From a virus, in IMG/VR virus record IMGVR_UViG_3300044837_000044, positions 1 through 45,414 of that record: a DNA stretch of 45,414 bases; one strand, 5' to 3'. Numbering within the stretch: the stretch's first letter is position 1; each line of letters begins with the position of its first letter. Made by a program: the position numbers and the translations under genes. Positions 1 to 45,414 of the stretch are shown one piece after another. Below the pieces are notes generated by a model. It worked only from the letters and a program-made list of their open reading frames with translations. It had not been told where the DNA came from and ran no database searches.

Positions 1-127
1 GTTAAGCTACGGCCGGAATAGGCTGGCCGGATCAGGCCGCCCCCTTACTGTGGCTGGAAAGAGGTTGGGGGGCCCAAGAGCTAAAGCTAAGAGGGCAAGG
101 TTGTAGGGTCTGGCCAATACCCCCCCC
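1..127. repeat. Direct terminal repeat (copy 1 of 2)
   Basis: Bases 1-127 are identical to 45288-45414, and identity stops exactly at 127 (both copies end in a run of eight C). This makes the contig circular with a 45,287-bp unit. The length equals a common maximal k-mer of short-read assemblers, so an assembly overlap from a circular or circularly permuted genome is the simplest reading. A real 127-bp terminal redundancy is possible but less likely. Confidence 0.97.
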
Positions 128-436
128 TCCCCCCAAGCCTGAAAAGCTCAAGTGGAAGTGAGAGATGTTGACCAGACCAAGAGGCGTCTGGCACCCATAC
201 AACGCCTGGGTAGGCTACCCCCCCAGCCAGGACACGAAGGGTTCCTGACTGGCGCACCCGCAACCGCGGAAAGCTCCCCCGTCCTATCGGCTTGCCGGTT
301 ATGACCCCGGGGCTCTGGACGATACGTGTGGTTATGTCCCCTGTGGCAGAATTCTTCCGGCTACTAGCCTCGGAAGGTATCTCATGGGTTCCTTTGCTGA
401 CCACCAAACCCGGGCTATAGTCCCCGAACGACTTCA
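1..436 (-). ncRNA. Candidate large structured non-coding RNA (about 450 nt, runs on into 45275-45287)
   Basis: A GC-rich region without a convincing gene, flanked on the minus strand by a strong promoter (443-471) and an intrinsic terminator (45275-45301), predicting an RNA of about 450 nt. Local hairpins visible by eye: CTTCCG 354-359 with CGGAAG 371-376; AACCG 262-266 with CGGTT 296-300 enclosing AAGC 271-274 with GCTT 290-293; GCCAG 226-230 with CTGGC 249-253; GGGTA 208-212 with TACCC 216-220; CCAGAC 172-177 with GTCTGG 186-191. The loop of the last (182-185) can also pair with 204-207, a possible pseudoknot. A 116-codon minus ORF (87-437, GTG start) overlaps it; its use of ATA, GGG and CGG codons is unlike the phage genes, and it has no ribosome site, though leaderless translation cannot be excluded. 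I do not recognise a known RNA family. Confidence 0.55.
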
Positions 437-442
437 CCTACC

Positions 443-471
443 ATTATCCCATACTCCCTTCCCCATGTCAA
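443..471 (-). promoter_or_regulatory. Sigma-70-type promoter for the ncRNA candidate
   Basis: On the minus strand TTGACA (471-466), a 17-bp spacer and GATAAT (448-443): one of the best consensus matches in the window. Predicted start is near 436, reading leftward through the structured region and away from the terminase block. Confidence 0.75.
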
Positions 472-565
472 TACCCTTAAACTAAAAAGAAAAGACTGTA
501 CGCGGAGCGAGGTTGAGATCTTGTTGAGGTGTTCGGAGTTCGCGAACAAGGAACAGAAATAAACC

Positions 566-594
566 TTGCCGCGGCGGCCCGGCGGCGGTATCAT
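566..594 (+). promoter_or_regulatory. Promoter for the 601 gene and terminase operon
   Basis: TTGCCG (566-571), 17-bp GC-rich spacer and TATCAT (589-594). The expected transcription start falls at or next to the A of the ATG at 601, seven bases after the -10 box, so the first gene may be translated from a leaderless message. The 472-565 stretch upstream holds a CTTGTT/AACAAG hairpin and no gene. Confidence 0.5.
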
Positions 595-600
595 TGAAAT

Positions 601-771
601 ATGGAAAAGATGCAGCGCAGGATTTTGAGAATGGTTGGATGGGTTGAGACCACGGCCGGGCTTTGGGTCCGCAGGCCGATCGCAGCCGCCTACGGCTACG
701 AGGCTCAGTACAAGCTGGAGACGGCCTGGAACCTGTACAACGACCGATTCACGGCCCAGCATTATGCGTAA
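601..771 (+). CDS. Small hypothetical protein, first gene of the terminase operon
   Basis: A 56-residue ORF; an in-frame stop at 595-597 means ATG 601 or ATG 610 must be the start. It has no good ribosome site and sits 7 nt from a -10 box, suggesting a leaderless start. The protein is basic at the N-terminus, then rich in Ala, Tyr and Trp; no domain is recognised. Its stop overlaps the start of the next ORF by 8 bases, the tight packing seen through the rest of this block. Confidence 0.5.
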   Translation: MEKMQRRILRMVGWVETTAGLWVRRPIAAAYGYEAQYKLETAWNLYNDRFTAQHYA

Positions 772-970
772 CTCATTGGACCCCAAGAACCCCGCCTACG
801 CCTGGATGGGCGTTAGGGAGTGCGAGAATACCGTCCTGTTCATCGACAAGCGTGGCGGCCTCGCCTGGGTTCCATACGCGGCGCTGGACAGCCATTTCAA
901 GCGGGAGCTGCCGCGGCATCGGTTCATCGACTGGCATACCCGGCTCTGCAAGAAGGAGTGCTACAAGTGA
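764..970 (+). CDS. Small hypothetical protein
   Basis: A 68-residue ORF from ATG 764; the frame is open further upstream (635) but that part reads as non-coding Arg/Pro/Thr-rich sequence, and 764 overlaps the preceding stop in the coupled style. The C-terminus carries charged and Cys residues (CKKEC). Its TGA overlaps the GTG of the GNAT gene (GTGA), so the two are probably translationally coupled. No family recognised. Confidence 0.55.
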   Translation: MRNSLDPKNPAYAWMGVRECENTVLFIDKRGGLAWVPYAALDSHFKRELPRHRFIDWHTRLCKKECYK

Positions 971-1380
971 AGATCGTTCGCGTCGAACCGAAAGGGGAAA
1001 AAATTGCCCTACTTGACTTCCTTGACCTTTCCACGCTTCCCGGCGACGAGCCTTACGAAAAGGCCGGGGCCGTATGGTGGATCGCTTACGACGGGAAAAT
1101 CCCGGTAGGCTATGCCGGTATTAAGCGCTGGGGCGCGACCATGGCTTTCCTATGCCGGGCCGGTGTCCTGAAGGAATACCGCGGCCGGGGCCTGCATGCT
1201 CGGCTGCTGCGCGTGCGAGAGGCGTGGGCAAAGCGCATAGGACTGAAACACCTTATCACCTACACCGCTCCGTTCAATCTCCAGTCGGCCAACAACCTAA
1301 TCCGAGCTGGCTTCACCCTGTACAAACCCGAAGAAGAGTGGGGCGTGGAACATGCGCTCTATTTCTGGAAGGATGTCTGA
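967..1380 (+). CDS. GNAT-fold acyltransferase; possible Mom-like DNA modification protein
   Basis: 137 residues from GTG 967, preceded by AGAAGGAG eight bases upstream. The centre carries the acetyl-CoA pyrophosphate-binding signature of GNAT enzymes (VLKEYRGRGLHARLL, residues 67-81) and a later SANNLIRAGF segment (107-116), also typical. The substrate cannot be read from the sequence. GNAT-fold proteins beside terminase genes in phages include Mom-type enzymes that modify adenine in DNA; a Com-like zinc protein gene lies 2.6 kb downstream, which is compatible with that role but does not prove it. A plain N-acetyltransferase is the alternative. The stop overlaps the next start (TGATG). Confidence 0.8.
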   Translation: MKIVRVEPKGEKIALLDFLDLSTLPGDEPYEKAGAVWWIAYDGKIPVGYAGIKRWGATMAFLCRAGVLKEYRGRGLHARLLRVREAWAKRIGLKHLITYTAPFNLQSANNLIRAGFTLYKPEEEWGVEHALYFWKDV

Positions 1381-1610
1381 TGGCTGCCAAAGAAGAAGGC
1401 GAGAAGAGGCAAAAGGGATGGTATCGGTACAAGTTGCGTTTCGGAGCGACCCGTACCGGCGGCCATTACGAATGCGAGCTGATGCTACAGAAACGCGGCA
1501 AGACCAATCTCGAAGACTTCCCGCGCGAGGAAGCTGAGAACATCCTGCGGCAGATCGCTAACTACATGGCGAAGAACGCCGACTTTGCGAATCTAACCGA
1601 GGACTTTTAG
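1380..1610 (+). CDS. Small charged hypothetical protein
   Basis: 76 residues, starting at an ATG that shares one base with the GNAT stop and ending in TAG that shares one base with the terminase GTG. Lys/Glu/Arg-rich, with a predicted C-terminal helix (EEAENILRQIANYMAKN). Its position directly before the large terminase is where some phages keep the small terminase, but it is short and shows no DNA-binding motif I can see, so I leave it unnamed. Confidence 0.7.
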   Translation: MAAKEEGEKRQKGWYRYKLRFGATRTGGHYECELMLQKRGKTNLEDFPREEAENILRQIANYMAKNADFANLTEDF

Positions 1611-3199
1611 TGTCTGCCAAGAAAAATCCATCGGTATGGGTTGGCGACTACGAGGAATGGAAAAGAAATCCCTTCCCTGTAGCCGCTCATCTCCTTTTCA
1701 AGGACATGCCGCTTGAAATCTTCATTGAAGACTGGATGACCATTGAATCCACAGAAGAAGAAACCGTAGGCCAACAGGTTCCCTTCGTGCTGTGGCCGAA
1801 GCAGCGCGAGCTGTGCCGATTCATAGAAGGCCGCAAGATAGGATTCATACCCAAGGCTCGCCAGCGTGGCGGGTCAGAGATATTTGCATGCTGGGCCATT
1901 CTGGTAATGCTGCGAGAAATGAAGGCGGAAATCCTGGTGTTCTCCCGCGGCGAGGACGACGCTCGCTATTTTCTTGAGAAGCGCGTCAAGACCAAGTTGA
2001 GCGCGCTCCCGCGTATCGTCAACAACGAGGGGGAAGAATGCGTCATCTGGCCAAAGATCATTCCCGAGACGTTCAAGATCAGTACCGGCTATGGCTCTAC
2101 TATTACGGCTATCTCATCGCACCCGGATGCGGGTTCCGGCCATACCGCCCGCCTAATCATCCTGGACGAAGCCGAAAAAATCGAGGATGCCGCGGCCATT
2201 TGGACCGCTGTAAAGCCTGCCGTAGATCAAAACAAGCGCGGCCAATTATTCGCCCTATCAACGGGCCAAAAGCATGGGACTTGGTTCAAGATTTTCTTGC
2301 GTAAGATCTACGACGGAAAAGTGAAGGGTATCGAATACTTCTTTCTTCCGTGGAACGCTGATCCTACTAAGGACAAGTCATGGTATGACGAGCAGCTCAC
2401 CCAGTTCGATTCCGAAGTGGATATGCGCTGCACTTATCCCTCCGACATCGAAGACATCTTCCTGTCAAAGGAAGGAAAAGTATTTCCGCAGTTCGACAAC
2501 AAAGAAGGTGGTAGGCATGTATTCGACTTCGAGAAAAGATTCAAGCTCAGTGTCCTTTGGGGAATGGATATGTACCTTGCTTATGACCCGGGTTTTGATC
2601 CCCATCCTGCTGCTTTTTTATTGTGCCTTTATGATAGGTATAATGATATACTGTACGTTATGGATGAAATTGTCCTCGTCGGTGTCGAAATCACTGAGAT
2701 GGGCAAAAAGATTAAGAACTTGGTTCAAAGTAAACCTATTCGTCCAAAGAAAGCGGTGGTTGATACTTATGCGAACAGAAAAGGAGGGGCTGGTGGCAAA
2801 ATCACGGAGCGCAAGATTCTTAACGAGGTTACTGGAATCAATTTTGTGGGTGCCAACAAAGCAGATGCGAATGGATCACGTCAACTTGTATCTCGACGCC
2901 TCTCGGATAACAAGATCGTCATCCATCCACGATGCAAAAAAACCCGGTCGCAGATGGAAGATTGGGTATGGGACTCGAACGGGAAGCCGGTAGACGAAGA
3001 GGATGATACCATAGATGATCTTCGTTACATTTGTCAAGTTCTTCCGAACAAGGCCACGAAGATTGCAGAGCCTCCAAAGGATCCGAAGCCGTACTCGGCA
3101 GAGGCCCGCAGGGCTAGAATGAAGGCCCGCACGGAGCGGGAGGCGATGCTGGCGCGTGAATCCGGCGTAAAAGACAACTATTCCTGGCAAGCTGGGTAA
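1610..3199 (+). CDS. terL: Terminase large subunit (packaging ATPase-nuclease)
   Basis: 529 residues, the normal size for TerL. It packages phage DNA into the prohead through the portal and cuts the concatemer. The ATPase half shows a degenerate Walker A (PKARQRGGSE, 81-90), Walker B with catalytic acid (LIILDEAEK, 182-190) and a coupling motif ALSTG (215-219). The nuclease half has the RNase H-like acidic residues: D326 in YDPG, D385 in VVDTY and D469/D470 in DDTIDDLRY. The GTG start overlaps the previous stop by one base, which fixes it. Downstream is an exonuclease-like gene with its own AAGGAG site. Confidence 0.95.
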   Translation: MSAKKNPSVWVGDYEEWKRNPFPVAAHLLFKDMPLEIFIEDWMTIESTEEETVGQQVPFVLWPKQRELCRFIEGRKIGFIPKARQRGGSEIFACWAILVMLREMKAEILVFSRGEDDARYFLEKRVKTKLSALPRIVNNEGEECVIWPKIIPETFKISTGYGSTITAISSHPDAGSGHTARLIILDEAEKIEDAAAIWTAVKPAVDQNKRGQLFALSTGQKHGTWFKIFLRKIYDGKVKGIEYFFLPWNADPTKDKSWYDEQLTQFDSEVDMRCTYPSDIEDIFLSKEGKVFPQFDNKEGGRHVFDFEKRFKLSVLWGMDMYLAYDPGFDPHPAAFLLCLYDRYNDILYVMDEIVLVGVEITEMGKKIKNLVQSKPIRPKKAVVDTYANRKGGAGGKITERKILNEVTGINFVGANKADANGSRQLVSRRLSDNKIVIHPRCKKTRSQMEDWVWDSNGKPVDEEDDTIDDLRYICQVLPNKATKIAEPPKDPKPYSAEARRARMKARTEREAMLARESGVKDNYSWQAG

Positions 3200-3208
3200 G
3201 GAGAGCTT

Positions 3209-3682
3209 ATGAATTACTTTTTTGACTGCGAATTCAACGAACAAGGTGGCCAGATCGACCTGATCTCCATCGCAATAGTGAATGAAATGGACCGTAGCAT
3301 GTGCGTTACGTCCTCGGAATTCGACCTGGAGGCCGCGAAAGCGAAGCCTTGGCTGGTCGAAAACGTCCTGGCGCAGCTCCCGCCCCGGGAATTATGGAAG
3401 ACCCGTAAGGAAATCGTGCTGGAAATCGTCAAATTCGTAGGCGCTGACCCAAAACCCCGCTTCTGGGCATGGTTCGGGGCCTACGATTGGGTGCTTTTCT
3501 GCCAATTATTCGGCGGAATGCTAAATATACCCAAGAAATGGCCTCAATACGTCCTGGATCTCAAGCAGGAACACGTCCTAGCCGGTTCCCCGGTCCTCCC
3601 GCGGCAGATGGATGGCCAGCATGACGCCCTGGAGGATGCTAAGTGGAATAAAGTGGTGCATGAAATTTTGATGGGAAAGTAG
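3209..3682 (+). CDS. Rv2179c-like 3'-5' exoribonuclease (DEDD family)
   Basis: 157 residues, start set by TAAGGAG seven bases upstream. The N-terminus MNYFFDCEFNEQGG supplies the D-x-E of motif I, the middle AWFGAYDWVLFCQLFGG matches motif II, and HDALEDAKWN near the C-terminus matches motif III of the DEDD nuclease fold, in the arrangement of the compact Rv2179c-type exoribonucleases. It probably trims RNA or DNA ends; why it sits beside the terminase is not clear. Its gene is followed by a fresh promoter at 3683. Confidence 0.8.
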   Translation: MNYFFDCEFNEQGGQIDLISIAIVNEMDRSMCVTSSEFDLEAAKAKPWLVENVLAQLPPRELWKTRKEIVLEIVKFVGADPKPRFWAWFGAYDWVLFCQLFGGMLNIPKKWPQYVLDLKQEHVLAGSPVLPRQMDGQHDALEDAKWNKVVHEILMGK

Positions 3683-3711
3683 TTGACTCTCTCCTGCGGC
3701 CCTGATATAAT
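3683..3711 (+). promoter_or_regulatory. Sigma-70-type promoter
   Basis: TTGACT (3683-3688), 17-bp spacer, perfect TATAAT (3706-3711). It lies directly after the exonuclease stop and would start a message about 10 bases before the AGGAGG of the 3729 gene. Confidence 0.85.
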
Positions 3712-3728
3712 GGTTCGCAGGAGGATCT

Positions 3729-3887
3729 ATGAAATCCATTAAGAATATAGGTATAGTTGAGAAAATATTGAACCACTTTGGCTATTACAAGCCGGTGGTG
3801 AAGAAAACCCGCAAAGTGCGCACACCGCGCGCCATAAATGTCGAACAAGGTAATTCCGTACCCCCAGTCGAACCATTGTCCCCTTGA
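3729..3887 (+). CDS. Small basic hypothetical protein
   Basis: 52 residues with a perfect AGGAGG (3719-3724) four bases before the ATG, under its own promoter. Lys/Arg-rich centre (KKTRKVRTPRA) and Pro-rich tail. The -35 box of the next promoter overlaps its stop codon. Strong promoter plus strong ribosome site suggest an abundant small protein; no family recognised. Confidence 0.7.
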   Translation: MKSIKNIGIVEKILNHFGYYKPVVKKTRKVRTPRAINVEQGNSVPPVEPLSP

Positions 3888-3912
3888 CTTAATCCCGTCT
3901 TTCCGGGATAAT
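3884..3912 (+). promoter_or_regulatory. Sigma-70-type promoter
   Basis: TTGACT (3884-3889), 17-bp spacer, GATAAT (3907-3912), a second copy of the same promoter type 201 bp after the first. It reads into the Com-like gene at 3953. Confidence 0.8.
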
Positions 3913-3952
3913 GGAGATCTAGCTCCATATCCACAGAAGAAGGACGGCGGAG

Positions 3953-4177
3953 ATGTCAAAAAAATCGTTAGAAATCAGATGCCCCAAAGTCCATAGCCCA
4001 AAAGGACGGGAAATCAAGTGCGGCCGGTTCCTAGTGCAGATCTCGGATGACGAAATCCGAGTTCGGTGCCCGAAATGCGGGACGCTCTACTCGATAGTTC
4101 GGGATGAAGCCACTGGCAAGCTGCGGTGGTCAGAGATTCCCGAAACGTCGGCGCTGATTTCGAAGAAAGCAGAGTAG
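3953..4177 (+). CDS. Com-like zinc-binding protein
   Basis: 74 residues with four cysteines (C10, C23, C39, C42) in a zinc-ribbon layout. The stretch EIRC, then CGRFLVQISDDEIRVRCPKCG, resembles the Com protein of phage Mu, a small zinc protein that binds mom mRNA and allows its translation; here the first Cys pair is split by about 12 residues instead of two. A general zinc ribbon is the alternative. It has its own promoter at 3884. With the GNAT gene at 967 it may form a com/mom-like pair, though the order and distance differ from Mu. Confidence 0.6.
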   Translation: MSKKSLEIRCPKVHSPKGREIKCGRFLVQISDDEIRVRCPKCGTLYSIVRDEATGKLRWSEIPETSALISKKAE

Positions 4178-4181
4178 AATC

Positions 4182-4412
4182 ATGGCAACCCAGCAAAGCA
4201 CCTCTTATCCCTTCATCTGCGGCGTGGCAGGCGAACGTGGCGGTCACACCGTCAATCCCGCCATCGACCCGGCGCTGTTCGTGGCCCCCACGGCGAACTT
4301 CACCGCGTTCATGCAGTCGGCCTCCATCGGAATCGGCTACGCCCCCGGCGGCAAGCTGATCCAGAAGTTCAACGGCGTGCAGTACGCAATGCCGGTGTTC
4401 AAGAACGCCTAA
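4182..4412 (+). CDS. Small hypothetical protein, possibly virion-associated
   Basis: 76 residues, mildly hydrophobic, rich in Gly, Ala, Pro and Phe, starting 4 bases after the previous stop with only a weak ribosome site. No motif recognised. Codon use is strongly GC-ending like the capsid genes. Sits between the Com-like gene and a charged 132-residue gene. Confidence 0.6.
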   Translation: MATQQSTSYPFICGVAGERGGHTVNPAIDPALFVAPTANFTAFMQSASIGIGYAPGGKLIQKFNGVQYAMPVFKNA

Positions 4413-4415
4413 CCT

Positions 4416-4814
4416 ATGGAAGAGATCCGCAAGCTGCAAGGCACGGGGGTCTCTTCCCTCTTATATTTTGGCTTGACTCTTCCTCCCGGACATGAGATGC
4501 TGGGATTCGAGGACGAGAACGGCGTCTTTTATTCGGTAGAACAACTCAAAGCCATCGAATGGCAGGAGAACAAAATGGAAAGTTGCCAAAAGGCAGTAAA
4601 CAGCCTCGAACAAGCAATCGCCGGAATAGGCCAGATTGCTAAAAATCCGGATCGCGTTATCAAGCGTATGTACCGCCTCGGAGATATGACTATTGCCATC
4701 GGAAGCGATGATACCGTTTGGTATCTGTCCGAAGGCGACCGCATTGTGGGCCCTTCGCATTGGAAGAAGATGCGTGATATGGCCTGCCCCGGACTTCCGC
4801 AGGGGGATTTCTAA
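4416..4814 (+). CDS. Hypothetical protein
   Basis: 132 residues. A central helix (MESCQKAVNSLEQAIAGIG) is followed by a beta-rich half with many Gly, Asp and Trp residues (IAIGSDDTVWYLSEGDRIVG). I do not recognise a family. The TAA shares one base with the ATG of the first glycosyltransferase (TAATG), so it is coupled to that gene. Confidence 0.65.
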   Translation: MEEIRKLQGTGVSSLLYFGLTLPPGHEMLGFEDENGVFYSVEQLKAIEWQENKMESCQKAVNSLEQAIAGIGQIAKNPDRVIKRMYRLGDMTIAIGSDDTVWYLSEGDRIVGPSHWKKMRDMACPGLPQGDF

Positions 4815-5791
4815 TGTTGTCCGTCGTCGCCATCTGTAAAAATGAACTCTCGAACGTCGACGGTTTTATCTCGTCCTGGTCTGACGTGGCTGACGAAATA
4901 ATCATCGTGGATACTGGTTCCAAAGACGGAACCCTTGCGGCCTTGCGCGCCAATGAAAATTATAGCACGAAATTACGAGTTTACGAGATGGAGTGGGTTC
5001 AGGACTTCTCCGCTGCCCGAAATTATGCCGCCTCCAATGCGCTCGGAACCTGGATTCTCTGGGCTGACATGGATGACCGTGTTCACGTCGGTTCCATCCC
5101 CCGCATCCGCGAGCTGGTTCGCACGCGCGACTGCGCCTACGCTTTCCAGGTTGCTTCCGACGTCGGCAACGGAGGGTGGCATCGCTTCATGCAGGTTCGC
5201 ATGTATCCGAACCGTCCCTCCGTTAAGTTCCGAAACGTCGTCCATGAAACCCTGGACGTCTCCCTGAAGCTGGCCGATCTGCCGGTGTACAAGGAACCAG
5301 AAATCATGATTGCGCATCTCGGCTATGCCGACGAGAACGTGAAGAAACATAAGGCCATCCGGAATCTCGATCTCCTGCTGCACAATAGCGATCCGACCAC
5401 GGCCGACCAGTTCGCACAAGTCGGTGACGCCCTTTACGTCCTCGGAAAGTTCTCCGTGGGCATCGGCTATTACGAGCAGGCTGTGCGCCTGGGCGGTGAA
5501 GGTGCCGAGGAAGTCTTGGCCGAGAAACTGATCGTCGGATACCTGATGCTCGGAGCATTGGACAAGGCGAAGAAGGTTATCCATAAGCTGGACAAGTATT
5601 CCATCGCCGCCAACTACTGGCTCGGTGAAATCTTGCGAGCGGAAGGCATGCTCGCCAAGGCCAAGATGCACTTCGAGCGTGCCATCACGGGAACCCGGCA
5701 TCTGGACGTCCGCGAATGCAACGGCGATACCATGATCCTAAACTCGAAAGACCGTCTGAAGGAATTGGAGGCGTTATGCGTCCTCGCCTAA
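4814..5791 (+). CDS. Family 2 glycosyltransferase with helical-repeat tail (paralog 1)
   Basis: 325 residues. The N-terminal GT-A domain begins with VVAICKNE and the nucleotide-binding VDTGSKDGT (32-40), followed by the metal-binding D-x-D-type motif ADMDDR (84-89). The C-terminal 130 residues are helical and resemble TPR units. It should transfer a sugar from a nucleotide-sugar to an unknown acceptor, perhaps a virion protein, DNA, or host surface glycan. Placement between terminase and portal is unusual. It overlaps its paralog by 16 bases. Confidence 0.88.
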   Translation: MLSVVAICKNELSNVDGFISSWSDVADEIIIVDTGSKDGTLAALRANENYSTKLRVYEMEWVQDFSAARNYAASNALGTWILWADMDDRVHVGSIPRIRELVRTRDCAYAFQVASDVGNGGWHRFMQVRMYPNRPSVKFRNVVHETLDVSLKLADLPVYKEPEIMIAHLGYADENVKKHKAIRNLDLLLHNSDPTTADQFAQVGDALYVLGKFSVGIGYYEQAVRLGGEGAEEVLAEKLIVGYLMLGALDKAKKVIHKLDKYSIAANYWLGEILRAEGMLAKAKMHFERAITGTRHLDVRECNGDTMILNSKDRLKELEALCVLA

Positions 5792-6945
5792 GCGTCATCT
5801 CCATCTGCAAAGACGAAAAGCACAACCTGATCAAGTTCCTGTCCTCGGTCGGACTCGTCGCTGACGAGATCGTGATCGTGGACACTGGCTCCAAGGACGG
5901 CACTCCTGCGGCGCTGAAGAAGCTCGGGTTCTCCGAGAAGGGCCGCGGGCAACTGAAGCTGCGCCATTTCAAGTGGAACAACAACTTCTCCGACGCGCGC
6001 AACTTCTCGCTGCGCCATGCGACCGGCGAGTGGGTTCTCTGGATGGACTTAGACGATAGGCTTTCCGCCAGCGCCCCGCAGTACATCAACGCCCTGAAGA
6101 AGCACGATCCAATACAGGATACGAACAGCCATATCTACCCCAACTTGGCCGGGGAAGAAAAGCGCGCTTCCGCTTTCGGATTCCAGATTGCTTCGCAGAC
6201 CGAAGAGGAAGGCGCTTACGTTCGATTTATCCAGGCGCGCATGTTTCCGAACATCCGCGGAATCTCCTGGCGCAAGCCGATTCACGAATCGCTGCACGAA
6301 TCGCTGGCCGTGAAAAACGTCAACCTCGTTCCGATTCCCGAATGCGTGATCATCCATCTCGGCTACGCTGACCCGATGCTGAAGCAGCACAAGGCAATGC
6401 GCAATGCGAAGATCCTGGAGTCCTTTCACGAAGAATCCTACGAGCGCTTCTACCAGCTCGGAGACGCCTACTTCGCCATGGGAACCTACGATCTCGGCGT
6501 CATCAACTACTACCGCGCCCGCTCCTTGGCGGTCACGGACCTACAGAAAAACTCGGCCACGGAGCGTATCATCCTGGGCCGCTGCTGCATGGGCGAAATG
6601 CCTATCGCGCGTGAAGAGTATACGATGCTGCCGAGCGGCGTTCCGGAGCAGATGTTCTGGGAAGCCGAGTTTGCTTACATCGACAAGGACTACGACAAGG
6701 CTGGGCCGATCTACGAAGCCATTCTGGAAATCAAATACGAACCGCAGAGCATGAACAGCTACCTGGATGCCTACAAGGCCCGCGCCATCCAAGTTCTGAC
6801 CGCGATGCAGGAAAAATTCAACAAAGAAAGCGAGGCTGCCCATGAAGAAGGGAGTATTCGGACCGAAGGAAATGCCGTTGGACTCAGTGAGGGGAACCAA
6901 ACCTCCGAAACCGCAGAAGCGGGATCCGGAAGTAAGGATCCGTAA
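5776..6945 (+). CDS. Family 2 glycosyltransferase with helical-repeat tail (paralog 2)
   Basis: 389 residues from ATG 5776, chosen because GGAGG lies just upstream and residues 5-43 then align with paralog 1 from its first residues. It has VDTGSKDGT (35-43) and MDLDDR (90-95), then a TPR-like helical tail and a disordered Ser/Glu/Gly-rich C-terminus. The last 104 bases overlap another ORF in a different frame (6842). The pair looks like a tandem duplication with divergence; two enzymes acting in sequence on one glycan are possible. Confidence 0.88.
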   Translation: MRPRLSVISICKDEKHNLIKFLSSVGLVADEIVIVDTGSKDGTPAALKKLGFSEKGRGQLKLRHFKWNNNFSDARNFSLRHATGEWVLWMDLDDRLSASAPQYINALKKHDPIQDTNSHIYPNLAGEEKRASAFGFQIASQTEEEGAYVRFIQARMFPNIRGISWRKPIHESLHESLAVKNVNLVPIPECVIIHLGYADPMLKQHKAMRNAKILESFHEESYERFYQLGDAYFAMGTYDLGVINYYRARSLAVTDLQKNSATERIILGRCCMGEMPIAREEYTMLPSGVPEQMFWEAEFAYIDKDYDKAGPIYEAILEIKYEPQSMNSYLDAYKARAIQVLTAMQEKFNKESEAAHEEGSIRTEGNAVGLSEGNQTSETAEAGSGSKDP

Positions 6946-7087
6946 AATCAACGGGGGCTATCTCGTTTCTTGCTCGCCCGATACCATGGACGAGTACAAG
7001 GACGCAGACCACGCCAAGGAAACACTGGAGGCTGCCCTGGAGACCGCCAAGGAACATTTGGAAGGCAAGAAAGAGAAGAAGGATTAA
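6842..7087 (+). CDS. Small hypothetical protein nested over the glycosyltransferase end
   Basis: 81 residues from ATG 6842, overlapping the end of the second glycosyltransferase in another frame and ending 2 bases before the portal start. The C-terminal half (VRIRKINGGYLVSCSPDT, then a charged Lys/Glu helix) looks like a real protein and has no rival frame after 6945, so a gene here is likely even if the exact start is uncertain. Role unknown. Confidence 0.65.
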   Translation: MKKGVFGPKEMPLDSVRGTKPPKPQKRDPEVRIRKINGGYLVSCSPDTMDEYKDADHAKETLEAALETAKEHLEGKKEKKD

Positions 7088-7089
7088 TC

Positions 7090-9042
7090 ATGGACCACCA
7101 GCCCGAAGCATATAAGAGATTCTACGCTAATTATCTTCGGCGCTCTGATGCCGATCAGAAAAGGCTGGTGGAATCATGGAAGTTTTTCTCCGGCCTGAAG
7201 AACGGCCAATGGAATGAATCCGCGGTGATGCAGATGGAGGCTGAAGGCCGTCCCATTACCACGTTCAATTTCATCCAGAACAAAGTTCTGACGCTAGCCG
7301 GTAGCTTCTCGACTAATCAGTACGAGACGAAGTTCACCGAAGACATCGGCCGCTCCGCTAGCGAAGCGATGCTGATGCAAGAACTCTACATGATGGACCG
7401 TGACCGCTGCGGACTGAAGATAGAGCGCCTGCAATTTCTGCTCGCCTTCCTCGTCAATACCGGCGTGATGGAAATCTACAAGGACTACCGCCATTCTCCG
7501 TTCGGCAACGTGGGCTTCCGCTACCGCGACAAGACCAAGATCTTTACGGACCCAGACTGGGCCACGTTCGACGTGAACGACAACAAGCGGATATTTGCTC
7601 ACGACTTTTACGACGCCGAGCAGATCGTGGATCGATACGGCCGGAAGAATTCCGAAGTGTCGGAAGCCTACGAACGCCTTCAGCATTATCTGGATGACCC
7701 TTCCGATAGAACCTCAGATGTGGACAAGATTTCGGATCGCTCACCGGAATATTTCGATTCCATGTCGAACAAGTACAAGGTCGTGGAATGCACCGAGATG
7801 CGCAACGTGTTCAAGGCACAGCTCTACAACGTGCGTACCGGCGATTGGCTCCCAGTTATGGACGAGAAGGTGGCTCGTGCCCGCCTGAAGCTCCGCCTGC
7901 CGGAAAATGCCGACCTACGCATGCTTCCGCGGCATTTCAAAGAATGCTGGCGCTACACCATCTGCCCCGCGCTTGGTCGTGATCTGGTTCTCGACAACGG
8001 GCCGGACCCGCTTCAGATCGAGCGTTACCCGTTCTTCTTCGGATCCGCTCTGAATCTGAATGGAGAACGCCAAGGCGTCGTGGATCCCCTGAAGGATCCG
8101 CAGGCCACGTACAATAAGCGCGAATCGACCATGACTCATTGGCAGATGACCTCCGCCAACGGCGTGGAATTCATCGAAGAAGGAGCGATGGAAGATGAAG
8201 AGCTGATGCGCTACATGCGCACCGGCAACAAGCCCGGGACCAAGTACAGGGTTGCGGATGGCGCGAACCAAGCGAAGAAGATCATGATCAAGGATCGCGG
8301 CACGCCCCCTTCCGACTTGTGGACTTCCGGAGACCGCGCTGTGGCCATGGCTGACCGTATCTACGCCCCCCCGGCTTCGCAGGGAGCGGCTGGGAAGTCT
8401 GGCGAATCGGCAAAGTTGTTCGATGAAAAACGCCAGCAGGCCCTGGTGTCTTTGCAGCCCATGGAAGAAGTTCTCATGGATCTGGAGCGCCAATACGGCG
8501 AAGCCTACTTCATGGCGGCAAAGCAGACCTACAGCGGATTCCCTCGCGAGATCAAGAACAAGAAGAATGGTAATATCATTCGTCTCAATATTCCGACCGA
8601 GGACGGAAGAACCGTCAACGACATCTCGAAGATACAGCGCATTGACGTTACTATTACGCAGTCTCCCGAGTCGAAGACCATCAAGGAAGACCGCTTGAAT
8701 GTTTTCTCTCAAACGAGAAACATGGTGACGAGCCCTGTCTCGCAGGCCGTGCTGGACAAGAAGATCATCGAATATCTTCCCGGCATTTCCGACGAAGACC
8801 GCGCCGAGTTCCTGCCTGTGCTTCAGAAGAATATCGACGTTCTCGAAGCGCGTATGGATGCGGAGCTGGCCCAGATTCGCCAAGCAAGTCAGCAACAGAA
8901 TCAACCCGGGGCTGCTGCGGCTGGCCCGAGCGCTCCGGGAAGCACTCCCGCGGAAGGAGGTGGCCAATCCGTTGAAGGTAAGGCTATGCCTACCGATTCC
9001 GGTATGCCGGTTGACGCGCGCGCACAGAACCAGATGGGATAG
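7090..9042 (+). CDS. Portal protein (P22-type)
   Basis: 650 residues from ATG 7090, preceded by AAGAAGGA; the frame is open to 6970 but that part overlaps the previous gene. It forms the dodecameric DNA gate at one capsid vertex. The N-terminus with EAEGRPITTFNFIQNKV and the following long mixed alpha/beta body match portals of podoviruses. The C-terminus from about residue 600 is Ala/Gln/Pro/Gly-rich and probably disordered. It stands in the usual place, before the lysis and scaffold-capsid genes. Confidence 0.9.
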   Translation: MDHQPEAYKRFYANYLRRSDADQKRLVESWKFFSGLKNGQWNESAVMQMEAEGRPITTFNFIQNKVLTLAGSFSTNQYETKFTEDIGRSASEAMLMQELYMMDRDRCGLKIERLQFLLAFLVNTGVMEIYKDYRHSPFGNVGFRYRDKTKIFTDPDWATFDVNDNKRIFAHDFYDAEQIVDRYGRKNSEVSEAYERLQHYLDDPSDRTSDVDKISDRSPEYFDSMSNKYKVVECTEMRNVFKAQLYNVRTGDWLPVMDEKVARARLKLRLPENADLRMLPRHFKECWRYTICPALGRDLVLDNGPDPLQIERYPFFFGSALNLNGERQGVVDPLKDPQATYNKRESTMTHWQMTSANGVEFIEEGAMEDEELMRYMRTGNKPGTKYRVADGANQAKKIMIKDRGTPPSDLWTSGDRAVAMADRIYAPPASQGAAGKSGESAKLFDEKRQQALVSLQPMEEVLMDLERQYGEAYFMAAKQTYSGFPREIKNKKNGNIIRLNIPTEDGRTVNDISKIQRIDVTITQSPESKTIKEDRLNVFSQTRNMVTSPVSQAVLDKKIIEYLPGISDEDRAEFLPVLQKNIDVLEARMDAELAQIRQASQQQNQPGAAAAGPSAPGSTPAEGGGQSVEGKAMPTDSGMPVDARAQNQMG

Positions 9043-9050
9043 GAGGAATT

Positions 9051-9470
9051 ATGTTCGACGTACTTTCATTAATTGGTGGTGGCTTGGGCGGCGCGATGCG
9101 CGTCGTCCCGGAAGTGATGAAGCTATTGCAGGCCAAGGACGAGCGAAAGCACGAACTGGCCATGACCAAGGTGCAGCTTGAAATCGACGCCCAGCGTTCC
9201 AAGGGTCAGATCGACGTTCTACAAGCCCAAGGCGAGAACTCCGACATCGCCGGGCAGCAGGCAATTTTCCTGGAGGCCATCAAGAGCCAAGGACAACTTA
9301 CCGGCGTGAAGTGGATCGATGCCTTGAACGCCACGGTGAGGCCGGTGATCACGTATTGGTGGCTTTTGTTGTTCACCACTTACAAGATCGCTACCCTATG
9401 CGATGCCTGGGGTGACATCAAGACCGCAAATGAATTTGGAGACCGTATCTGGGACGCAAACGACTGGTGA
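9051..9470 (+). CDS. Holin-like membrane protein, interrupted by an in-frame TGA
   Basis: 139 residues as annotated, start set by TAGGAGGAATT just upstream. Residues 1-90 form a Gly-rich start and a charged amphipathic helix; 96-116 (VRPVITYWWLLLFTTYKIA) is a membrane segment. Related phage proteins, often called holins, go on with a second C-terminal membrane segment; here the same frame does so after the TGA at 9468-9470. The product is therefore either truncated, made in two forms by readthrough, or the TGA is a mutation or sequencing error. It directly precedes the endolysin. Confidence 0.75.
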   Translation: MFDVLSLIGGGLGGAMRVVPEVMKLLQAKDERKHELAMTKVQLEIDAQRSKGQIDVLQAQGENSDIAGQQAIFLEAIKSQGQLTGVKWIDALNATVRPVITYWWLLLFTTYKIATLCDAWGDIKTANEFGDRIWDANDW

Positions 9471-9533
9471 ATTCTCTCCATGATCATCACGTTCTGGTTC
9501 GTGGATCGCGTCTTCAAGCACCAGAAGAAATGA
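9468..9533 (+). other. In-frame continuation of the holin-like gene after TGA (second membrane segment)
   Basis: After TGA 9468-9470 the same frame stays open for 20 codons and encodes ILSMIITFWFVDRVFKHQKK, which fits the conserved hydrophobic end (a pattern like IIxFWFxxRxF) of this protein family without a gap. It stops at TGA 9531-9533, which overlaps the endolysin ATG (ATGA). An internal ATG at 9480 would allow re-initiation. Confidence 0.75.
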
Positions 9534-9946
9534 AAACCCTGGTCCAGCTCATAAAGGCATTCGAGGGGCTGCGCCTGCGGTCCTACCTATGCCCCGCCAG
9601 GGTCTGGACAATTGGGTATGGTTCCACGGGTAAAGACATCGGCCCTGGCCTCGTATGGACCGCGGAGCAGGCCGAGGCACGTATGCTGAAGGATGCGTCT
9701 GGATACTTGTCTGCGGCCCGGCGGCTCTGCCCGGCACTCTCTGGCGACCGCCTGGAGGCCGTAGCAGACTTCGCTTACAACCTGGGTATCGCGCGCTTGG
9801 CCGGTTCCACGCTGCGCCGACGCATAAACGCTGGCGATATTATCGGAGCTTCAGAAGAATTTGAAAAGTGGGTTTTTGCAGGAGGAATCAAGCTGAACGG
9901 CCTGAAACTCCGCAGGCACGCCGAGAAGATGGCGTTTCTGAAGTAA
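9530..9946 (+). CDS. Endolysin, GH24 lysozyme
   Basis: 138 residues from ATG 9530; the frame opens earlier at 9467, but the family N-terminus fits 9530. It cleaves peptidoglycan at lysis. The catalytic spacing E12-x8-C21-x5-T27 equals the E11-x8-D20-x5-T26 triad of T4 lysozyme, with Cys replacing Asp, a known variant in phage enzymes. VWTIGYGSTG (25-34) is the family signature. No signal peptide is evident, so export should rely on a holin. The start lacks a good ribosome site and overlaps the stop of the extended holin frame, suggesting coupling. Confidence 0.93.
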   Translation: MKTLVQLIKAFEGLRLRSYLCPARVWTIGYGSTGKDIGPGLVWTAEQAEARMLKDASGYLSAARRLCPALSGDRLEAVADFAYNLGIARLAGSTLRRRINAGDIIGASEEFEKWVFAGGIKLNGLKLRRHAEKMAFLK

Positions 9947-9947
9947 A

Positions 9948-10032
9948 GTCCAGGGAGTGGCGTCAAATACGGTTTCCGGCCGGAACCTGTATAGACGAGA
10001 AGCAAGGTTGACGAACCTTCCGCTCCCTGGAC
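9948..10032 (+). other. Three-way-junction RNA candidate between endolysin and scaffold genes
   Basis: The 85-base stretch can fold almost completely. Closing stem GTCCAGGGAG 9948-9957 with CTCCCTGGAC 10023-10032, extended by three more pairs (9958-9960 with 10020-10022). Arm 2: CGTC 9961-9964 with GACG 9994-9997, ATAC 9967-9970 with GTAT 9989-9992, then GGTTxCC with GGAACC around loop GGCC. Arm 3: AAGGTT 10004-10009 with AACCTT 10014-10019, loop GACG. No T-run follows, so it is not a normal intrinsic terminator; the hammerhead core sequence is absent. It ends four bases before a -35 box. It might be an RNase site, a ribozyme or a regulatory element. Confidence 0.65.
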
Positions 10033-10035
10033 CCC

Positions 10036-10064
10036 TTGACAAAATTCCGTTTTCACCTCATAAT
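10036..10064 (+). promoter_or_regulatory. Sigma-70-type promoter for scaffold and capsid
   Basis: TTGACA (10036-10041), 17-bp spacer, CATAAT (10059-10064). It lies between the three-way-junction element and the scaffold start and would drive scaffold and capsid up to the terminator at 12447. Confidence 0.8.
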
Positions 10065-10115
10065 CAGACCATACCCAAAAGGCCGCCTGACCGGCGCAAC
10101 CCCAAGGAAAGAAGG

Positions 10116-11207
10116 ATGTCAATGAAATCCGTAGGCAAGAAGTACGAAGTCAACGACGAGCTGATCCAGAAACTGGACAAGGGAGACCTCAAGTGGTCGG
10201 ACCTGGACCCGGAAACGGAAGCCGCCGCAGGCGCTTATCTCGATAAGCTGGACACGTCCGCTCCGGAGACCCCGGACGCGCAAACCATCCAAGGCGAACC
10301 CGAGATCAAGCAGGAAGAGTCCGTGACTCCCCCGAAGGGATTCGTGGACGGGAAGCGTTTCAAGGAGAAGGCCGACGCGGCCAGCGATTTCGAGAACAAG
10401 TGGAGGTCGGAGCAACGCGCCCGGCTCGAACTGGAGGCCAAGCTGAAAGCGAAGGAACAGGAGCCCATTCAGGCCCCTACCCTCGACAAGGTTTGGACGG
10501 ACGAGGCGCAGATTGATCTGCATACCAAGTTCGCGGAGCTACAGCGGAAGGTGGAGTCATTCGAGGGAGAGCGCAAGCAAACCCTGGAAGAGGCTCGCGC
10601 CGAGAAGTTGTCCGCACAGAACGAGACCGAGATGCAAATGCTGCGGTCCAACCCATTGTTCAAGAGCGCCATTCCTACCGAGGGCAACTTGGAGCAGATC
10701 GAGAAGGTGTACGCCGACTTTTTCTACGCCACGGGAGCCACGGCACAGGACGCAACCCCGGTGAAGAAATATTTCGAGGATACCGAGTTCCGCAAGAGCT
10801 TGGAAGCTAAAGGGGTAAAAGCTCCTAAGGACTTCGAGAAAATCAACAACATCCTGCAAGTAAAAGCTCTGCGCGACAAATATCGGCAAGTCGATCCTGA
10901 CTTCAAGATGACGGATGCCTACGTCAGTTTCATGGCCAAGAGCAACAAGTTGCCGAGCATGTTCGTGGAGGAACGCCTGAAGGGCGCGGCCGAAGTAGCC
11001 GATAAACTCCATGGGATCGCCAACGAAACCATCACCATGACGCCCGGTTTGACCTCCGGTGCTGTTCAAGATTCCTGGTCCGACGCCCAGATGTTGAAAT
11101 GGATGAATGAGCATCCGCATCCCAAGACGAAGGACGAGCGTGCGACTTTCGCGCGTATCGAGGGGATTCTGGATCAGCGCGCCGCGCAGGCCCAGCAGGG
11201 TTACTAA
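10116..11207 (+). CDS. Scaffolding protein (by position and composition)
   Basis: 363 residues from ATG 10116, with AGGA seven bases upstream; ATG 10122 is an alternative, and the open frame back to 9957 crosses the promoter, so it is not coding. Highly charged, helical and Glu/Lys-rich, with a long coiled-coil-like segment around residues 85-170 and few hydrophobic clusters, typical of scaffolds that guide capsid assembly and then leave. It sits directly before the capsid gene. I do not recognise it by motif. Confidence 0.7.
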   Translation: MSMKSVGKKYEVNDELIQKLDKGDLKWSDLDPETEAAAGAYLDKLDTSAPETPDAQTIQGEPEIKQEESVTPPKGFVDGKRFKEKADAASDFENKWRSEQRARLELEAKLKAKEQEPIQAPTLDKVWTDEAQIDLHTKFAELQRKVESFEGERKQTLEEARAEKLSAQNETEMQMLRSNPLFKSAIPTEGNLEQIEKVYADFFYATGATAQDATPVKKYFEDTEFRKSLEAKGVKAPKDFEKINNILQVKALRDKYRQVDPDFKMTDAYVSFMAKSNKLPSMFVEERLKGAAEVADKLHGIANETITMTPGLTSGAVQDSWSDAQMLKWMNEHPHPKTKDERATFARIEGILDQRAAQAQQGY

Positions 11208-11222
11208 GAAAGGGATTCTGTA

Positions 11223-12440
11223 ATGTACAGACCGACCACCAATCTCCAGCAAAAGCGCTGGGATACCAAGGCCGTCATCGAGACGGCAACCATCGACGTA
11301 CTCTCCGACTTTTCGGGGCTCTACGCCGGGAACAAGCGTTCCATTCCCATGGCCACGAACGTCAAGTTCGACCTGAAGGGCAAGCGTTCCGGCGTCATGT
11401 TCATGCTCAAGCGCATCTCCGGAGCTGGCGTGACCGGGCGCGAAGTTCTGCTCGGCAACGAACAGGACCAGGATACCCGCGAACAGTTGGTCTATGCCAA
11501 CGACGTGGCGCAAGCTATCGGCACCGAGCAATACGGTATCGACGCGAACGAGAAGTCTCCCTATGGCCTCTTGGCTGCGGTCCAGCCCGAGCTGACTGAC
11601 TGGATGAAGGAGATCAAGGGCCAGTACCAACGTCAGGCCTTGCTCCAGAAGTATTCGGTCAACCTGACCGTCGCCCCCCACAGCCTGACCCAGGCGTGGA
11701 ACGAAAACATCCTGGTGAAAAACGTCGCCATGGTGACCGGAGCGGCCAATGCCGCCAACGTGCAGCCCGACTACCAGAGCGCGGCCTCCGCCGCCGTGTA
11801 CCTGGAAATGATCGGTGACGCCATCACCTCGGCCGGTTCGACCGCCGCGGCGAACTGGGACGTTCGGTTCCTGAATCGGATCATCTACTGGGCTACCGTA
11901 GTCAAGAAGATTGCTCCCTTGTCCAACGGCAAGTACCTCGTCCTGGTGCCCTCGCGTCAGGCGGCTCTGCTGAAGGATCCTCAGTCCACGACTTCCATCC
12001 CCGGGTTGTTCATCAACTCGAACGTGCTGGAATTCGCCAAGGTCGGAAGCGATCAGTACCTCGGGGATTTCGGTCCCCTGATGCTGTTCGAGGATCCTCG
12101 CTCGCCCGTCGTGGTTCGCGGTGGCTCCAACGGCTCCTGGACCCTGACCGCCTACTACAAGGGCGCAGGGGATGACGACGACCGTACCGCCGCTTCCGGC
12201 GACGTGTACGACGTGGGCTTCCTCCTGGGAGATATGGCCACCATCGAAGGCGAGTACGAAGCTCCCCACTTCGAGGACGAACTCCAGAACTACGGGAAGA
12301 TCAAGGGCATCGGCATCTGCGCCGGGTTCGGGTTCCAGCGTTCGGTCTGGGTGAACGATAACTCGTCCGAAACCCGCAGCAAGACGATCAATCAGTCGTC
12401 CATGGTTCTGTTGGCCTACGCCAGCACCATCACCGCCTAA
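11223..12440 (+). CDS. Major capsid protein (DUF4043 / N4 gp56-like)
   Basis: 405 residues, with AAAGGGATTCTGT before the ATG. Composition, length, lack of repeats and C-terminal beta-rich half fit an HK97-fold capsid protein of the DUF4043 group: SLTQAWNENILVKN, then IPGLFINSNVL and LLAYASTITA at the end. It follows the scaffold and is the last gene before a strong terminator, the usual arrangement for the most abundant virion protein. Codon use is strongly biased towards C-ending codons. Confidence 0.8.
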   Translation: MYRPTTNLQQKRWDTKAVIETATIDVLSDFSGLYAGNKRSIPMATNVKFDLKGKRSGVMFMLKRISGAGVTGREVLLGNEQDQDTREQLVYANDVAQAIGTEQYGIDANEKSPYGLLAAVQPELTDWMKEIKGQYQRQALLQKYSVNLTVAPHSLTQAWNENILVKNVAMVTGAANAANVQPDYQSAASAAVYLEMIGDAITSAGSTAAANWDVRFLNRIIYWATVVKKIAPLSNGKYLVLVPSRQAALLKDPQSTTSIPGLFINSNVLEFAKVGSDQYLGDFGPLMLFEDPRSPVVVRGGSNGSWTLTAYYKGAGDDDDRTAASGDVYDVGFLLGDMATIEGEYEAPHFEDELQNYGKIKGIGICAGFGFQRSVWVNDNSSETRSKTINQSSMVLLAYASTITA

Positions 12441-12446
12441 CCGCGG

Positions 12447-12477
12447 GCCGGGCTCTCTCGGGGGCCCGGCTTTTTTT
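12447..12477 (+). terminator. Strong intrinsic terminator after the capsid gene
   Basis: Perfect 7-bp stem GCCGGGC (12447-12453) with GCCCGGC (12464-12470), 10-base loop, then seven T (12471-12477). It lies 7 bases after the capsid stop and would limit expression of downstream genes relative to capsid. Confidence 0.92.
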
Positions 12478-12509
12478 CTTTCATCACAATCTGTTTTAAG
12501 GATAAAAAA

Positions 12510-13220
12510 ATGAAGTTCATCGAATGCAAGGTCCAGCACCTCTCCCGTCCCGTGAAAACCCGCACCTCCATCTCCGGTTTCGAGGGCCCTTCGGCCAAGA
12601 CCGAACTGGATGACGGATTCGGCGTGCCCACCATGAAAGGCATGCTCACCCCTTCCTACTCCTGCTGGTACGAGCAGACCGGCATGGAAGACAACAGCCC
12701 TACCTATGACGGCACCATCAATGTGCCCGATACGAAGGCCAACCGATACAAGATCGCACAGTCCGTGCGCGCCAAAGACCTTCGCGTGAAGGATCGCAAC
12801 ATGGAAACCCAGATCCTGGGAGAGCATCCCTTCGTCAGCCGTGCCGCGGCCCCGCGTCAGTACAGCTTGATCGCGGAGATGCCCGAGGACTTCGACGGTT
12901 CCAAGGTGGTCCTGCGCTCCGGAACCCATGCCATCGTGGACATGGACCCCATCAACGATCCGCACGCCCAGGTTCAGGAAGGCGAGTTCACCGAGGTAAA
13001 GACCTCGACGTCTCCCGAAAAGGAACCAGTGGACGAAGCCGTGAAGCTCGCCGCCCCCGTCGTGGCCGTCAGCGTGGCCGCTGCCCGTCAGGGAGGTCTC
13101 CCGCCGCAGGCCACTTCCGCGCCCAAGGGTTTCGACCCCAAAGCGGTCCAGGAGCGCGCCAAGGCCGTGAAGGCCGAAGCCGCAGCGGCCAAGACCGAGG
13201 ATTCCGAAGTAAAGGAGTAA
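12510..13220 (+). CDS. Hypothetical virion-region protein
   Basis: 236 residues. The first 160 look globular, with beta-type segments; the last 75 are Ala/Lys/Glu/Pro-rich and probably disordered (KAVKAEAAAAKTEDSEVKE). A purine-rich TAAGGA lies upstream of the ATG. It sits between capsid and head-tail adaptor, so a head-completion or decoration role is possible, but there is no motif to support one. Confidence 0.75.
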   Translation: MKFIECKVQHLSRPVKTRTSISGFEGPSAKTELDDGFGVPTMKGMLTPSYSCWYEQTGMEDNSPTYDGTINVPDTKANRYKIAQSVRAKDLRVKDRNMETQILGEHPFVSRAAAPRQYSLIAEMPEDFDGSKVVLRSGTHAIVDMDPINDPHAQVQEGEFTEVKTSTSPEKEPVDEAVKLAAPVVAVSVAAARQGGLPPQATSAPKGFDPKAVQERAKAVKAEAAAAKTEDSEVKE

Positions 13221-13223
13221 TCC

Positions 13224-13922
13224 GTGAGAACGTCGCAGTACATATCTTGGCTCACTCAGAGAATCGCGGGAAACCTGTTTTCCCGGGACCAACTACGTGA
13301 TGCCGTAAACCAAGTCCAGAATGAAATCCTGGGCCGGGACATCAAGTACATGCGAATGAATCCGGATCCTTTCATCCATACGACGGCGGGGACGTTCCTT
13401 TATACGGCGTCCTCCGCCATCTTCTCCGGCGTGGACAACGCCACGCAGAAGGATATTCGCGTCGTCAAGCGCGTCTATACCTACAACGTCCGCAATACTC
13501 GGAACTTCGCCTATGGCGGCTGGGATCGGCTATCGCACCGTCCCGACTCCTTCGTGAACGCTTATTCATCCGACGAAACGGACCTGTCCTTCGACGGCAT
13601 GCCGAGCATTTCCCCATCCTCTTCGGACGCGACGGTTTCTTTCTGGCGCGAGAATGACCCCGGCACGCAAACGGAAGACCTTCGGGCCGTGGCCTACTTT
13701 TGGCCGAATCAGATTACCAGCGAGAACATTCAGCTCATGATCCCGGATAATTTCCAACGCCTTCTCCTGAAGGCCGGAGTGCTGCGAGATCTCGAAGCTA
13801 CCGAATATGGACGTGGTGACAATTGGGACGATGTTTTTGAAAAGCAACTCGTCAAGTTCGATCTATGGGCCAATGGAATCACCGTTACTGCCGGAGGGGC
13901 CACCCCCCCCAGGGAGGTTTAA
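13224..13922 (+). CDS. Head-tail adaptor-like protein
   Basis: 232 residues from GTG 13224 with AAGGAG six bases before it. The N-terminal helix with FSRDQLRDAVNQVQNEI and a later beta-rich region resemble adaptor proteins of the P22 gp4 type that bind under the portal. The order capsid, unknown, adaptor, tail protein supports this. The match is by general look and position, not by a defined signature. It ends directly against the next GTG. Confidence 0.6.
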   Translation: MRTSQYISWLTQRIAGNLFSRDQLRDAVNQVQNEILGRDIKYMRMNPDPFIHTTAGTFLYTASSAIFSGVDNATQKDIRVVKRVYTYNVRNTRNFAYGGWDRLSHRPDSFVNAYSSDETDLSFDGMPSISPSSSDATVSFWRENDPGTQTEDLRAVAYFWPNQITSENIQLMIPDNFQRLLLKAGVLRDLEATEYGRGDNWDDVFEKQLVKFDLWANGITVTAGGATPPREV

Positions 13923-16900
13923 GTGTCCTACCGACTACCCCGTAAGACTCGCCCGCAAGGCGACGTTGAAATCTATGGCGGCCCGCTGAAGCAGAACAAC
14001 TTCAATGGCGGCATGAACATCGACTCCCCAGCCTCAGAAATCAGGCCCGATGAAATCGCTTATGGCAGCAATGTCATCTGCCGAGAGAGAAGCATCGAAA
14101 GCAGGCCGGGAACCAGAGCCTATTACCACTCCGAGCAGTATGCGAGCGGAGATTTGCAGGGCATCCTGGAATTGAACAACAGCGGTATCGTGGCTGCCGT
14201 TGACGCAAGGCTCCTATTCAAGGCCGAAACTGGGATTACCGCGAATCTCGGATCTCCGATTCACAAGGCGAATTATGTCGCTGCCGATTTAGGTGAATAC
14301 GATCTAGGAACTGGCGATGCAAAGATCTGCCCGTACAACAACGGGTGCTTGGTTTTCACGTCCTCGAAGATCAGCTTCTGGCCTGGGTATGGCGGAGTGT
14401 TTCAAGCCAACGCTCCGAACCCGGTTCATGGTCTTCCGTCTTCCGGTAGCGCCGCCTTCAAGTACAATTACTTGGTGACGCTTTCGAGAATCGTAACCTC
14501 CAGCGGAACAACCAGACTTGATCGGTATGTTTCCGATGCGATACTCCTGCACGAATCCGGCACGAACGGAAATCGGTATGTCTCCGCCGGAACTTCGACG
14601 GCAAGGGATACGGATTACGGTGTATTCCAGCAGGCTTCAGCCATAGCGAGCGGTTCCTCGAACACTATCTCGAATACAGTTCTGAAGGGCCTTTTCGGAT
14701 CGCAAGGAACTCCCACGGACGACTCGGCCTCTCCTCACTTCACGCATGCTACGATATGGAGAACGAGAGACTATGGAGCCGCTGGAGTAGCTCTTGGGAA
14801 CAGCTCTGCAATATACTACTGGGTTGGTGACGTGGAACGTGACGCCATATTCAACTCGGCGGCCACGTTTACGGATGGATTCACTGACGACAGCATCCAG
14901 AACACCGGCCTTATCCTGAAGTCGCAGCAATTCTTACCCATGGACCCTGGGGCCTGTGGAACCGTTTGCGACGGATGGATTTTCGTTTCCAACCGGGTCA
15001 GCAGCGTAATGAATTACTGCCAGACTGCCGGTTCTCCGGAGCTGTTCGGATACCACTTCAAGACTCTCCAGAATTGGAAGTTCCCGTCTGCCGTCAGCGC
15101 GCTTGAATTCAACCAGGATATTCTGTCCATCTTTCTCAGGAATTCGACGTATATCTGCAATATGACTTCGTTCACGACGGATGTATCGAAGATCCAATAC
15201 ATCCCCGTTCTGAACTACATCAAAATGGTGGATGGAAAAATAGGCGTTTCGGATTGGGGATCCATAGACAAGGTGGATTTAAACACTCTGATAGCCGTAT
15301 GCAGCGACGGGACGGTTAGAACGTGGGATACGACCAAGTGGGGAAATGATCTGGCGTTTGAAAAGGTATCCTCAGAGATTCAGAAAATAGCCGCCGGGTC
15401 AGTCGGAAAGTTTTATTCCGGAGCGTATTACCTCTGGTACAGGATAGACTCTTCGAGTTCTTATACCACGAAGCTGTTGCGGTACGGATACGGCGGAAAA
15501 GCCGGAAGCGGATGGACCTACTATACCAACTTCCCGCAGACCCCTCTCAAAACCGGAGCCTTCATAGCCGAAGGTCGGGGAGGCGTTCCGCGTTTGATGG
15601 TACTGAATGCTTCGGACAGGAAATTGTACTGGGTAGAAACCTTCACTCCGTTCACCGGGGCCCAAGACGTCTATGCAGACGGAAACGACCCCATGGTAAG
15701 AATGGAAACGGATCTAGGATTCTACGATCCTTTCTATGAAATGCCCGGTCAGGAAATCTCCTGCGTCGTGAGATTCCGAGAGCTGATTGGAAATTCCGAA
15801 GCGGATGTCTTAGTCCATGACGAAACCTTTAATCGCTGGCGTCCGATGGTGGAGGCGGATGGATACCGATCCGGAATGTCCGTATCCATGTCGGCATACA
15901 AGAATGGTTCCACTACAGCTTTCGAGACCATCACGGAGCAGCCTCGCACCGGATCTCTCAAGTTTACCAAGGAAATAGCCGCGCGCCGCGTGCAGCTCGG
16001 ATTTGCCACTGACACGTCCGCATGGAGGTATGTCGGAATAGAATCAAAGTTCCGCAGCCTGGACAAGCAGAACTACGCCACGGCCGGAGACAACTCTTCT
16101 TCAGAATCCACGATCTCCTATCCTCAGTTCCAAGCCGAGTATGCGACCGACATGAATCTGTGGCTCACCAGGAGAGAAGAGGGTTTGGATCGAGCTACCG
16201 GAGTCCAGATGACCCCGGCCTACGTCGGAAAGCCTGTCTTATCCACCGGGCCGGATACGAAGTCGGAATCCGCATACCACTTCTCAGCCAGCGCCACGGC
16301 GCGGGATTATACGGAGCTGTGGAATTCCACGAACTCCTATTGGACCTATGACGGGGATCAGGACTTCGCAACGTATCCCGGGTATCTCGCTACCTCCGCT
16401 TCCGGATCGGCTCCGGTGTTCAACGGGGGGGCTTTGTTCTCTTATCCGATAAACAACATCGCCGCGTTCCCGCTGAAGATGCGTCATCGCTTGCGCTGCC
16501 TGTCGAACAACTCTTCCACGACGGCATTTTGCATCTTTGATGTCGTGGCTGATGCGGGGTTCGTCGGGGATTTCCTTGCTCTCATTGTGGCCTACGACAA
16601 CGTAACCGGGAATTACCATATCGAAGAGATTGGAACCCAAAACGGAGTTCCGGTGGACAATGTTGTGGATACTGGGATTGTCCGCGTTTCCGATGTAGAA
16701 TTTGTCATCGACATTGAAGTTAACTCCACCGGATGGCTCCTTCATATTATCAACTACGGATTCTTCGTGGCTGGTTCCGGGTATTCCTTCCCAACCGTTG
16801 GATTCATCGACGTGAACGTGCAGAGAACCAATGCCGCCAACCAGGGTATGATCAAGGACTCTCGCATTTATACCGACGAAGGTGGAACCGCGGACGCTCG

Positions 16901-17342
16901 CTATGACGAAGACGCTTCCGACTCGTACACCGATTTCACAGCCTCTTTCTGGGTAAAGGGATATTCCTACGACCGAGATATTCTCCGAGTGGACGGAGAT
17001 GTTCCGCTGTACTTCCAGCTTTTGGATTCGACCCATCTGGATGTTTGCGGATATGGAACGGCCACGCTGACCGCGCTTGGATCGGGATGGAACTACTTAT
17101 TCATAACCAGGGTGGAAGGTTTCTTCACCGTCTACCAAAACGGAGTCCTGAAGACGTTCTCCACCATTTCCGCTAATCTCGCCCCCATGGGCGGCGGAGA
17201 TAAACACGTTGGCCTGTCCAATGGGGATGGGTACATTGCCGATGTCAGGCTTTTCGATTCTGAGAAAACGGTTGCAGCCATGCTTTATTATTACGATAAT
17301 GTAATAAACGAACAGGGCGACATGGTAATGCCCCAGGTGTAA
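13923..17342 (+). CDS. Large tail protein with C-terminal LamG-like domain
   Basis: 1139 residues from GTG 13923, adjacent to the previous TAA. The N-terminus (QNNFNGGMNIDSPASEIRPD) resembles tail stabilisation proteins of podoviruses, which begin with a similar Asn/Gly segment. The body is beta-rich. The last 130 residues (SYTDFTASFWVKGYS, FTVYQNGVL, IADVRLFDSEKT) form a concanavalin/LamG-type module likely to bind sugars. It is probably a tail hub or stabiliser that carries receptor-binding domains. Confidence 0.78.
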   Translation: MSYRLPRKTRPQGDVEIYGGPLKQNNFNGGMNIDSPASEIRPDEIAYGSNVICRERSIESRPGTRAYYHSEQYASGDLQGILELNNSGIVAAVDARLLFKAETGITANLGSPIHKANYVAADLGEYDLGTGDAKICPYNNGCLVFTSSKISFWPGYGGVFQANAPNPVHGLPSSGSAAFKYNYLVTLSRIVTSSGTTRLDRYVSDAILLHESGTNGNRYVSAGTSTARDTDYGVFQQASAIASGSSNTISNTVLKGLFGSQGTPTDDSASPHFTHATIWRTRDYGAAGVALGNSSAIYYWVGDVERDAIFNSAATFTDGFTDDSIQNTGLILKSQQFLPMDPGACGTVCDGWIFVSNRVSSVMNYCQTAGSPELFGYHFKTLQNWKFPSAVSALEFNQDILSIFLRNSTYICNMTSFTTDVSKIQYIPVLNYIKMVDGKIGVSDWGSIDKVDLNTLIAVCSDGTVRTWDTTKWGNDLAFEKVSSEIQKIAAGSVGKFYSGAYYLWYRIDSSSSYTTKLLRYGYGGKAGSGWTYYTNFPQTPLKTGAFIAEGRGGVPRLMVLNASDRKLYWVETFTPFTGAQDVYADGNDPMVRMETDLGFYDPFYEMPGQEISCVVRFRELIGNSEADVLVHDETFNRWRPMVEADGYRSGMSVSMSAYKNGSTTAFETITEQPRTGSLKFTKEIAARRVQLGFATDTSAWRYVGIESKFRSLDKQNYATAGDNSSSESTISYPQFQAEYATDMNLWLTRREEGLDRATGVQMTPAYVGKPVLSTGPDTKSESAYHFSASATARDYTELWNSTNSYWTYDGDQDFATYPGYLATSASGSAPVFNGGALFSYPINNIAAFPLKMRHRLRCLSNNSSTTAFCIFDVVADAGFVGDFLALIVAYDNVTGNYHIEEIGTQNGVPVDNVVDTGIVRVSDVEFVIDIEVNSTGWLLHIINYGFFVAGSGYSFPTVGFIDVNVQRTNAANQGMIKDSRIYTDEGGTADARYDEDASDSYTDFTASFWVKGYSYDRDILRVDGDVPLYFQLLDSTHLDVCGYGTATLTALGSGWNYLFITRVEGFFTVYQNGVLKTFSTISANLAPMGGGDKHVGLSNGDGYIADVRLFDSEKTVAAMLYYYDNVINEQGDMVMPQV

Positions 17343-17343
17343 T

Positions 17344-18777
17344 ATGGCGCAACCAATAAGAAGCGGAAAAAGCAGAGGGGACTTCACCCCGAAGGCGATG
17401 CCAGAACAGAGCGCAAACGCTGCCGTCATTGACATGAATTTCAACGGCTTAAACGCCGTCATTCGTTCCCATTCCGAGCAGATAGCGGCCCTGGCCATAT
17501 CCTTGAACACGGTTTCCTTGACCTCCGTCGGAGGATCTTCCGTATCCGGAGCTAATCCGAGTTCCACCATTGGCCTTGCGGCGGTCAATGGCGCGGCCTC
17601 CACGTTTCTTCGCTCCGATGGAGCCCCGGCTCTTTCCCAGTCCATAGCGCCTACCTGGAGTGCGCTGCATACGTTCACCCTGGCCCCGAAGGTTACCGCT
17701 TTCGCTGGAACCGGGGATCAGATGGTATATGCTGATTCGACGGGTCAGACCGGCGTTCAAGCCATCCCCGGGACGGTTCCCGGTGATCTGAAAATTCAGT
17801 CCACCTCCACTGCTCCTAGCGGGTACACGTATACCGGAAAGATTTTCGACCGGACTTTTCCGTGGACGACCAGCACACTCAACAGCGTAGCCGCCATTGG
17901 TACGGCATATACGAGTTACTTGGGAATATTGTATTGTATTGGTGGAGACACTGGAGCGGCTACGACTTCTATAAATGCTACCTTATCTCTTCTTACCGGA
18001 GAACCACACGCTAACGTCAATAAGCTCGGGGTTCCCTCTGGGTCTCAGTATGCTTCCTTAGAATCAGATGGAGCCGGATTACTCTTTTACTGTGGTGGAG
18101 CTAGCCATGCAGGAACGGCTGTGGATGCTCTGTATGTCTACACCATAAGCGCAAATACTTGGGCAACTCCAGCGGTTATGCCGGGCGTGCGCTGGAAACA
18201 TTGTGCGGCCATCTATTCCGGAGATATGTATGTGTTCGGTGGGGCCAACAATGCTCCTGGTTTGGTAACGGCCACCTATAAACTCAGTCTTGGAGGTGGA
18301 ACTTGGACGAGCGCCGGGGCCACGATGACGACTGCTCGGATCAATCCAAGATGCGGTGTTGTGAACGGGAAAATCTACGTGATAGGAGGGAATACTACCA
18401 CGGGCACCGTAGCCCCGACTGCCGTAAATGAATGCTACGACGTGGCAGCTAATTCCTGGTCAACCAAGGCCCCTCTTCCTATTGCTACTTCAGAGGGAAT
18501 GATCATTACAAAAGGGAACCTAATTTGGTATCTTGGCGGGCAAATTGACGTTGCCGGAACTTACAAGGTTACCAGAAAAACCTGGATTTATGACACCGTT
18601 TCTGATATATGGTATACGGGGCCTAATTTGGCTGTTGGCCGTTCCTCCGGCGTCATAGGCATATCCGGGACGGATCTGGTTATTACCAGAGGCCAAACAA
18701 CCATTGGTACTCCTATTGGAACCACGGAAATCGGAATTTTCCCGCAGGAGCCAGCCTACTTAATGTCGAAGAATTAA
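17344..18777 (+). CDS. Tail fibre-like protein with kelch beta-propeller
   Basis: 477 residues. The N-terminal 120 are helical then Gly/Ser/Ala-rich, as in virion-anchoring parts of tail fibres. From about residue 190, kelch repeats follow: LYCIGGDTG, LLFYCGGAS, DMYVFGGANN, KIYVIGGNTT, LIWYLGGQID, with regular Trp residues and Tyr-Asp pairs (YDTVSDIWY). This should build a propeller, probably for receptor binding. Kelch domains are uncommon in phage tails. Confidence 0.8.
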   Translation: MAQPIRSGKSRGDFTPKAMPEQSANAAVIDMNFNGLNAVIRSHSEQIAALAISLNTVSLTSVGGSSVSGANPSSTIGLAAVNGAASTFLRSDGAPALSQSIAPTWSALHTFTLAPKVTAFAGTGDQMVYADSTGQTGVQAIPGTVPGDLKIQSTSTAPSGYTYTGKIFDRTFPWTTSTLNSVAAIGTAYTSYLGILYCIGGDTGAATTSINATLSLLTGEPHANVNKLGVPSGSQYASLESDGAGLLFYCGGASHAGTAVDALYVYTISANTWATPAVMPGVRWKHCAAIYSGDMYVFGGANNAPGLVTATYKLSLGGGTWTSAGATMTTARINPRCGVVNGKIYVIGGNTTTGTVAPTAVNECYDVAANSWSTKAPLPIATSEGMIITKGNLIWYLGGQIDVAGTYKVTRKTWIYDTVSDIWYTGPNLAVGRSSGVIGISGTDLVITRGQTTIGTPIGTTEIGIFPQEPAYLMSKN

Positions 18778-18781
18778 TGGT

Positions 18782-18800
18782 TTGCGCTTTTTTAGCGTAA
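18782..18800 (+). terminator. Weak hairpin after the tail fibre gene
   Basis: TTGCGCT (18782-18788) pairs with AGCGTAA (18794-18800), seven pairs with one G-U and a five-T loop. No T-run follows on the plus strand, so termination would be weak; it may only mark the transcript end or protect it. Confidence 0.3.
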
Positions 18801-18816
18801 CAAATTCAGATATGGC

Positions 18817-18845
18817 TTGCATTACCGGGCGGAAACTGTTAGAAT
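18817..18845 (+). promoter_or_regulatory. Sigma-70-type promoter
   Basis: TTGCAT (18817-18822), 17-bp spacer, TAGAAT (18840-18845), upstream of the 18879 gene. The same -35 hexamer TTGCAT is used in several minus-strand promoters of this phage. Confidence 0.7.
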
Positions 18846-18878
18846 ATTCATATAAGAAACCAACATCCCGGAGTTTCA

Positions 18879-19415
18879 ATGAAAGTCCCGACTACCCTAC
18901 GTCAAATCCTGTCGAAGGAATTCCATGAAACCTTCAAAAGGGTCATGGAGAATTGGTCCGAAGCGAAGGACATTCACGCCTTCGTCAAGATAGCCCAGTC
19001 GCTCGAAGCAGAGGCCAAGGATTATTCGGCTGTTTTGGCAGAATTAACCAAGAAAACTGGATACGATTGGGAAGGTGAACGGATTGTTGATCTGGACCGA
19101 ATCCAGGATAAGCTGCTCCAGAAGTTCGGCAAGTTCAATGCCAATTCCCAGATCTCGCTGGCCGACGCCCCTGACGAAAAAAAGACCGAATTCCTGTCCG
19201 AAAAAGACAAGGCCGAAGCCTGCATCAAGAAGTACAAGTCGGAAACGGATCTGCTCCTGGACCAGGACTTGGAACTGGACATTCCCCGCCTCTTGAAGGT
19301 TACCCCGAACCATATCAAGAAGGGGCTCACGCCGAGGGATTGCTTTATCCTATCGCCAATTTTCGACTTGTCAGCGGTTTCCGATCCGGTAACGGACGCA
19401 GAAGTGAAGGCGTAA
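18879..19415 (+). CDS. Hypothetical helical protein
   Basis: 178 residues, with CCCGGAG upstream and its own promoter at 18817. Mostly helical and charged, with many Lys, Glu and Asp residues and regular Leu spacing; no domain recognised. Lies after the tail genes and before a small membrane protein. Confidence 0.75.
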   Translation: MKVPTTLRQILSKEFHETFKRVMENWSEAKDIHAFVKIAQSLEAEAKDYSAVLAELTKKTGYDWEGERIVDLDRIQDKLLQKFGKFNANSQISLADAPDEKKTEFLSEKDKAEACIKKYKSETDLLLDQDLELDIPRLLKVTPNHIKKGLTPRDCFILSPIFDLSAVSDPVTDAEVKA

Positions 19416-19418
19416 GCC

Positions 19419-19676
19419 ATGAAGCCGTCTCAATTCTGGTCCGCAGTTCTCGGTTTGCTCATATCCATCCTTGTTCTGTGCGGGTACGCATACAACGTCT
19501 CTTCCTATGCCGCCACGCTCGGGGAGAAAGTTTGGAATCTCCAGCGCCAGCGCGAAGAGGATAAGCATGACATCAAGGAAAACTTGAACTATATTCGAGA
19601 CCGCGTGGACGAAATCGCTAGAGAAATGAAAACCAACCCGGCCGCGGCAAGCTGCGGCCAATGCAAAGACCATTAA
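19419..19676 (+). CDS. Small membrane protein with coiled coil
   Basis: 85 residues: one N-terminal membrane segment (about 8-27, SAVLGLLISILVLCGYAYN) followed by a charged coiled coil (about 38-70) and a Cys-containing tail (CGQC). This shape fits i-spanins and haemolysin XhlA-like proteins; without an adjacent o-spanin lipoprotein I cannot choose. It lies nearly 10 kb from the endolysin. Confidence 0.65.
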   Translation: MKPSQFWSAVLGLLISILVLCGYAYNVSSYAATLGEKVWNLQRQREEDKHDIKENLNYIRDRVDEIAREMKTNPAAASCGQCKDH

Positions 19677-19712
19677 ATGCGTATAATGCGGGATATTGTT
19701 GGCGGGGAAAAA

Positions 19713-20837
19713 ATGGCGAGAGCTTTCAAAACCAGGTTCGACAGCATTTCGGACTTCAATGGTTTTTACATTACTCCGCCTAAGACTCTCGGATGCGACC
19801 ACGGACTTGCCACCGCTCTTCCTTTTCCTGGATTAATAGCTCACAAGTCAGAGGTTTTTGGAATCATCCCGCCTAAAGCAAACGGAAAATGGGAAGAACT
19901 TGTTCGCCGCGGATACCCAACAATTCAGTTTCACAAGTCCGGTGAAATTTACAAAACCCCAATCGCAATCACGCTAAAACTCTGGCTTGACATTGATCTT
20001 GTTAACCCTGGTAACGGTGAAGCCACGTGGTTTTCTCCGATCACTTTTACATCAGATACCTCTGATTTATGGTCTCCGGTATACACCCTTGTAATAGGGG
20101 AAAGTGGTTATCTTTCTTGGGAACACGTACCAACCTTCAGTCAGTCGAATAAAATATACCAAGCCTCTGCTGCGAACGGTGGCCCAAAGTTTCCGATGAA
20201 GAAGCTCGTCAAGCTGGATATTTTTATTGACTCCAATCCAATCACTGGATATGTAAAAGTGTGGCAGGACGGCATTCTCGCATCGCATGCGGACCTACGA
20301 AGCCAAAACGGATTTATTGATCAGATTCACGCCGGTTTTTATTCTCATGCCTCAGTAAGCCGCGGCGTGTGCTATAATACGCTTTTAGAGGGAAAAGAAG
20401 TTTCTTCAGAAGCGGAAGCGGTCTCGTACTTTAATCGCTCCACACTTACTCCGTTTGATGTTGGAATATACAGCGGAAAGGGAAATTCTCTGGTATACCC
20501 CATTAAGCCTATGGAGTCGTATTCCAGGGTATCTATGATCCGAAACGCCTGGGCGGCGAATGGCGGGGACGTGGCTAAGGTGAAGCAGTCTATATCAGTG
20601 GATAATGGCGTAACTTGGATTGATTGGGGAGGATTTACGACTCCTGGCGGAAACATCATCAACAAGGACGGAAACACGATTTCCGGATGCTCATTTGTCA
20701 CCATGTTTCCATTCCCTCAACAAGAGAGCGAAAACCGCTTGATAAAGATGGAAATTGATGCTATACTGCCTATTAGCACCTTGATTGAAATCGAGCTTTC
20801 GGAAAATCGCTTTGAAGTTCAGGAAATACTAAAATGA
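19713..20837 (+). CDS. Virion protein with concanavalin-like jelly-roll domain
   Basis: 374 residues from ATG 19713, chosen for the GGCGGGG upstream; a frame-open ATG at 19677 would add 12 residues. A TATAAT at 19682-19687 may be a -10 box but has no good -35. Residues about 60-230 contain the pattern of a lyase- or lectin-like jelly roll (ITLKLWLDIDL, LGSG-like turns, KLDIFIDSNPITGYVKVW). Probably part of a receptor-binding or depolymerase assembly; no catalytic residues are identified. Confidence 0.65.
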   Translation: MARAFKTRFDSISDFNGFYITPPKTLGCDHGLATALPFPGLIAHKSEVFGIIPPKANGKWEELVRRGYPTIQFHKSGEIYKTPIAITLKLWLDIDLVNPGNGEATWFSPITFTSDTSDLWSPVYTLVIGESGYLSWEHVPTFSQSNKIYQASAANGGPKFPMKKLVKLDIFIDSNPITGYVKVWQDGILASHADLRSQNGFIDQIHAGFYSHASVSRGVCYNTLLEGKEVSSEAEAVSYFNRSTLTPFDVGIYSGKGNSLVYPIKPMESYSRVSMIRNAWAANGGDVAKVKQSISVDNGVTWIDWGGFTTPGGNIINKDGNTISGCSFVTMFPFPQQESENRLIKMEIDAILPISTLIEIELSENRFEVQEILK

Positions 20838-21550
20838 GCATTGGATATGAAGCAATCCAAAGGGCCTCTGGGACGGGCGTTTCCAGCATAGCTTCGCCAG
20901 CAATTACCCCAGTTGGTGATAATCGTCTTCTTATTGCTTTTGGAGGAAACAGCGCTGGGTCCGGCGCTCCTGCCGCTTACTCTGACATGACGTTCGGGGC
21001 TGCCCAAATGGTTCCAAAATGGAATTCCGTACAGCAAACCATCCTCCGTACCGTTGCTGAATATTTAGTTAACCCCTCTCGTACAGGAGCTGCCGTGACT
21101 TATGTTCTGGCGGGGGCTGACGCGCTTTGCTTTGTGGCCGCCATTGCTCTGTCAGGCGTGAACCAAAACGTGCCTATGGATTCAGAATCTGCTGGCTCCG
21201 TCGCCGCTGGCACGGCGGCTGTGGCTGTAACACTTCCTTCTGAGGTTGGTGATTTGGTTGTTGATTTCTTCTTTGGAGGCGGTACTTCCATTGCCATCAA
21301 CAACGGAAATACGCTTCGCGCCAAGATTGAAAATGTATTAGGAGCTTCTGCTGGTGTATCTACTAAGGATGGAGCGGGGTCCGTTACAACCGGTTGGATC
21401 CGAACTGGAACCGCGCTACCCGCTGGAGTGGTAGCCGTAAACGTAAATGCCAGCCGAGGTGTATCTGGAACAAATATATGGCAAGCATACCATTCCGCAC
21501 GAATGGCAAAAATCTTAAAGAAACGCAGAGAAAATGCGGAGGATAAATAA
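20834..21550 (+). CDS. Small-residue-rich virion protein
   Basis: 238 residues, overlapping the previous stop (ATGA) and the next start. Rich in Ala, Gly, Val, Ser and Thr, with alternating beta-type segments, and ending in a basic helix (AKILKKRRENAEDK). Similar beta-sandwich proteins occur beside tail fibres in environmental phages. A head-fibre or tail-associated role is possible; no signature. Confidence 0.65.
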   Translation: MSIGYEAIQRASGTGVSSIASPAITPVGDNRLLIAFGGNSAGSGAPAAYSDMTFGAAQMVPKWNSVQQTILRTVAEYLVNPSRTGAAVTYVLAGADALCFVAAIALSGVNQNVPMDSESAGSVAAGTAAVAVTLPSEVGDLVVDFFFGGGTSIAINNGNTLRAKIENVLGASAGVSTKDGAGSVTTGWIRTGTALPAGVVAVNVNASRGVSGTNIWQAYHSARMAKILKKRRENAEDK

Positions 21551-23853
21551 TGGCTGATACCATCATTCCAAAGCCGGACCCGGCCGTGGAAATAAAGACC
21601 ACTTTTGAACCCACCCCAGTTGCAGCCCCAGCCACGACTGCCCCGGATACGTCCCCGGCCGCCGTAGGCGTGGCCGCTCCCGGCGTGGCCCCAGCCTCCC
21701 AGTCCACCGCCCCTTCCGCTAATAACGTGGCCGCCCCCGGAGTGGCTGATACTCCCAAGAATCCCGCGGCCGACGCCGCCAATGCCAACGCCACCATGGC
21801 ACAGCCCGCCCAGGATCCGTATGCCGCCCAGAAGGCCGCTGCCGCCGGAGCCGCCAAGGCTTCCTCCGCCGCCTCCACGGCTGAAAACGCCAAGGGGCAA
21901 GCCAGTGCCGCCGCCACGGGCGCGGCTGCCGCCACAGCCTCCGATACCGCCTCCAAGAAGGCCGCTGCCCCGGCCACCGCTAAAACCGCAGCCAAGGCCA
22001 CCCAGCAGCCCACCGTATTCACGGATGAAGTGAATAAGGTCGTCAAGAACGCCTTGGACGGAAACGACCCCGTTTTCAAGGTGGCCTACAATAACCTGAT
22101 TACCGGCGTCGGACCCAGGAACCAAGCGGCTCTTTCCAACATGGCCATGAAGCTGAAGCAGTCCAATATGGACGGGCAGGGAGCCGGAGATGCCCTGCTG
22201 GCCATGATGGCTCGCGACAACGAATATACCACGGACCAGCTCGTCGGCCAGCTCTCCCTGGACTCCGCCAAGCGCATCCAGGACATGAATAAGTGGGGAG
22301 TGGACACGGCGAACAAAATGGCCCAGGATGCCGCCACGCAGAAGCGCAACGATCTCCAATCCATGATCAAGCTCGGAAACGTGGACGGAGCCTCCAAGCT
22401 GTTTGCTGACATCTTCCCGGGCGTCCCCTTTAATGCCGCCTCCATCAAGGCCGCGGACCCGGCCAGGGTTGGCGCTTACAACTCGAATATGAAGGTCATT
22501 GACGATCTGGTTCATAACGGCAAGGGCGACGAAGCGAACGCTCTCATGCAGAAGACGGCCGAGATGTTCCCGGAAATGTTCTCCGCGACCGGGGATCCGG
22601 CGGAAGCGCTCGCCTTGGTGAAGAACATCGACTATTCCCAGGAAGCGTGGCAAGCCAAGATCGCCAATAACAGCTCCACCCAGGCCGCCATCCGTACCGC
22701 GGCACTCCAAGGCCCGGCTGGGGAAGCTACGTTGAATTCCTCCATCGACCAATACTTTGCCTCCATCGGCACGCAGGCTGTGGAAAACATCGCCAAGTCC
22801 AGCGTCAAAAGCATGTCCCTGGACGACATCAACGCAGCGCTGGAAGCGGCCGGGATGGCCCCGGTGGCCACCACGGATGAAGCCTCCATGCTCCCCAAGC
22901 AAGACCTCGCTCGCGCCATCACGAAATACAACGCGCAGCAGGATGCCGTCAAAGAAGCGCCTGACCAACTCTTGAGCATCTTCGCTAAGGAAATGCCGTC
23001 TCTGATGACGGATCCGGAAGAGGCCCGCCTTGCGAAGGCATATCTCTCTAATGCCGCGTACAGCTTGGCCACGTCCACGGACGGGAATGTTTCCATTGAC
23101 TCCTTCGACTCGCACGGAGCTATACCGCCCTGGGATCCAGCCTCCGTTTCGGCCCCGTCCTTTCTGGACTGGCCCAAGGCCACTTTCAAAGAAGACGGAA
23201 CTTTTGATCTTCATTACGAAGGGCTTCGTCCTTACGACAAGAACCACAAGGGCGGAGATACCTCCACTCCGGACGGCCAAGATGACGTTCGCTTGGACAA
23301 GGCATACCAGAACTACCTGTATTCCAAGGATACCCCACAGCCCCCGCTGGACATGAAGAAATGGTACTTTGCCTCCAAGGGAGGAACCGCAACTCCGGAT
23401 ACGAAATCGCTCGGCGGAGTTCTCGGCGGGAACGGGGAGGTGAAGCCGGAAGACTTTAAGCCGACCGATGAAACGGATCCGGTTACCGGCGTCCGCACCG
23501 TGACGACCTTGGATCCTCTCACGAAAAAGCCGGTGACGACGAAGACGCCACCCGTCAACCTGTATCAGACCTCCGGCGACATCCAGGCGCAAGGCGTCCA
23601 GGCTTGGTTGGCGTCGAATCCTTCCGGGATGGTGGCCATTTCCCCGGATGGGAAGCAAGCGGCTCAGATTACCGGCAAGACTCGCGATACCGGCATTCCC
23701 ATGGCTGGCCGCGTTCTCGAAGTGAAGAAGGATGGATACGTTGTCTACTTCGACCCTGAACACCAGAATTGGTATCAGACCGGCCATGACGGAAAATGGG
23801 AATATTCCAAGAACTTTGAAGATATGTGGAAATTGAGAGAGAAGGCGGTTTAA
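21550..23853 (+). CDS. Large Ala-rich internal virion (ejection) protein candidate
   Basis: 767 residues. Residues 1-150 are extremely Ala/Pro/Thr-rich and low-complexity; 160-470 are helical; the C-terminal 250 are mixed. It overlaps the previous stop by one base (TAATG) and leads a block of four large genes ending at 28027. Size, composition and neighbours fit the ejection proteins that podoviruses push into the envelope to form a DNA channel. No enzyme motif seen. Confidence 0.65.
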   Translation: MADTIIPKPDPAVEIKTTFEPTPVAAPATTAPDTSPAAVGVAAPGVAPASQSTAPSANNVAAPGVADTPKNPAADAANANATMAQPAQDPYAAQKAAAAGAAKASSAASTAENAKGQASAAATGAAAATASDTASKKAAAPATAKTAAKATQQPTVFTDEVNKVVKNALDGNDPVFKVAYNNLITGVGPRNQAALSNMAMKLKQSNMDGQGAGDALLAMMARDNEYTTDQLVGQLSLDSAKRIQDMNKWGVDTANKMAQDAATQKRNDLQSMIKLGNVDGASKLFADIFPGVPFNAASIKAADPARVGAYNSNMKVIDDLVHNGKGDEANALMQKTAEMFPEMFSATGDPAEALALVKNIDYSQEAWQAKIANNSSTQAAIRTAALQGPAGEATLNSSIDQYFASIGTQAVENIAKSSVKSMSLDDINAALEAAGMAPVATTDEASMLPKQDLARAITKYNAQQDAVKEAPDQLLSIFAKEMPSLMTDPEEARLAKAYLSNAAYSLATSTDGNVSIDSFDSHGAIPPWDPASVSAPSFLDWPKATFKEDGTFDLHYEGLRPYDKNHKGGDTSTPDGQDDVRLDKAYQNYLYSKDTPQPPLDMKKWYFASKGGTATPDTKSLGGVLGGNGEVKPEDFKPTDETDPVTGVRTVTTLDPLTKKPVTTKTPPVNLYQTSGDIQAQGVQAWLASNPSGMVAISPDGKQAAQITGKTRDTGIPMAGRVLEVKKDGYVVYFDPEHQNWYQTGHDGKWEYSKNFEDMWKLREKAV

Positions 23854-23854
23854 A

Positions 23855-24553
23855 ATGGCAGACTACGCAACCCCGTCCCAGCGCTTCGCGCGCCAACCTT
23901 CCGCTTCCGCGCCTTTCCCAGATGCGCTCCCGGAGCAATCTTGGTACGTGCCTCCGGAGCAACCCGGAAAAGCGCAGCCTGTGGCTCAGTCGCAGATGTA
24001 TGCAGCCCCGGCCCCGGCCGCTTCCCGCCCCGGAAGTGCCACAAAGACCGACGCACAGATCCGCGCCGAAGCAGACGCCAAAGCGAACTCCGAAATGGGT
24101 TCCGCCATCTCCGCAGGATTCAGGAATACCGCAGCCCCAGCGACTACAGATGTTGTCTCGAACGTGGTATCCGTCCTCGGAAACACCACCCAGGCCGCCG
24201 CGGCCGGAGCTATGGCAGGGGGACCTGTGGGAGCCGTGGCTGCTGGAGGAATAGCGCTGGTTGCCACCGGATTGAACGCTTGGCTCGGAAACCGGCAGGC
24301 CCGTTCCGAACGAGATCGCCAGAACGCCCTGGCTGCCGCCGCCGCGCGCAAGGACGCCTTGGATAAAGCCGACTTGGAGCGCTGGAAGAACATCACCAGA
24401 TCGGACACTCTGGAAGCCGCCCGCTACGAACGGCAGAAGTACGCCGCCGAGAACTCTCGTCAGCAAATGGAAGCCGTGAAATCCAAGATGAAGAATATTC
24501 TCGCCACGTCCGCAAACGCCAAAGCCCAATGGGCTGCCATGGGATTCAAGTAA
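23855..24553 (+). CDS. Internal virion protein candidate with hydrophobic Gly/Ala segment
   Basis: 232 residues. A long Ala/Gly hydrophobic stretch at about 108-140 (AGAMAGGPVGAVAAGGIALV) could insert into a membrane, and it is followed by a charged helical region. It starts one base after the previous stop. The pattern fits small ejection proteins of the P22 gp7/gp20 kind, by analogy only. Confidence 0.6.
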   Translation: MADYATPSQRFARQPSASAPFPDALPEQSWYVPPEQPGKAQPVAQSQMYAAPAPAASRPGSATKTDAQIRAEADAKANSEMGSAISAGFRNTAAPATTDVVSNVVSVLGNTTQAAAAGAMAGGPVGAVAAGGIALVATGLNAWLGNRQARSERDRQNALAAAAARKDALDKADLERWKNITRSDTLEAARYERQKYAAENSRQQMEAVKSKMKNILATSANAKAQWAAMGFK

Positions 24554-24562
24554 AGGAACGTC

Positions 24563-26380
24563 ATGCCGAACGCATATTATTCTCCCGCCCCCCAGAATCC
24601 GATCAAAGCCGGATACCTTCCGGATCAAGCCCAGGCCGACGCCATCGCGTCTTCCAATCAGGCCGTTGGACAAGTCCAGAAGCAGACCGCGGATGATCAG
24701 GCGCAAGCCTTCCAGAAGCATCTGGACGCAGGCTATACCGCCATGACCGAAACGCTTAAAGGCGTGCCCCCGCAGATCGCTTCCACGATTCCGGACCCAG
24801 CCGCGTTCTCGGATTCCGAGGACAAGCGCGTAGCTTGGTACGGCATGCTGAATGACGCCGTGGCCAAGAACGGCTTGCTCGACGCTGCGCAGGATCCTGC
24901 TGCCTCCCCGGACGCTTTAGCCACCCAGGCCGCACGCGCCCCGATGTCCCAAGAGTCCCAGAAGCAAGTAAGCGGAGAGATCGGCCGCCTGGACCAACGC
25001 CAACAGGCGAGCGCCATCCAGAAGGCTGCTGGCATGTTCACGGACGCCCCGGCCGCGCCCGCTCCCGCCAAGTTCGAGACGCCCACCATCGATCCGAAGA
25101 CGCAGATGGGACGCACTCTGAAGATCGCGCTCACGCGTATGGAGCCGCATGCGGATTCCATCCAGAACGCGGCCACGCAGGCGAATATCCCGCCGCAGCT
25201 TATCATGGCCGTGGCCTCTCAGGAATCAGCCGGAGCCGGTGATGCCACGTCGAAAACCGGCGTAAAGGGAACCATGCAGGTTACCAATGGCACGTTCAAG
25301 GACATTGCCGCCCGCTACCCGGAGCTGAAGCTCACGGACCGCACGGATCCAGGGCAGAGCTACACGGCTGGAGGAATCTACCTCGGAGAGCTGGCCAAGC
25401 AATTCGGCGGGGACGTGGAAAAGACCCTGGCCGCATACAATGCCGGTCCCACCGCCATCCGCCAAGCCGTGGCCAAGTACCCGGACGACTGGAAAGACCA
25501 TCTCGCGGAGTTCGTCGGCAAGCCGGAAGGCATGACCGTGGAAGAGAAGGCCGCGGAGACCAAGGACTATATTGGCCGCGTCGGAAAGTTCTTCACCGCA
25601 TTGGGCGGCCCGGCTCTCTCCGGCGCTGCCGCGAAGAAAGCGCCTACCCAGAACGAGTTCAACCAAGCCCTGCTGAAGGAAAACCCCAACGCCGTCATCA
25701 ATCCCATTGCCAAGGAACTGAAGGCTGGCCTGAAGGCTGATTCCTACATCGAAGCGAACGCTAAGAAGGCTGACGCTGCCGGTGCCATCCAGGAACGTCT
25801 CATGCAGAAGTTCAAGCTGGAACAGGACGCCAAAACATACCAGAAGATAAATAACTACAATAAGCAGATCGCGGACCTCGCGGCCCCCGTGCAGAGCATC
25901 GCGCGGATAGGGGAACTACTCGGCGGATTCGACAACACAGGTGATGTCCCTGGCGTGGGTCTCGGATCGAATACGTTCAAGAAATTCCTGATGACCTCAA
26001 ATACCCCCGAGGCCCGGGACATGCGTATTGCCATCGGAAATATGTTCACCGACATCGGCTTCTCGGAAGCCGGTAAGAACTTCACGAACAAGGAAATGGA
26101 GCTAGTAAACAACAAGCTCGGTATCGGAGAGCTACAGGATGCCGATACTTTCCGCAAGGCCATGAAGATCCAGGCCCAGAAATTCCAGCAACGCCTATCC
26201 AATCCGTGGAATGCCTTGCCTGATGACGTGCAAAAGGATATGATAGAAGCGAATACCACGAACCCGTATATGCTGGACGTAGCCTACGGCCCGGGAACGA
26301 AGCCCACCGGCAAAGCTGCGGCTTCCGGGGACATCACCACGAAGTCTGGCAAGAAATTCAAAATCGTCAAGAAGGACTAA
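24563..26380 (+). CDS. Internal virion lytic transglycosylase
   Basis: 605 residues. Residues about 195-310 form an SLT-type goose lysozyme-like domain: catalytic Glu in ASQESAG (E221), KGTMQV (235-240) and AAYNAGP (290-296). It should open a small hole in peptidoglycan during DNA ejection. The N-terminal 180 residues are helical and Gln/Ala-rich; the C-terminal 290 are helical with no known domain. Preceded by AAAGGAA. Confidence 0.88.
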   Translation: MPNAYYSPAPQNPIKAGYLPDQAQADAIASSNQAVGQVQKQTADDQAQAFQKHLDAGYTAMTETLKGVPPQIASTIPDPAAFSDSEDKRVAWYGMLNDAVAKNGLLDAAQDPAASPDALATQAARAPMSQESQKQVSGEIGRLDQRQQASAIQKAAGMFTDAPAAPAPAKFETPTIDPKTQMGRTLKIALTRMEPHADSIQNAATQANIPPQLIMAVASQESAGAGDATSKTGVKGTMQVTNGTFKDIAARYPELKLTDRTDPGQSYTAGGIYLGELAKQFGGDVEKTLAAYNAGPTAIRQAVAKYPDDWKDHLAEFVGKPEGMTVEEKAAETKDYIGRVGKFFTALGGPALSGAAAKKAPTQNEFNQALLKENPNAVINPIAKELKAGLKADSYIEANAKKADAAGAIQERLMQKFKLEQDAKTYQKINNYNKQIADLAAPVQSIARIGELLGGFDNTGDVPGVGLGSNTFKKFLMTSNTPEARDMRIAIGNMFTDIGFSEAGKNFTNKEMELVNNKLGIGELQDADTFRKAMKIQAQKFQQRLSNPWNALPDDVQKDMIEANTTNPYMLDVAYGPGTKPTGKAAASGDITTKSGKKFKIVKKD

Positions 26381-26383
26381 AAA

Positions 26384-28027
26384 ATGGCCAAGTACGATAT
26401 ACAGGACGAAAGCGGCAATGTCGTTTTCACCGTGGAAGGGGATGAACCGCCCACGGCCGACGACATCGAAGAGCTGATGGCCTCCCAAGGCGGCTCTCCG
26501 GCTCCCGCCGCCGCCCCGGTGCAGCCTTCTGGAAAACCCGGACTACTCAGCCTTGAGAGCGCTCTCCCGGGTCTTGTCGAAGCCGGTAAGGCTGCCGAGT
26601 CCGGCCCGGCCGCGCCCGCACGGGCGGCTGTTCCCAATAACCTCAACGACATGACCGGCGGCTTTGGCGCAGCCCCGACGCAAGGTCTCGGCCAAGCTGC
26701 CAAGGGATGGGCCGCTGGGGCAGCAGATATCGCCGGAGCTAGCTTCAGGCTGGCCGGAGCCCTTATCCCCTCCCGCATCACCCGGGGAACCACGGAAGAC
26801 CCTACGGCCCCTATGGGCAAGCGTACCCGCACGTTTACCGAGGCCGTCCAGAACCCCGAAGGGTCGGCCTTGACCGGCCTGTCCGAAGACATCCAAAATT
26901 CCGACGCCCCCACCGCCGTCAAGGTGGCCGGGAAGATCGCGCTCGGCGTAGGCGAAGGCGGAGCAATCGGCGCGGCCAAGGGCGTAGCCGGGCAGACCGT
27001 GAAGGCCCTGCTGGCCAAGGGCGCGGCCCCTATTGCCGACGTAGCCGAAGGCGCGGCCAAGTACGTGCAGAACGTCCGTATGGGAACGACCGCCTCCGAT
27101 ATCAACAAGGGGGCTTCCGCGGGCAACGCCATGAAGCACGGCCTGGGAACCAAGACCCTGAAGAATGCTCTGCCTTTGGCCGAGAAGAAGATCAAGGCAT
27201 GGTCGGAAATCCGGGACGGCATCTACAAGAAAAAGAGCGGCCGGGACATCAGCGCGGACGATGCCATGCAAGTGGTTGAGGAAAATATCAACTCGAAGGA
27301 GTTTGGCGTTTCCGAAAGAACTGCGGCCCTGCAAGAAATCAAGGACGAGCTGGAGCGCTTTGCAAGCACCACTCCGAAGGCAAGGCTGAATCAGCCCAGC
27401 TTCACTCCGAGACGGCCCATTTCCCAGCTCATGGCCGATGAACTCCAGAAAGGCGTTAACGCGGGGGAAATCAAGTATAACCCCAAGGGCGGTAAATTCC
27501 CGTTCGAGTATGCCAAGCCTGAAGTGATGCCGGAGGATGGATCCGCCAAGTACGGTATTCACCTCACCCTGCAAGAGGCCGACAAGTTCAAGAACTGGCT
27601 CCAGGAAACCGGGGCGAACTTCGGGAAGGGTTCACCACGGGAATCCGCCGTCAGCGAAAAGATCTTCAAGGAAGCTTACAAGGAATTCACCAAGAAAGCG
27701 GAGTTGCTTGGCGGCGAAGAATACGCCAAGATCAACAAGAACCTCTCCGAGGTCATCCCGATCCGGAACGTACTCGAAAGAACCCTGAAGCGCAGCGAAC
27801 TCGGTTCCGACGTTCTGACCAAGGGCGGCCTGATCAAGAACACTGCGAACATGGCGGCCAGCGCAACGGGGCTGAATCGCTTCGGAGCCACAGCCGCCTA
27901 CGATGCCTCACAGGGAATCAAGGAAGCCGCCCAGGCTCCGCTACGTCAAGCGGCGAGCCAGGGAGCGGCGGAAGGGTTTAAAGGCGGGGCGGCCAGAGGG
28001 GGTCTGGCGGGATTACTGAGGCGCTAA
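26384..28027 (+). CDS. Large internal virion protein candidate
   Basis: 547 residues, Ala/Gly/Lys-rich, starting 3 bases after the previous stop. The N-terminus is acidic (VVFTVEGDEPPTADDIEEL), the centre (about 90-240) has amphipathic Gly/Ala helices, and the C-terminus is Gly/Ala-rich. It is the last plus-strand gene; its TAA (28025-28027) overlaps the stop of the converging minus-strand gene. Ejection-protein role inferred from position. Confidence 0.65.
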   Translation: MAKYDIQDESGNVVFTVEGDEPPTADDIEELMASQGGSPAPAAAPVQPSGKPGLLSLESALPGLVEAGKAAESGPAAPARAAVPNNLNDMTGGFGAAPTQGLGQAAKGWAAGAADIAGASFRLAGALIPSRITRGTTEDPTAPMGKRTRTFTEAVQNPEGSALTGLSEDIQNSDAPTAVKVAGKIALGVGEGGAIGAAKGVAGQTVKALLAKGAAPIADVAEGAAKYVQNVRMGTTASDINKGASAGNAMKHGLGTKTLKNALPLAEKKIKAWSEIRDGIYKKKSGRDISADDAMQVVEENINSKEFGVSERTAALQEIKDELERFASTTPKARLNQPSFTPRRPISQLMADELQKGVNAGEIKYNPKGGKFPFEYAKPEVMPEDGSAKYGIHLTLQEADKFKNWLQETGANFGKGSPRESAVSEKIFKEAYKEFTKKAELLGGEEYAKINKNLSEVIPIRNVLERTLKRSELGSDVLTKGGLIKNTANMAASATGLNRFGATAAYDASQGIKEAAQAPLRQAASQGAAEGFKGGAARGGLAGLLRR

Positions 28028-28311
28028 ATGCGGAAGAGAACCGAGTCCGCGGGATCGGCTCTCAACATCGGGGCATAGTTGTCTTTTTTCGGAGCCACGA
28101 TAATAATCGGCGGCTTTTTCATTTTATAGCCAACGTCGAAACCAGCCGTCATTCCGTCCACGACTCCCGACTCCCGGCCGCTGTGGTAGCATACAAGCAT
28201 GCAGGAGAAAATTGCGGCCGCAACGGCGGCCAGAGTAAGCACCCTTGAGAAAACGGCGGAGCGCTTGTTGAAGTGCCACCAGAACCAAATATCGAACAAT
28301 AGATTTTTCAC
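28024..28311 (-). CDS. Small membrane protein
   Basis: 95 residues from GTG 28311, which overlaps the methylase stop (GTGA). One membrane segment near residues 21-41 (RVLTLAAVAAAIFSCMLVCY) and a basic cytoplasmic start. No family recognised. It is the last gene of the minus-strand block, and its stop overlaps the last plus-strand gene. Confidence 0.65.
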   Translation of the reverse strand: MKNLLFDIWFWWHFNKRSAVFSRVLTLAAVAAAIFSCMLVCYHSGRESGVVDGMTAGFDVGYKMKKPPIIIVAPKKDNYAPMLRADPADSVLFRI

Positions 28312-28928
28312 AGGTAGGTTCTCCAGGCCCACGTCCTGGACAGCCTCTCGGCCAGCGGAACGCTTAAGTCGTACTCGCACAGGATCATATCCTTCGGATA
28401 CGGATCGGTGTTCAGCTTCCCGGCCTTCGGGGAGAACTCCGGCGGCAGACCTTCCTTAGCGCGTTCGATGTTCTTCTTTTTCGTAGCGGCGTCCATGTAG
28501 TCTTCCGGGTACAGGAAATCGAAGACGAGACGGCCATTCAGCATGTCCACGGATGCGAAGTCTTCCACGTACTTGCGATACCAATTCGATCCGACACCGG
28601 CCGGAACCAGGAAAAGGATCTTTACGCCTTCGAAAGAGGCCATAGCGCACTTGGCGGACCACTTGCCGATGTTGTCGTATGGAGGATTCAGCCAGAGCCA
28701 GCCTTCTCCTTCGCTGTTCACGCAGATCTCGTAGAACTCCTTCCAGTTTACAGACAAGGAATCTTCCTTCTCCGTAAGGTACAGCGGGGCCTGGGCGTTA
28801 TCGTCGCTTGCAGCTAGGTCTCCGATTATTCGGTATTTTTCCCTGATGACGGCCATGAACTCGGGGTCGGTGCGGTACACGCCCTGCTTTAGATCGTTTC
28901 CCTGGCTTGGCATCTCTTTCGTCTTCAT
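28308..28928 (-). CDS. dam: DNA N6-adenine methyltransferase (phage Dam family)
   Basis: 206 residues. It transfers a methyl group from S-adenosylmethionine to adenine in DNA. Catalytic motif IV is NPPY (81-84), preceded by GWLWL and followed by KILFLVPAGVGSNWY; NGRLVFDF further on is also typical of the short phage Dam family. Likely role: protecting phage DNA from host restriction. It overlaps the next gene by 4 bases. Confidence 0.88.
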   Translation of the reverse strand: MKTKEMPSQGNDLKQGVYRTDPEFMAVIREKYRIIGDLAASDDNAQAPLYLTEKEDSLSVNWKEFYEICVNSEGEGWLWLNPPYDNIGKWSAKCAMASFEGVKILFLVPAGVGSNWYRKYVEDFASVDMLNGRLVFDFLYPEDYMDAATKKKNIERAKEGLPPEFSPKAGKLNTDPYPKDMILCEYDLSVPLAERLSRTWAWRTYL

Positions 28929-28929
28929 T

Positions 28930-29709
28930 CTATACCTCTACACTCTTTCTATTGCTATGGTGAACAAGGCGGCTCAGAGAGTGCTGTTTCAAAACGGCAA
29001 GAGGATGCTCTATATCCTGTGCCGAGATTAGATCGTACAGCTCCTCGGGAGAGGTGAACATGGATAGGCGGTCGCGCAGATCGCGCAATCGGTATCTCTT
29101 GAAGTGGTTTGTCCTGGCATAGCATGCCTTTGGCGTCACTAGCTCACCAAGAGCCTTCAGTTCGTCTCCCATGATTTCATTCAGCTCTCTGTCTCCATAG
29201 ACATGCTCTTTCAGCGCGTCCATATCCTTCGAGTCCAAGCAGCGATTCAGACGAGTGCGAAGCACGGCTTTGTCGTATTCACTCTGTGGATTGACGAAGG
29301 ATTCTTTCAGCTTTTGTTCTTGAGGAAGGTTTTCCGGATTGAAGAGTCTGCGACCTTTTTCCAGCCAGGAAATGTAGTCCTTTGATGCGCGGGATCGGCA
29401 GCAGTTCTCCATGTAGAAATTGAACACGGACTTTTCTGAAGTTTTCTTGTACCGCATGAAGTATTCGTGCCAGTAGCTCACGTATATCTGGGTAAGCTCG
29501 TCCCAATGCTGATAATCCCAACGAGGCCAGCGAGTGATCCACTTGACATTGTTTTTGTAATATTCCTCGAATATTTCAGCCCGACGCCATGGTGTGGCGG
29601 TCTGGTATTCGAGAACAATTCGGATGTTGTTATCGTTCAATTCGGAAAGATGGGTGCTTCCAGATAAGCCGTTTCGGCGCGTATAAGTCATCCAATTTGA
29701 TTGCTTCAT
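28930..29709 (-). CDS. Hypothetical helical protein, possibly sigma-like
   Basis: 259 residues, Trp/Tyr/Arg-rich in the first half. The segment 48-112 (EEYYKNNVKWITRWPRW, HWDELTQIYVSYWHEYF, FNFYMENCCRSRASKD) is reminiscent of sigma-factor region 2, and 157-215 has a helix-turn-helix-like stretch with a basic end (HFKRYRLRDLRDRL) where region 4 would be. This is a weak likeness by eye. If right, it could direct late transcription; otherwise function unknown. Start overlaps the RusA stop (ATGA). Confidence 0.4.
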   Translation of the reverse strand: MKQSNWMTYTRRNGLSGSTHLSELNDNNIRIVLEYQTATPWRRAEIFEEYYKNNVKWITRWPRWDYQHWDELTQIYVSYWHEYFMRYKKTSEKSVFNFYMENCCRSRASKDYISWLEKGRRLFNPENLPQEQKLKESFVNPQSEYDKAVLRTRLNRCLDSKDMDALKEHVYGDRELNEIMGDELKALGELVTPKACYARTNHFKRYRLRDLRDRLSMFTSPEELYDLISAQDIEHPLAVLKQHSLSRLVHHSNRKSVEV

Positions 29710-30125
29710 AACACGATCTCCACTGTTGTCCTGTGCATATCCTTAATATACACTCCTTTTAGGATTATGCAAGGGCAAACTTTGAAGTTGTCGTCTTTTA
29801 GTATATAGCAATCCACCAAAAGGTCCATGATTGACTCGGCGCAGTTGGTAAGATCCTTTGCACGAAGAGTTCCGTATGTAAAGGAAATGGTCACTTCCTT
29901 GGCATGAGCAATCCAAGGATCGACTGTCCATTGTGGAGCAAGCTGGAGAACAGCCTGCTTATGCCATTCGGTGAAGTTCTTGTCGTGGTAGGCCCCATGC
30001 GCCCCGAAACGAACGCGATTCTTCTTGCTTGGGATGTTCCCATCCAGGACAAGCGAGAAAGTAGTACCGGGTTCGGCTTTGAGGTACGACCGTACTTCTC
30101 GCTTCTTCCTGGGTTTCTTGGCCAT
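29706..30125 (-). CDS. rusA: RusA-like Holliday junction resolvase
   Basis: 139 residues. It cuts four-way DNA junctions before packaging. The family core is seen in GNIPSKKNRVR (29-39) and in the acidic region AKDLTNCAESIMDLLVDCYILKDD, where D91, D101 and D111/D112 are the likely metal ligands; the usual D-x-D-N is D-L-T-N here. The N-terminus is basic. Overlaps the next gene by 4 bases. Confidence 0.82.
   Translation of the reverse strand: MAKKPRKKREVRSYLKAEPGTTFSLVLDGNIPSKKNRVRFGAHGAYHDKNFTEWHKQAVLQLAPQWTVDPWIAHAKEVTISFTYGTLRAKDLTNCAESIMDLLVDCYILKDDNFKVCPCIILKGVYIKDMHRTTVEIVL
29745..29772 (-). promoter_or_regulatory. Possible internal promoter
   Basis: TTGCAT (29772-29767), 16-bp spacer and TATATT (29750-29745), inside the end of rusA. 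The hexamers equal those of the promoters at 34259 and 39976, so it may be real and feed the 29709 and methylase genes. Confidence 0.45.
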
Positions 30126-30126
30126 G

Positions 30127-30378
30127 CTATCGGCGGCCCGCCCAATGGCTTGTCTCTACGCCTGTCTTCCGCATCTGCGATTCCTGCTCGAATCCGAACA
30201 GCTTATCCAGATCGTTTAATCGCCGGTTGAAGGCCAACTCGAATTCCGGAGCTGGCATGGTGGCGCACAGGTAGGTTCCGCTCTGCGCGCGCTCCAGGTT
30301 TTGGAATTCCTCCAGCAGATTCGGCAGCTTCTCGATGCGGTCCTGGACGTCCGACGTTTTCTTCTTCTGGTTCTTCAC
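30127..30378 (-). CDS. Small hypothetical protein
   Basis: 83 residues, Lys-rich start, helical centre with Leu/Glu repeats (EKLPNLLEEFQNLERAQ) and a polar C-terminus. Overlaps the upstream gene by 4 bases. No family recognised. Confidence 0.65.
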   Translation of the reverse strand: MKNQKKKTSDVQDRIEKLPNLLEEFQNLERAQSGTYLCATMPAPEFELAFNRRLNDLDKLFGFEQESQMRKTGVETSHWAGRR

Positions 30379-30878
30379 TTGATCTCCTTTTCGAGGTTGG
30401 TTTTGTACTTAATCATACAGTCGATTGCCTTCTGGATGTCTTGCACTGGCGTACCCTTATGCTTGTGTCTGCAAATGTATTTTAAGGCATTGCCGCAGTA
30501 GTATTCCAGCTTCCAGTCGTCCACGATCTCCCAAGGCGTGTACTTGCCGTTGGAGTAGTGGGCCGGAGCCTTTCCGAGTTCGCCGCGGGTAAGAGGTTCC
30601 TTATAACCCATCTGCGTTCCCAAGTAGCTTTTCTCGAAAGGAATCGGTTTCATAATCACCGTTTCCTCATTTCCTACCATGGAGAAAGGATCGCCGCTGA
30701 TTCCGGTTCTCTTTATGCGAGAAAGAGGGGCGTGTATGAAGTTAAAACTCAATGGCTTGCTCCGTTTGGCTGCCTCGAATTCTTTTCCCCATTGCTTCCA
30801 GGTCAAAGACTTTCCGTATTTCCTTGCGGAAACCTTTTTCTTGGCGACGGTTTTTTTCTTAGCCGATTTCTTCTTCAT
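30375..30878 (-). CDS. DUF3310-domain protein with Lys-rich N-terminus
   Basis: 167 residues from ATG 30878 (purine-rich GGAAGAGG upstream; the longer frame to 31022 overlaps other genes). The C-terminal 50 residues (WKLEYYCGNALKYICRHKHK, then KAIDCMIKY) carry the DUF3310 pattern found in many phages, sometimes called nucleotide kinase-like without proof. The first 20 residues are almost all Lys, Ser and Val, a likely nucleic-acid-binding tail. Confidence 0.75.
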   Translation of the reverse strand: MKKKSAKKKTVAKKKVSARKYGKSLTWKQWGKEFEAAKRSKPLSFNFIHAPLSRIKRTGISGDPFSMVGNEETVIMKPIPFEKSYLGTQMGYKEPLTRGELGKAPAHYSNGKYTPWEIVDDWKLEYYCGNALKYICRHKHKGTPVQDIQKAIDCMIKYKTNLEKEIK

Positions 30879-30879
30879 T

Positions 30880-31080
30880 TTAACCTCTTCCTGAGTCTTG
30901 GATCCTGCGGGAGACCCATCTCTTCCCGCCCTTGAAATCGTTCCGGAACCGCGCCTCGGCCATGCCTGCTGTGTAGGACTTCGGGAACCCGGTTGAGATC
31001 CAGCCTTCTCCTGGAATCTCAACGTCCCACGTATTGTCGCATAGGGAGCGCTGCAAAGTAAAGATCTTTCTTCCGATCAT
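30880..31080 (-). CDS. Small hypothetical protein
   Basis: 66 residues from ATG 31080. The sequence (DVEIPGEGWISTGFPKSY, then AEARFRNDFKGGKRW) looks like a folded small protein. The frame stays open to 31413, but that part competes with the Cys-rich gene in another frame, so I take the short form; a longer start at ATG 31338, with a strong GGAGGTGGAGC site, is the alternative. Confidence 0.5.
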   Translation of the reverse strand: MIGRKIFTLQRSLCDNTWDVEIPGEGWISTGFPKSYTAGMAEARFRNDFKGGKRWVSRRIQDSGRG

Positions 31081-31100
31081 GAACTCTCGGCCGGGCTCCG

Positions 31101-31373
31101 CTAATGTAGGCGGTTGTTCTTCGACTCGTATCTCCCGGGTCTGTAGAGGCAATAATCCTGCGGACCCGCTTTCGGACACATCTCGAAGTGGATGCAGTTC
31201 TGGCAAGATATGTTGCATTGCATCCTGTGGCCCATGTACATTGTCGTCGGACAGTGCTTCGTGAGCTTGGTATTTTCCAGCTCCTGCTTCGTTGGCTTCC
31301 GGCTCTTGGCCTTCGCTGAGTGCAACCAATTCTGCCATGCTCCACCTCCGCCTTTCTTGAATGTCCAAGCCAT
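31101..31373 (-). CDS. Small Cys-rich protein
   Basis: 90 residues with a C-terminal zinc-type cluster (CNISCQNCIHFEMC, then CLYRP), a common design of small phage proteins. The start at 31373 has no clear ribosome site, whereas ATG 31338 in another frame has an excellent one, so both frames may be used here. It is the first gene downstream of the tRNA region. Confidence 0.55.
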   Translation of the reverse strand: MAWTFKKGGGGAWQNWLHSAKAKSRKPTKQELENTKLTKHCPTTMYMGHRMQCNISCQNCIHFEMCPKAGPQDYCLYRPGRYESKNNRLH

Positions 31374-31385
31374 TAAAATACACCG

Positions 31386-31461
31386 TGGTTGCCGCTATGG
31401 GTCTCGAACCCAATCCCCCCGAGACAAGATCCCGGTGTACGGCCTGCTATACGAAGCGGCA
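31386..31461 (-). tRNA. tRNA-Lys (anticodon CTT), CCA encoded
   Basis: Full cloverleaf on the minus strand, 76 nt. Acceptor TGCCGCT with AGCGGCA, discriminator A and encoded CCA (31388-31386). D-arm GTA/TAC with GG in the loop; anticodon stem CCGGG/CTCGG with loop ATCTTGT (anticodon CTT); T-arm TTGGG, loop TTCGAGA, CCCAT with one T-T mismatch at its base. Position 37 is G, not the A usual for Lys tRNAs, so a tRNA search should confirm the identity. Confidence 0.85.
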
Positions 31462-31464
31462 GCG

Positions 31465-31481
31465 GGTGGGCTCGAACCACC
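31465..31481 (-). tRNA. Orphan tRNA T-arm (fragment)
   Basis: GGTGG, loop TTCGAGC, CCACC on the minus strand: a perfect T-arm with the B-box consensus. Only three bases separate it from the 5' end of tRNA-Lys, so its acceptor strand would overlap that tRNA. I see no matching D-arm or anticodon arm within 90 bases. Likely a tRNA remnant; chance is possible. Confidence 0.4.
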
Positions 31482-31575
31482 AGAGACAACGTAAAGCCTT
31501 TCTTGTGCGCAATCATACTCCGGCTCCTTGTCATCCCTAACCGTCCACTAAAGAAGACGGCTACGCCCCACGACT

Positions 31576-31761
31576 TTAAAGATCAGCGCCAGGGAGTCGA
31601 ACCCCGAACCTCCCATGCAGCCTCGGCCCAGCTCTTGGGTGTGCCGCATCGGTGAAGCTACCAATTGCTTCCAGCGCTGCAAAAGTTGCCGGTCTTTCCC
31701 GGCTGTCATCCGTTACATATTGAACGGCTAAGTCATCGACTGGTTGTTTTTCGGTTATCAC
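31576..31761 (-). CDS. Possible small protein overlapping the tRNA-like element
   Basis: 61 codons from GTG 31761, with AAGGG eight bases upstream. The first half (residues 1-38) looks like a normal protein; the second half is the tRNA-like element read in frame (Arg/Pro/Gly-rich), so it is either a truncated gene fused to tRNA sequence or not coding at all. Confidence 0.25.
   Translation of the reverse strand: MITEKQPVDDLAVQYVTDDSRERPATFAALEAIGSFTDAAHPRAGPRLHGRFGVRLPGADL
31582..31680 (-). tRNA. tRNA-like element with an enlarged anticodon region
   Basis: Minus strand, 99 nt. Acceptor GCAGCGC (31680-31674) with GCGCTGA (31589-31583), six of seven pairs; T8; D-arm GAAG/CTTC with loop holding TTGG; T-arm CGGGG, loop TTCGACT, CCCTG. 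Between D-arm and T-arm there are 47 bases in place of about 23. They contain a 7-bp stem ATGCGGC / GCTGCAT enclosing a CCCA/TGGG hairpin, not a normal anticodon arm. It may be a decayed tRNA, one with an insertion, or a tRNA mimic. A small ORF (31576-31761) overlaps it. Confidence 0.45.
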
Positions 31762-31826
31762 TCCTTCACCCTTCCATGGTGGCGAAGTACCCCGGGTCTG
31801 CACAATCGACTTGGACCAATTTAGTT

Positions 31827-31914
31827 GAAGGCGTCCTGTCCAGTTAGACGAGTCCGCGGACAGCTTACCACAAGGGGAGGCCGCGGTACGGGATTCGAAC
31901 CCGCATTTCCTTCC
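31827..31914 (-). tRNA. tRNA halves in permuted order (3' half before 5' half)
   Basis: On the minus strand a 3' half comes first: GAAGG (31913-31909), T-arm GCGGG, loop TTCGAAT, CCCGT, then acceptor strand ACCGCGG (31887-31881). Twenty-one bases later a 5' half follows: CCGCGGA (31859-31853), a canonical D-arm (GTCT/GGAC, loop with A14, GG, A21) and CCTTC (31831-31827). The two acceptor strands pair at six of seven positions and GAAGG pairs with CCTTC over five, so together they could form most of a tRNA. No loop with U33 is evident, so function is unproven. It abuts the SSB-like stop. Confidence 0.4.
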
Positions 31915-31917
31915 TAT

Positions 31918-32535
31918 TTAGAAGGGGAGATCGTCCTCCGGAGGCGGGGCTGGATACGTCGGCCCGGCTTGTGGCGCTGCGCCTGTTGGAGGCTGGCCAG
32001 CCGGTGGCTGGTAAGTCTGCGCCGGTTGCCCGCCGTATCCTCCGCCCTGGTACGCCCCGGGCTGTTGCTGGCCGGGAGGTGGCTGCTGATAGCCTCCGCG
32101 GTTCCCGTAGTTCTGCTGGGGAGGGGCTTGGTATCCTTGCTGGGAGCCATTCTGGTAGCCGCCCTGGGGCTGGCCCTGGCGGTATCCGCCGGGAGGGGGC
32201 TGCTGGTAATTTCCTTGCTGGCCGCCCTGCTGTTCGTATCCCGGTGCGTCCTGGCGTTCCCGGCCGAGCTTCAGGGTGATCATTCCGGGTCCGCGAGTGC
32301 TTTGCTTATCCCAGCCGACCAGTTTAACCTTCTCCCCGGCCTTCACGTCGAACTCGAAGATGAAGTAGCCGTCGTAATCCGGAGCATTCTGGTTCCGCTT
32401 GTCGCTCTTGATGAAGAGGGTTCCCTGGCCGGGCTTGGGCTCGAAGCCGCCTTGACGGCCACCGCCTCCTCCGCCGCCGTAACCTCCCTGTCCGCCACCG
32501 TTTCCGCCTCTGTATCCGCCGTTTCCGTATCCCAT
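31918..32535 (-). CDS. SSB-like protein with acidic DDLPF tip
   Basis: 205 residues from ATG 32535, with AAGGAAAGACAG before it. Residues 1-30 are Gly-rich; 35-93 form a short core (GTLFIKSDKRNQ, PDYDGYFIFEF, VKLVGWDKQS, GMITLKL) resembling the DUF736 fold, not a classical SSB OB-fold; then about 100 residues of Gln/Gly/Pro-rich linker and the acidic end EDDLPF, the tip by which bacterial SSBs recruit repair proteins. It probably coats single-stranded phage DNA and calls host factors. Confidence 0.75.
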   Translation of the reverse strand: MGYGNGGYRGGNGGGQGGYGGGGGGGRQGGFEPKPGQGTLFIKSDKRNQNAPDYDGYFIFEFDVKAGEKVKLVGWDKQSTRGPGMITLKLGRERQDAPGYEQQGGQQGNYQQPPPGGYRQGQPQGGYQNGSQQGYQAPPQQNYGNRGGYQQPPPGQQQPGAYQGGGYGGQPAQTYQPPAGQPPTGAAPQAGPTYPAPPPEDDLPF

Positions 32536-32581
32536 CTGTCTTTCCTTTTTATTCCCCGGCACCGCCGGTTAGGTATTATCT

Positions 32582-32610
32582 AAGTTACTGCAAAACTCAC
32601 GGTTTGTCAA
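32582..32610 (-). promoter_or_regulatory. Possible promoter for the SSB-like gene
   Basis: TTGACA (32610-32605), 17-bp spacer, TAACTT (32587-32582) on the minus strand, overlapping the end of the upstream gene and 47 bases before the SSB-like ATG. The -35 is perfect, the -10 weak. Confidence 0.5.
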
Positions 32611-32878
32611 GGTAAAGATCACCGTTTTCGATCTTTTTTTTGTCCTCATACGGAGCCACCCTGGAGCGGTAGAATTCCAGCTTTGCATCCTCCAGAACCC
32701 CGATGATCTCGTTGTAATCGGCATACTTCAGCTTGGTTCCGTACACCTTTTTGATCAGCGCCGAGATGGCGTAGTTCATGTCGCCGGGACGGGCCGAAGC
32801 CATCTTGGCGATGCGGCAGGCAACGGCCTCCAGTGAGGTATCCAAGAGCTGGCGTGTTGCGGTGTCAACGTAAGGCAT
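32597..32878 (-). CDS. DUF6899-like phage protein
   Basis: 93 residues from ATG 32878, with GGAGG six bases upstream and a TAATG overlap with the upstream micro-gene. The pattern MPYVDTATRQLLD at the start, GDMNYAIS, YNEIIGVLEDAKLEFYR and PYEDKKKIENGDLY is that of a widespread small phage protein family of unknown function. Confidence 0.75.
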   Translation of the reverse strand: MPYVDTATRQLLDTSLEAVACRIAKMASARPGDMNYAISALIKKVYGTKLKYADYNEIIGVLEDAKLEFYRSRVAPYEDKKKIENGDLYLDKP

Positions 32879-32991
32879 TATTTCCTCCAGGCCCGAAGGC
32901 AATCTCGTATCGCAAAAAATAAGATGACTCCGACGAGGCCCCAGGAAGCAGAAAGTACTGTTCCGTACAGGGCATAAACAAACCAGATCAT
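32878..32991 (-). CDS. Micro membrane protein
   Basis: 37 residues: nearly all one membrane segment (VLSASWGLVGVILFFAI) with a basic end. The start overlaps the upstream stop (ATGA) and the stop overlaps the next start (TAATG), which supports it as a real coupled gene. Confidence 0.6.
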   Translation of the reverse strand: MIWFVYALYGTVLSASWGLVGVILFFAIRDCLRAWRK

Positions 32992-33731
32992 TCCATCCGG
33001 CCGTCTTTTTGATCGACCATGTATCCCGTCTGGGCATACCCAGCGATGTCCGTCCAGTTGTCGCGCTTGGCAGCATTGCATTGACGGGATATCTTGACGC
33101 CTATCATGCAGAGCGCCACTTTTTCCGCAGGAACATCAAACCCGAGAATTGCTGACCATATTTTTGCGGTACGCTCAAAATCCTGTTTTGGATGCCCATA
33201 CGAGGCAGCCCTGTCCCCGCCAACGATGCGATCCGCTTCCTTGAGGATGTTTTCTGGCTTAGGCTTTTCAGAGTTGATCCATTCCACGTCCCCGAACCCG
33301 GTATTGTAAGTTCGTGTCATTTTGGGAGGCGTGAAAGCCTTCAAAAATGAACCTACATTCCCGTTCTTGATGTCGCTGAAATCGAAGCAGGAAACGTCCA
33401 CCGTGGTAAAGTCGTCAGCCTTAAAGATCGCGAAGCCGAGACGCCATCCGATATAGACCTCCAGGGTTGCGCCGGGGGAATTTTCCCAGCCGTGCATGAC
33501 AGCGACGGAATCGCAAGTCAGCAGCTCACGGATGTCACGCTTCAGGTAATAAGCCCATTCCCTGCGGGGGCCTGTCTCCAGTGCTTCCAGCTCGGCCGGG
33601 TTCACAACTTCATAGCCGTGCTGGCGGAGCCATTGGGCGCTCACGGTGAAGGCCGGGAAGTTGTGTTCCTCGTAGCCGGTCATCGGTCCAGCAAGATATG
33701 CCCGCGGCGGATTAAATGGTCCTTTTTTCAC
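32988..33731 (-). CDS. DUF4406 (deoxyribosyltransferase-like) fused to DUF6378
   Basis: 247 residues. N-terminal DUF4406, related to nucleoside 2-deoxyribosyltransferases: AYLAGPMTGYEEHNFPAF (11-28), GYEVVNPAE, then DSVAVMHGWENSPGA. C-terminal DUF6378 begins near 160: ENILKEADRIVGGDR, SYGHPKQDF, IGVKISR and DNWTDIAGYAQ. In other phages the two domains are usually separate genes; here they are one protein, suggesting linked roles in nucleotide metabolism. No stop or frameshift between them. Confidence 0.82.
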   Translation of the reverse strand: MKKGPFNPPRAYLAGPMTGYEEHNFPAFTVSAQWLRQHGYEVVNPAELEALETGPRREWAYYLKRDIRELLTCDSVAVMHGWENSPGATLEVYIGWRLGFAIFKADDFTTVDVSCFDFSDIKNGNVGSFLKAFTPPKMTRTYNTGFGDVEWINSEKPKPENILKEADRIVGGDRAASYGHPKQDFERTAKIWSAILGFDVPAEKVALCMIGVKISRQCNAAKRDNWTDIAGYAQTGYMVDQKDGRME

Positions 33732-34030
33732 GCTTTCTCCTTTGCGTTTCTGTGTTTAAGAATCTTCTGCTTCAGCCTGTCGATTTTGTATTCGATCATG
33801 GCATCGACTTTTTCGGGTCCGAAAATTTCACGCATTTGCGCCATCATAACGAAGACATCGGCAATTTCCGAAATGAAATCTTCGTCCGTGGCTCGGCCCT
33901 GGGACTGTCGGCCGCATAGCGTCACGAACTCTCCACACTCCCCGTAAGCCATCTTGAACTGAGAGTCAAATCCCCAGGTTTCTAATGCGGATTCTAACGT
34001 CCATTTTTCATTATGGTCCAGCTTGATCAT
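33728..34030 (-). CDS. MazG-like NTP pyrophosphohydrolase
   Basis: 100 residues. Helical, with ExxE (E31, E34 in YGECGEF) and ExxD (E55, D58 in SEIADVFVMM), the metal-binding pattern of MazG-type enzymes that hydrolyse NTPs, followed by a helix with KIDRLKQKI. Phage MazG homologues are thought to adjust nucleotide pools or alarmone signals. Overlaps its neighbours by 4 bases at both ends. Confidence 0.75.
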   Translation of the reverse strand: MIKLDHNEKWTLESALETWGFDSQFKMAYGECGEFVTLCGRQSQGRATDEDFISEIADVFVMMAQMREIFGPEKVDAMIEYKIDRLKQKILKHRNAKEKA

Positions 34031-34230
34031 TTCTGACTCATCTTCAGCTTACGATAACGGTTCTGCACGGTCGCTACCGGGATTCTAAGAATACCAGCGA
34101 CAGCCGGAACGCCTTTATCCGGAATAAACTTCAGCAGTAGCCGGTCCATTTCGGGAGTCCAGTTATGGAACCTGCTTTTTGAAGGCAAGGATGTTATTTT
34201 TTCTTCAAGGCTTGGTTCTTTTTTTTTCAT
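34027..34230 (-). CDS. Small SANT/Myb-like DNA-binding protein
   Basis: 67 residues from ATG 34230, with GAAGGAT before it. WTPEMDRLLLKFIPDK, then VAGILRIPVATVQNRYRKL, has the three-helix pattern of SANT/Myb-like or HTH domains, with basic residues in the last helix. Directly under the promoter at 34259, so probably a regulator made early in its sub-operon. Confidence 0.65.
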   Translation of the reverse strand: MKKKEPSLEEKITSLPSKSRFHNWTPEMDRLLLKFIPDKGVPAVAGILRIPVATVQNRYRKLKMSQK

Positions 34231-34258
34231 CTGATCCTTCTGTCGGACTATTGATGTT

Positions 34259-34287
34259 AATATACATCCGCCTATTTTAAAATGCAA
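34259..34287 (-). promoter_or_regulatory. Minus-strand promoter (TTGCAT-17-TATATT)
   Basis: TTGCAT (34287-34282), 17-bp spacer, TATATT (34264-34259). Both hexamers are identical to those at 39976-40004. Predicted start near 34252, 22 bases before the SANT-like gene. Confidence 0.75.
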
Positions 34288-34294
34288 GCGGTTT

Positions 34295-34972
34295 TTATCC
34301 CTTCAAGTGGATAAGATGCGGATTACCTTCCGCGTCCGTATACCCGAAGCCCGGGGTCATGGTGGAGAACTTGAAAAGGGGGCCATATTGCAGAGCGATG
34401 GCGTGACGGTTGGCCATGCAGCCTACGCAGAGAACCCAGATAGCTCTTCCGTTGCGCTGGAAGAACTCCAGGCCCAGCTTGGCGTGCAGATGGCCGTGAA
34501 TGACGTTTTGGTTAAACCACTGGGCATGTTTCTCTCGGTTTCCGAGAAAGCCGTGGGTCAGGATGGCGGGACCGGCTTTGATATGGCTAGCATCGGCCCA
34601 TTTCCAACCCTTGGGAGCCCCTATCATGTCCAGAGCATCGCGTATCCAAAGATCTGAAATTCCGGCGTCCTGGGCCCTCTTATTGATGCGGTCGTCGTGG
34701 TTTCCCTTCATGATCACCATCTCGTCAAACCCGTACAGGGACTTGATGCGCTTCACTTGAGGGATGCACTTCATGATCTCCAGGGCTCCGTTGTCGGAAT
34801 TGACCTTCTTCGGGAACCGGGAAAGGGCATATTGGTCCAGGAAATCCCCGGAGCCGTATACGATGTCAGCTTTGAACTTGCGGTTGAATTCTGCGGCCTG
34901 CTCCCAATACCGCATGTTGGTATAAGGGAGATGCGGATCTGACAAGTGTAGACATTTTGGGAACAGCTTCAT
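34295..34972 (-). CDS. Calcineurin-like metallophosphoesterase
   Basis: 225 residues. All metal-site motifs are present: D12 and H14 (SDPHLPY), D43 (GSGDF), N91 and H92 (KGNHDDR), H140 (ILTHG), and H159/H161 (IHGHLH). Hydrolyses a phosphoester; substrate (DNA, cyclic nucleotide or protein) not evident. The 64 bases between it and the next upstream gene hold nothing notable. Confidence 0.88.
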   Translation of the reverse strand: MKLFPKCLHLSDPHLPYTNMRYWEQAAEFNRKFKADIVYGSGDFLDQYALSRFPKKVNSDNGALEIMKCIPQVKRIKSLYGFDEMVIMKGNHDDRINKRAQDAGISDLWIRDALDMIGAPKGWKWADASHIKAGPAILTHGFLGNREKHAQWFNQNVIHGHLHAKLGLEFFQRNGRAIWVLCVGCMANRHAIALQYGPLFKFSTMTPGFGYTDAEGNPHLIHLKG

Positions 34973-35036
34973 GTTGCCTCGTCGTTATAGGTACAGATCT
35001 CATAGTATCGCCAAAATGACGAATACACAAGGGCAA

Positions 35037-35615
35037 TTATTGCCGATCTGCCTTTTGGTTTGTGGTATTTTCGATTCCGTAGTATTTCAGCATCCAGGTC
35101 CGGAAGCGGGAATACAAATTCGTAACCCATTCGTTTTCGTTTGGGGCTCGCTTCGTCCCTTCGATCATGGACTTGACAAAATGATTCCGGCCTATGTCGA
35201 TTTCATGGTTGACCACCAGCTTGCTCCAGGCGGCCTCACGCGCCTCCGGCGTGGCCAAGCGCTCGCATTCGGTTCGTATCCCGCGCGCTACCTCATAGCA
35301 ATTGATGATCAGAGGAACCCAGTAAAGGTCCGTTCCATGCTTCCTTACCAGCTTCAGTGAGCATTCGCTGCACAGGGTATTGAATTCTTTGTAGAACTCG
35401 TTTGCAGGCTTCGACAGGCCGCATCCGGGGTTGTCCCCCTGGCACTTGAACATTTTCACAAGAGGAACGTCTTTATCCTCGTTCCCCATCCGGCGGCGCT
35501 GGGCCGGAGTGGGCTTGTCAGCGTCGGATACTCCTTCAGAGTTCGGATCCACAAATCTTCCTTGGAACTTTTCCATGATCATCTTGACGGCTTCTTTGTC
35601 TTCCATATTATCCAT
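35037..35615 (-). CDS. Hypothetical protein with a zinc-finger-like motif
   Basis: 192 residues. A four-Cys cluster (FKCQGDNPGCGLSK at about 56-69, then LCSECSLK) suggests a zinc site; the rest is helical with Trp and Arg. The N-terminus is acidic. No family recognised. Start overlaps the previous gene by 8 bases. Confidence 0.65.
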   Translation of the reverse strand: MDNMEDKEAVKMIMEKFQGRFVDPNSEGVSDADKPTPAQRRRMGNEDKDVPLVKMFKCQGDNPGCGLSKPANEFYKEFNTLCSECSLKLVRKHGTDLYWVPLIINCYEVARGIRTECERLATPEAREAAWSKLVVNHEIDIGRNHFVKSMIEGTKRAPNENEWVTNLYSRFRTWMLKYYGIENTTNQKADRQ

Positions 35616-35784
35616 ATTCCACTATGGCTTGGCAGATGCGAAATCCGCATGGACCATTGTAGGTAAATGGACTGCCGTAAAGTTGAACGGAATAATTTTT
35701 TGGATCATCAATAATCTTCTTTATAAAGCACGAAAGCTGATCCGGTGTTTCGGCATAAATTATTTCATAGGTTATGACTCTCAT
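35608..35784 (-). CDS. DUF1737-like small protein
   Basis: 58 residues from ATG 35784 (GGAATAAG upstream). The sequence YEIIYAETPDQLSCFIKK, later YGSPF and CQAIVEYG, has the pattern of DUF1737 proteins, small alpha/beta proteins of unknown function common in phages. Confidence 0.65.
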   Translation of the reverse strand: MRVITYEIIYAETPDQLSCFIKKIIDDPKNYSVQLYGSPFTYNGPCGFRICQAIVEYG

Positions 35785-35798
35785 CTTATTCCAATCTA

Positions 35799-36431
35799 CT
35801 AAGAAAGGTCTATGAAAGCAATAGGCTTTCCGTGTATTTTTGTCAGAGCCTTCACGGCGGTATCCTGGGCTAGATCCTTGTGCTGCATTCGCTTCTTCAG
35901 GCAGGCGCAAAAAACCTCGCGCAGAACAATGCAATCGTACTCGGCGCGATGCAGCTTAGAACTGTCCAGCTCCAGCGCCGTCTGCCCGGTAAGGCTTTTC
36001 GCGATTTCCTTCAGCTTGTGGGAACGGAACTCCGGCATGATCTTCCGGATCATCTTCAGGGAGTCAAATACCGGGTTGAGCGGCATTGGCATCCTGCACT
36101 TGCGTATAGCCTTTCCGATGAAAGCGGCGTCGAAGCTAGCATTGTGAGCGACCATTATGGAATTAATACCGCAGAACCGAAAGAACTTCGGCAGGACTAC
36201 GGAAAGCTCCGGAGCATCCTTCACCATGTCGTCGGAGATGTTATTAATCTCCGTGATGAATCGCGGTATTTTCTTGGTCGGCTTCACTAGGCTTGTAAAA
36301 GCCCCGAGATCGATAGTCCCGCCTTCCTGGTTAAAGGTGAATTTCACCGCAGCTATTTCCAGAATTTCTTCCGTTTCCGGAGAAAGTCCTGTAGTTTCTA
36401 CATCAAAACTTACGACTGTTATAAAGTTCAC
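35799..36431 (-). CDS. DnaQ-like 3'-5' exonuclease
   Basis: 210 residues. DEDDh-type motifs: D10 and E12 (FDVETTGL), D101 (AHNASFDAAF), H161 and D166 (HRAEYDC). This is the fold of the DNA polymerase III epsilon subunit, but no phage polymerase is seen, so it may act alone in DNA repair or degradation, or with the host polymerase. Confidence 0.88.
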   Translation of the reverse strand: MNFITVVSFDVETTGLSPETEEILEIAAVKFTFNQEGGTIDLGAFTSLVKPTKKIPRFITEINNISDDMVKDAPELSVVLPKFFRFCGINSIMVAHNASFDAAFIGKAIRKCRMPMPLNPVFDSLKMIRKIMPEFRSHKLKEIAKSLTGQTALELDSSKLHRAEYDCIVLREVFCACLKKRMQHKDLAQDTAVKALTKIHGKPIAFIDLS

Positions 36432-36620
36432 CTAGCTATTCTCATTTGAGTCTGGTCCGTCCGGTCCTTCGCTCGCTTTCTTCAGAGCGTTTCTAGCACA
36501 ACGCTTGCAGCGAATGGATATGGACGCCATCAGGGCCCACTTTTGGCCGCAGTCCTGGCAAACCACTTCGTACTCTCCCGGGATAAACCCGAAAGGCTTC
36601 AGATCGGAGTAGTCTAGCAT
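36432..36620 (-). CDS. Small zinc-ribbon protein
   Basis: 62 residues with two CxxC knuckles (VCQDCG and RCKRCARN), the layout of a zinc ribbon, and an acidic disordered tail. Ends directly against the DnaQ-like start. May bind nucleic acid or a protein partner. Confidence 0.7.
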   Translation of the reverse strand: MLDYSDLKPFGFIPGEYEVVCQDCGQKWALMASISIRCKRCARNALKKASEGPDGPDSNENS

Positions 36621-36621
36621 A

Positions 36622-37026
36622 TCAGTAATTTATCTTTCTGACCCCGGTGATGATCTTGTTGCCGTTATTAATATAACCCCAAACCTGATTTCCGGCAGTA
36701 TCTTGCCAGAGAATGCTTTGTTCGGTCCCGTTTGCTTTGTCATGGGCTTCGCGGTATTGGAATGCGGCGGCCTTCAGCCTGTCCAGAAGATCGCGGCACT
36801 TCATAGTGCCCGCTTCATCATCCGTTAGTATTCCGTATGCCAAGGCGGCGGAATGAAGCGTCCAAAAATACTTCTCCCATTCCGGAGCCAATGGAAACTT
36901 TTCTTTTTTTCCATTTATTTTTCCATATTGGAAAGCCGCCTCCGAAACATCCTTTGCGGAACTGGATGTTTTGTAGAACATCATTTGTCCAACAATCCTC
37001 CACCAGGAATCGAAACCGTTATCCAT
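36622..37026 (-). CDS. Hypothetical protein
   Basis: 134 residues from ATG 37026, overlapping the previous stop by 8 bases. Helical, with many aromatic residues (WEKYFWTLHSAALAYGILTD). No family recognised. The longer open frame (to 37206) runs over the nuclease gene and is not used. Confidence 0.65.
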   Translation of the reverse strand: MDNGFDSWWRIVGQMMFYKTSSSAKDVSEAAFQYGKINGKKEKFPLAPEWEKYFWTLHSAALAYGILTDDEAGTMKCRDLLDRLKAAAFQYREAHDKANGTEQSILWQDTAGNQVWGYINNGNKIITGVRKINY

Positions 37027-37969
37027 TTGCGGCCTGCGCTTCCTGGGCCTGGAGATTGGCAACCAAACCCTTGTAGTGATGACAAAAATTTCTGGCAGGA
37101 CAATAAACCTTATTTGCCATGCCCATGCAGCGCCGGGCGAATCCTGGCCGGGTATCGATCTGAAAACTCGGACCGTCCTTCTGGGAGGCAATCCAACTCT
37201 CGACATCTGGAAGGCTGTCGAAAACCTTCGTGGCGCGCTTGCCGCCGATCTTCATGGCCGCGAACTTGGTTTCGTCCTCCCAACGTTCTTCCTTCGTGCA
37301 TTCCGGGATTAAGTCGTCCACAGGCTGATCCTTGGCCGTTTGGTGAAGTCCGCAGCGATGCAGGATGTATTTTTCCACGTTATCCGGATGGGCCATCGGG
37401 ATTGGGATGACGACGATCTGGGACTGCGGGTAGCGCTCGTCCTGGGCGGCCTTGGAAGGCTGCCAATCGCGGAGCAGTGCCACGATCTGGAGCTTCTGGA
37501 TCGGCGGCAGGCCGAGCTGTGGATTCCGGCGAAGAATGTCAGCTTGGATGTTGAGCTGAGCATACCATTCACTCTTGATCTCGGCCTTGCCTTCCATATT
37601 GGTCTGGGCGCTGTAGGCTGTGGTGAACTTATAGTCCGACAGCACGCCATCCCCGAGAAACATGCAATCGAGCTGCGCGGAGACGTTCCAGCGGCCATAC
37701 TTGGCATAGTGACGCTTTTCCACCATGTAATCCGTGAGCTTCATCCCAGATCGTTCCAGGATCAAGTGCATGGTTTGGCCATACAGGGAATAGAGCTTAT
37801 CGGCCACGTCCTCCCAGATTTCTTCCTTGTGGCGCGCTTCCAAAACCTTGATCTTGGGCGGGGCTATTAGGCCCGTAGCGCTGAAGTCGCCTGTTCCCGG
37901 GTCGTAGGTCTCTTTCTTGACGGCCTCTACTATGGGTTTCGGCAGATTGAGCTTGTTAGTTAGCGGCAT
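37019..37969 (-). CDS. PD-(D/E)XK nuclease, Cas4/RecB-like, with Cys cluster
   Basis: 316 residues. Nuclease motifs: H68 (GQTMHLILE), D101 (SAQLDCMF), D112 and K114 (LSDYKFTT), Q138 (WYAQLN). Four cysteines, C224 (PECTKEERW), C281, C290 and C296, have the arrangement that holds an iron-sulphur cluster in Cas4 and AddB-type nucleases. Likely role: DNA-end processing in recombination, perhaps with the SSB-like protein and RusA. Confidence 0.85.
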   Translation of the reverse strand: MPLTNKLNLPKPIVEAVKKETYDPGTGDFSATGLIAPPKIKVLEARHKEEIWEDVADKLYSLYGQTMHLILERSGMKLTDYMVEKRHYAKYGRWNVSAQLDCMFLGDGVLSDYKFTTAYSAQTNMEGKAEIKSEWYAQLNIQADILRRNPQLGLPPIQKLQIVALLRDWQPSKAAQDERYPQSQIVVIPIPMAHPDNVEKYILHRCGLHQTAKDQPVDDLIPECTKEERWEDETKFAAMKIGGKRATKVFDSLPDVESWIASQKDGPSFQIDTRPGFARRCMGMANKVYCPARNFCHHYKGLVANLQAQEAQAANG

Positions 37970-38183
37970 TGAGATACCTTATTTCTTCAAATAGTTTTTT
38001 GTTTTCTTCCTTCAATTCTTCATTTTCTTTTTCCAACTCGGAAATTGTCTTTTTGTATTCATCCAAGGCATTTTCCATTCTCTGACCATCATCCTTCGCT
38101 TTTGCGGCTAAGTCAATAATTTTTTCCGCATAATCCAAAATATCATCATGTTTGCTGCAAATAGTTCCCGATTTAAGTGGCAC
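37956..38183 (-). CDS. Small coiled-coil protein
   Basis: 75 residues from GTG 38183, with AGGAG eight bases upstream. The C-terminal half (ISELEKENEELKEENKKLFE) is a clear coiled coil. It overlaps the PD-(D/E)XK gene start and may be a partner protein. Confidence 0.65.
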   Translation of the reverse strand: MPLKSGTICSKHDDILDYAEKIIDLAAKAKDDGQRMENALDEYKKTISELEKENEELKEENKKLFEEIRYLNAAN

Positions 38184-38185
38184 AG

Positions 38186-38440
38186 CTAGATCTCCTGATT
38201 CGGTGTTTCGTGGAACATTCCGATATGCTTTTTCATGGCTTGGCCGCCAATCTGCGCGATGCAAATTGCGTCGGCATACCGTGGACAGGACACCATGATA
38301 GCGGGGCTTCCGTCCGGCATCACGGCGAACACTCCCCAGCTCTCCGCGATAGGAAGGAGGCGCAGGGCTTCGGAAAGGGCCTCCGCGCGCTTCGCGGCCT
38401 TGTCTTTCTTGTCGGCTTCCATCTCTTCGCGCTCGTTCAT
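38186..38440 (-). CDS. Small hypothetical protein
   Basis: 84 residues from ATG 38440. A charged helical start, then WGVFAVMPDGSPAIMVSC, which looks like a short beta-rich fold. Overlaps the upstream gene by 4 bases. No family recognised. Confidence 0.6.
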   Translation of the reverse strand: MNEREEMEADKKDKAAKRAEALSEALRLLPIAESWGVFAVMPDGSPAIMVSCPRYADAICIAQIGGQAMKKHIGMFHETPNQEI

Positions 38441-38829
38441 ATCTTTTCCAGGAAGGCCAGGATGTTTTTGCGAACCTGGGCAGCCTTGGAGGCCATATTG
38501 AGAGGCTTTCCGCCGTATAGGGTGGTTTGTTGCAGGCCGGGATAGAACAAGTGATTGACTTGCGATCCAGAAAGCCCGAAAAACTGGGCTATGTCTTTTT
38601 CGAGCCATTGGTTTGAATTCCTCTTAAGCCGGACCAATCCTCCGGTAACGAACTTGAAACTTTTCGGGAAAGCTATGGGGCATTCTCCCATGGCGCAACC
38701 GGCAGTTCCGCAAGTGTTGGAAATCGAATCCGTAACGGTGGAGAAATCGAATTTCTTGTGACCTCTCTTGGTCCTGTCTACGATATGATCCGCGAGTTTC
38801 AGGAGTCGGTTTTTGTAGAGCTGTTTCAT
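38437..38829 (-). CDS. Hypothetical phage protein with Cys motif
   Basis: 130 residues from ATG 38829. The part SISNTCGTAGCAMGECP suggests a metal site or disulphides; the pattern CGTxxCAxG recurs in a small phage protein family of unknown role. Overlaps the upstream gene by 4 bases. Confidence 0.65.
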   Translation of the reverse strand: MKQLYKNRLLKLADHIVDRTKRGHKKFDFSTVTDSISNTCGTAGCAMGECPIAFPKSFKFVTGGLVRLKRNSNQWLEKDIAQFFGLSGSQVNHLFYPGLQQTTLYGGKPLNMASKAAQVRKNILAFLEKI

Positions 38830-39071
38830 TTTTTTCCTACTTTCAAAGTGCCATCGTTGATCCAGGCCGATAACTTTGTCTGTTTGGCCGAATTGGCCGG
38901 TAGGTGCTGAAGTTTCTCTACCTTGGTAATCCAAGTGTAGATTGTTCGTTCATCCGTCTCAAACATGGCCGCCATGGCCTTGTAAGTGAACGGGGTTCCT
39001 TCCATGATCTGCGCGCGGTATTTCTCTTCGAGATACCGGCGTCGGACGTTGTAATTGGTCAGTTGGAACAT
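38826..39071 (-). CDS. Small HTH-like protein
   Basis: 81 residues. YKAMAAMFETDERTIYTWITKVEKL looks like a helix-turn-helix with its recognition helix at TIYTWITK. Could be a DNA-binding regulator; no specific family is recognised. It overlaps the HNH gene by 13 bases. Confidence 0.5.
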   Translation of the reverse strand: MFQLTNYNVRRRYLEEKYRAQIMEGTPFTYKAMAAMFETDERTIYTWITKVEKLQHLPANSAKQTKLSAWINDGTLKVGKK

Positions 39072-39409
39072 AGCGCCTTACTCCTTTTCTGATACCAAGC
39101 CCGGCCGCGCGTCACCATTTCCTGATGGTTTTGAGTTGGAGTGCCTAGCTTCAAATGGTCTGGGTTGCAGCACCTACGATTGTCGCATGAATGGAGTAAA
39201 GAAAGTCCGTTCCTGTAGTCGCCATTGACGGAGATCCAAGCCATGACGTGCGCCTTTTGCTTTCTCCCGTACACCTTAATCTGTCCGTAGCCGTAGGTGT
39301 CCAGGGACTTTTGCCATTCGAGGCAGCCGGAGTCCTCGGCCTGGGAGATATTTTTCCAAAGACGCAAGACCCATACTGCCCCGCATAGCAGATGCTTAGG
39401 GGGCTTCAT
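39059..39409 (-). CDS. HNH endonuclease
   Basis: 116 residues from ATG 39409 (TAATG overlap with the upstream stop). CLEWQKSLDTYGYGQ, then HVMAWISVNG, LLHSCDNRRCCNPDHLKLGT and the ending NHQEMVTRG give the HNH nuclease core with zinc cysteines. Such free-standing HNH genes are often homing endonucleases, so it may be mobile, though its tight fit in the operon argues for long residence. Confidence 0.85.
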   Translation of the reverse strand: MKPPKHLLCGAVWVLRLWKNISQAEDSGCLEWQKSLDTYGYGQIKVYGRKQKAHVMAWISVNGDYRNGLSLLHSCDNRRCCNPDHLKLGTPTQNHQEMVTRGRAWYQKRSKALCSN

Positions 39410-39936
39410 TAGAACGGCAGTCCATCTTCGTCCGTTTCCACAACGGCGGGCTTGAATTGAGGATCGAAGGCTTCCGAGCATTTCAGTTCGTAAATTGGCT
39501 GCTCTACCATCTTGGTCCCGGTTTTTACGTACCGGCAGGCGTTTTCCTTTTCGGATTTGAAATTCCCGGTGATCTTCCAATCCTTGAACATCCAAACCAT
39601 GAACCCGTATTCCGCCGACTGGATCACCTTTCCGTCGCGTTTGATACCGGCTTCCGCCATGCGCTTGAGTACGCGCTTGGCCTGCGCGAAAGTCTCAAAC
39701 TGGAACGTGATTTCCCATTGCACGCAAGGAGCGTAGGCGCTGGAGTAGGAATAGCAGTCCTGGAATTCCTCTTTCAACTTGTCCAGGAATTCGAACCGCT
39801 TGGAATTAGCCTTGACGGTTTTTACCATTTCTGGGATGGAATCTAGATACCTTTGGCATTCCTTATGCAAGGCCGGGCGCTTGGGGGTTTCCTGGGGGTT
39901 CTGCGCACCTTCGTTGTAAACTTCATTCGGTTCCAT
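39409..39936 (-). CDS. Hypothetical protein ending in an SSB-like acidic tip
   Basis: 175 residues, with GGAGATCAAA before the ATG and a promoter at 39976. Helical N-terminus; beta-rich centre (WEITFQFETFAQAKRVLKRM). It ends in DEDGLPF, close to the acidic C-terminal tip of SSB proteins and to the tip of the SSB-like protein at 31918. A single-strand-binding or recombination-annealing role is possible but not shown by any fold-level motif. Confidence 0.6.
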   Translation of the reverse strand: MEPNEVYNEGAQNPQETPKRPALHKECQRYLDSIPEMVKTVKANSKRFEFLDKLKEEFQDCYSYSSAYAPCVQWEITFQFETFAQAKRVLKRMAEAGIKRDGKVIQSAEYGFMVWMFKDWKITGNFKSEKENACRYVKTGTKMVEQPIYELKCSEAFDPQFKPAVVETDEDGLPF

Positions 39937-39975
39937 TTTGATCTCCTGTTGAGCCGCTAAGGCTTGCTTGGTTTT

Positions 39976-40004
39976 AATATACTGTCTTTACTGTACTAAT
40001 GCAA
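39976..40004 (-). promoter_or_regulatory. Minus-strand promoter (TTGCAT-17-TATATT)
   Basis: TTGCAT (40004-39999), 17-bp spacer, TATATT (39981-39976), in an AT-rich gap between two genes. Same hexamers as at 34259-34287. Predicted start near 39969, 33 bases before the 39936 ATG. Confidence 0.78.
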
Positions 40005-40022
40005 GTTCTTTTTAAAAAATAA

Positions 40023-40280
40023 TTAGAGCGTGTGACGGTCGATGAAATCCGGCCTTTCTTCGTATGCCTCGAACGATTCTGGGATAACAGCGAAAGCCTC
40101 CGCCAGTTCTCCCAGTGTGGTAAATTGCTTGGCGTACGATAGGTCAGCAGTCCATATCACCTTAGCTTCCGTTTGCCTGTCCACAATTCCGCGCAGGAAG
40201 GTGCGTCCGCCTATGTCTGTGCAGATGATCCAAGATGGGGCCTGGCCTCCCATGTCCATGGCATACTCAAAGTGTTTCAT
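40023..40280 (-). CDS. Small hypothetical protein
   Basis: 85 residues; ATG overlaps the upstream micro-gene stop (ATGA). Mixed alpha/beta (SWIICTDIGGRTFLRG, then a helical AKQFTTLGELAEAF). Last gene before the promoter at 39976. No family recognised. Confidence 0.65.
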   Translation of the reverse strand: MKHFEYAMDMGGQAPSWIICTDIGGRTFLRGIVDRQTEAKVIWTADLSYAKQFTTLGELAEAFAVIPESFEAYEERPDFIDRHTL

Positions 40281-40366
40281 TTGCGGACCCGGATGACAAG
40301 AAATATCACCATGACGACATAGACAAATACAAGGAATTCAAGAAAGTCATAAAAATCCTTGCTCAT
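40277..40366 (-). CDS. Micro membrane protein (29 aa)
   Basis: 29 residues: an acidic start and one membrane segment (LEFLVFVYVVMVIFLVI) with a basic end. Both ends overlap neighbours in ATGA fashion, strong support for a gene this small. Could modulate the host envelope; role unknown. Confidence 0.6.
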   Translation of the reverse strand: MSKDFYDFLEFLVFVYVVMVIFLVIRVRK

Positions 40367-40512
40367 AAGTTATGCTCCATGATCGATTCATCCCGGAAGT
40401 AAGGGATGAAAAGAAACCACCACACTACAATCTTGTATTTGTAGGTTACTGATTCCCCTCTTGCGATCCTCCTGGTGACTTTCTTTACTCGTTCCGTAGT
40501 CCAGAAAATCAT
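40363..40512 (-). CDS. Small basic protein with hydrophobic patch
   Basis: 49 residues: a basic first half (VKKVTRRIARG) and an aromatic hydrophobic stretch (IVVWWFLFIPYF). Overlaps by ATGA at both ends. Possibly membrane-bound. Confidence 0.58.
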   Translation of the reverse strand: MIFWTTERVKKVTRRIARGESVTYKYKIVVWWFLFIPYFRDESIMEHNL

Positions 40513-40865
40513 ACCGGCCTCCCTATCTGCTTGGATTCTTCATCAAGCGCCGCCTCTTCATCGGAATATTCCCGCTTCGCTTCGTCTTCCGTGTAGCCTA
40601 TGGCCTCGAAAGTGAGATCCGAGGCGCGAGCGCGCAGCCAATCGCGCAGCCCGTCCGCAGGCTTGGCGCGTACCTTGGTTTCCCCGAAAGGTTCCCCGCC
40701 TATGGTAACCTGGACAGCTAAGGGAGTGGCTTTTATCCAGATGGACCGATCCGGAGTTCCGGTTTCATCCGCCTCGAATTCGATCCCCCAGTTGACCATT
40801 AGGATCACTTCTGGATCACCCGGTAGATTGGAGGGAAGGGTATAATACGTGTCCGCCGTTCTCAT
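40509..40865 (-). CDS. Hypothetical protein
   Basis: 118 residues from ATG 40865, with GGAG eight bases upstream and an ATGA overlap with a micro-ORF before it. Beta-rich first 80 residues (VILMVNWGIEFEA, AVQVTIGG), then an acidic helical tail. No family recognised. Confidence 0.65.
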   Translation of the reverse strand: MRTADTYYTLPSNLPGDPEVILMVNWGIEFEADETGTPDRSIWIKATPLAVQVTIGGEPFGETKVRAKPADGLRDWLRARASDLTFEAIGYTEDEAKREYSDEEAALDEESKQIGRPV

Positions 40866-40921
40866 TTGATATACTCCATAGAAACCCAATATGGATTTCC
40901 TCCGTATCTTTGGCGGATCAA
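40862..40921 (-). CDS. Possible micro-gene (19 aa)
   Basis: 19 codons from TTG 40921, aromatic and polar (YGGNPYWVSMEYIK). Start overlaps the previous micro-ORF stop (TTGA) and stop overlaps the next gene (ATGA). The unbroken overlap chain is the main support. Confidence 0.35.
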   Translation of the reverse strand: MIRQRYGGNPYWVSMEYIK

Positions 40922-40980
40922 AACCTTTTCCCAAAGTACCCTAAGACGACGACTGGGACGCCTATGTATTTGAATTTCAT
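40918..40980 (-). CDS. Possible micro-gene (20 aa)
   Basis: 20 codons from ATG 40980, starting one base after the upstream gene's TAA, with GAGG nearby. Hydrophobic core flanked by Lys/Arg (YIGVPVVVLGYF). Might be a tiny membrane peptide. Confidence 0.35.
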   Translation of the reverse strand: MKFKYIGVPVVVLGYFGKRF

Positions 40981-40981
40981 T

Positions 40982-41929
40982 TTATGCCTCTTCTTTCATG
41001 GTGTAAGGTTCGCAAATGAATCCGGCACCTTTGGCTACGTCGTCCAATTCCGAGAACGTGATCCTGTGGCAACCTACGGTAAATTCCGTATTGCTCGCGG
41101 CGCGCAACGAGTGCCCGAATATCTGGAAAGGCTTCCCGCCAATGTCGTAGGTACGATGATTCGGATCCGCCTGGATCTCTTTCAGTTGCGCCCATGCCTT
41201 AAGCGCTTCCGGCATGGGGATACGAACCCCTTTGGAGGTTTGGATAAATCCGCCAATCAAATCGTCGCGCAGATAAGTAAAGGTATGATCGGCATCAACC
41301 GTTTCCTGTTCAAAGCTGCGGAACAGCTTTATTTGCGTGGCCAGGGCGGAGGCTACGCGCGCGGCGCGTTCTTTCTCCGCTTTCGCCTTGGCTTTGATCT
41401 CCGCTTCCGTCGCCTTGGTTCCGCCGTCCTTAGATTCGACATAGATATATCGGAATTTGTATTTTTTTACTCCGCATTTGAAGTATGCCGCGTAACGCTC
41501 CATTTCCCTACGCGCATTGGAGATTACCGCTAGATGCCTTTCCGGCTTCCGGCATTCCGGGAGGTTAAGGGCTGCCGCACGCGCTACGGATTCCCATCTT
41601 TCCATATTGGAACGATGCATGCCGCGCGCCGCCTCTTCCGGGTTGTAGCAATAGATTACCGTCTCCCCGGTAATTGCGCCCTGGGCCGCTTGGATATGGG
41701 CCGAAGTGGTGTTACTGTAGCTGCGCAGGGTGAAAAGGACTACCCGGGCCGCGCCTTTCTTCTGGTGAAAGGTAGCTATCGGGAAATTGCGTCCGTAACT
41801 GTAAATGGTAGGCCCTTCAAAGAAGATCCGCAGGACGCGCGCGCCTTCCCTTCCCTCGTTCTGGGATTGTTGCGCCCATGCATGGGCTGTTTCGTGTTTC
41901 CCGTTGAATACTTTCTTTTCGCGTGCCAT
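40982..41929 (-). CDS. Conserved-looking phage protein of unknown function
   Basis: 315 residues, with AAAGGAG before the ATG and a strong operator-containing promoter at 41954. The N-terminal part (FNGKHETAHAWAQQSQNEG, FFEGPTIYSYGRNFPIA, RSYSNTTSAH) is a pattern I have seen in uncharacterised phage proteins; the middle is a Lys/Ala/Glu-rich helix (about 175-195). No enzymatic motif is evident. First gene of a regulated sub-operon. Confidence 0.75.
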   Translation of the reverse strand: MAREKKVFNGKHETAHAWAQQSQNEGREGARVLRIFFEGPTIYSYGRNFPIATFHQKKGAARVVLFTLRSYSNTTSAHIQAAQGAITGETVIYCYNPEEAARGMHRSNMERWESVARAAALNLPECRKPERHLAVISNARREMERYAAYFKCGVKKYKFRYIYVESKDGGTKATEAEIKAKAKAEKERAARVASALATQIKLFRSFEQETVDADHTFTYLRDDLIGGFIQTSKGVRIPMPEALKAWAQLKEIQADPNHRTYDIGGKPFQIFGHSLRAASNTEFTVGCHRITFSELDDVAKGAGFICEPYTMKEEA

Positions 41930-41953
41930 GGTATTTACTCCTTTGTTATATCT

Positions 41954-41982
41954 AATCTACACTAATATTAGTACTTTGTCAA
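41954..41982 (-). promoter_or_regulatory. Promoter with palindromic operator in the spacer
   Basis: TTGACA (41982-41977), 17-bp spacer, TAGATT (41959-41954) on the minus strand. The spacer contains the perfect palindrome ACTAATATTAGT (41961-41972), also present in the spacer of the promoter at 44340. A repressor bound there would block RNA polymerase. Confidence 0.8.
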
Positions 41983-41990
41983 CTGGAATA

Positions 41991-42176
41991 TTAAACTATT
42001 TTTTCCCGGTATTTCTTCAGGCGGAATGGGATCCCGGGCTCGTTATCCCGATGATCCTTTATATCCGCCTTAGCTTCCTTCCAGGAGGAAGCGGAACAAA
42101 CGGTTTCAAATCCATCACCGAAACCATAATCCGCCTGTATATCCCAGCAATCAACCGTTTTTCTCTTGTATGCCAT
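41991..42176 (-). CDS. Small hypothetical protein
   Basis: 61 residues from ATG 42176 with GGGGAA six bases upstream. It reads as a small folded protein (WDIQADYGFGDGFETV, then a charged helix). Followed by the operator-promoter at 41954, so it ends a sub-operon. Confidence 0.62.
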   Translation of the reverse strand: MAYKRKTVDCWDIQADYGFGDGFETVCSASSWKEAKADIKDHRDNEPGIPFRLKKYREKIV

Positions 42177-42190
42177 GGCGTTCCCCTTTG

Positions 42191-42283
42191 TTATGCCAAA
42201 TCGTAGCAATTCGCGTTCCATTGGTCGCAATCGAACCAATAAAACCGATCCAAACATTCGTCCATCCAACATTGGGCAAACAT
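42191..42283 (-). CDS. Micro-protein rich in Trp, Cys and Asp (30 aa)
   Basis: 30 residues from ATG 42283, sharing one base with the upstream stop (TAATG). Very high in Trp, Cys, Asp and Tyr (CWMDECLDRFYWFDCDQW), an unusual make-up that could bind metal or form disulphides. Support rests on the overlap and lack of a rival frame. Confidence 0.5.
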   Translation of the reverse strand: MFAQCWMDECLDRFYWFDCDQWNANCYDLA

Positions 42284-42525
42284 TACAGGCCCGCCAAATG
42301 GAAAGAGAGTAGGATCAAAACCGAAAGGTAACCCAAAGCCCCCATTAATTGGGAAAACTCCGGTCCTACGATCGGGAAGGATTGAACGCGCGGAGCGCTA
42401 AAAGCCTGCGCGAATTCCTGGATCTCCGCTTCGCTTGCCCCGTTTATATACATCACCTGGGAGCGGGATAGCAAGGAGATCCGATCCTTGCGCGAAAGAT
42501 TTCTGTTTTCCATTCCGTGAAACAT
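42283..42525 (-). CDS. Small membrane protein
   Basis: 80 residues from ATG 42525 (GGAAG upstream; ATG 42513 is the alternative). A charged start, a middle helix (NGASEAEIQEFAQAF) and a C-terminal membrane segment (GALGYLSVLILLSFHLAGL). Overlaps the next micro-gene by one base. Confidence 0.6.
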   Translation of the reverse strand: MFHGMENRNLSRKDRISLLSRSQVMYINGASEAEIQEFAQAFSAPRVQSFPIVGPEFSQLMGALGYLSVLILLSFHLAGL

Positions 42526-42530
42526 GCGGG

Positions 42531-42683
42531 TTACTTCCGGATCCGGCGGGTGGGAACTACGGCGATCCGCTTGTCGGCCGCAAATTCTACTTGGGTTACC
42601 GCCCCGTTTTCTTCTATGATTCTGGCAGCCTTGAAACCGTTTCCCACTTTGACTGTGCAGGGTTTTTTGTTTTCGTTTTTCAT
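42531..42683 (-). CDS. Small basic protein (50 aa)
   Basis: 50 residues from ATG 42683 with GAGG seven bases upstream; overlaps the hexapeptide-repeat gene stop. Small beta-barrel-like pattern (VKVGNGFKAARIIEENGAV) and a basic end. Typical of short phage proteins; no family. Confidence 0.62.
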   Translation of the reverse strand: MKNENKKPCTVKVGNGFKAARIIEENGAVTQVEFAADKRIAVVPTRRIRK

Positions 42684-43333
42684 TTTCTTACCTCATTTTG
42701 TTTGCTGAAAAGTTTAATGTATTCAAAATACTCGGAAATTTCTTCTTCCGTATACCCTGAATCTTTCCCGATCTCCTTGTATCTCTCCATCCATTCCGTA
42801 ATGGGGAAAACTCGGCACCCTATCCCCAGGAATCCTTTCTTAGCCCAGTAACAAGCATGTTTTGATCCTTGGATGTATAGCGGCGTTTTTTTCCAATCAT
42901 CCCCGTAAATCAGAGCATTCCCGGAAATCAGAGCATGCCCGTACACCTGAGCATCCCCGTACACCCAAGCGTCCCCGGACACCCGAGCGTCCCCGGACAC
43001 CCGAGCGTTCCCGAACACCCAAGCGTTCCCGTACACCTGAGCGTTCCCGGACACCTGAGCGTTCCCGGACACCAAAGCGTTCCCGGAAATCCGAGCATCC
43101 CCGAACACCTGAGCATCCCCGTACACCCAAGCGTCCCCGGACACCCGAGCGTCCCCGAACACCCGAGCGTTCCCGTACACCTGAGCGTTCCCGGACACAA
43201 TTGCATCCGGCCCTAAATAAGCTTCGGCATCGACAAGGGCTGTTTTCTTTTTCCAGCCGTCGCCTTTAGTATGGCGCTCCCATTCTTCCGGTTTTCCTCC
43301 TAAAATAGCTATTAATTGTTCTATAGTTTTCAT
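42680..43333 (-). CDS. Left-handed beta-helix (hexapeptide repeat) protein
   Basis: 217 residues. Residues 45-146 are 17 near-perfect hexapeptides of the form [VI]-[SYF]-G-[ND]-A-x, which should coil into a short left-handed parallel beta-helix like polymer-forming and acyltransferase domains. No catalytic His is placed as in hexapeptide acyltransferases. The flanks (1-40 and 150-217) are charged and helical. Might act as a structural or binding prism, even a DNA mimic because of many Asp, but that is speculation. Confidence 0.8.
   Translation of the reverse strand: MKTIEQLIAILGGKPEEWERHTKGDGWKKKTALVDAEAYLGPDAIVSGNAQVYGNARVFGDARVSGDAWVYGDAQVFGDARISGNALVSGNAQVSGNAQVYGNAWVFGNARVSGDARVSGDAWVYGDAQVYGHALISGNALIYGDDWKKTPLYIQGSKHACYWAKKGFLGIGCRVFPITEWMERYKEIGKDSGYTEEEISEYFEYIKLFSKQNEVRK
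42896..43201 (-). repeat. 18-bp tandem repeat array (17 copies) coding for hexapeptides
   Basis: Seventeen imperfect 18-bp units inside the hexapeptide gene. Variation is mostly at coding positions that change S/Y/F, N/D and the sixth residue. Such arrays expand and contract by slippage or recombination, so copy number may differ between relatives. Confidence 0.9.
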
Positions 43334-43419
43334 TAGTTGATCTCCTGTATGGTTTGCAGTTCTTCTTTCACAAAGCGCTTTTCGTATTTGGTCAGGGCCT
43401 TGGATTTGATCTTAATCAT
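43333..43419 (-). CDS. Micro-protein (28 aa)
   Basis: 28 residues, Lys-rich helix (KALTKYEKRFVKEELQTI), ending in TAATG overlap with the hexapeptide gene. It ends with AGGAGATC, which serves as that gene's ribosome site. Starts 3 bases after the upstream stop. Confidence 0.55.
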   Translation of the reverse strand: MIKIKSKALTKYEKRFVKEELQTIQEIN

Positions 43420-43422
43420 GGC

Positions 43423-43668
43423 TTAATCCCCTAATTCTACAACGTGATATCGTTCCCCGCCTAATCCGTTATTGCAGCATTCACAAGATCTCCAAGAAAA
43501 ACCGCCGTTCTTTTCCTCGTTCCCTAAGTAAAGATAACCGGAGCGTGCATTTATGGCATTCCGGATCCTTTTAATATCCGCTTCACTTTCGATCCCAGTT
43601 TCGTCGTCATTAGCAATTATCATAAGACAATCGCCACAAACTTGCAATTCATCTATTACCCTGGCCAT
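43423..43668 (-). CDS. Small protein with C-terminal Cys cluster
   Basis: 81 residues. The start is helical and acidic; LQVCGDCLMIIANDD and SWRSCECCNNGLGGERYHV form a likely zinc site. This pattern (ending ...GERY.VV) is common in small actinophage-type and other phage proteins. Unknown role. Confidence 0.7.
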   Translation of the reverse strand: MARVIDELQVCGDCLMIIANDDETGIESEADIKRIRNAINARSGYLYLGNEEKNGGFSWRSCECCNNGLGGERYHVVELGD

Positions 43669-43671
43669 GTC

Positions 43672-43857
43672 CTACACTCCAATCTTTGCGAAGCGCTTTT
43701 CCAAGCGGTTGATCTCTATCTCCAGCAAGGTTATTTGCTGTTCATCCAATTCCGAGGGAGTAGAAAACCGCTCGAAGTGAAGATCCGCCCGTTCCTTGAG
43801 GGAAGCCAAGGCGAACTTGAGAGATCCTAAGCGGTCGCGAAAGTCATTGGTGCGCAT
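43672..43857 (-). CDS. Small helical protein
   Basis: 61 residues, almost wholly helical with heptad Leu/Ile (ITLLEIEINRLEKRF). Likely coiled coil. One base separates it from the upstream gene. No family recognised. Confidence 0.6.
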   Translation of the reverse strand: MRTNDFRDRLGSLKFALASLKERADLHFERFSTPSELDEQQITLLEIEINRLEKRFAKIGV

Positions 43858-43858
43858 A

Positions 43859-44101
43859 TTAGTAAACCTCCACTAAGGATTTTTCTACCCTGAAAGCCTG
43901 CCCGCCAAATCCCTGGATAATGTATCCATCGGATAAGCCATTGTCATAAGCTCCGATTATCTTATGAGTCCGACCCTGATAAACGGCAAAGGTGGGGCGG
44001 AGATGTTCGCGGATCAAGTCATTCAATTCTTGCGCTTTCATAGATTGTTCTCCGCCTATCCTGGCATCCCCAAGAACGGATTGGGAAAATAACCAGCTCA
44101 T
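43859..44101 (-). CDS. Small hypothetical protein
   Basis: 80 residues from ATG 44101, which overlaps the upstream micro-gene stop (ATGA); ATG 44041 with GGAG nine bases upstream is an equally possible start giving 60 residues. The conserved-looking part is ELNDLIREHLRPTFAVYQG, then beta-rich sequence. No family recognised. Confidence 0.6.
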   Translation of the reverse strand: MSWLFSQSVLGDARIGGEQSMKAQELNDLIREHLRPTFAVYQGRTHKIIGAYDNGLSDGYIIQGFGGQAFRVEKSLVEVY

Positions 44102-44175
44102 TTTGTCCCCTTGTTCATTGCTTGCATGATGGCAATTGCGATAGCGACTGACTTGGAATCCAGGGGTTTTTGCAT
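44098..44175 (-). CDS. Micro-protein (25 aa)
   Basis: 25 residues, small amphipathic helix (KSVAIAIAIMQAMNKG). Start shares a base with the upstream stop (TAATG), with AAGGAG nearby, and its stop overlaps the next ATG. Confidence 0.5.
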   Translation of the reverse strand: MQKPLDSKSVAIAIAIMQAMNKGTK

Positions 44176-44309
44176 TATACAATCTCCTTCCAAGTGAAGT
44201 TATACGGATGCTCTTGTTTCATGCAATAGTTGTAGGCGGCGCGCATGCTGCCGACCGTCTTCACAAGGGCACCGGTCTTTACTTCTAGGATTGCTATCTT
44301 GTTTTTCAT
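44175..44309 (-). CDS. Small protein, first gene of the minus-strand block
   Basis: 44 residues from ATG 44309 with GAGAG just upstream, 24 bases after the predicted start of the promoter at 44340. Mixed fold (KIAILEVKTGALVKTVGSMR). Being first in the early block, it may act early on the host. No family recognised. Confidence 0.6.
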   Translation of the reverse strand: MKNKIAILEVKTGALVKTVGSMRAAYNYCMKQEHPYNFTWKEIV

Positions 44310-44339
44310 ACTCTCTTATATACGCAAGGGCCATGCCAT

Positions 44340-44368
44340 TGTATAACTACTAATATTAGTGCGTTTAA
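44340..44368 (-). promoter_or_regulatory. Early promoter with palindromic operator in the spacer
   Basis: Minus strand TTAAAC (44368-44363), 17-bp spacer, TATACA (44345-44340). The spacer contains the palindrome ACTAATATTAGT (44349-44360), identical to that in the promoter at 41954. Likely start of the long minus-strand block. Confidence 0.7.
44349..44360. promoter_or_regulatory. Operator palindrome, copy 2 (copy 1 at 41961-41972)
   Basis: Perfect 12-bp palindrome ACTAATATTAGT. The two copies share 14 bases (TACTAATATTAGTG, read on the minus strand at 41961 and the plus strand at 44349), lie in promoter spacers, and occur nowhere else that I noticed. This is what a dimeric regulator site looks like. 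Confidence 0.7.
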
Positions 44369-44637
44369 GCCAATCAGGATCCTAACAGTGTCAGGATTTC
44401 TTACACTAAATACTCAAATAAAACCTAAGTGCATATTAATCAAAGACTTAAGTGTGTATAATTTTCCGACATTGAAAGGTAATTCTTTACAGTGTGATCT
44501 CAACATGCGCGCCGCGCGCTTCCCTTTTCGTTTGAGTTACACCCTTTGGGTAAGATTGGGATTTCTTGAGGGGAAACGATTGGAGCCACTCCATTCCATT
44601 AACCTACCAATTCAGTATGTTAACCATTCTCTTACCC
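44369..44637. other. Divergent control region without genes
   Basis: An AT-rich stretch with no credible gene. It contains the direct repeat TCAGGAT at 44374-44380 and 44391-44397 around an imperfect inverted repeat (44379-44397), a repeated ACAGTGT (near 44386 and 44490), two related half-sites (CTAAGTGCATATTAAT near 44425 and TTAAGTGTGTATAATT near 44449) and a GCGCGCCGCGCGC tract near 44509. A 93-codon ORF here (44388-44669) has non-phage-like codon use. Candidate for operators or a replication origin. Confidence 0.5.
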
Positions 44638-44667
44638 TTGACATATTCGGGTGGATTATGCTACCAT
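44638..44667 (+). promoter_or_regulatory. Extended -10 promoter for the possible small terminase gene
   Basis: TTGACA (44638-44643), 18-bp spacer, TACCAT (44662-44667) with an upstream TG in extended -10 position (44659-44660). The expected start falls at 44674, the A of the ATG, and no ribosome site precedes that ATG, so the message is probably leaderless. Confidence 0.6.
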
Positions 44668-44673
44668 AAGACT

Positions 44674-45147
44674 ATGGAAGATTTAGCCTTACAACCGAAT
44701 GAAAGTAAACCTACCATTTTAGTAGGAAATAGACCAGGATTCAAGAATCAGGGAGTGATTAAGGCTGCAGCCCGGCAGATTGTCCTGGAAGCCTTGACCG
44801 CGTTTAAGGGCGGGAAGATAGGTAAAAAGGGCCTATTGGTTAAGGCAATGGACGAGTTAAACAAGGCTTTAGACCAAAAAGAGGTGGAAGGGAAGCCATT
44901 GGAGAACGTGGCTATAAGGGCGCGCAAGGATTGGGCTATTGAACAGGTGCTAAAACTGGCGAATGGGATGACCAAGGACGACAAAGCATCAGGCTTGGAA
45001 GAACTCCTAAAGGGTGGCTCTAACGTCCAAATCAACTTTAACACCCATTTCTCCCAAAGGTCAGGCTCTGACCGGCAGACTTTGCCTACCGTCAGCTTTG
45101 GACCAGCCCAGGAAGGCTTTACCCCTCCCCCCGGTGCCGGGGGCTAG
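44674..45147 (+). CDS. Possible terminase small subunit
   Basis: 157 residues from ATG 44674, seven bases after a -10 box. The frame is open to 44566, but the upstream part is not protein-like. Residues 25-110 are helical and basic at first (GVIKAAARQIVLEALTAF, then KGLLVKAMDELNKAL), followed by charged helices and a Gly/Pro-rich tail. The size and place, the last plus-strand gene before the non-coding region and terminase operon, fit a small terminase; no family signature is seen. It could also be another DNA-binding protein. Confidence 0.45.
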   Translation: MEDLALQPNESKPTILVGNRPGFKNQGVIKAAARQIVLEALTAFKGGKIGKKGLLVKAMDELNKALDQKEVEGKPLENVAIRARKDWAIEQVLKLANGMTKDDKASGLEELLKGGSNVQINFNTHFSQRSGSDRQTLPTVSFGPAQEGFTPPPGAGG

Positions 45148-45287
45148 GCTGCCTCGGACTGAGGCTGGGGTGTGGTCCCACAAGTCGATACCGGATCAGG
45201 TTGGGCCCCAACAGGCTCCCCCACCCCGCATAGCTTGAAACTTCGCAAGGCTGGGAAGAAGCCGGGCCCGGCCTAAAAAGACCGTGG
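45148..45287. other. Non-coding GC-rich region after the possible small terminase; possible packaging or structured site
   Basis: No gene is seen between 45148 and the junction. It holds a GCCTC/GAGGC hairpin (45151-45165), a GTTGG/CCAAC hairpin near 45200-45212, and a perfect 12-bp palindrome GCCGGGCCCGGC at 45261-45272. The 10-mer CCGGATCAGG occurs at 45191-45200 and again at 27-36, 123 bp further round the circle. Lying between a possible small terminase gene and the large terminase, it could contain a pac or cos signal; this is inference from position. Confidence 0.4.
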
Positions 45288-45301
45288 GTTAAGCTACGGC
45301 C
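45275..45301 (-). terminator. Intrinsic terminator of the ncRNA candidate (spans the contig junction)
   Basis: On the minus strand a 6-bp stem (GGCCGT / ACGGTC, one G-U pair; plus-strand arms 45280-45285 and 45296-45301) with a 10-nt loop is followed directly by five T (plus-strand A run 45275-45279). Because 45288-45301 equals 1-14, the same element lies at the left contig end. It is the only stem plus T-run I see on this strand in the region. Confidence 0.6.
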
Positions 45302-45414
45302 GGAATAGGCTGGCCGGATCAGGCCGCCCCCTTACTGTGGCTGGAAAGAGGTTGGGGGGCCCAAGAGCTAAAGCTAAGAGGGCAAGGTTGTAGGGTCTGG
45401 CCAATACCCCCCCC
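45288..45414. repeat. Direct terminal repeat (copy 2 of 2)
   Basis: Exact copy of bases 1-127. Reading across it joins the 3' end of the window to base 1, so features cut by the contig end (the ncRNA candidate and its terminator) can be read in full. Confidence 0.97.

Follow-up and report, generated by a model that had tools for sequence, protein, structure and literature searches.

A near-consensus promoter that points into a stretch without genes raises the question of what, if anything, is made from it. Such a promoter lies near the start of a 45414-base virus record (IMG/VR IMGVR_UViG_3300044837_000044), which was analysed at its full length and is called the window here. In the original prediction, positions 1-471 were read as a stand-alone structured RNA on the minus strand, dense in perfect hairpins, with its own promoter and intrinsic terminator and possibly with a role in packaging, host takeover or virion assembly; it was proposed to join the contig ends, fold the minus strand, search Rfam and collect relatives.

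On joining the ends, bases 1-127 were found to be identical to 45288-45414, which confirms circularity, and the record closes to a circle of 45287 bases. The contig ends on the final base of a C8 run (120-127, 45407-45414), and 127 is a length at which the word size of assemblers is commonly capped. Since the break falls at the C8 run and the repeat is exactly 127 bases long, the break is most simply a homopolymer artefact; the repeat looks like an assembler overlap, and a physical genome end at this point was rejected on the same grounds.

The gap, its promoter and its neighbours

On the closed circle, a gap of about 740 bases (45148-45287 plus 1-600) lies between a rightward gene and the rightward late block. 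The features of the locus are as follows.

443-471, minus: sigma-70-type promoter, TTGACA-17-GATAAT, the -10 extended by a preceding TG, 11/12 matches
566-594, plus: weaker rightward promoter candidate, TTGCCG-17-TATCAT, 9/12, just before the gene at 601
530-555, no strand: imperfect palindrome TGTTCGGAGTTCGCGAACAAGGAACA with the perfect core GTTCGCGAAC, from self-comparison (77% over 26 bases), between two divergent promoters
1-436, minus: first part of the presumed non-coding transcript, crossing the junction to 45275 or beyond; negative codon scores, no above-threshold Rfam match, fold energy equal to that of shuffles
45275-45287, minus: claimed terminator, here its U tract and the 3' stem half (5' half at about 1-14), -6.0 to -7.4 kcal/mol; weak
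45148-45287, no strand: remainder of the non-coding gap by codon scores, between the end of the convergent gene (44674-45147) and the junction; no above-threshold Rfam match
44674-45147, plus: convergent gene, 157 aa, family unassigned, 'small terminase' by position only
44638-44667, plus: the convergent gene's own promoter, 10/12
1610-3199, plus: gene for the large terminase, in the rightward block (PHROGs terminase large subunit, 1.6e-16)

The promoter on the minus strand was borne out. Under a first-order Markov model, 0.25 sites with at least 11/12 matches are expected per whole genome on both strands, and three were seen: 471-443 on the minus strand and 3683-3711 on the plus strand, in or beside gaps, and one at 10036 on the plus strand, inside a gene. 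The site at 471-443 is the best minus-strand site genome-wide and, within the gap, the only one on that strand with at least 9/12. Its sequence is real, and it supplies the promoter of its own that a small-RNA gene is expected to have. Of the strong sigma-70-like promoters on the plus strand, 3683-3711 (11/12) and 3884-3912 (10/12) each directly precede a small gene within the rightward block.

The gap was also found to be non-coding, another mark of a small-RNA gene, by codon scores and by family searches. Codon scores were negative in nearly every window of the gap in all six frames, against a reference in which nearly all accepted genes score above 0 and mostly at 0.1-0.45 bits per codon. 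The 116-codon open reading frame at 87-437 on the minus strand scored -0.234 bits per codon and that at 415-786, on the same strand, -0.143; neither was matched in a PHROGs search and the former had no Pfam match, in agreement with the earlier view that no convincing protein is present. Coding scores were obtained for the small rightward genes at 601-771, 764-970 and 967-1380. The non-coding nature of the gap is thus real.

The convergent gene at 44674-45147 had no Pfam match and no PDB relative, and its single-sequence structure model was helical, at low confidence. Beyond it, the gene block from 44309 to 28308 runs leftwards, in the same direction as the promoter at 471-443. The core GTTCGCGAAC of the palindrome at 530-555 occurs once in the genome and may be part of an operator; together with the divergent promoter candidate at 566-594, the palindrome is consistent with a control region. 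A perfect 12-base palindrome is present at 45261-45272, and C/G tracts are concentrated in the gap, which holds 4 of the 11 runs of at least six bases.

Several other observations were made along the genome. Between the terminase and portal genes, two adjacent glycosyltransferase-like genes (4814-6945) share PHROG 13126 as best match, and a gene of the leftward block (42680-43333, minus) carries seven YdcK-type beta-solenoid repeat matches. Four tRNA T-arm-like motifs (GGNTCGA) were seen at 31901, 31603, 31478 and 31410, within a gene gap of 570 bases (31386-31960, minus). Only 31386-31461 was called there by ARAGORN (Lys, CTT), and a relaxed Rfam search gave no standard tRNA match. At the motif near 31603, an acceptor and a D arm seem to be present, and the anticodon region exceeds the normal length by about 24 bases; these motifs are possibly degenerate or interrupted tRNA genes.

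Folding, the claimed terminator and searches for relatives

The folding of the presumed RNA did not set it apart from shuffled sequence. The minimum free energy of 1-436 on the minus strand was -177 kcal/mol, compared with -178.1 ± 6.85 in dinucleotide shuffles (z 0.16). Nor did the dense hairpins hold up: from 436 to 45275, six perfect hairpins with stems of 5 bp or more were counted vs 4.1 ± 2.3 in dinucleotide shuffles, a count reached by 113 of 500 shuffles, and one of 6 bp or more vs 1.04; genome stretches of equal length average 0.9. The best of 54 windows of 120 nt, with two strands tested, lay at about 61-180 on the minus strand (z -3.2). Several G runs of 5 to 8 occur on this strand and can reduce its fold energy regardless of function. 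The proposed pseudoknot (172-191 with 204-207) is weak, involving four loop bases, and by our own estimate chance would give a match this short. A repeated GGGGWCATAACC motif (297-308, 330-341) is likewise estimated to be no longer than repeats that arise by chance. Because scores near zero against shuffles are also seen for some structured RNAs, the chance-level fold energy removes support for a structured RNA rather than disproving structure.

The intrinsic terminator claimed at 45275-45301 proved weak. Its stem, GGCCGU/ACGGUC with a 10-base apical region followed by U5, has an energy of -6.0 kcal/mol alone and -7.2 to -7.4 kcal/mol with tail or flanks; when the downstream (3') GGCCGGGCCCGGC is added, an alternative fold wins and the stem is displaced. 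The stem, with its 10-base apical region, was not returned by a consensus terminator scan covering loops of 3-8 only. A stop at 45275 may hence be leaky. Of the original prediction, a promoter-driven non-coding transcript from the minus strand stays plausible, while its being structured, stand-alone and equipped with its own terminator found no support in these analyses.

Rfam 15 was searched with the window, with 1-600 and with 45000-45414, up to E = 10; nothing exceeded the family thresholds, and the GOLLD, ROOL, OLE and pRNA models were all unmatched, leaving an ornate-RNA or packaging-RNA role without support. Relaxed-threshold matches to microRNAs, lncRNAs and the like, in the window, in 1-600 and across the junction, were put down to chance.

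Relatives of the RNA or of the 116-codon frame were not found at the sensitivity used, at which close relatives of the RNA would be caught and diverged ones may be missed. Word-11 blastn of the RNA region against phage and plasmid records gave none; the same was true of pattern scans of IMG/VR (terminase, open reading frame 44566-45147, portal, the 116-aa frame and the plus-strand gap frame) and of GTDB contigs (terminase and the 116-aa frame). These collections may omit records very near the window, and the absence of a relative means that none was reachable there. Exact 17-mers of the RNA occurred in nine IMG/VR contigs, where similarity stopped within 0-2 bases of the motif, and these were rejected.

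An alignment scan with the terminase gave 80 distant relatives at 24-33% identity. Both terminase and portal had only distant matches, and the phage is isolated in the collections searched. Short-word blastn of the gap against the 80 relatives gave nothing significant; a 28-base match to two genomes (L010/L011) lay at the end of an open frame and was hence taken as chance. In four of the best terminase relatives (L008, L009, L012, L014), a simple map of open reading frames has no gap of more than 200 bases immediately upstream of terminase; hence, such a gap is not shared by all members of this terminase family. In a distant portal relative (L007, MW202615.1), a 1-kb stretch at about 4625-5690 is annotated only with tiny open reading frames on both strands and is perhaps another non-coding region.

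A proposed leftward transcript and the alternative readings

The reading we tentatively prefer, at somewhat under an even chance, is that a non-coding control region separates the gene at 44674-45147 from the rightward late block, and that its promoter yields a leftward, untranslated transcript acting in cis, possibly as a read-through leader. The host-type promoter at 471-443 would fire leftwards and give an untranslated RNA of at least about 450 bases. This RNA would converge on the gene at 44674-45147 and could oppose it by antisense pairing or by polymerase collision. Read-through of the weak stop at 45275 into the leftward block is possible, and the transcript would then be a long leader for that block (44309 to 28308), ended early until antiterminated in the style of lambda pR'/6S.

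This cis reading is favoured by a promoter match well above chance, located in a gap that shows no coding signal and no more structure than its composition gives. The observed geometry agrees with it as well: the promoter points in the direction of the leftward block (44.3-28.3 kb), and on the minus strand of 44183-44674 no sigma-70-like site above 8/12 was found. The weak and displaced terminator points the same way. Against it, a read-through leader would be untranslated for about 1.4 kb, a considerable length for a phage, and an unrecognised promoter could lie in the divergent, AT-rich stretch at 44310-44673. A functional RNA, moreover, would be compatible with the absence of excess folding energy.

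It is also conceivable, if doubtful, that the gap matters as DNA, for example as a packaging or genome-end site near the terminase genes, and that the minus promoter yields little or nothing useful. In favour of this, the gap adjoins the packaging genes and holds the C/G tracts and the palindromes at 45261-45272 and 530-555. However, the promoter match is too good to be chance, the small-terminase label of the neighbouring gene is unsupported, and the contig break has the look of an assembler overlap, not of a physical end.

The reading of the original prediction, an independent structured small RNA that would belong to no described class and act in trans on host or virion, is judged unlikely. 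The strong isolated promoter, the long non-coding stretch and the better-than-shuffled fold at about 61-180 speak for it, and with no Rfam family above threshold such an RNA would be undescribed if structured; yet the whole transcript folds and forms hairpins at chance level, its terminator is weak, and no relative was found in phage and plasmid records or, by pattern scans, in IMG/VR or GTDB contigs. That the locus represents a new class of structured phage RNA of about 450-580 nt, so far from a single lineage, with its fold hidden by composition-driven dense pairing, is a long shot. A small protein encoded at 87-437 is highly improbable: the open frame directly follows the minus-strand promoter, but it is contradicted by its codon usage (-0.234), has no PHROGs or Pfam match and has no relative in the pattern scans of IMG/VR and GTDB contigs.

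Comparison with known RNAs

The lambda pR'/6S RNA is a leader of 194 nt. The proposed transcript would resemble it in having a strong host-type promoter, a short non-coding product and a stop that can be overridden. It differs in its length of about 450 nt vs 194, and in that the first downstream genes are about 1.4 kb off with an opposite-strand gene between; an antiterminator was not identified. The pRNA of phi29 is about 174 nt long, has a known fold and works in the phi29-type motor. The likeness here is that of a non-coding RNA gene within a phage genome; in contrast to pRNA, the present region gave no above-threshold Rfam match.

The put RNA of HK022 is described as a non-coding element that is made during early phage gene transcription and suppresses pausing and termination (PMC9378689). 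The shared property would be that of a non-coding RNA made as early phage genes are transcribed; the suppression of pausing and termination sets put apart. GOLLD and ROOL are RNAs of phages and prophages, often located near tRNA islands; for both, and for OLE, homologues show covarying structure and Rfam models exist (PMC12286853). The present RNA would be non-coding like them; unlike them, it has no Rfam match, no homologue that was found and a chance-level fold, and the one called tRNA is far off, at 31.4 kb, unlike the setting of GOLLD and ROOL.

The gap and its promoter are interesting as an orphan, in a phage without close relatives in the collections searched, and ordinary on what can be demonstrated. 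Proof of structure, which nothing here provides, would make the RNA a new class among those of phages. If the region is transcribed, it would add another non-coding phage transcript driven by a host-type promoter, in a position from which it could govern the relative timing of two opposed gene blocks.
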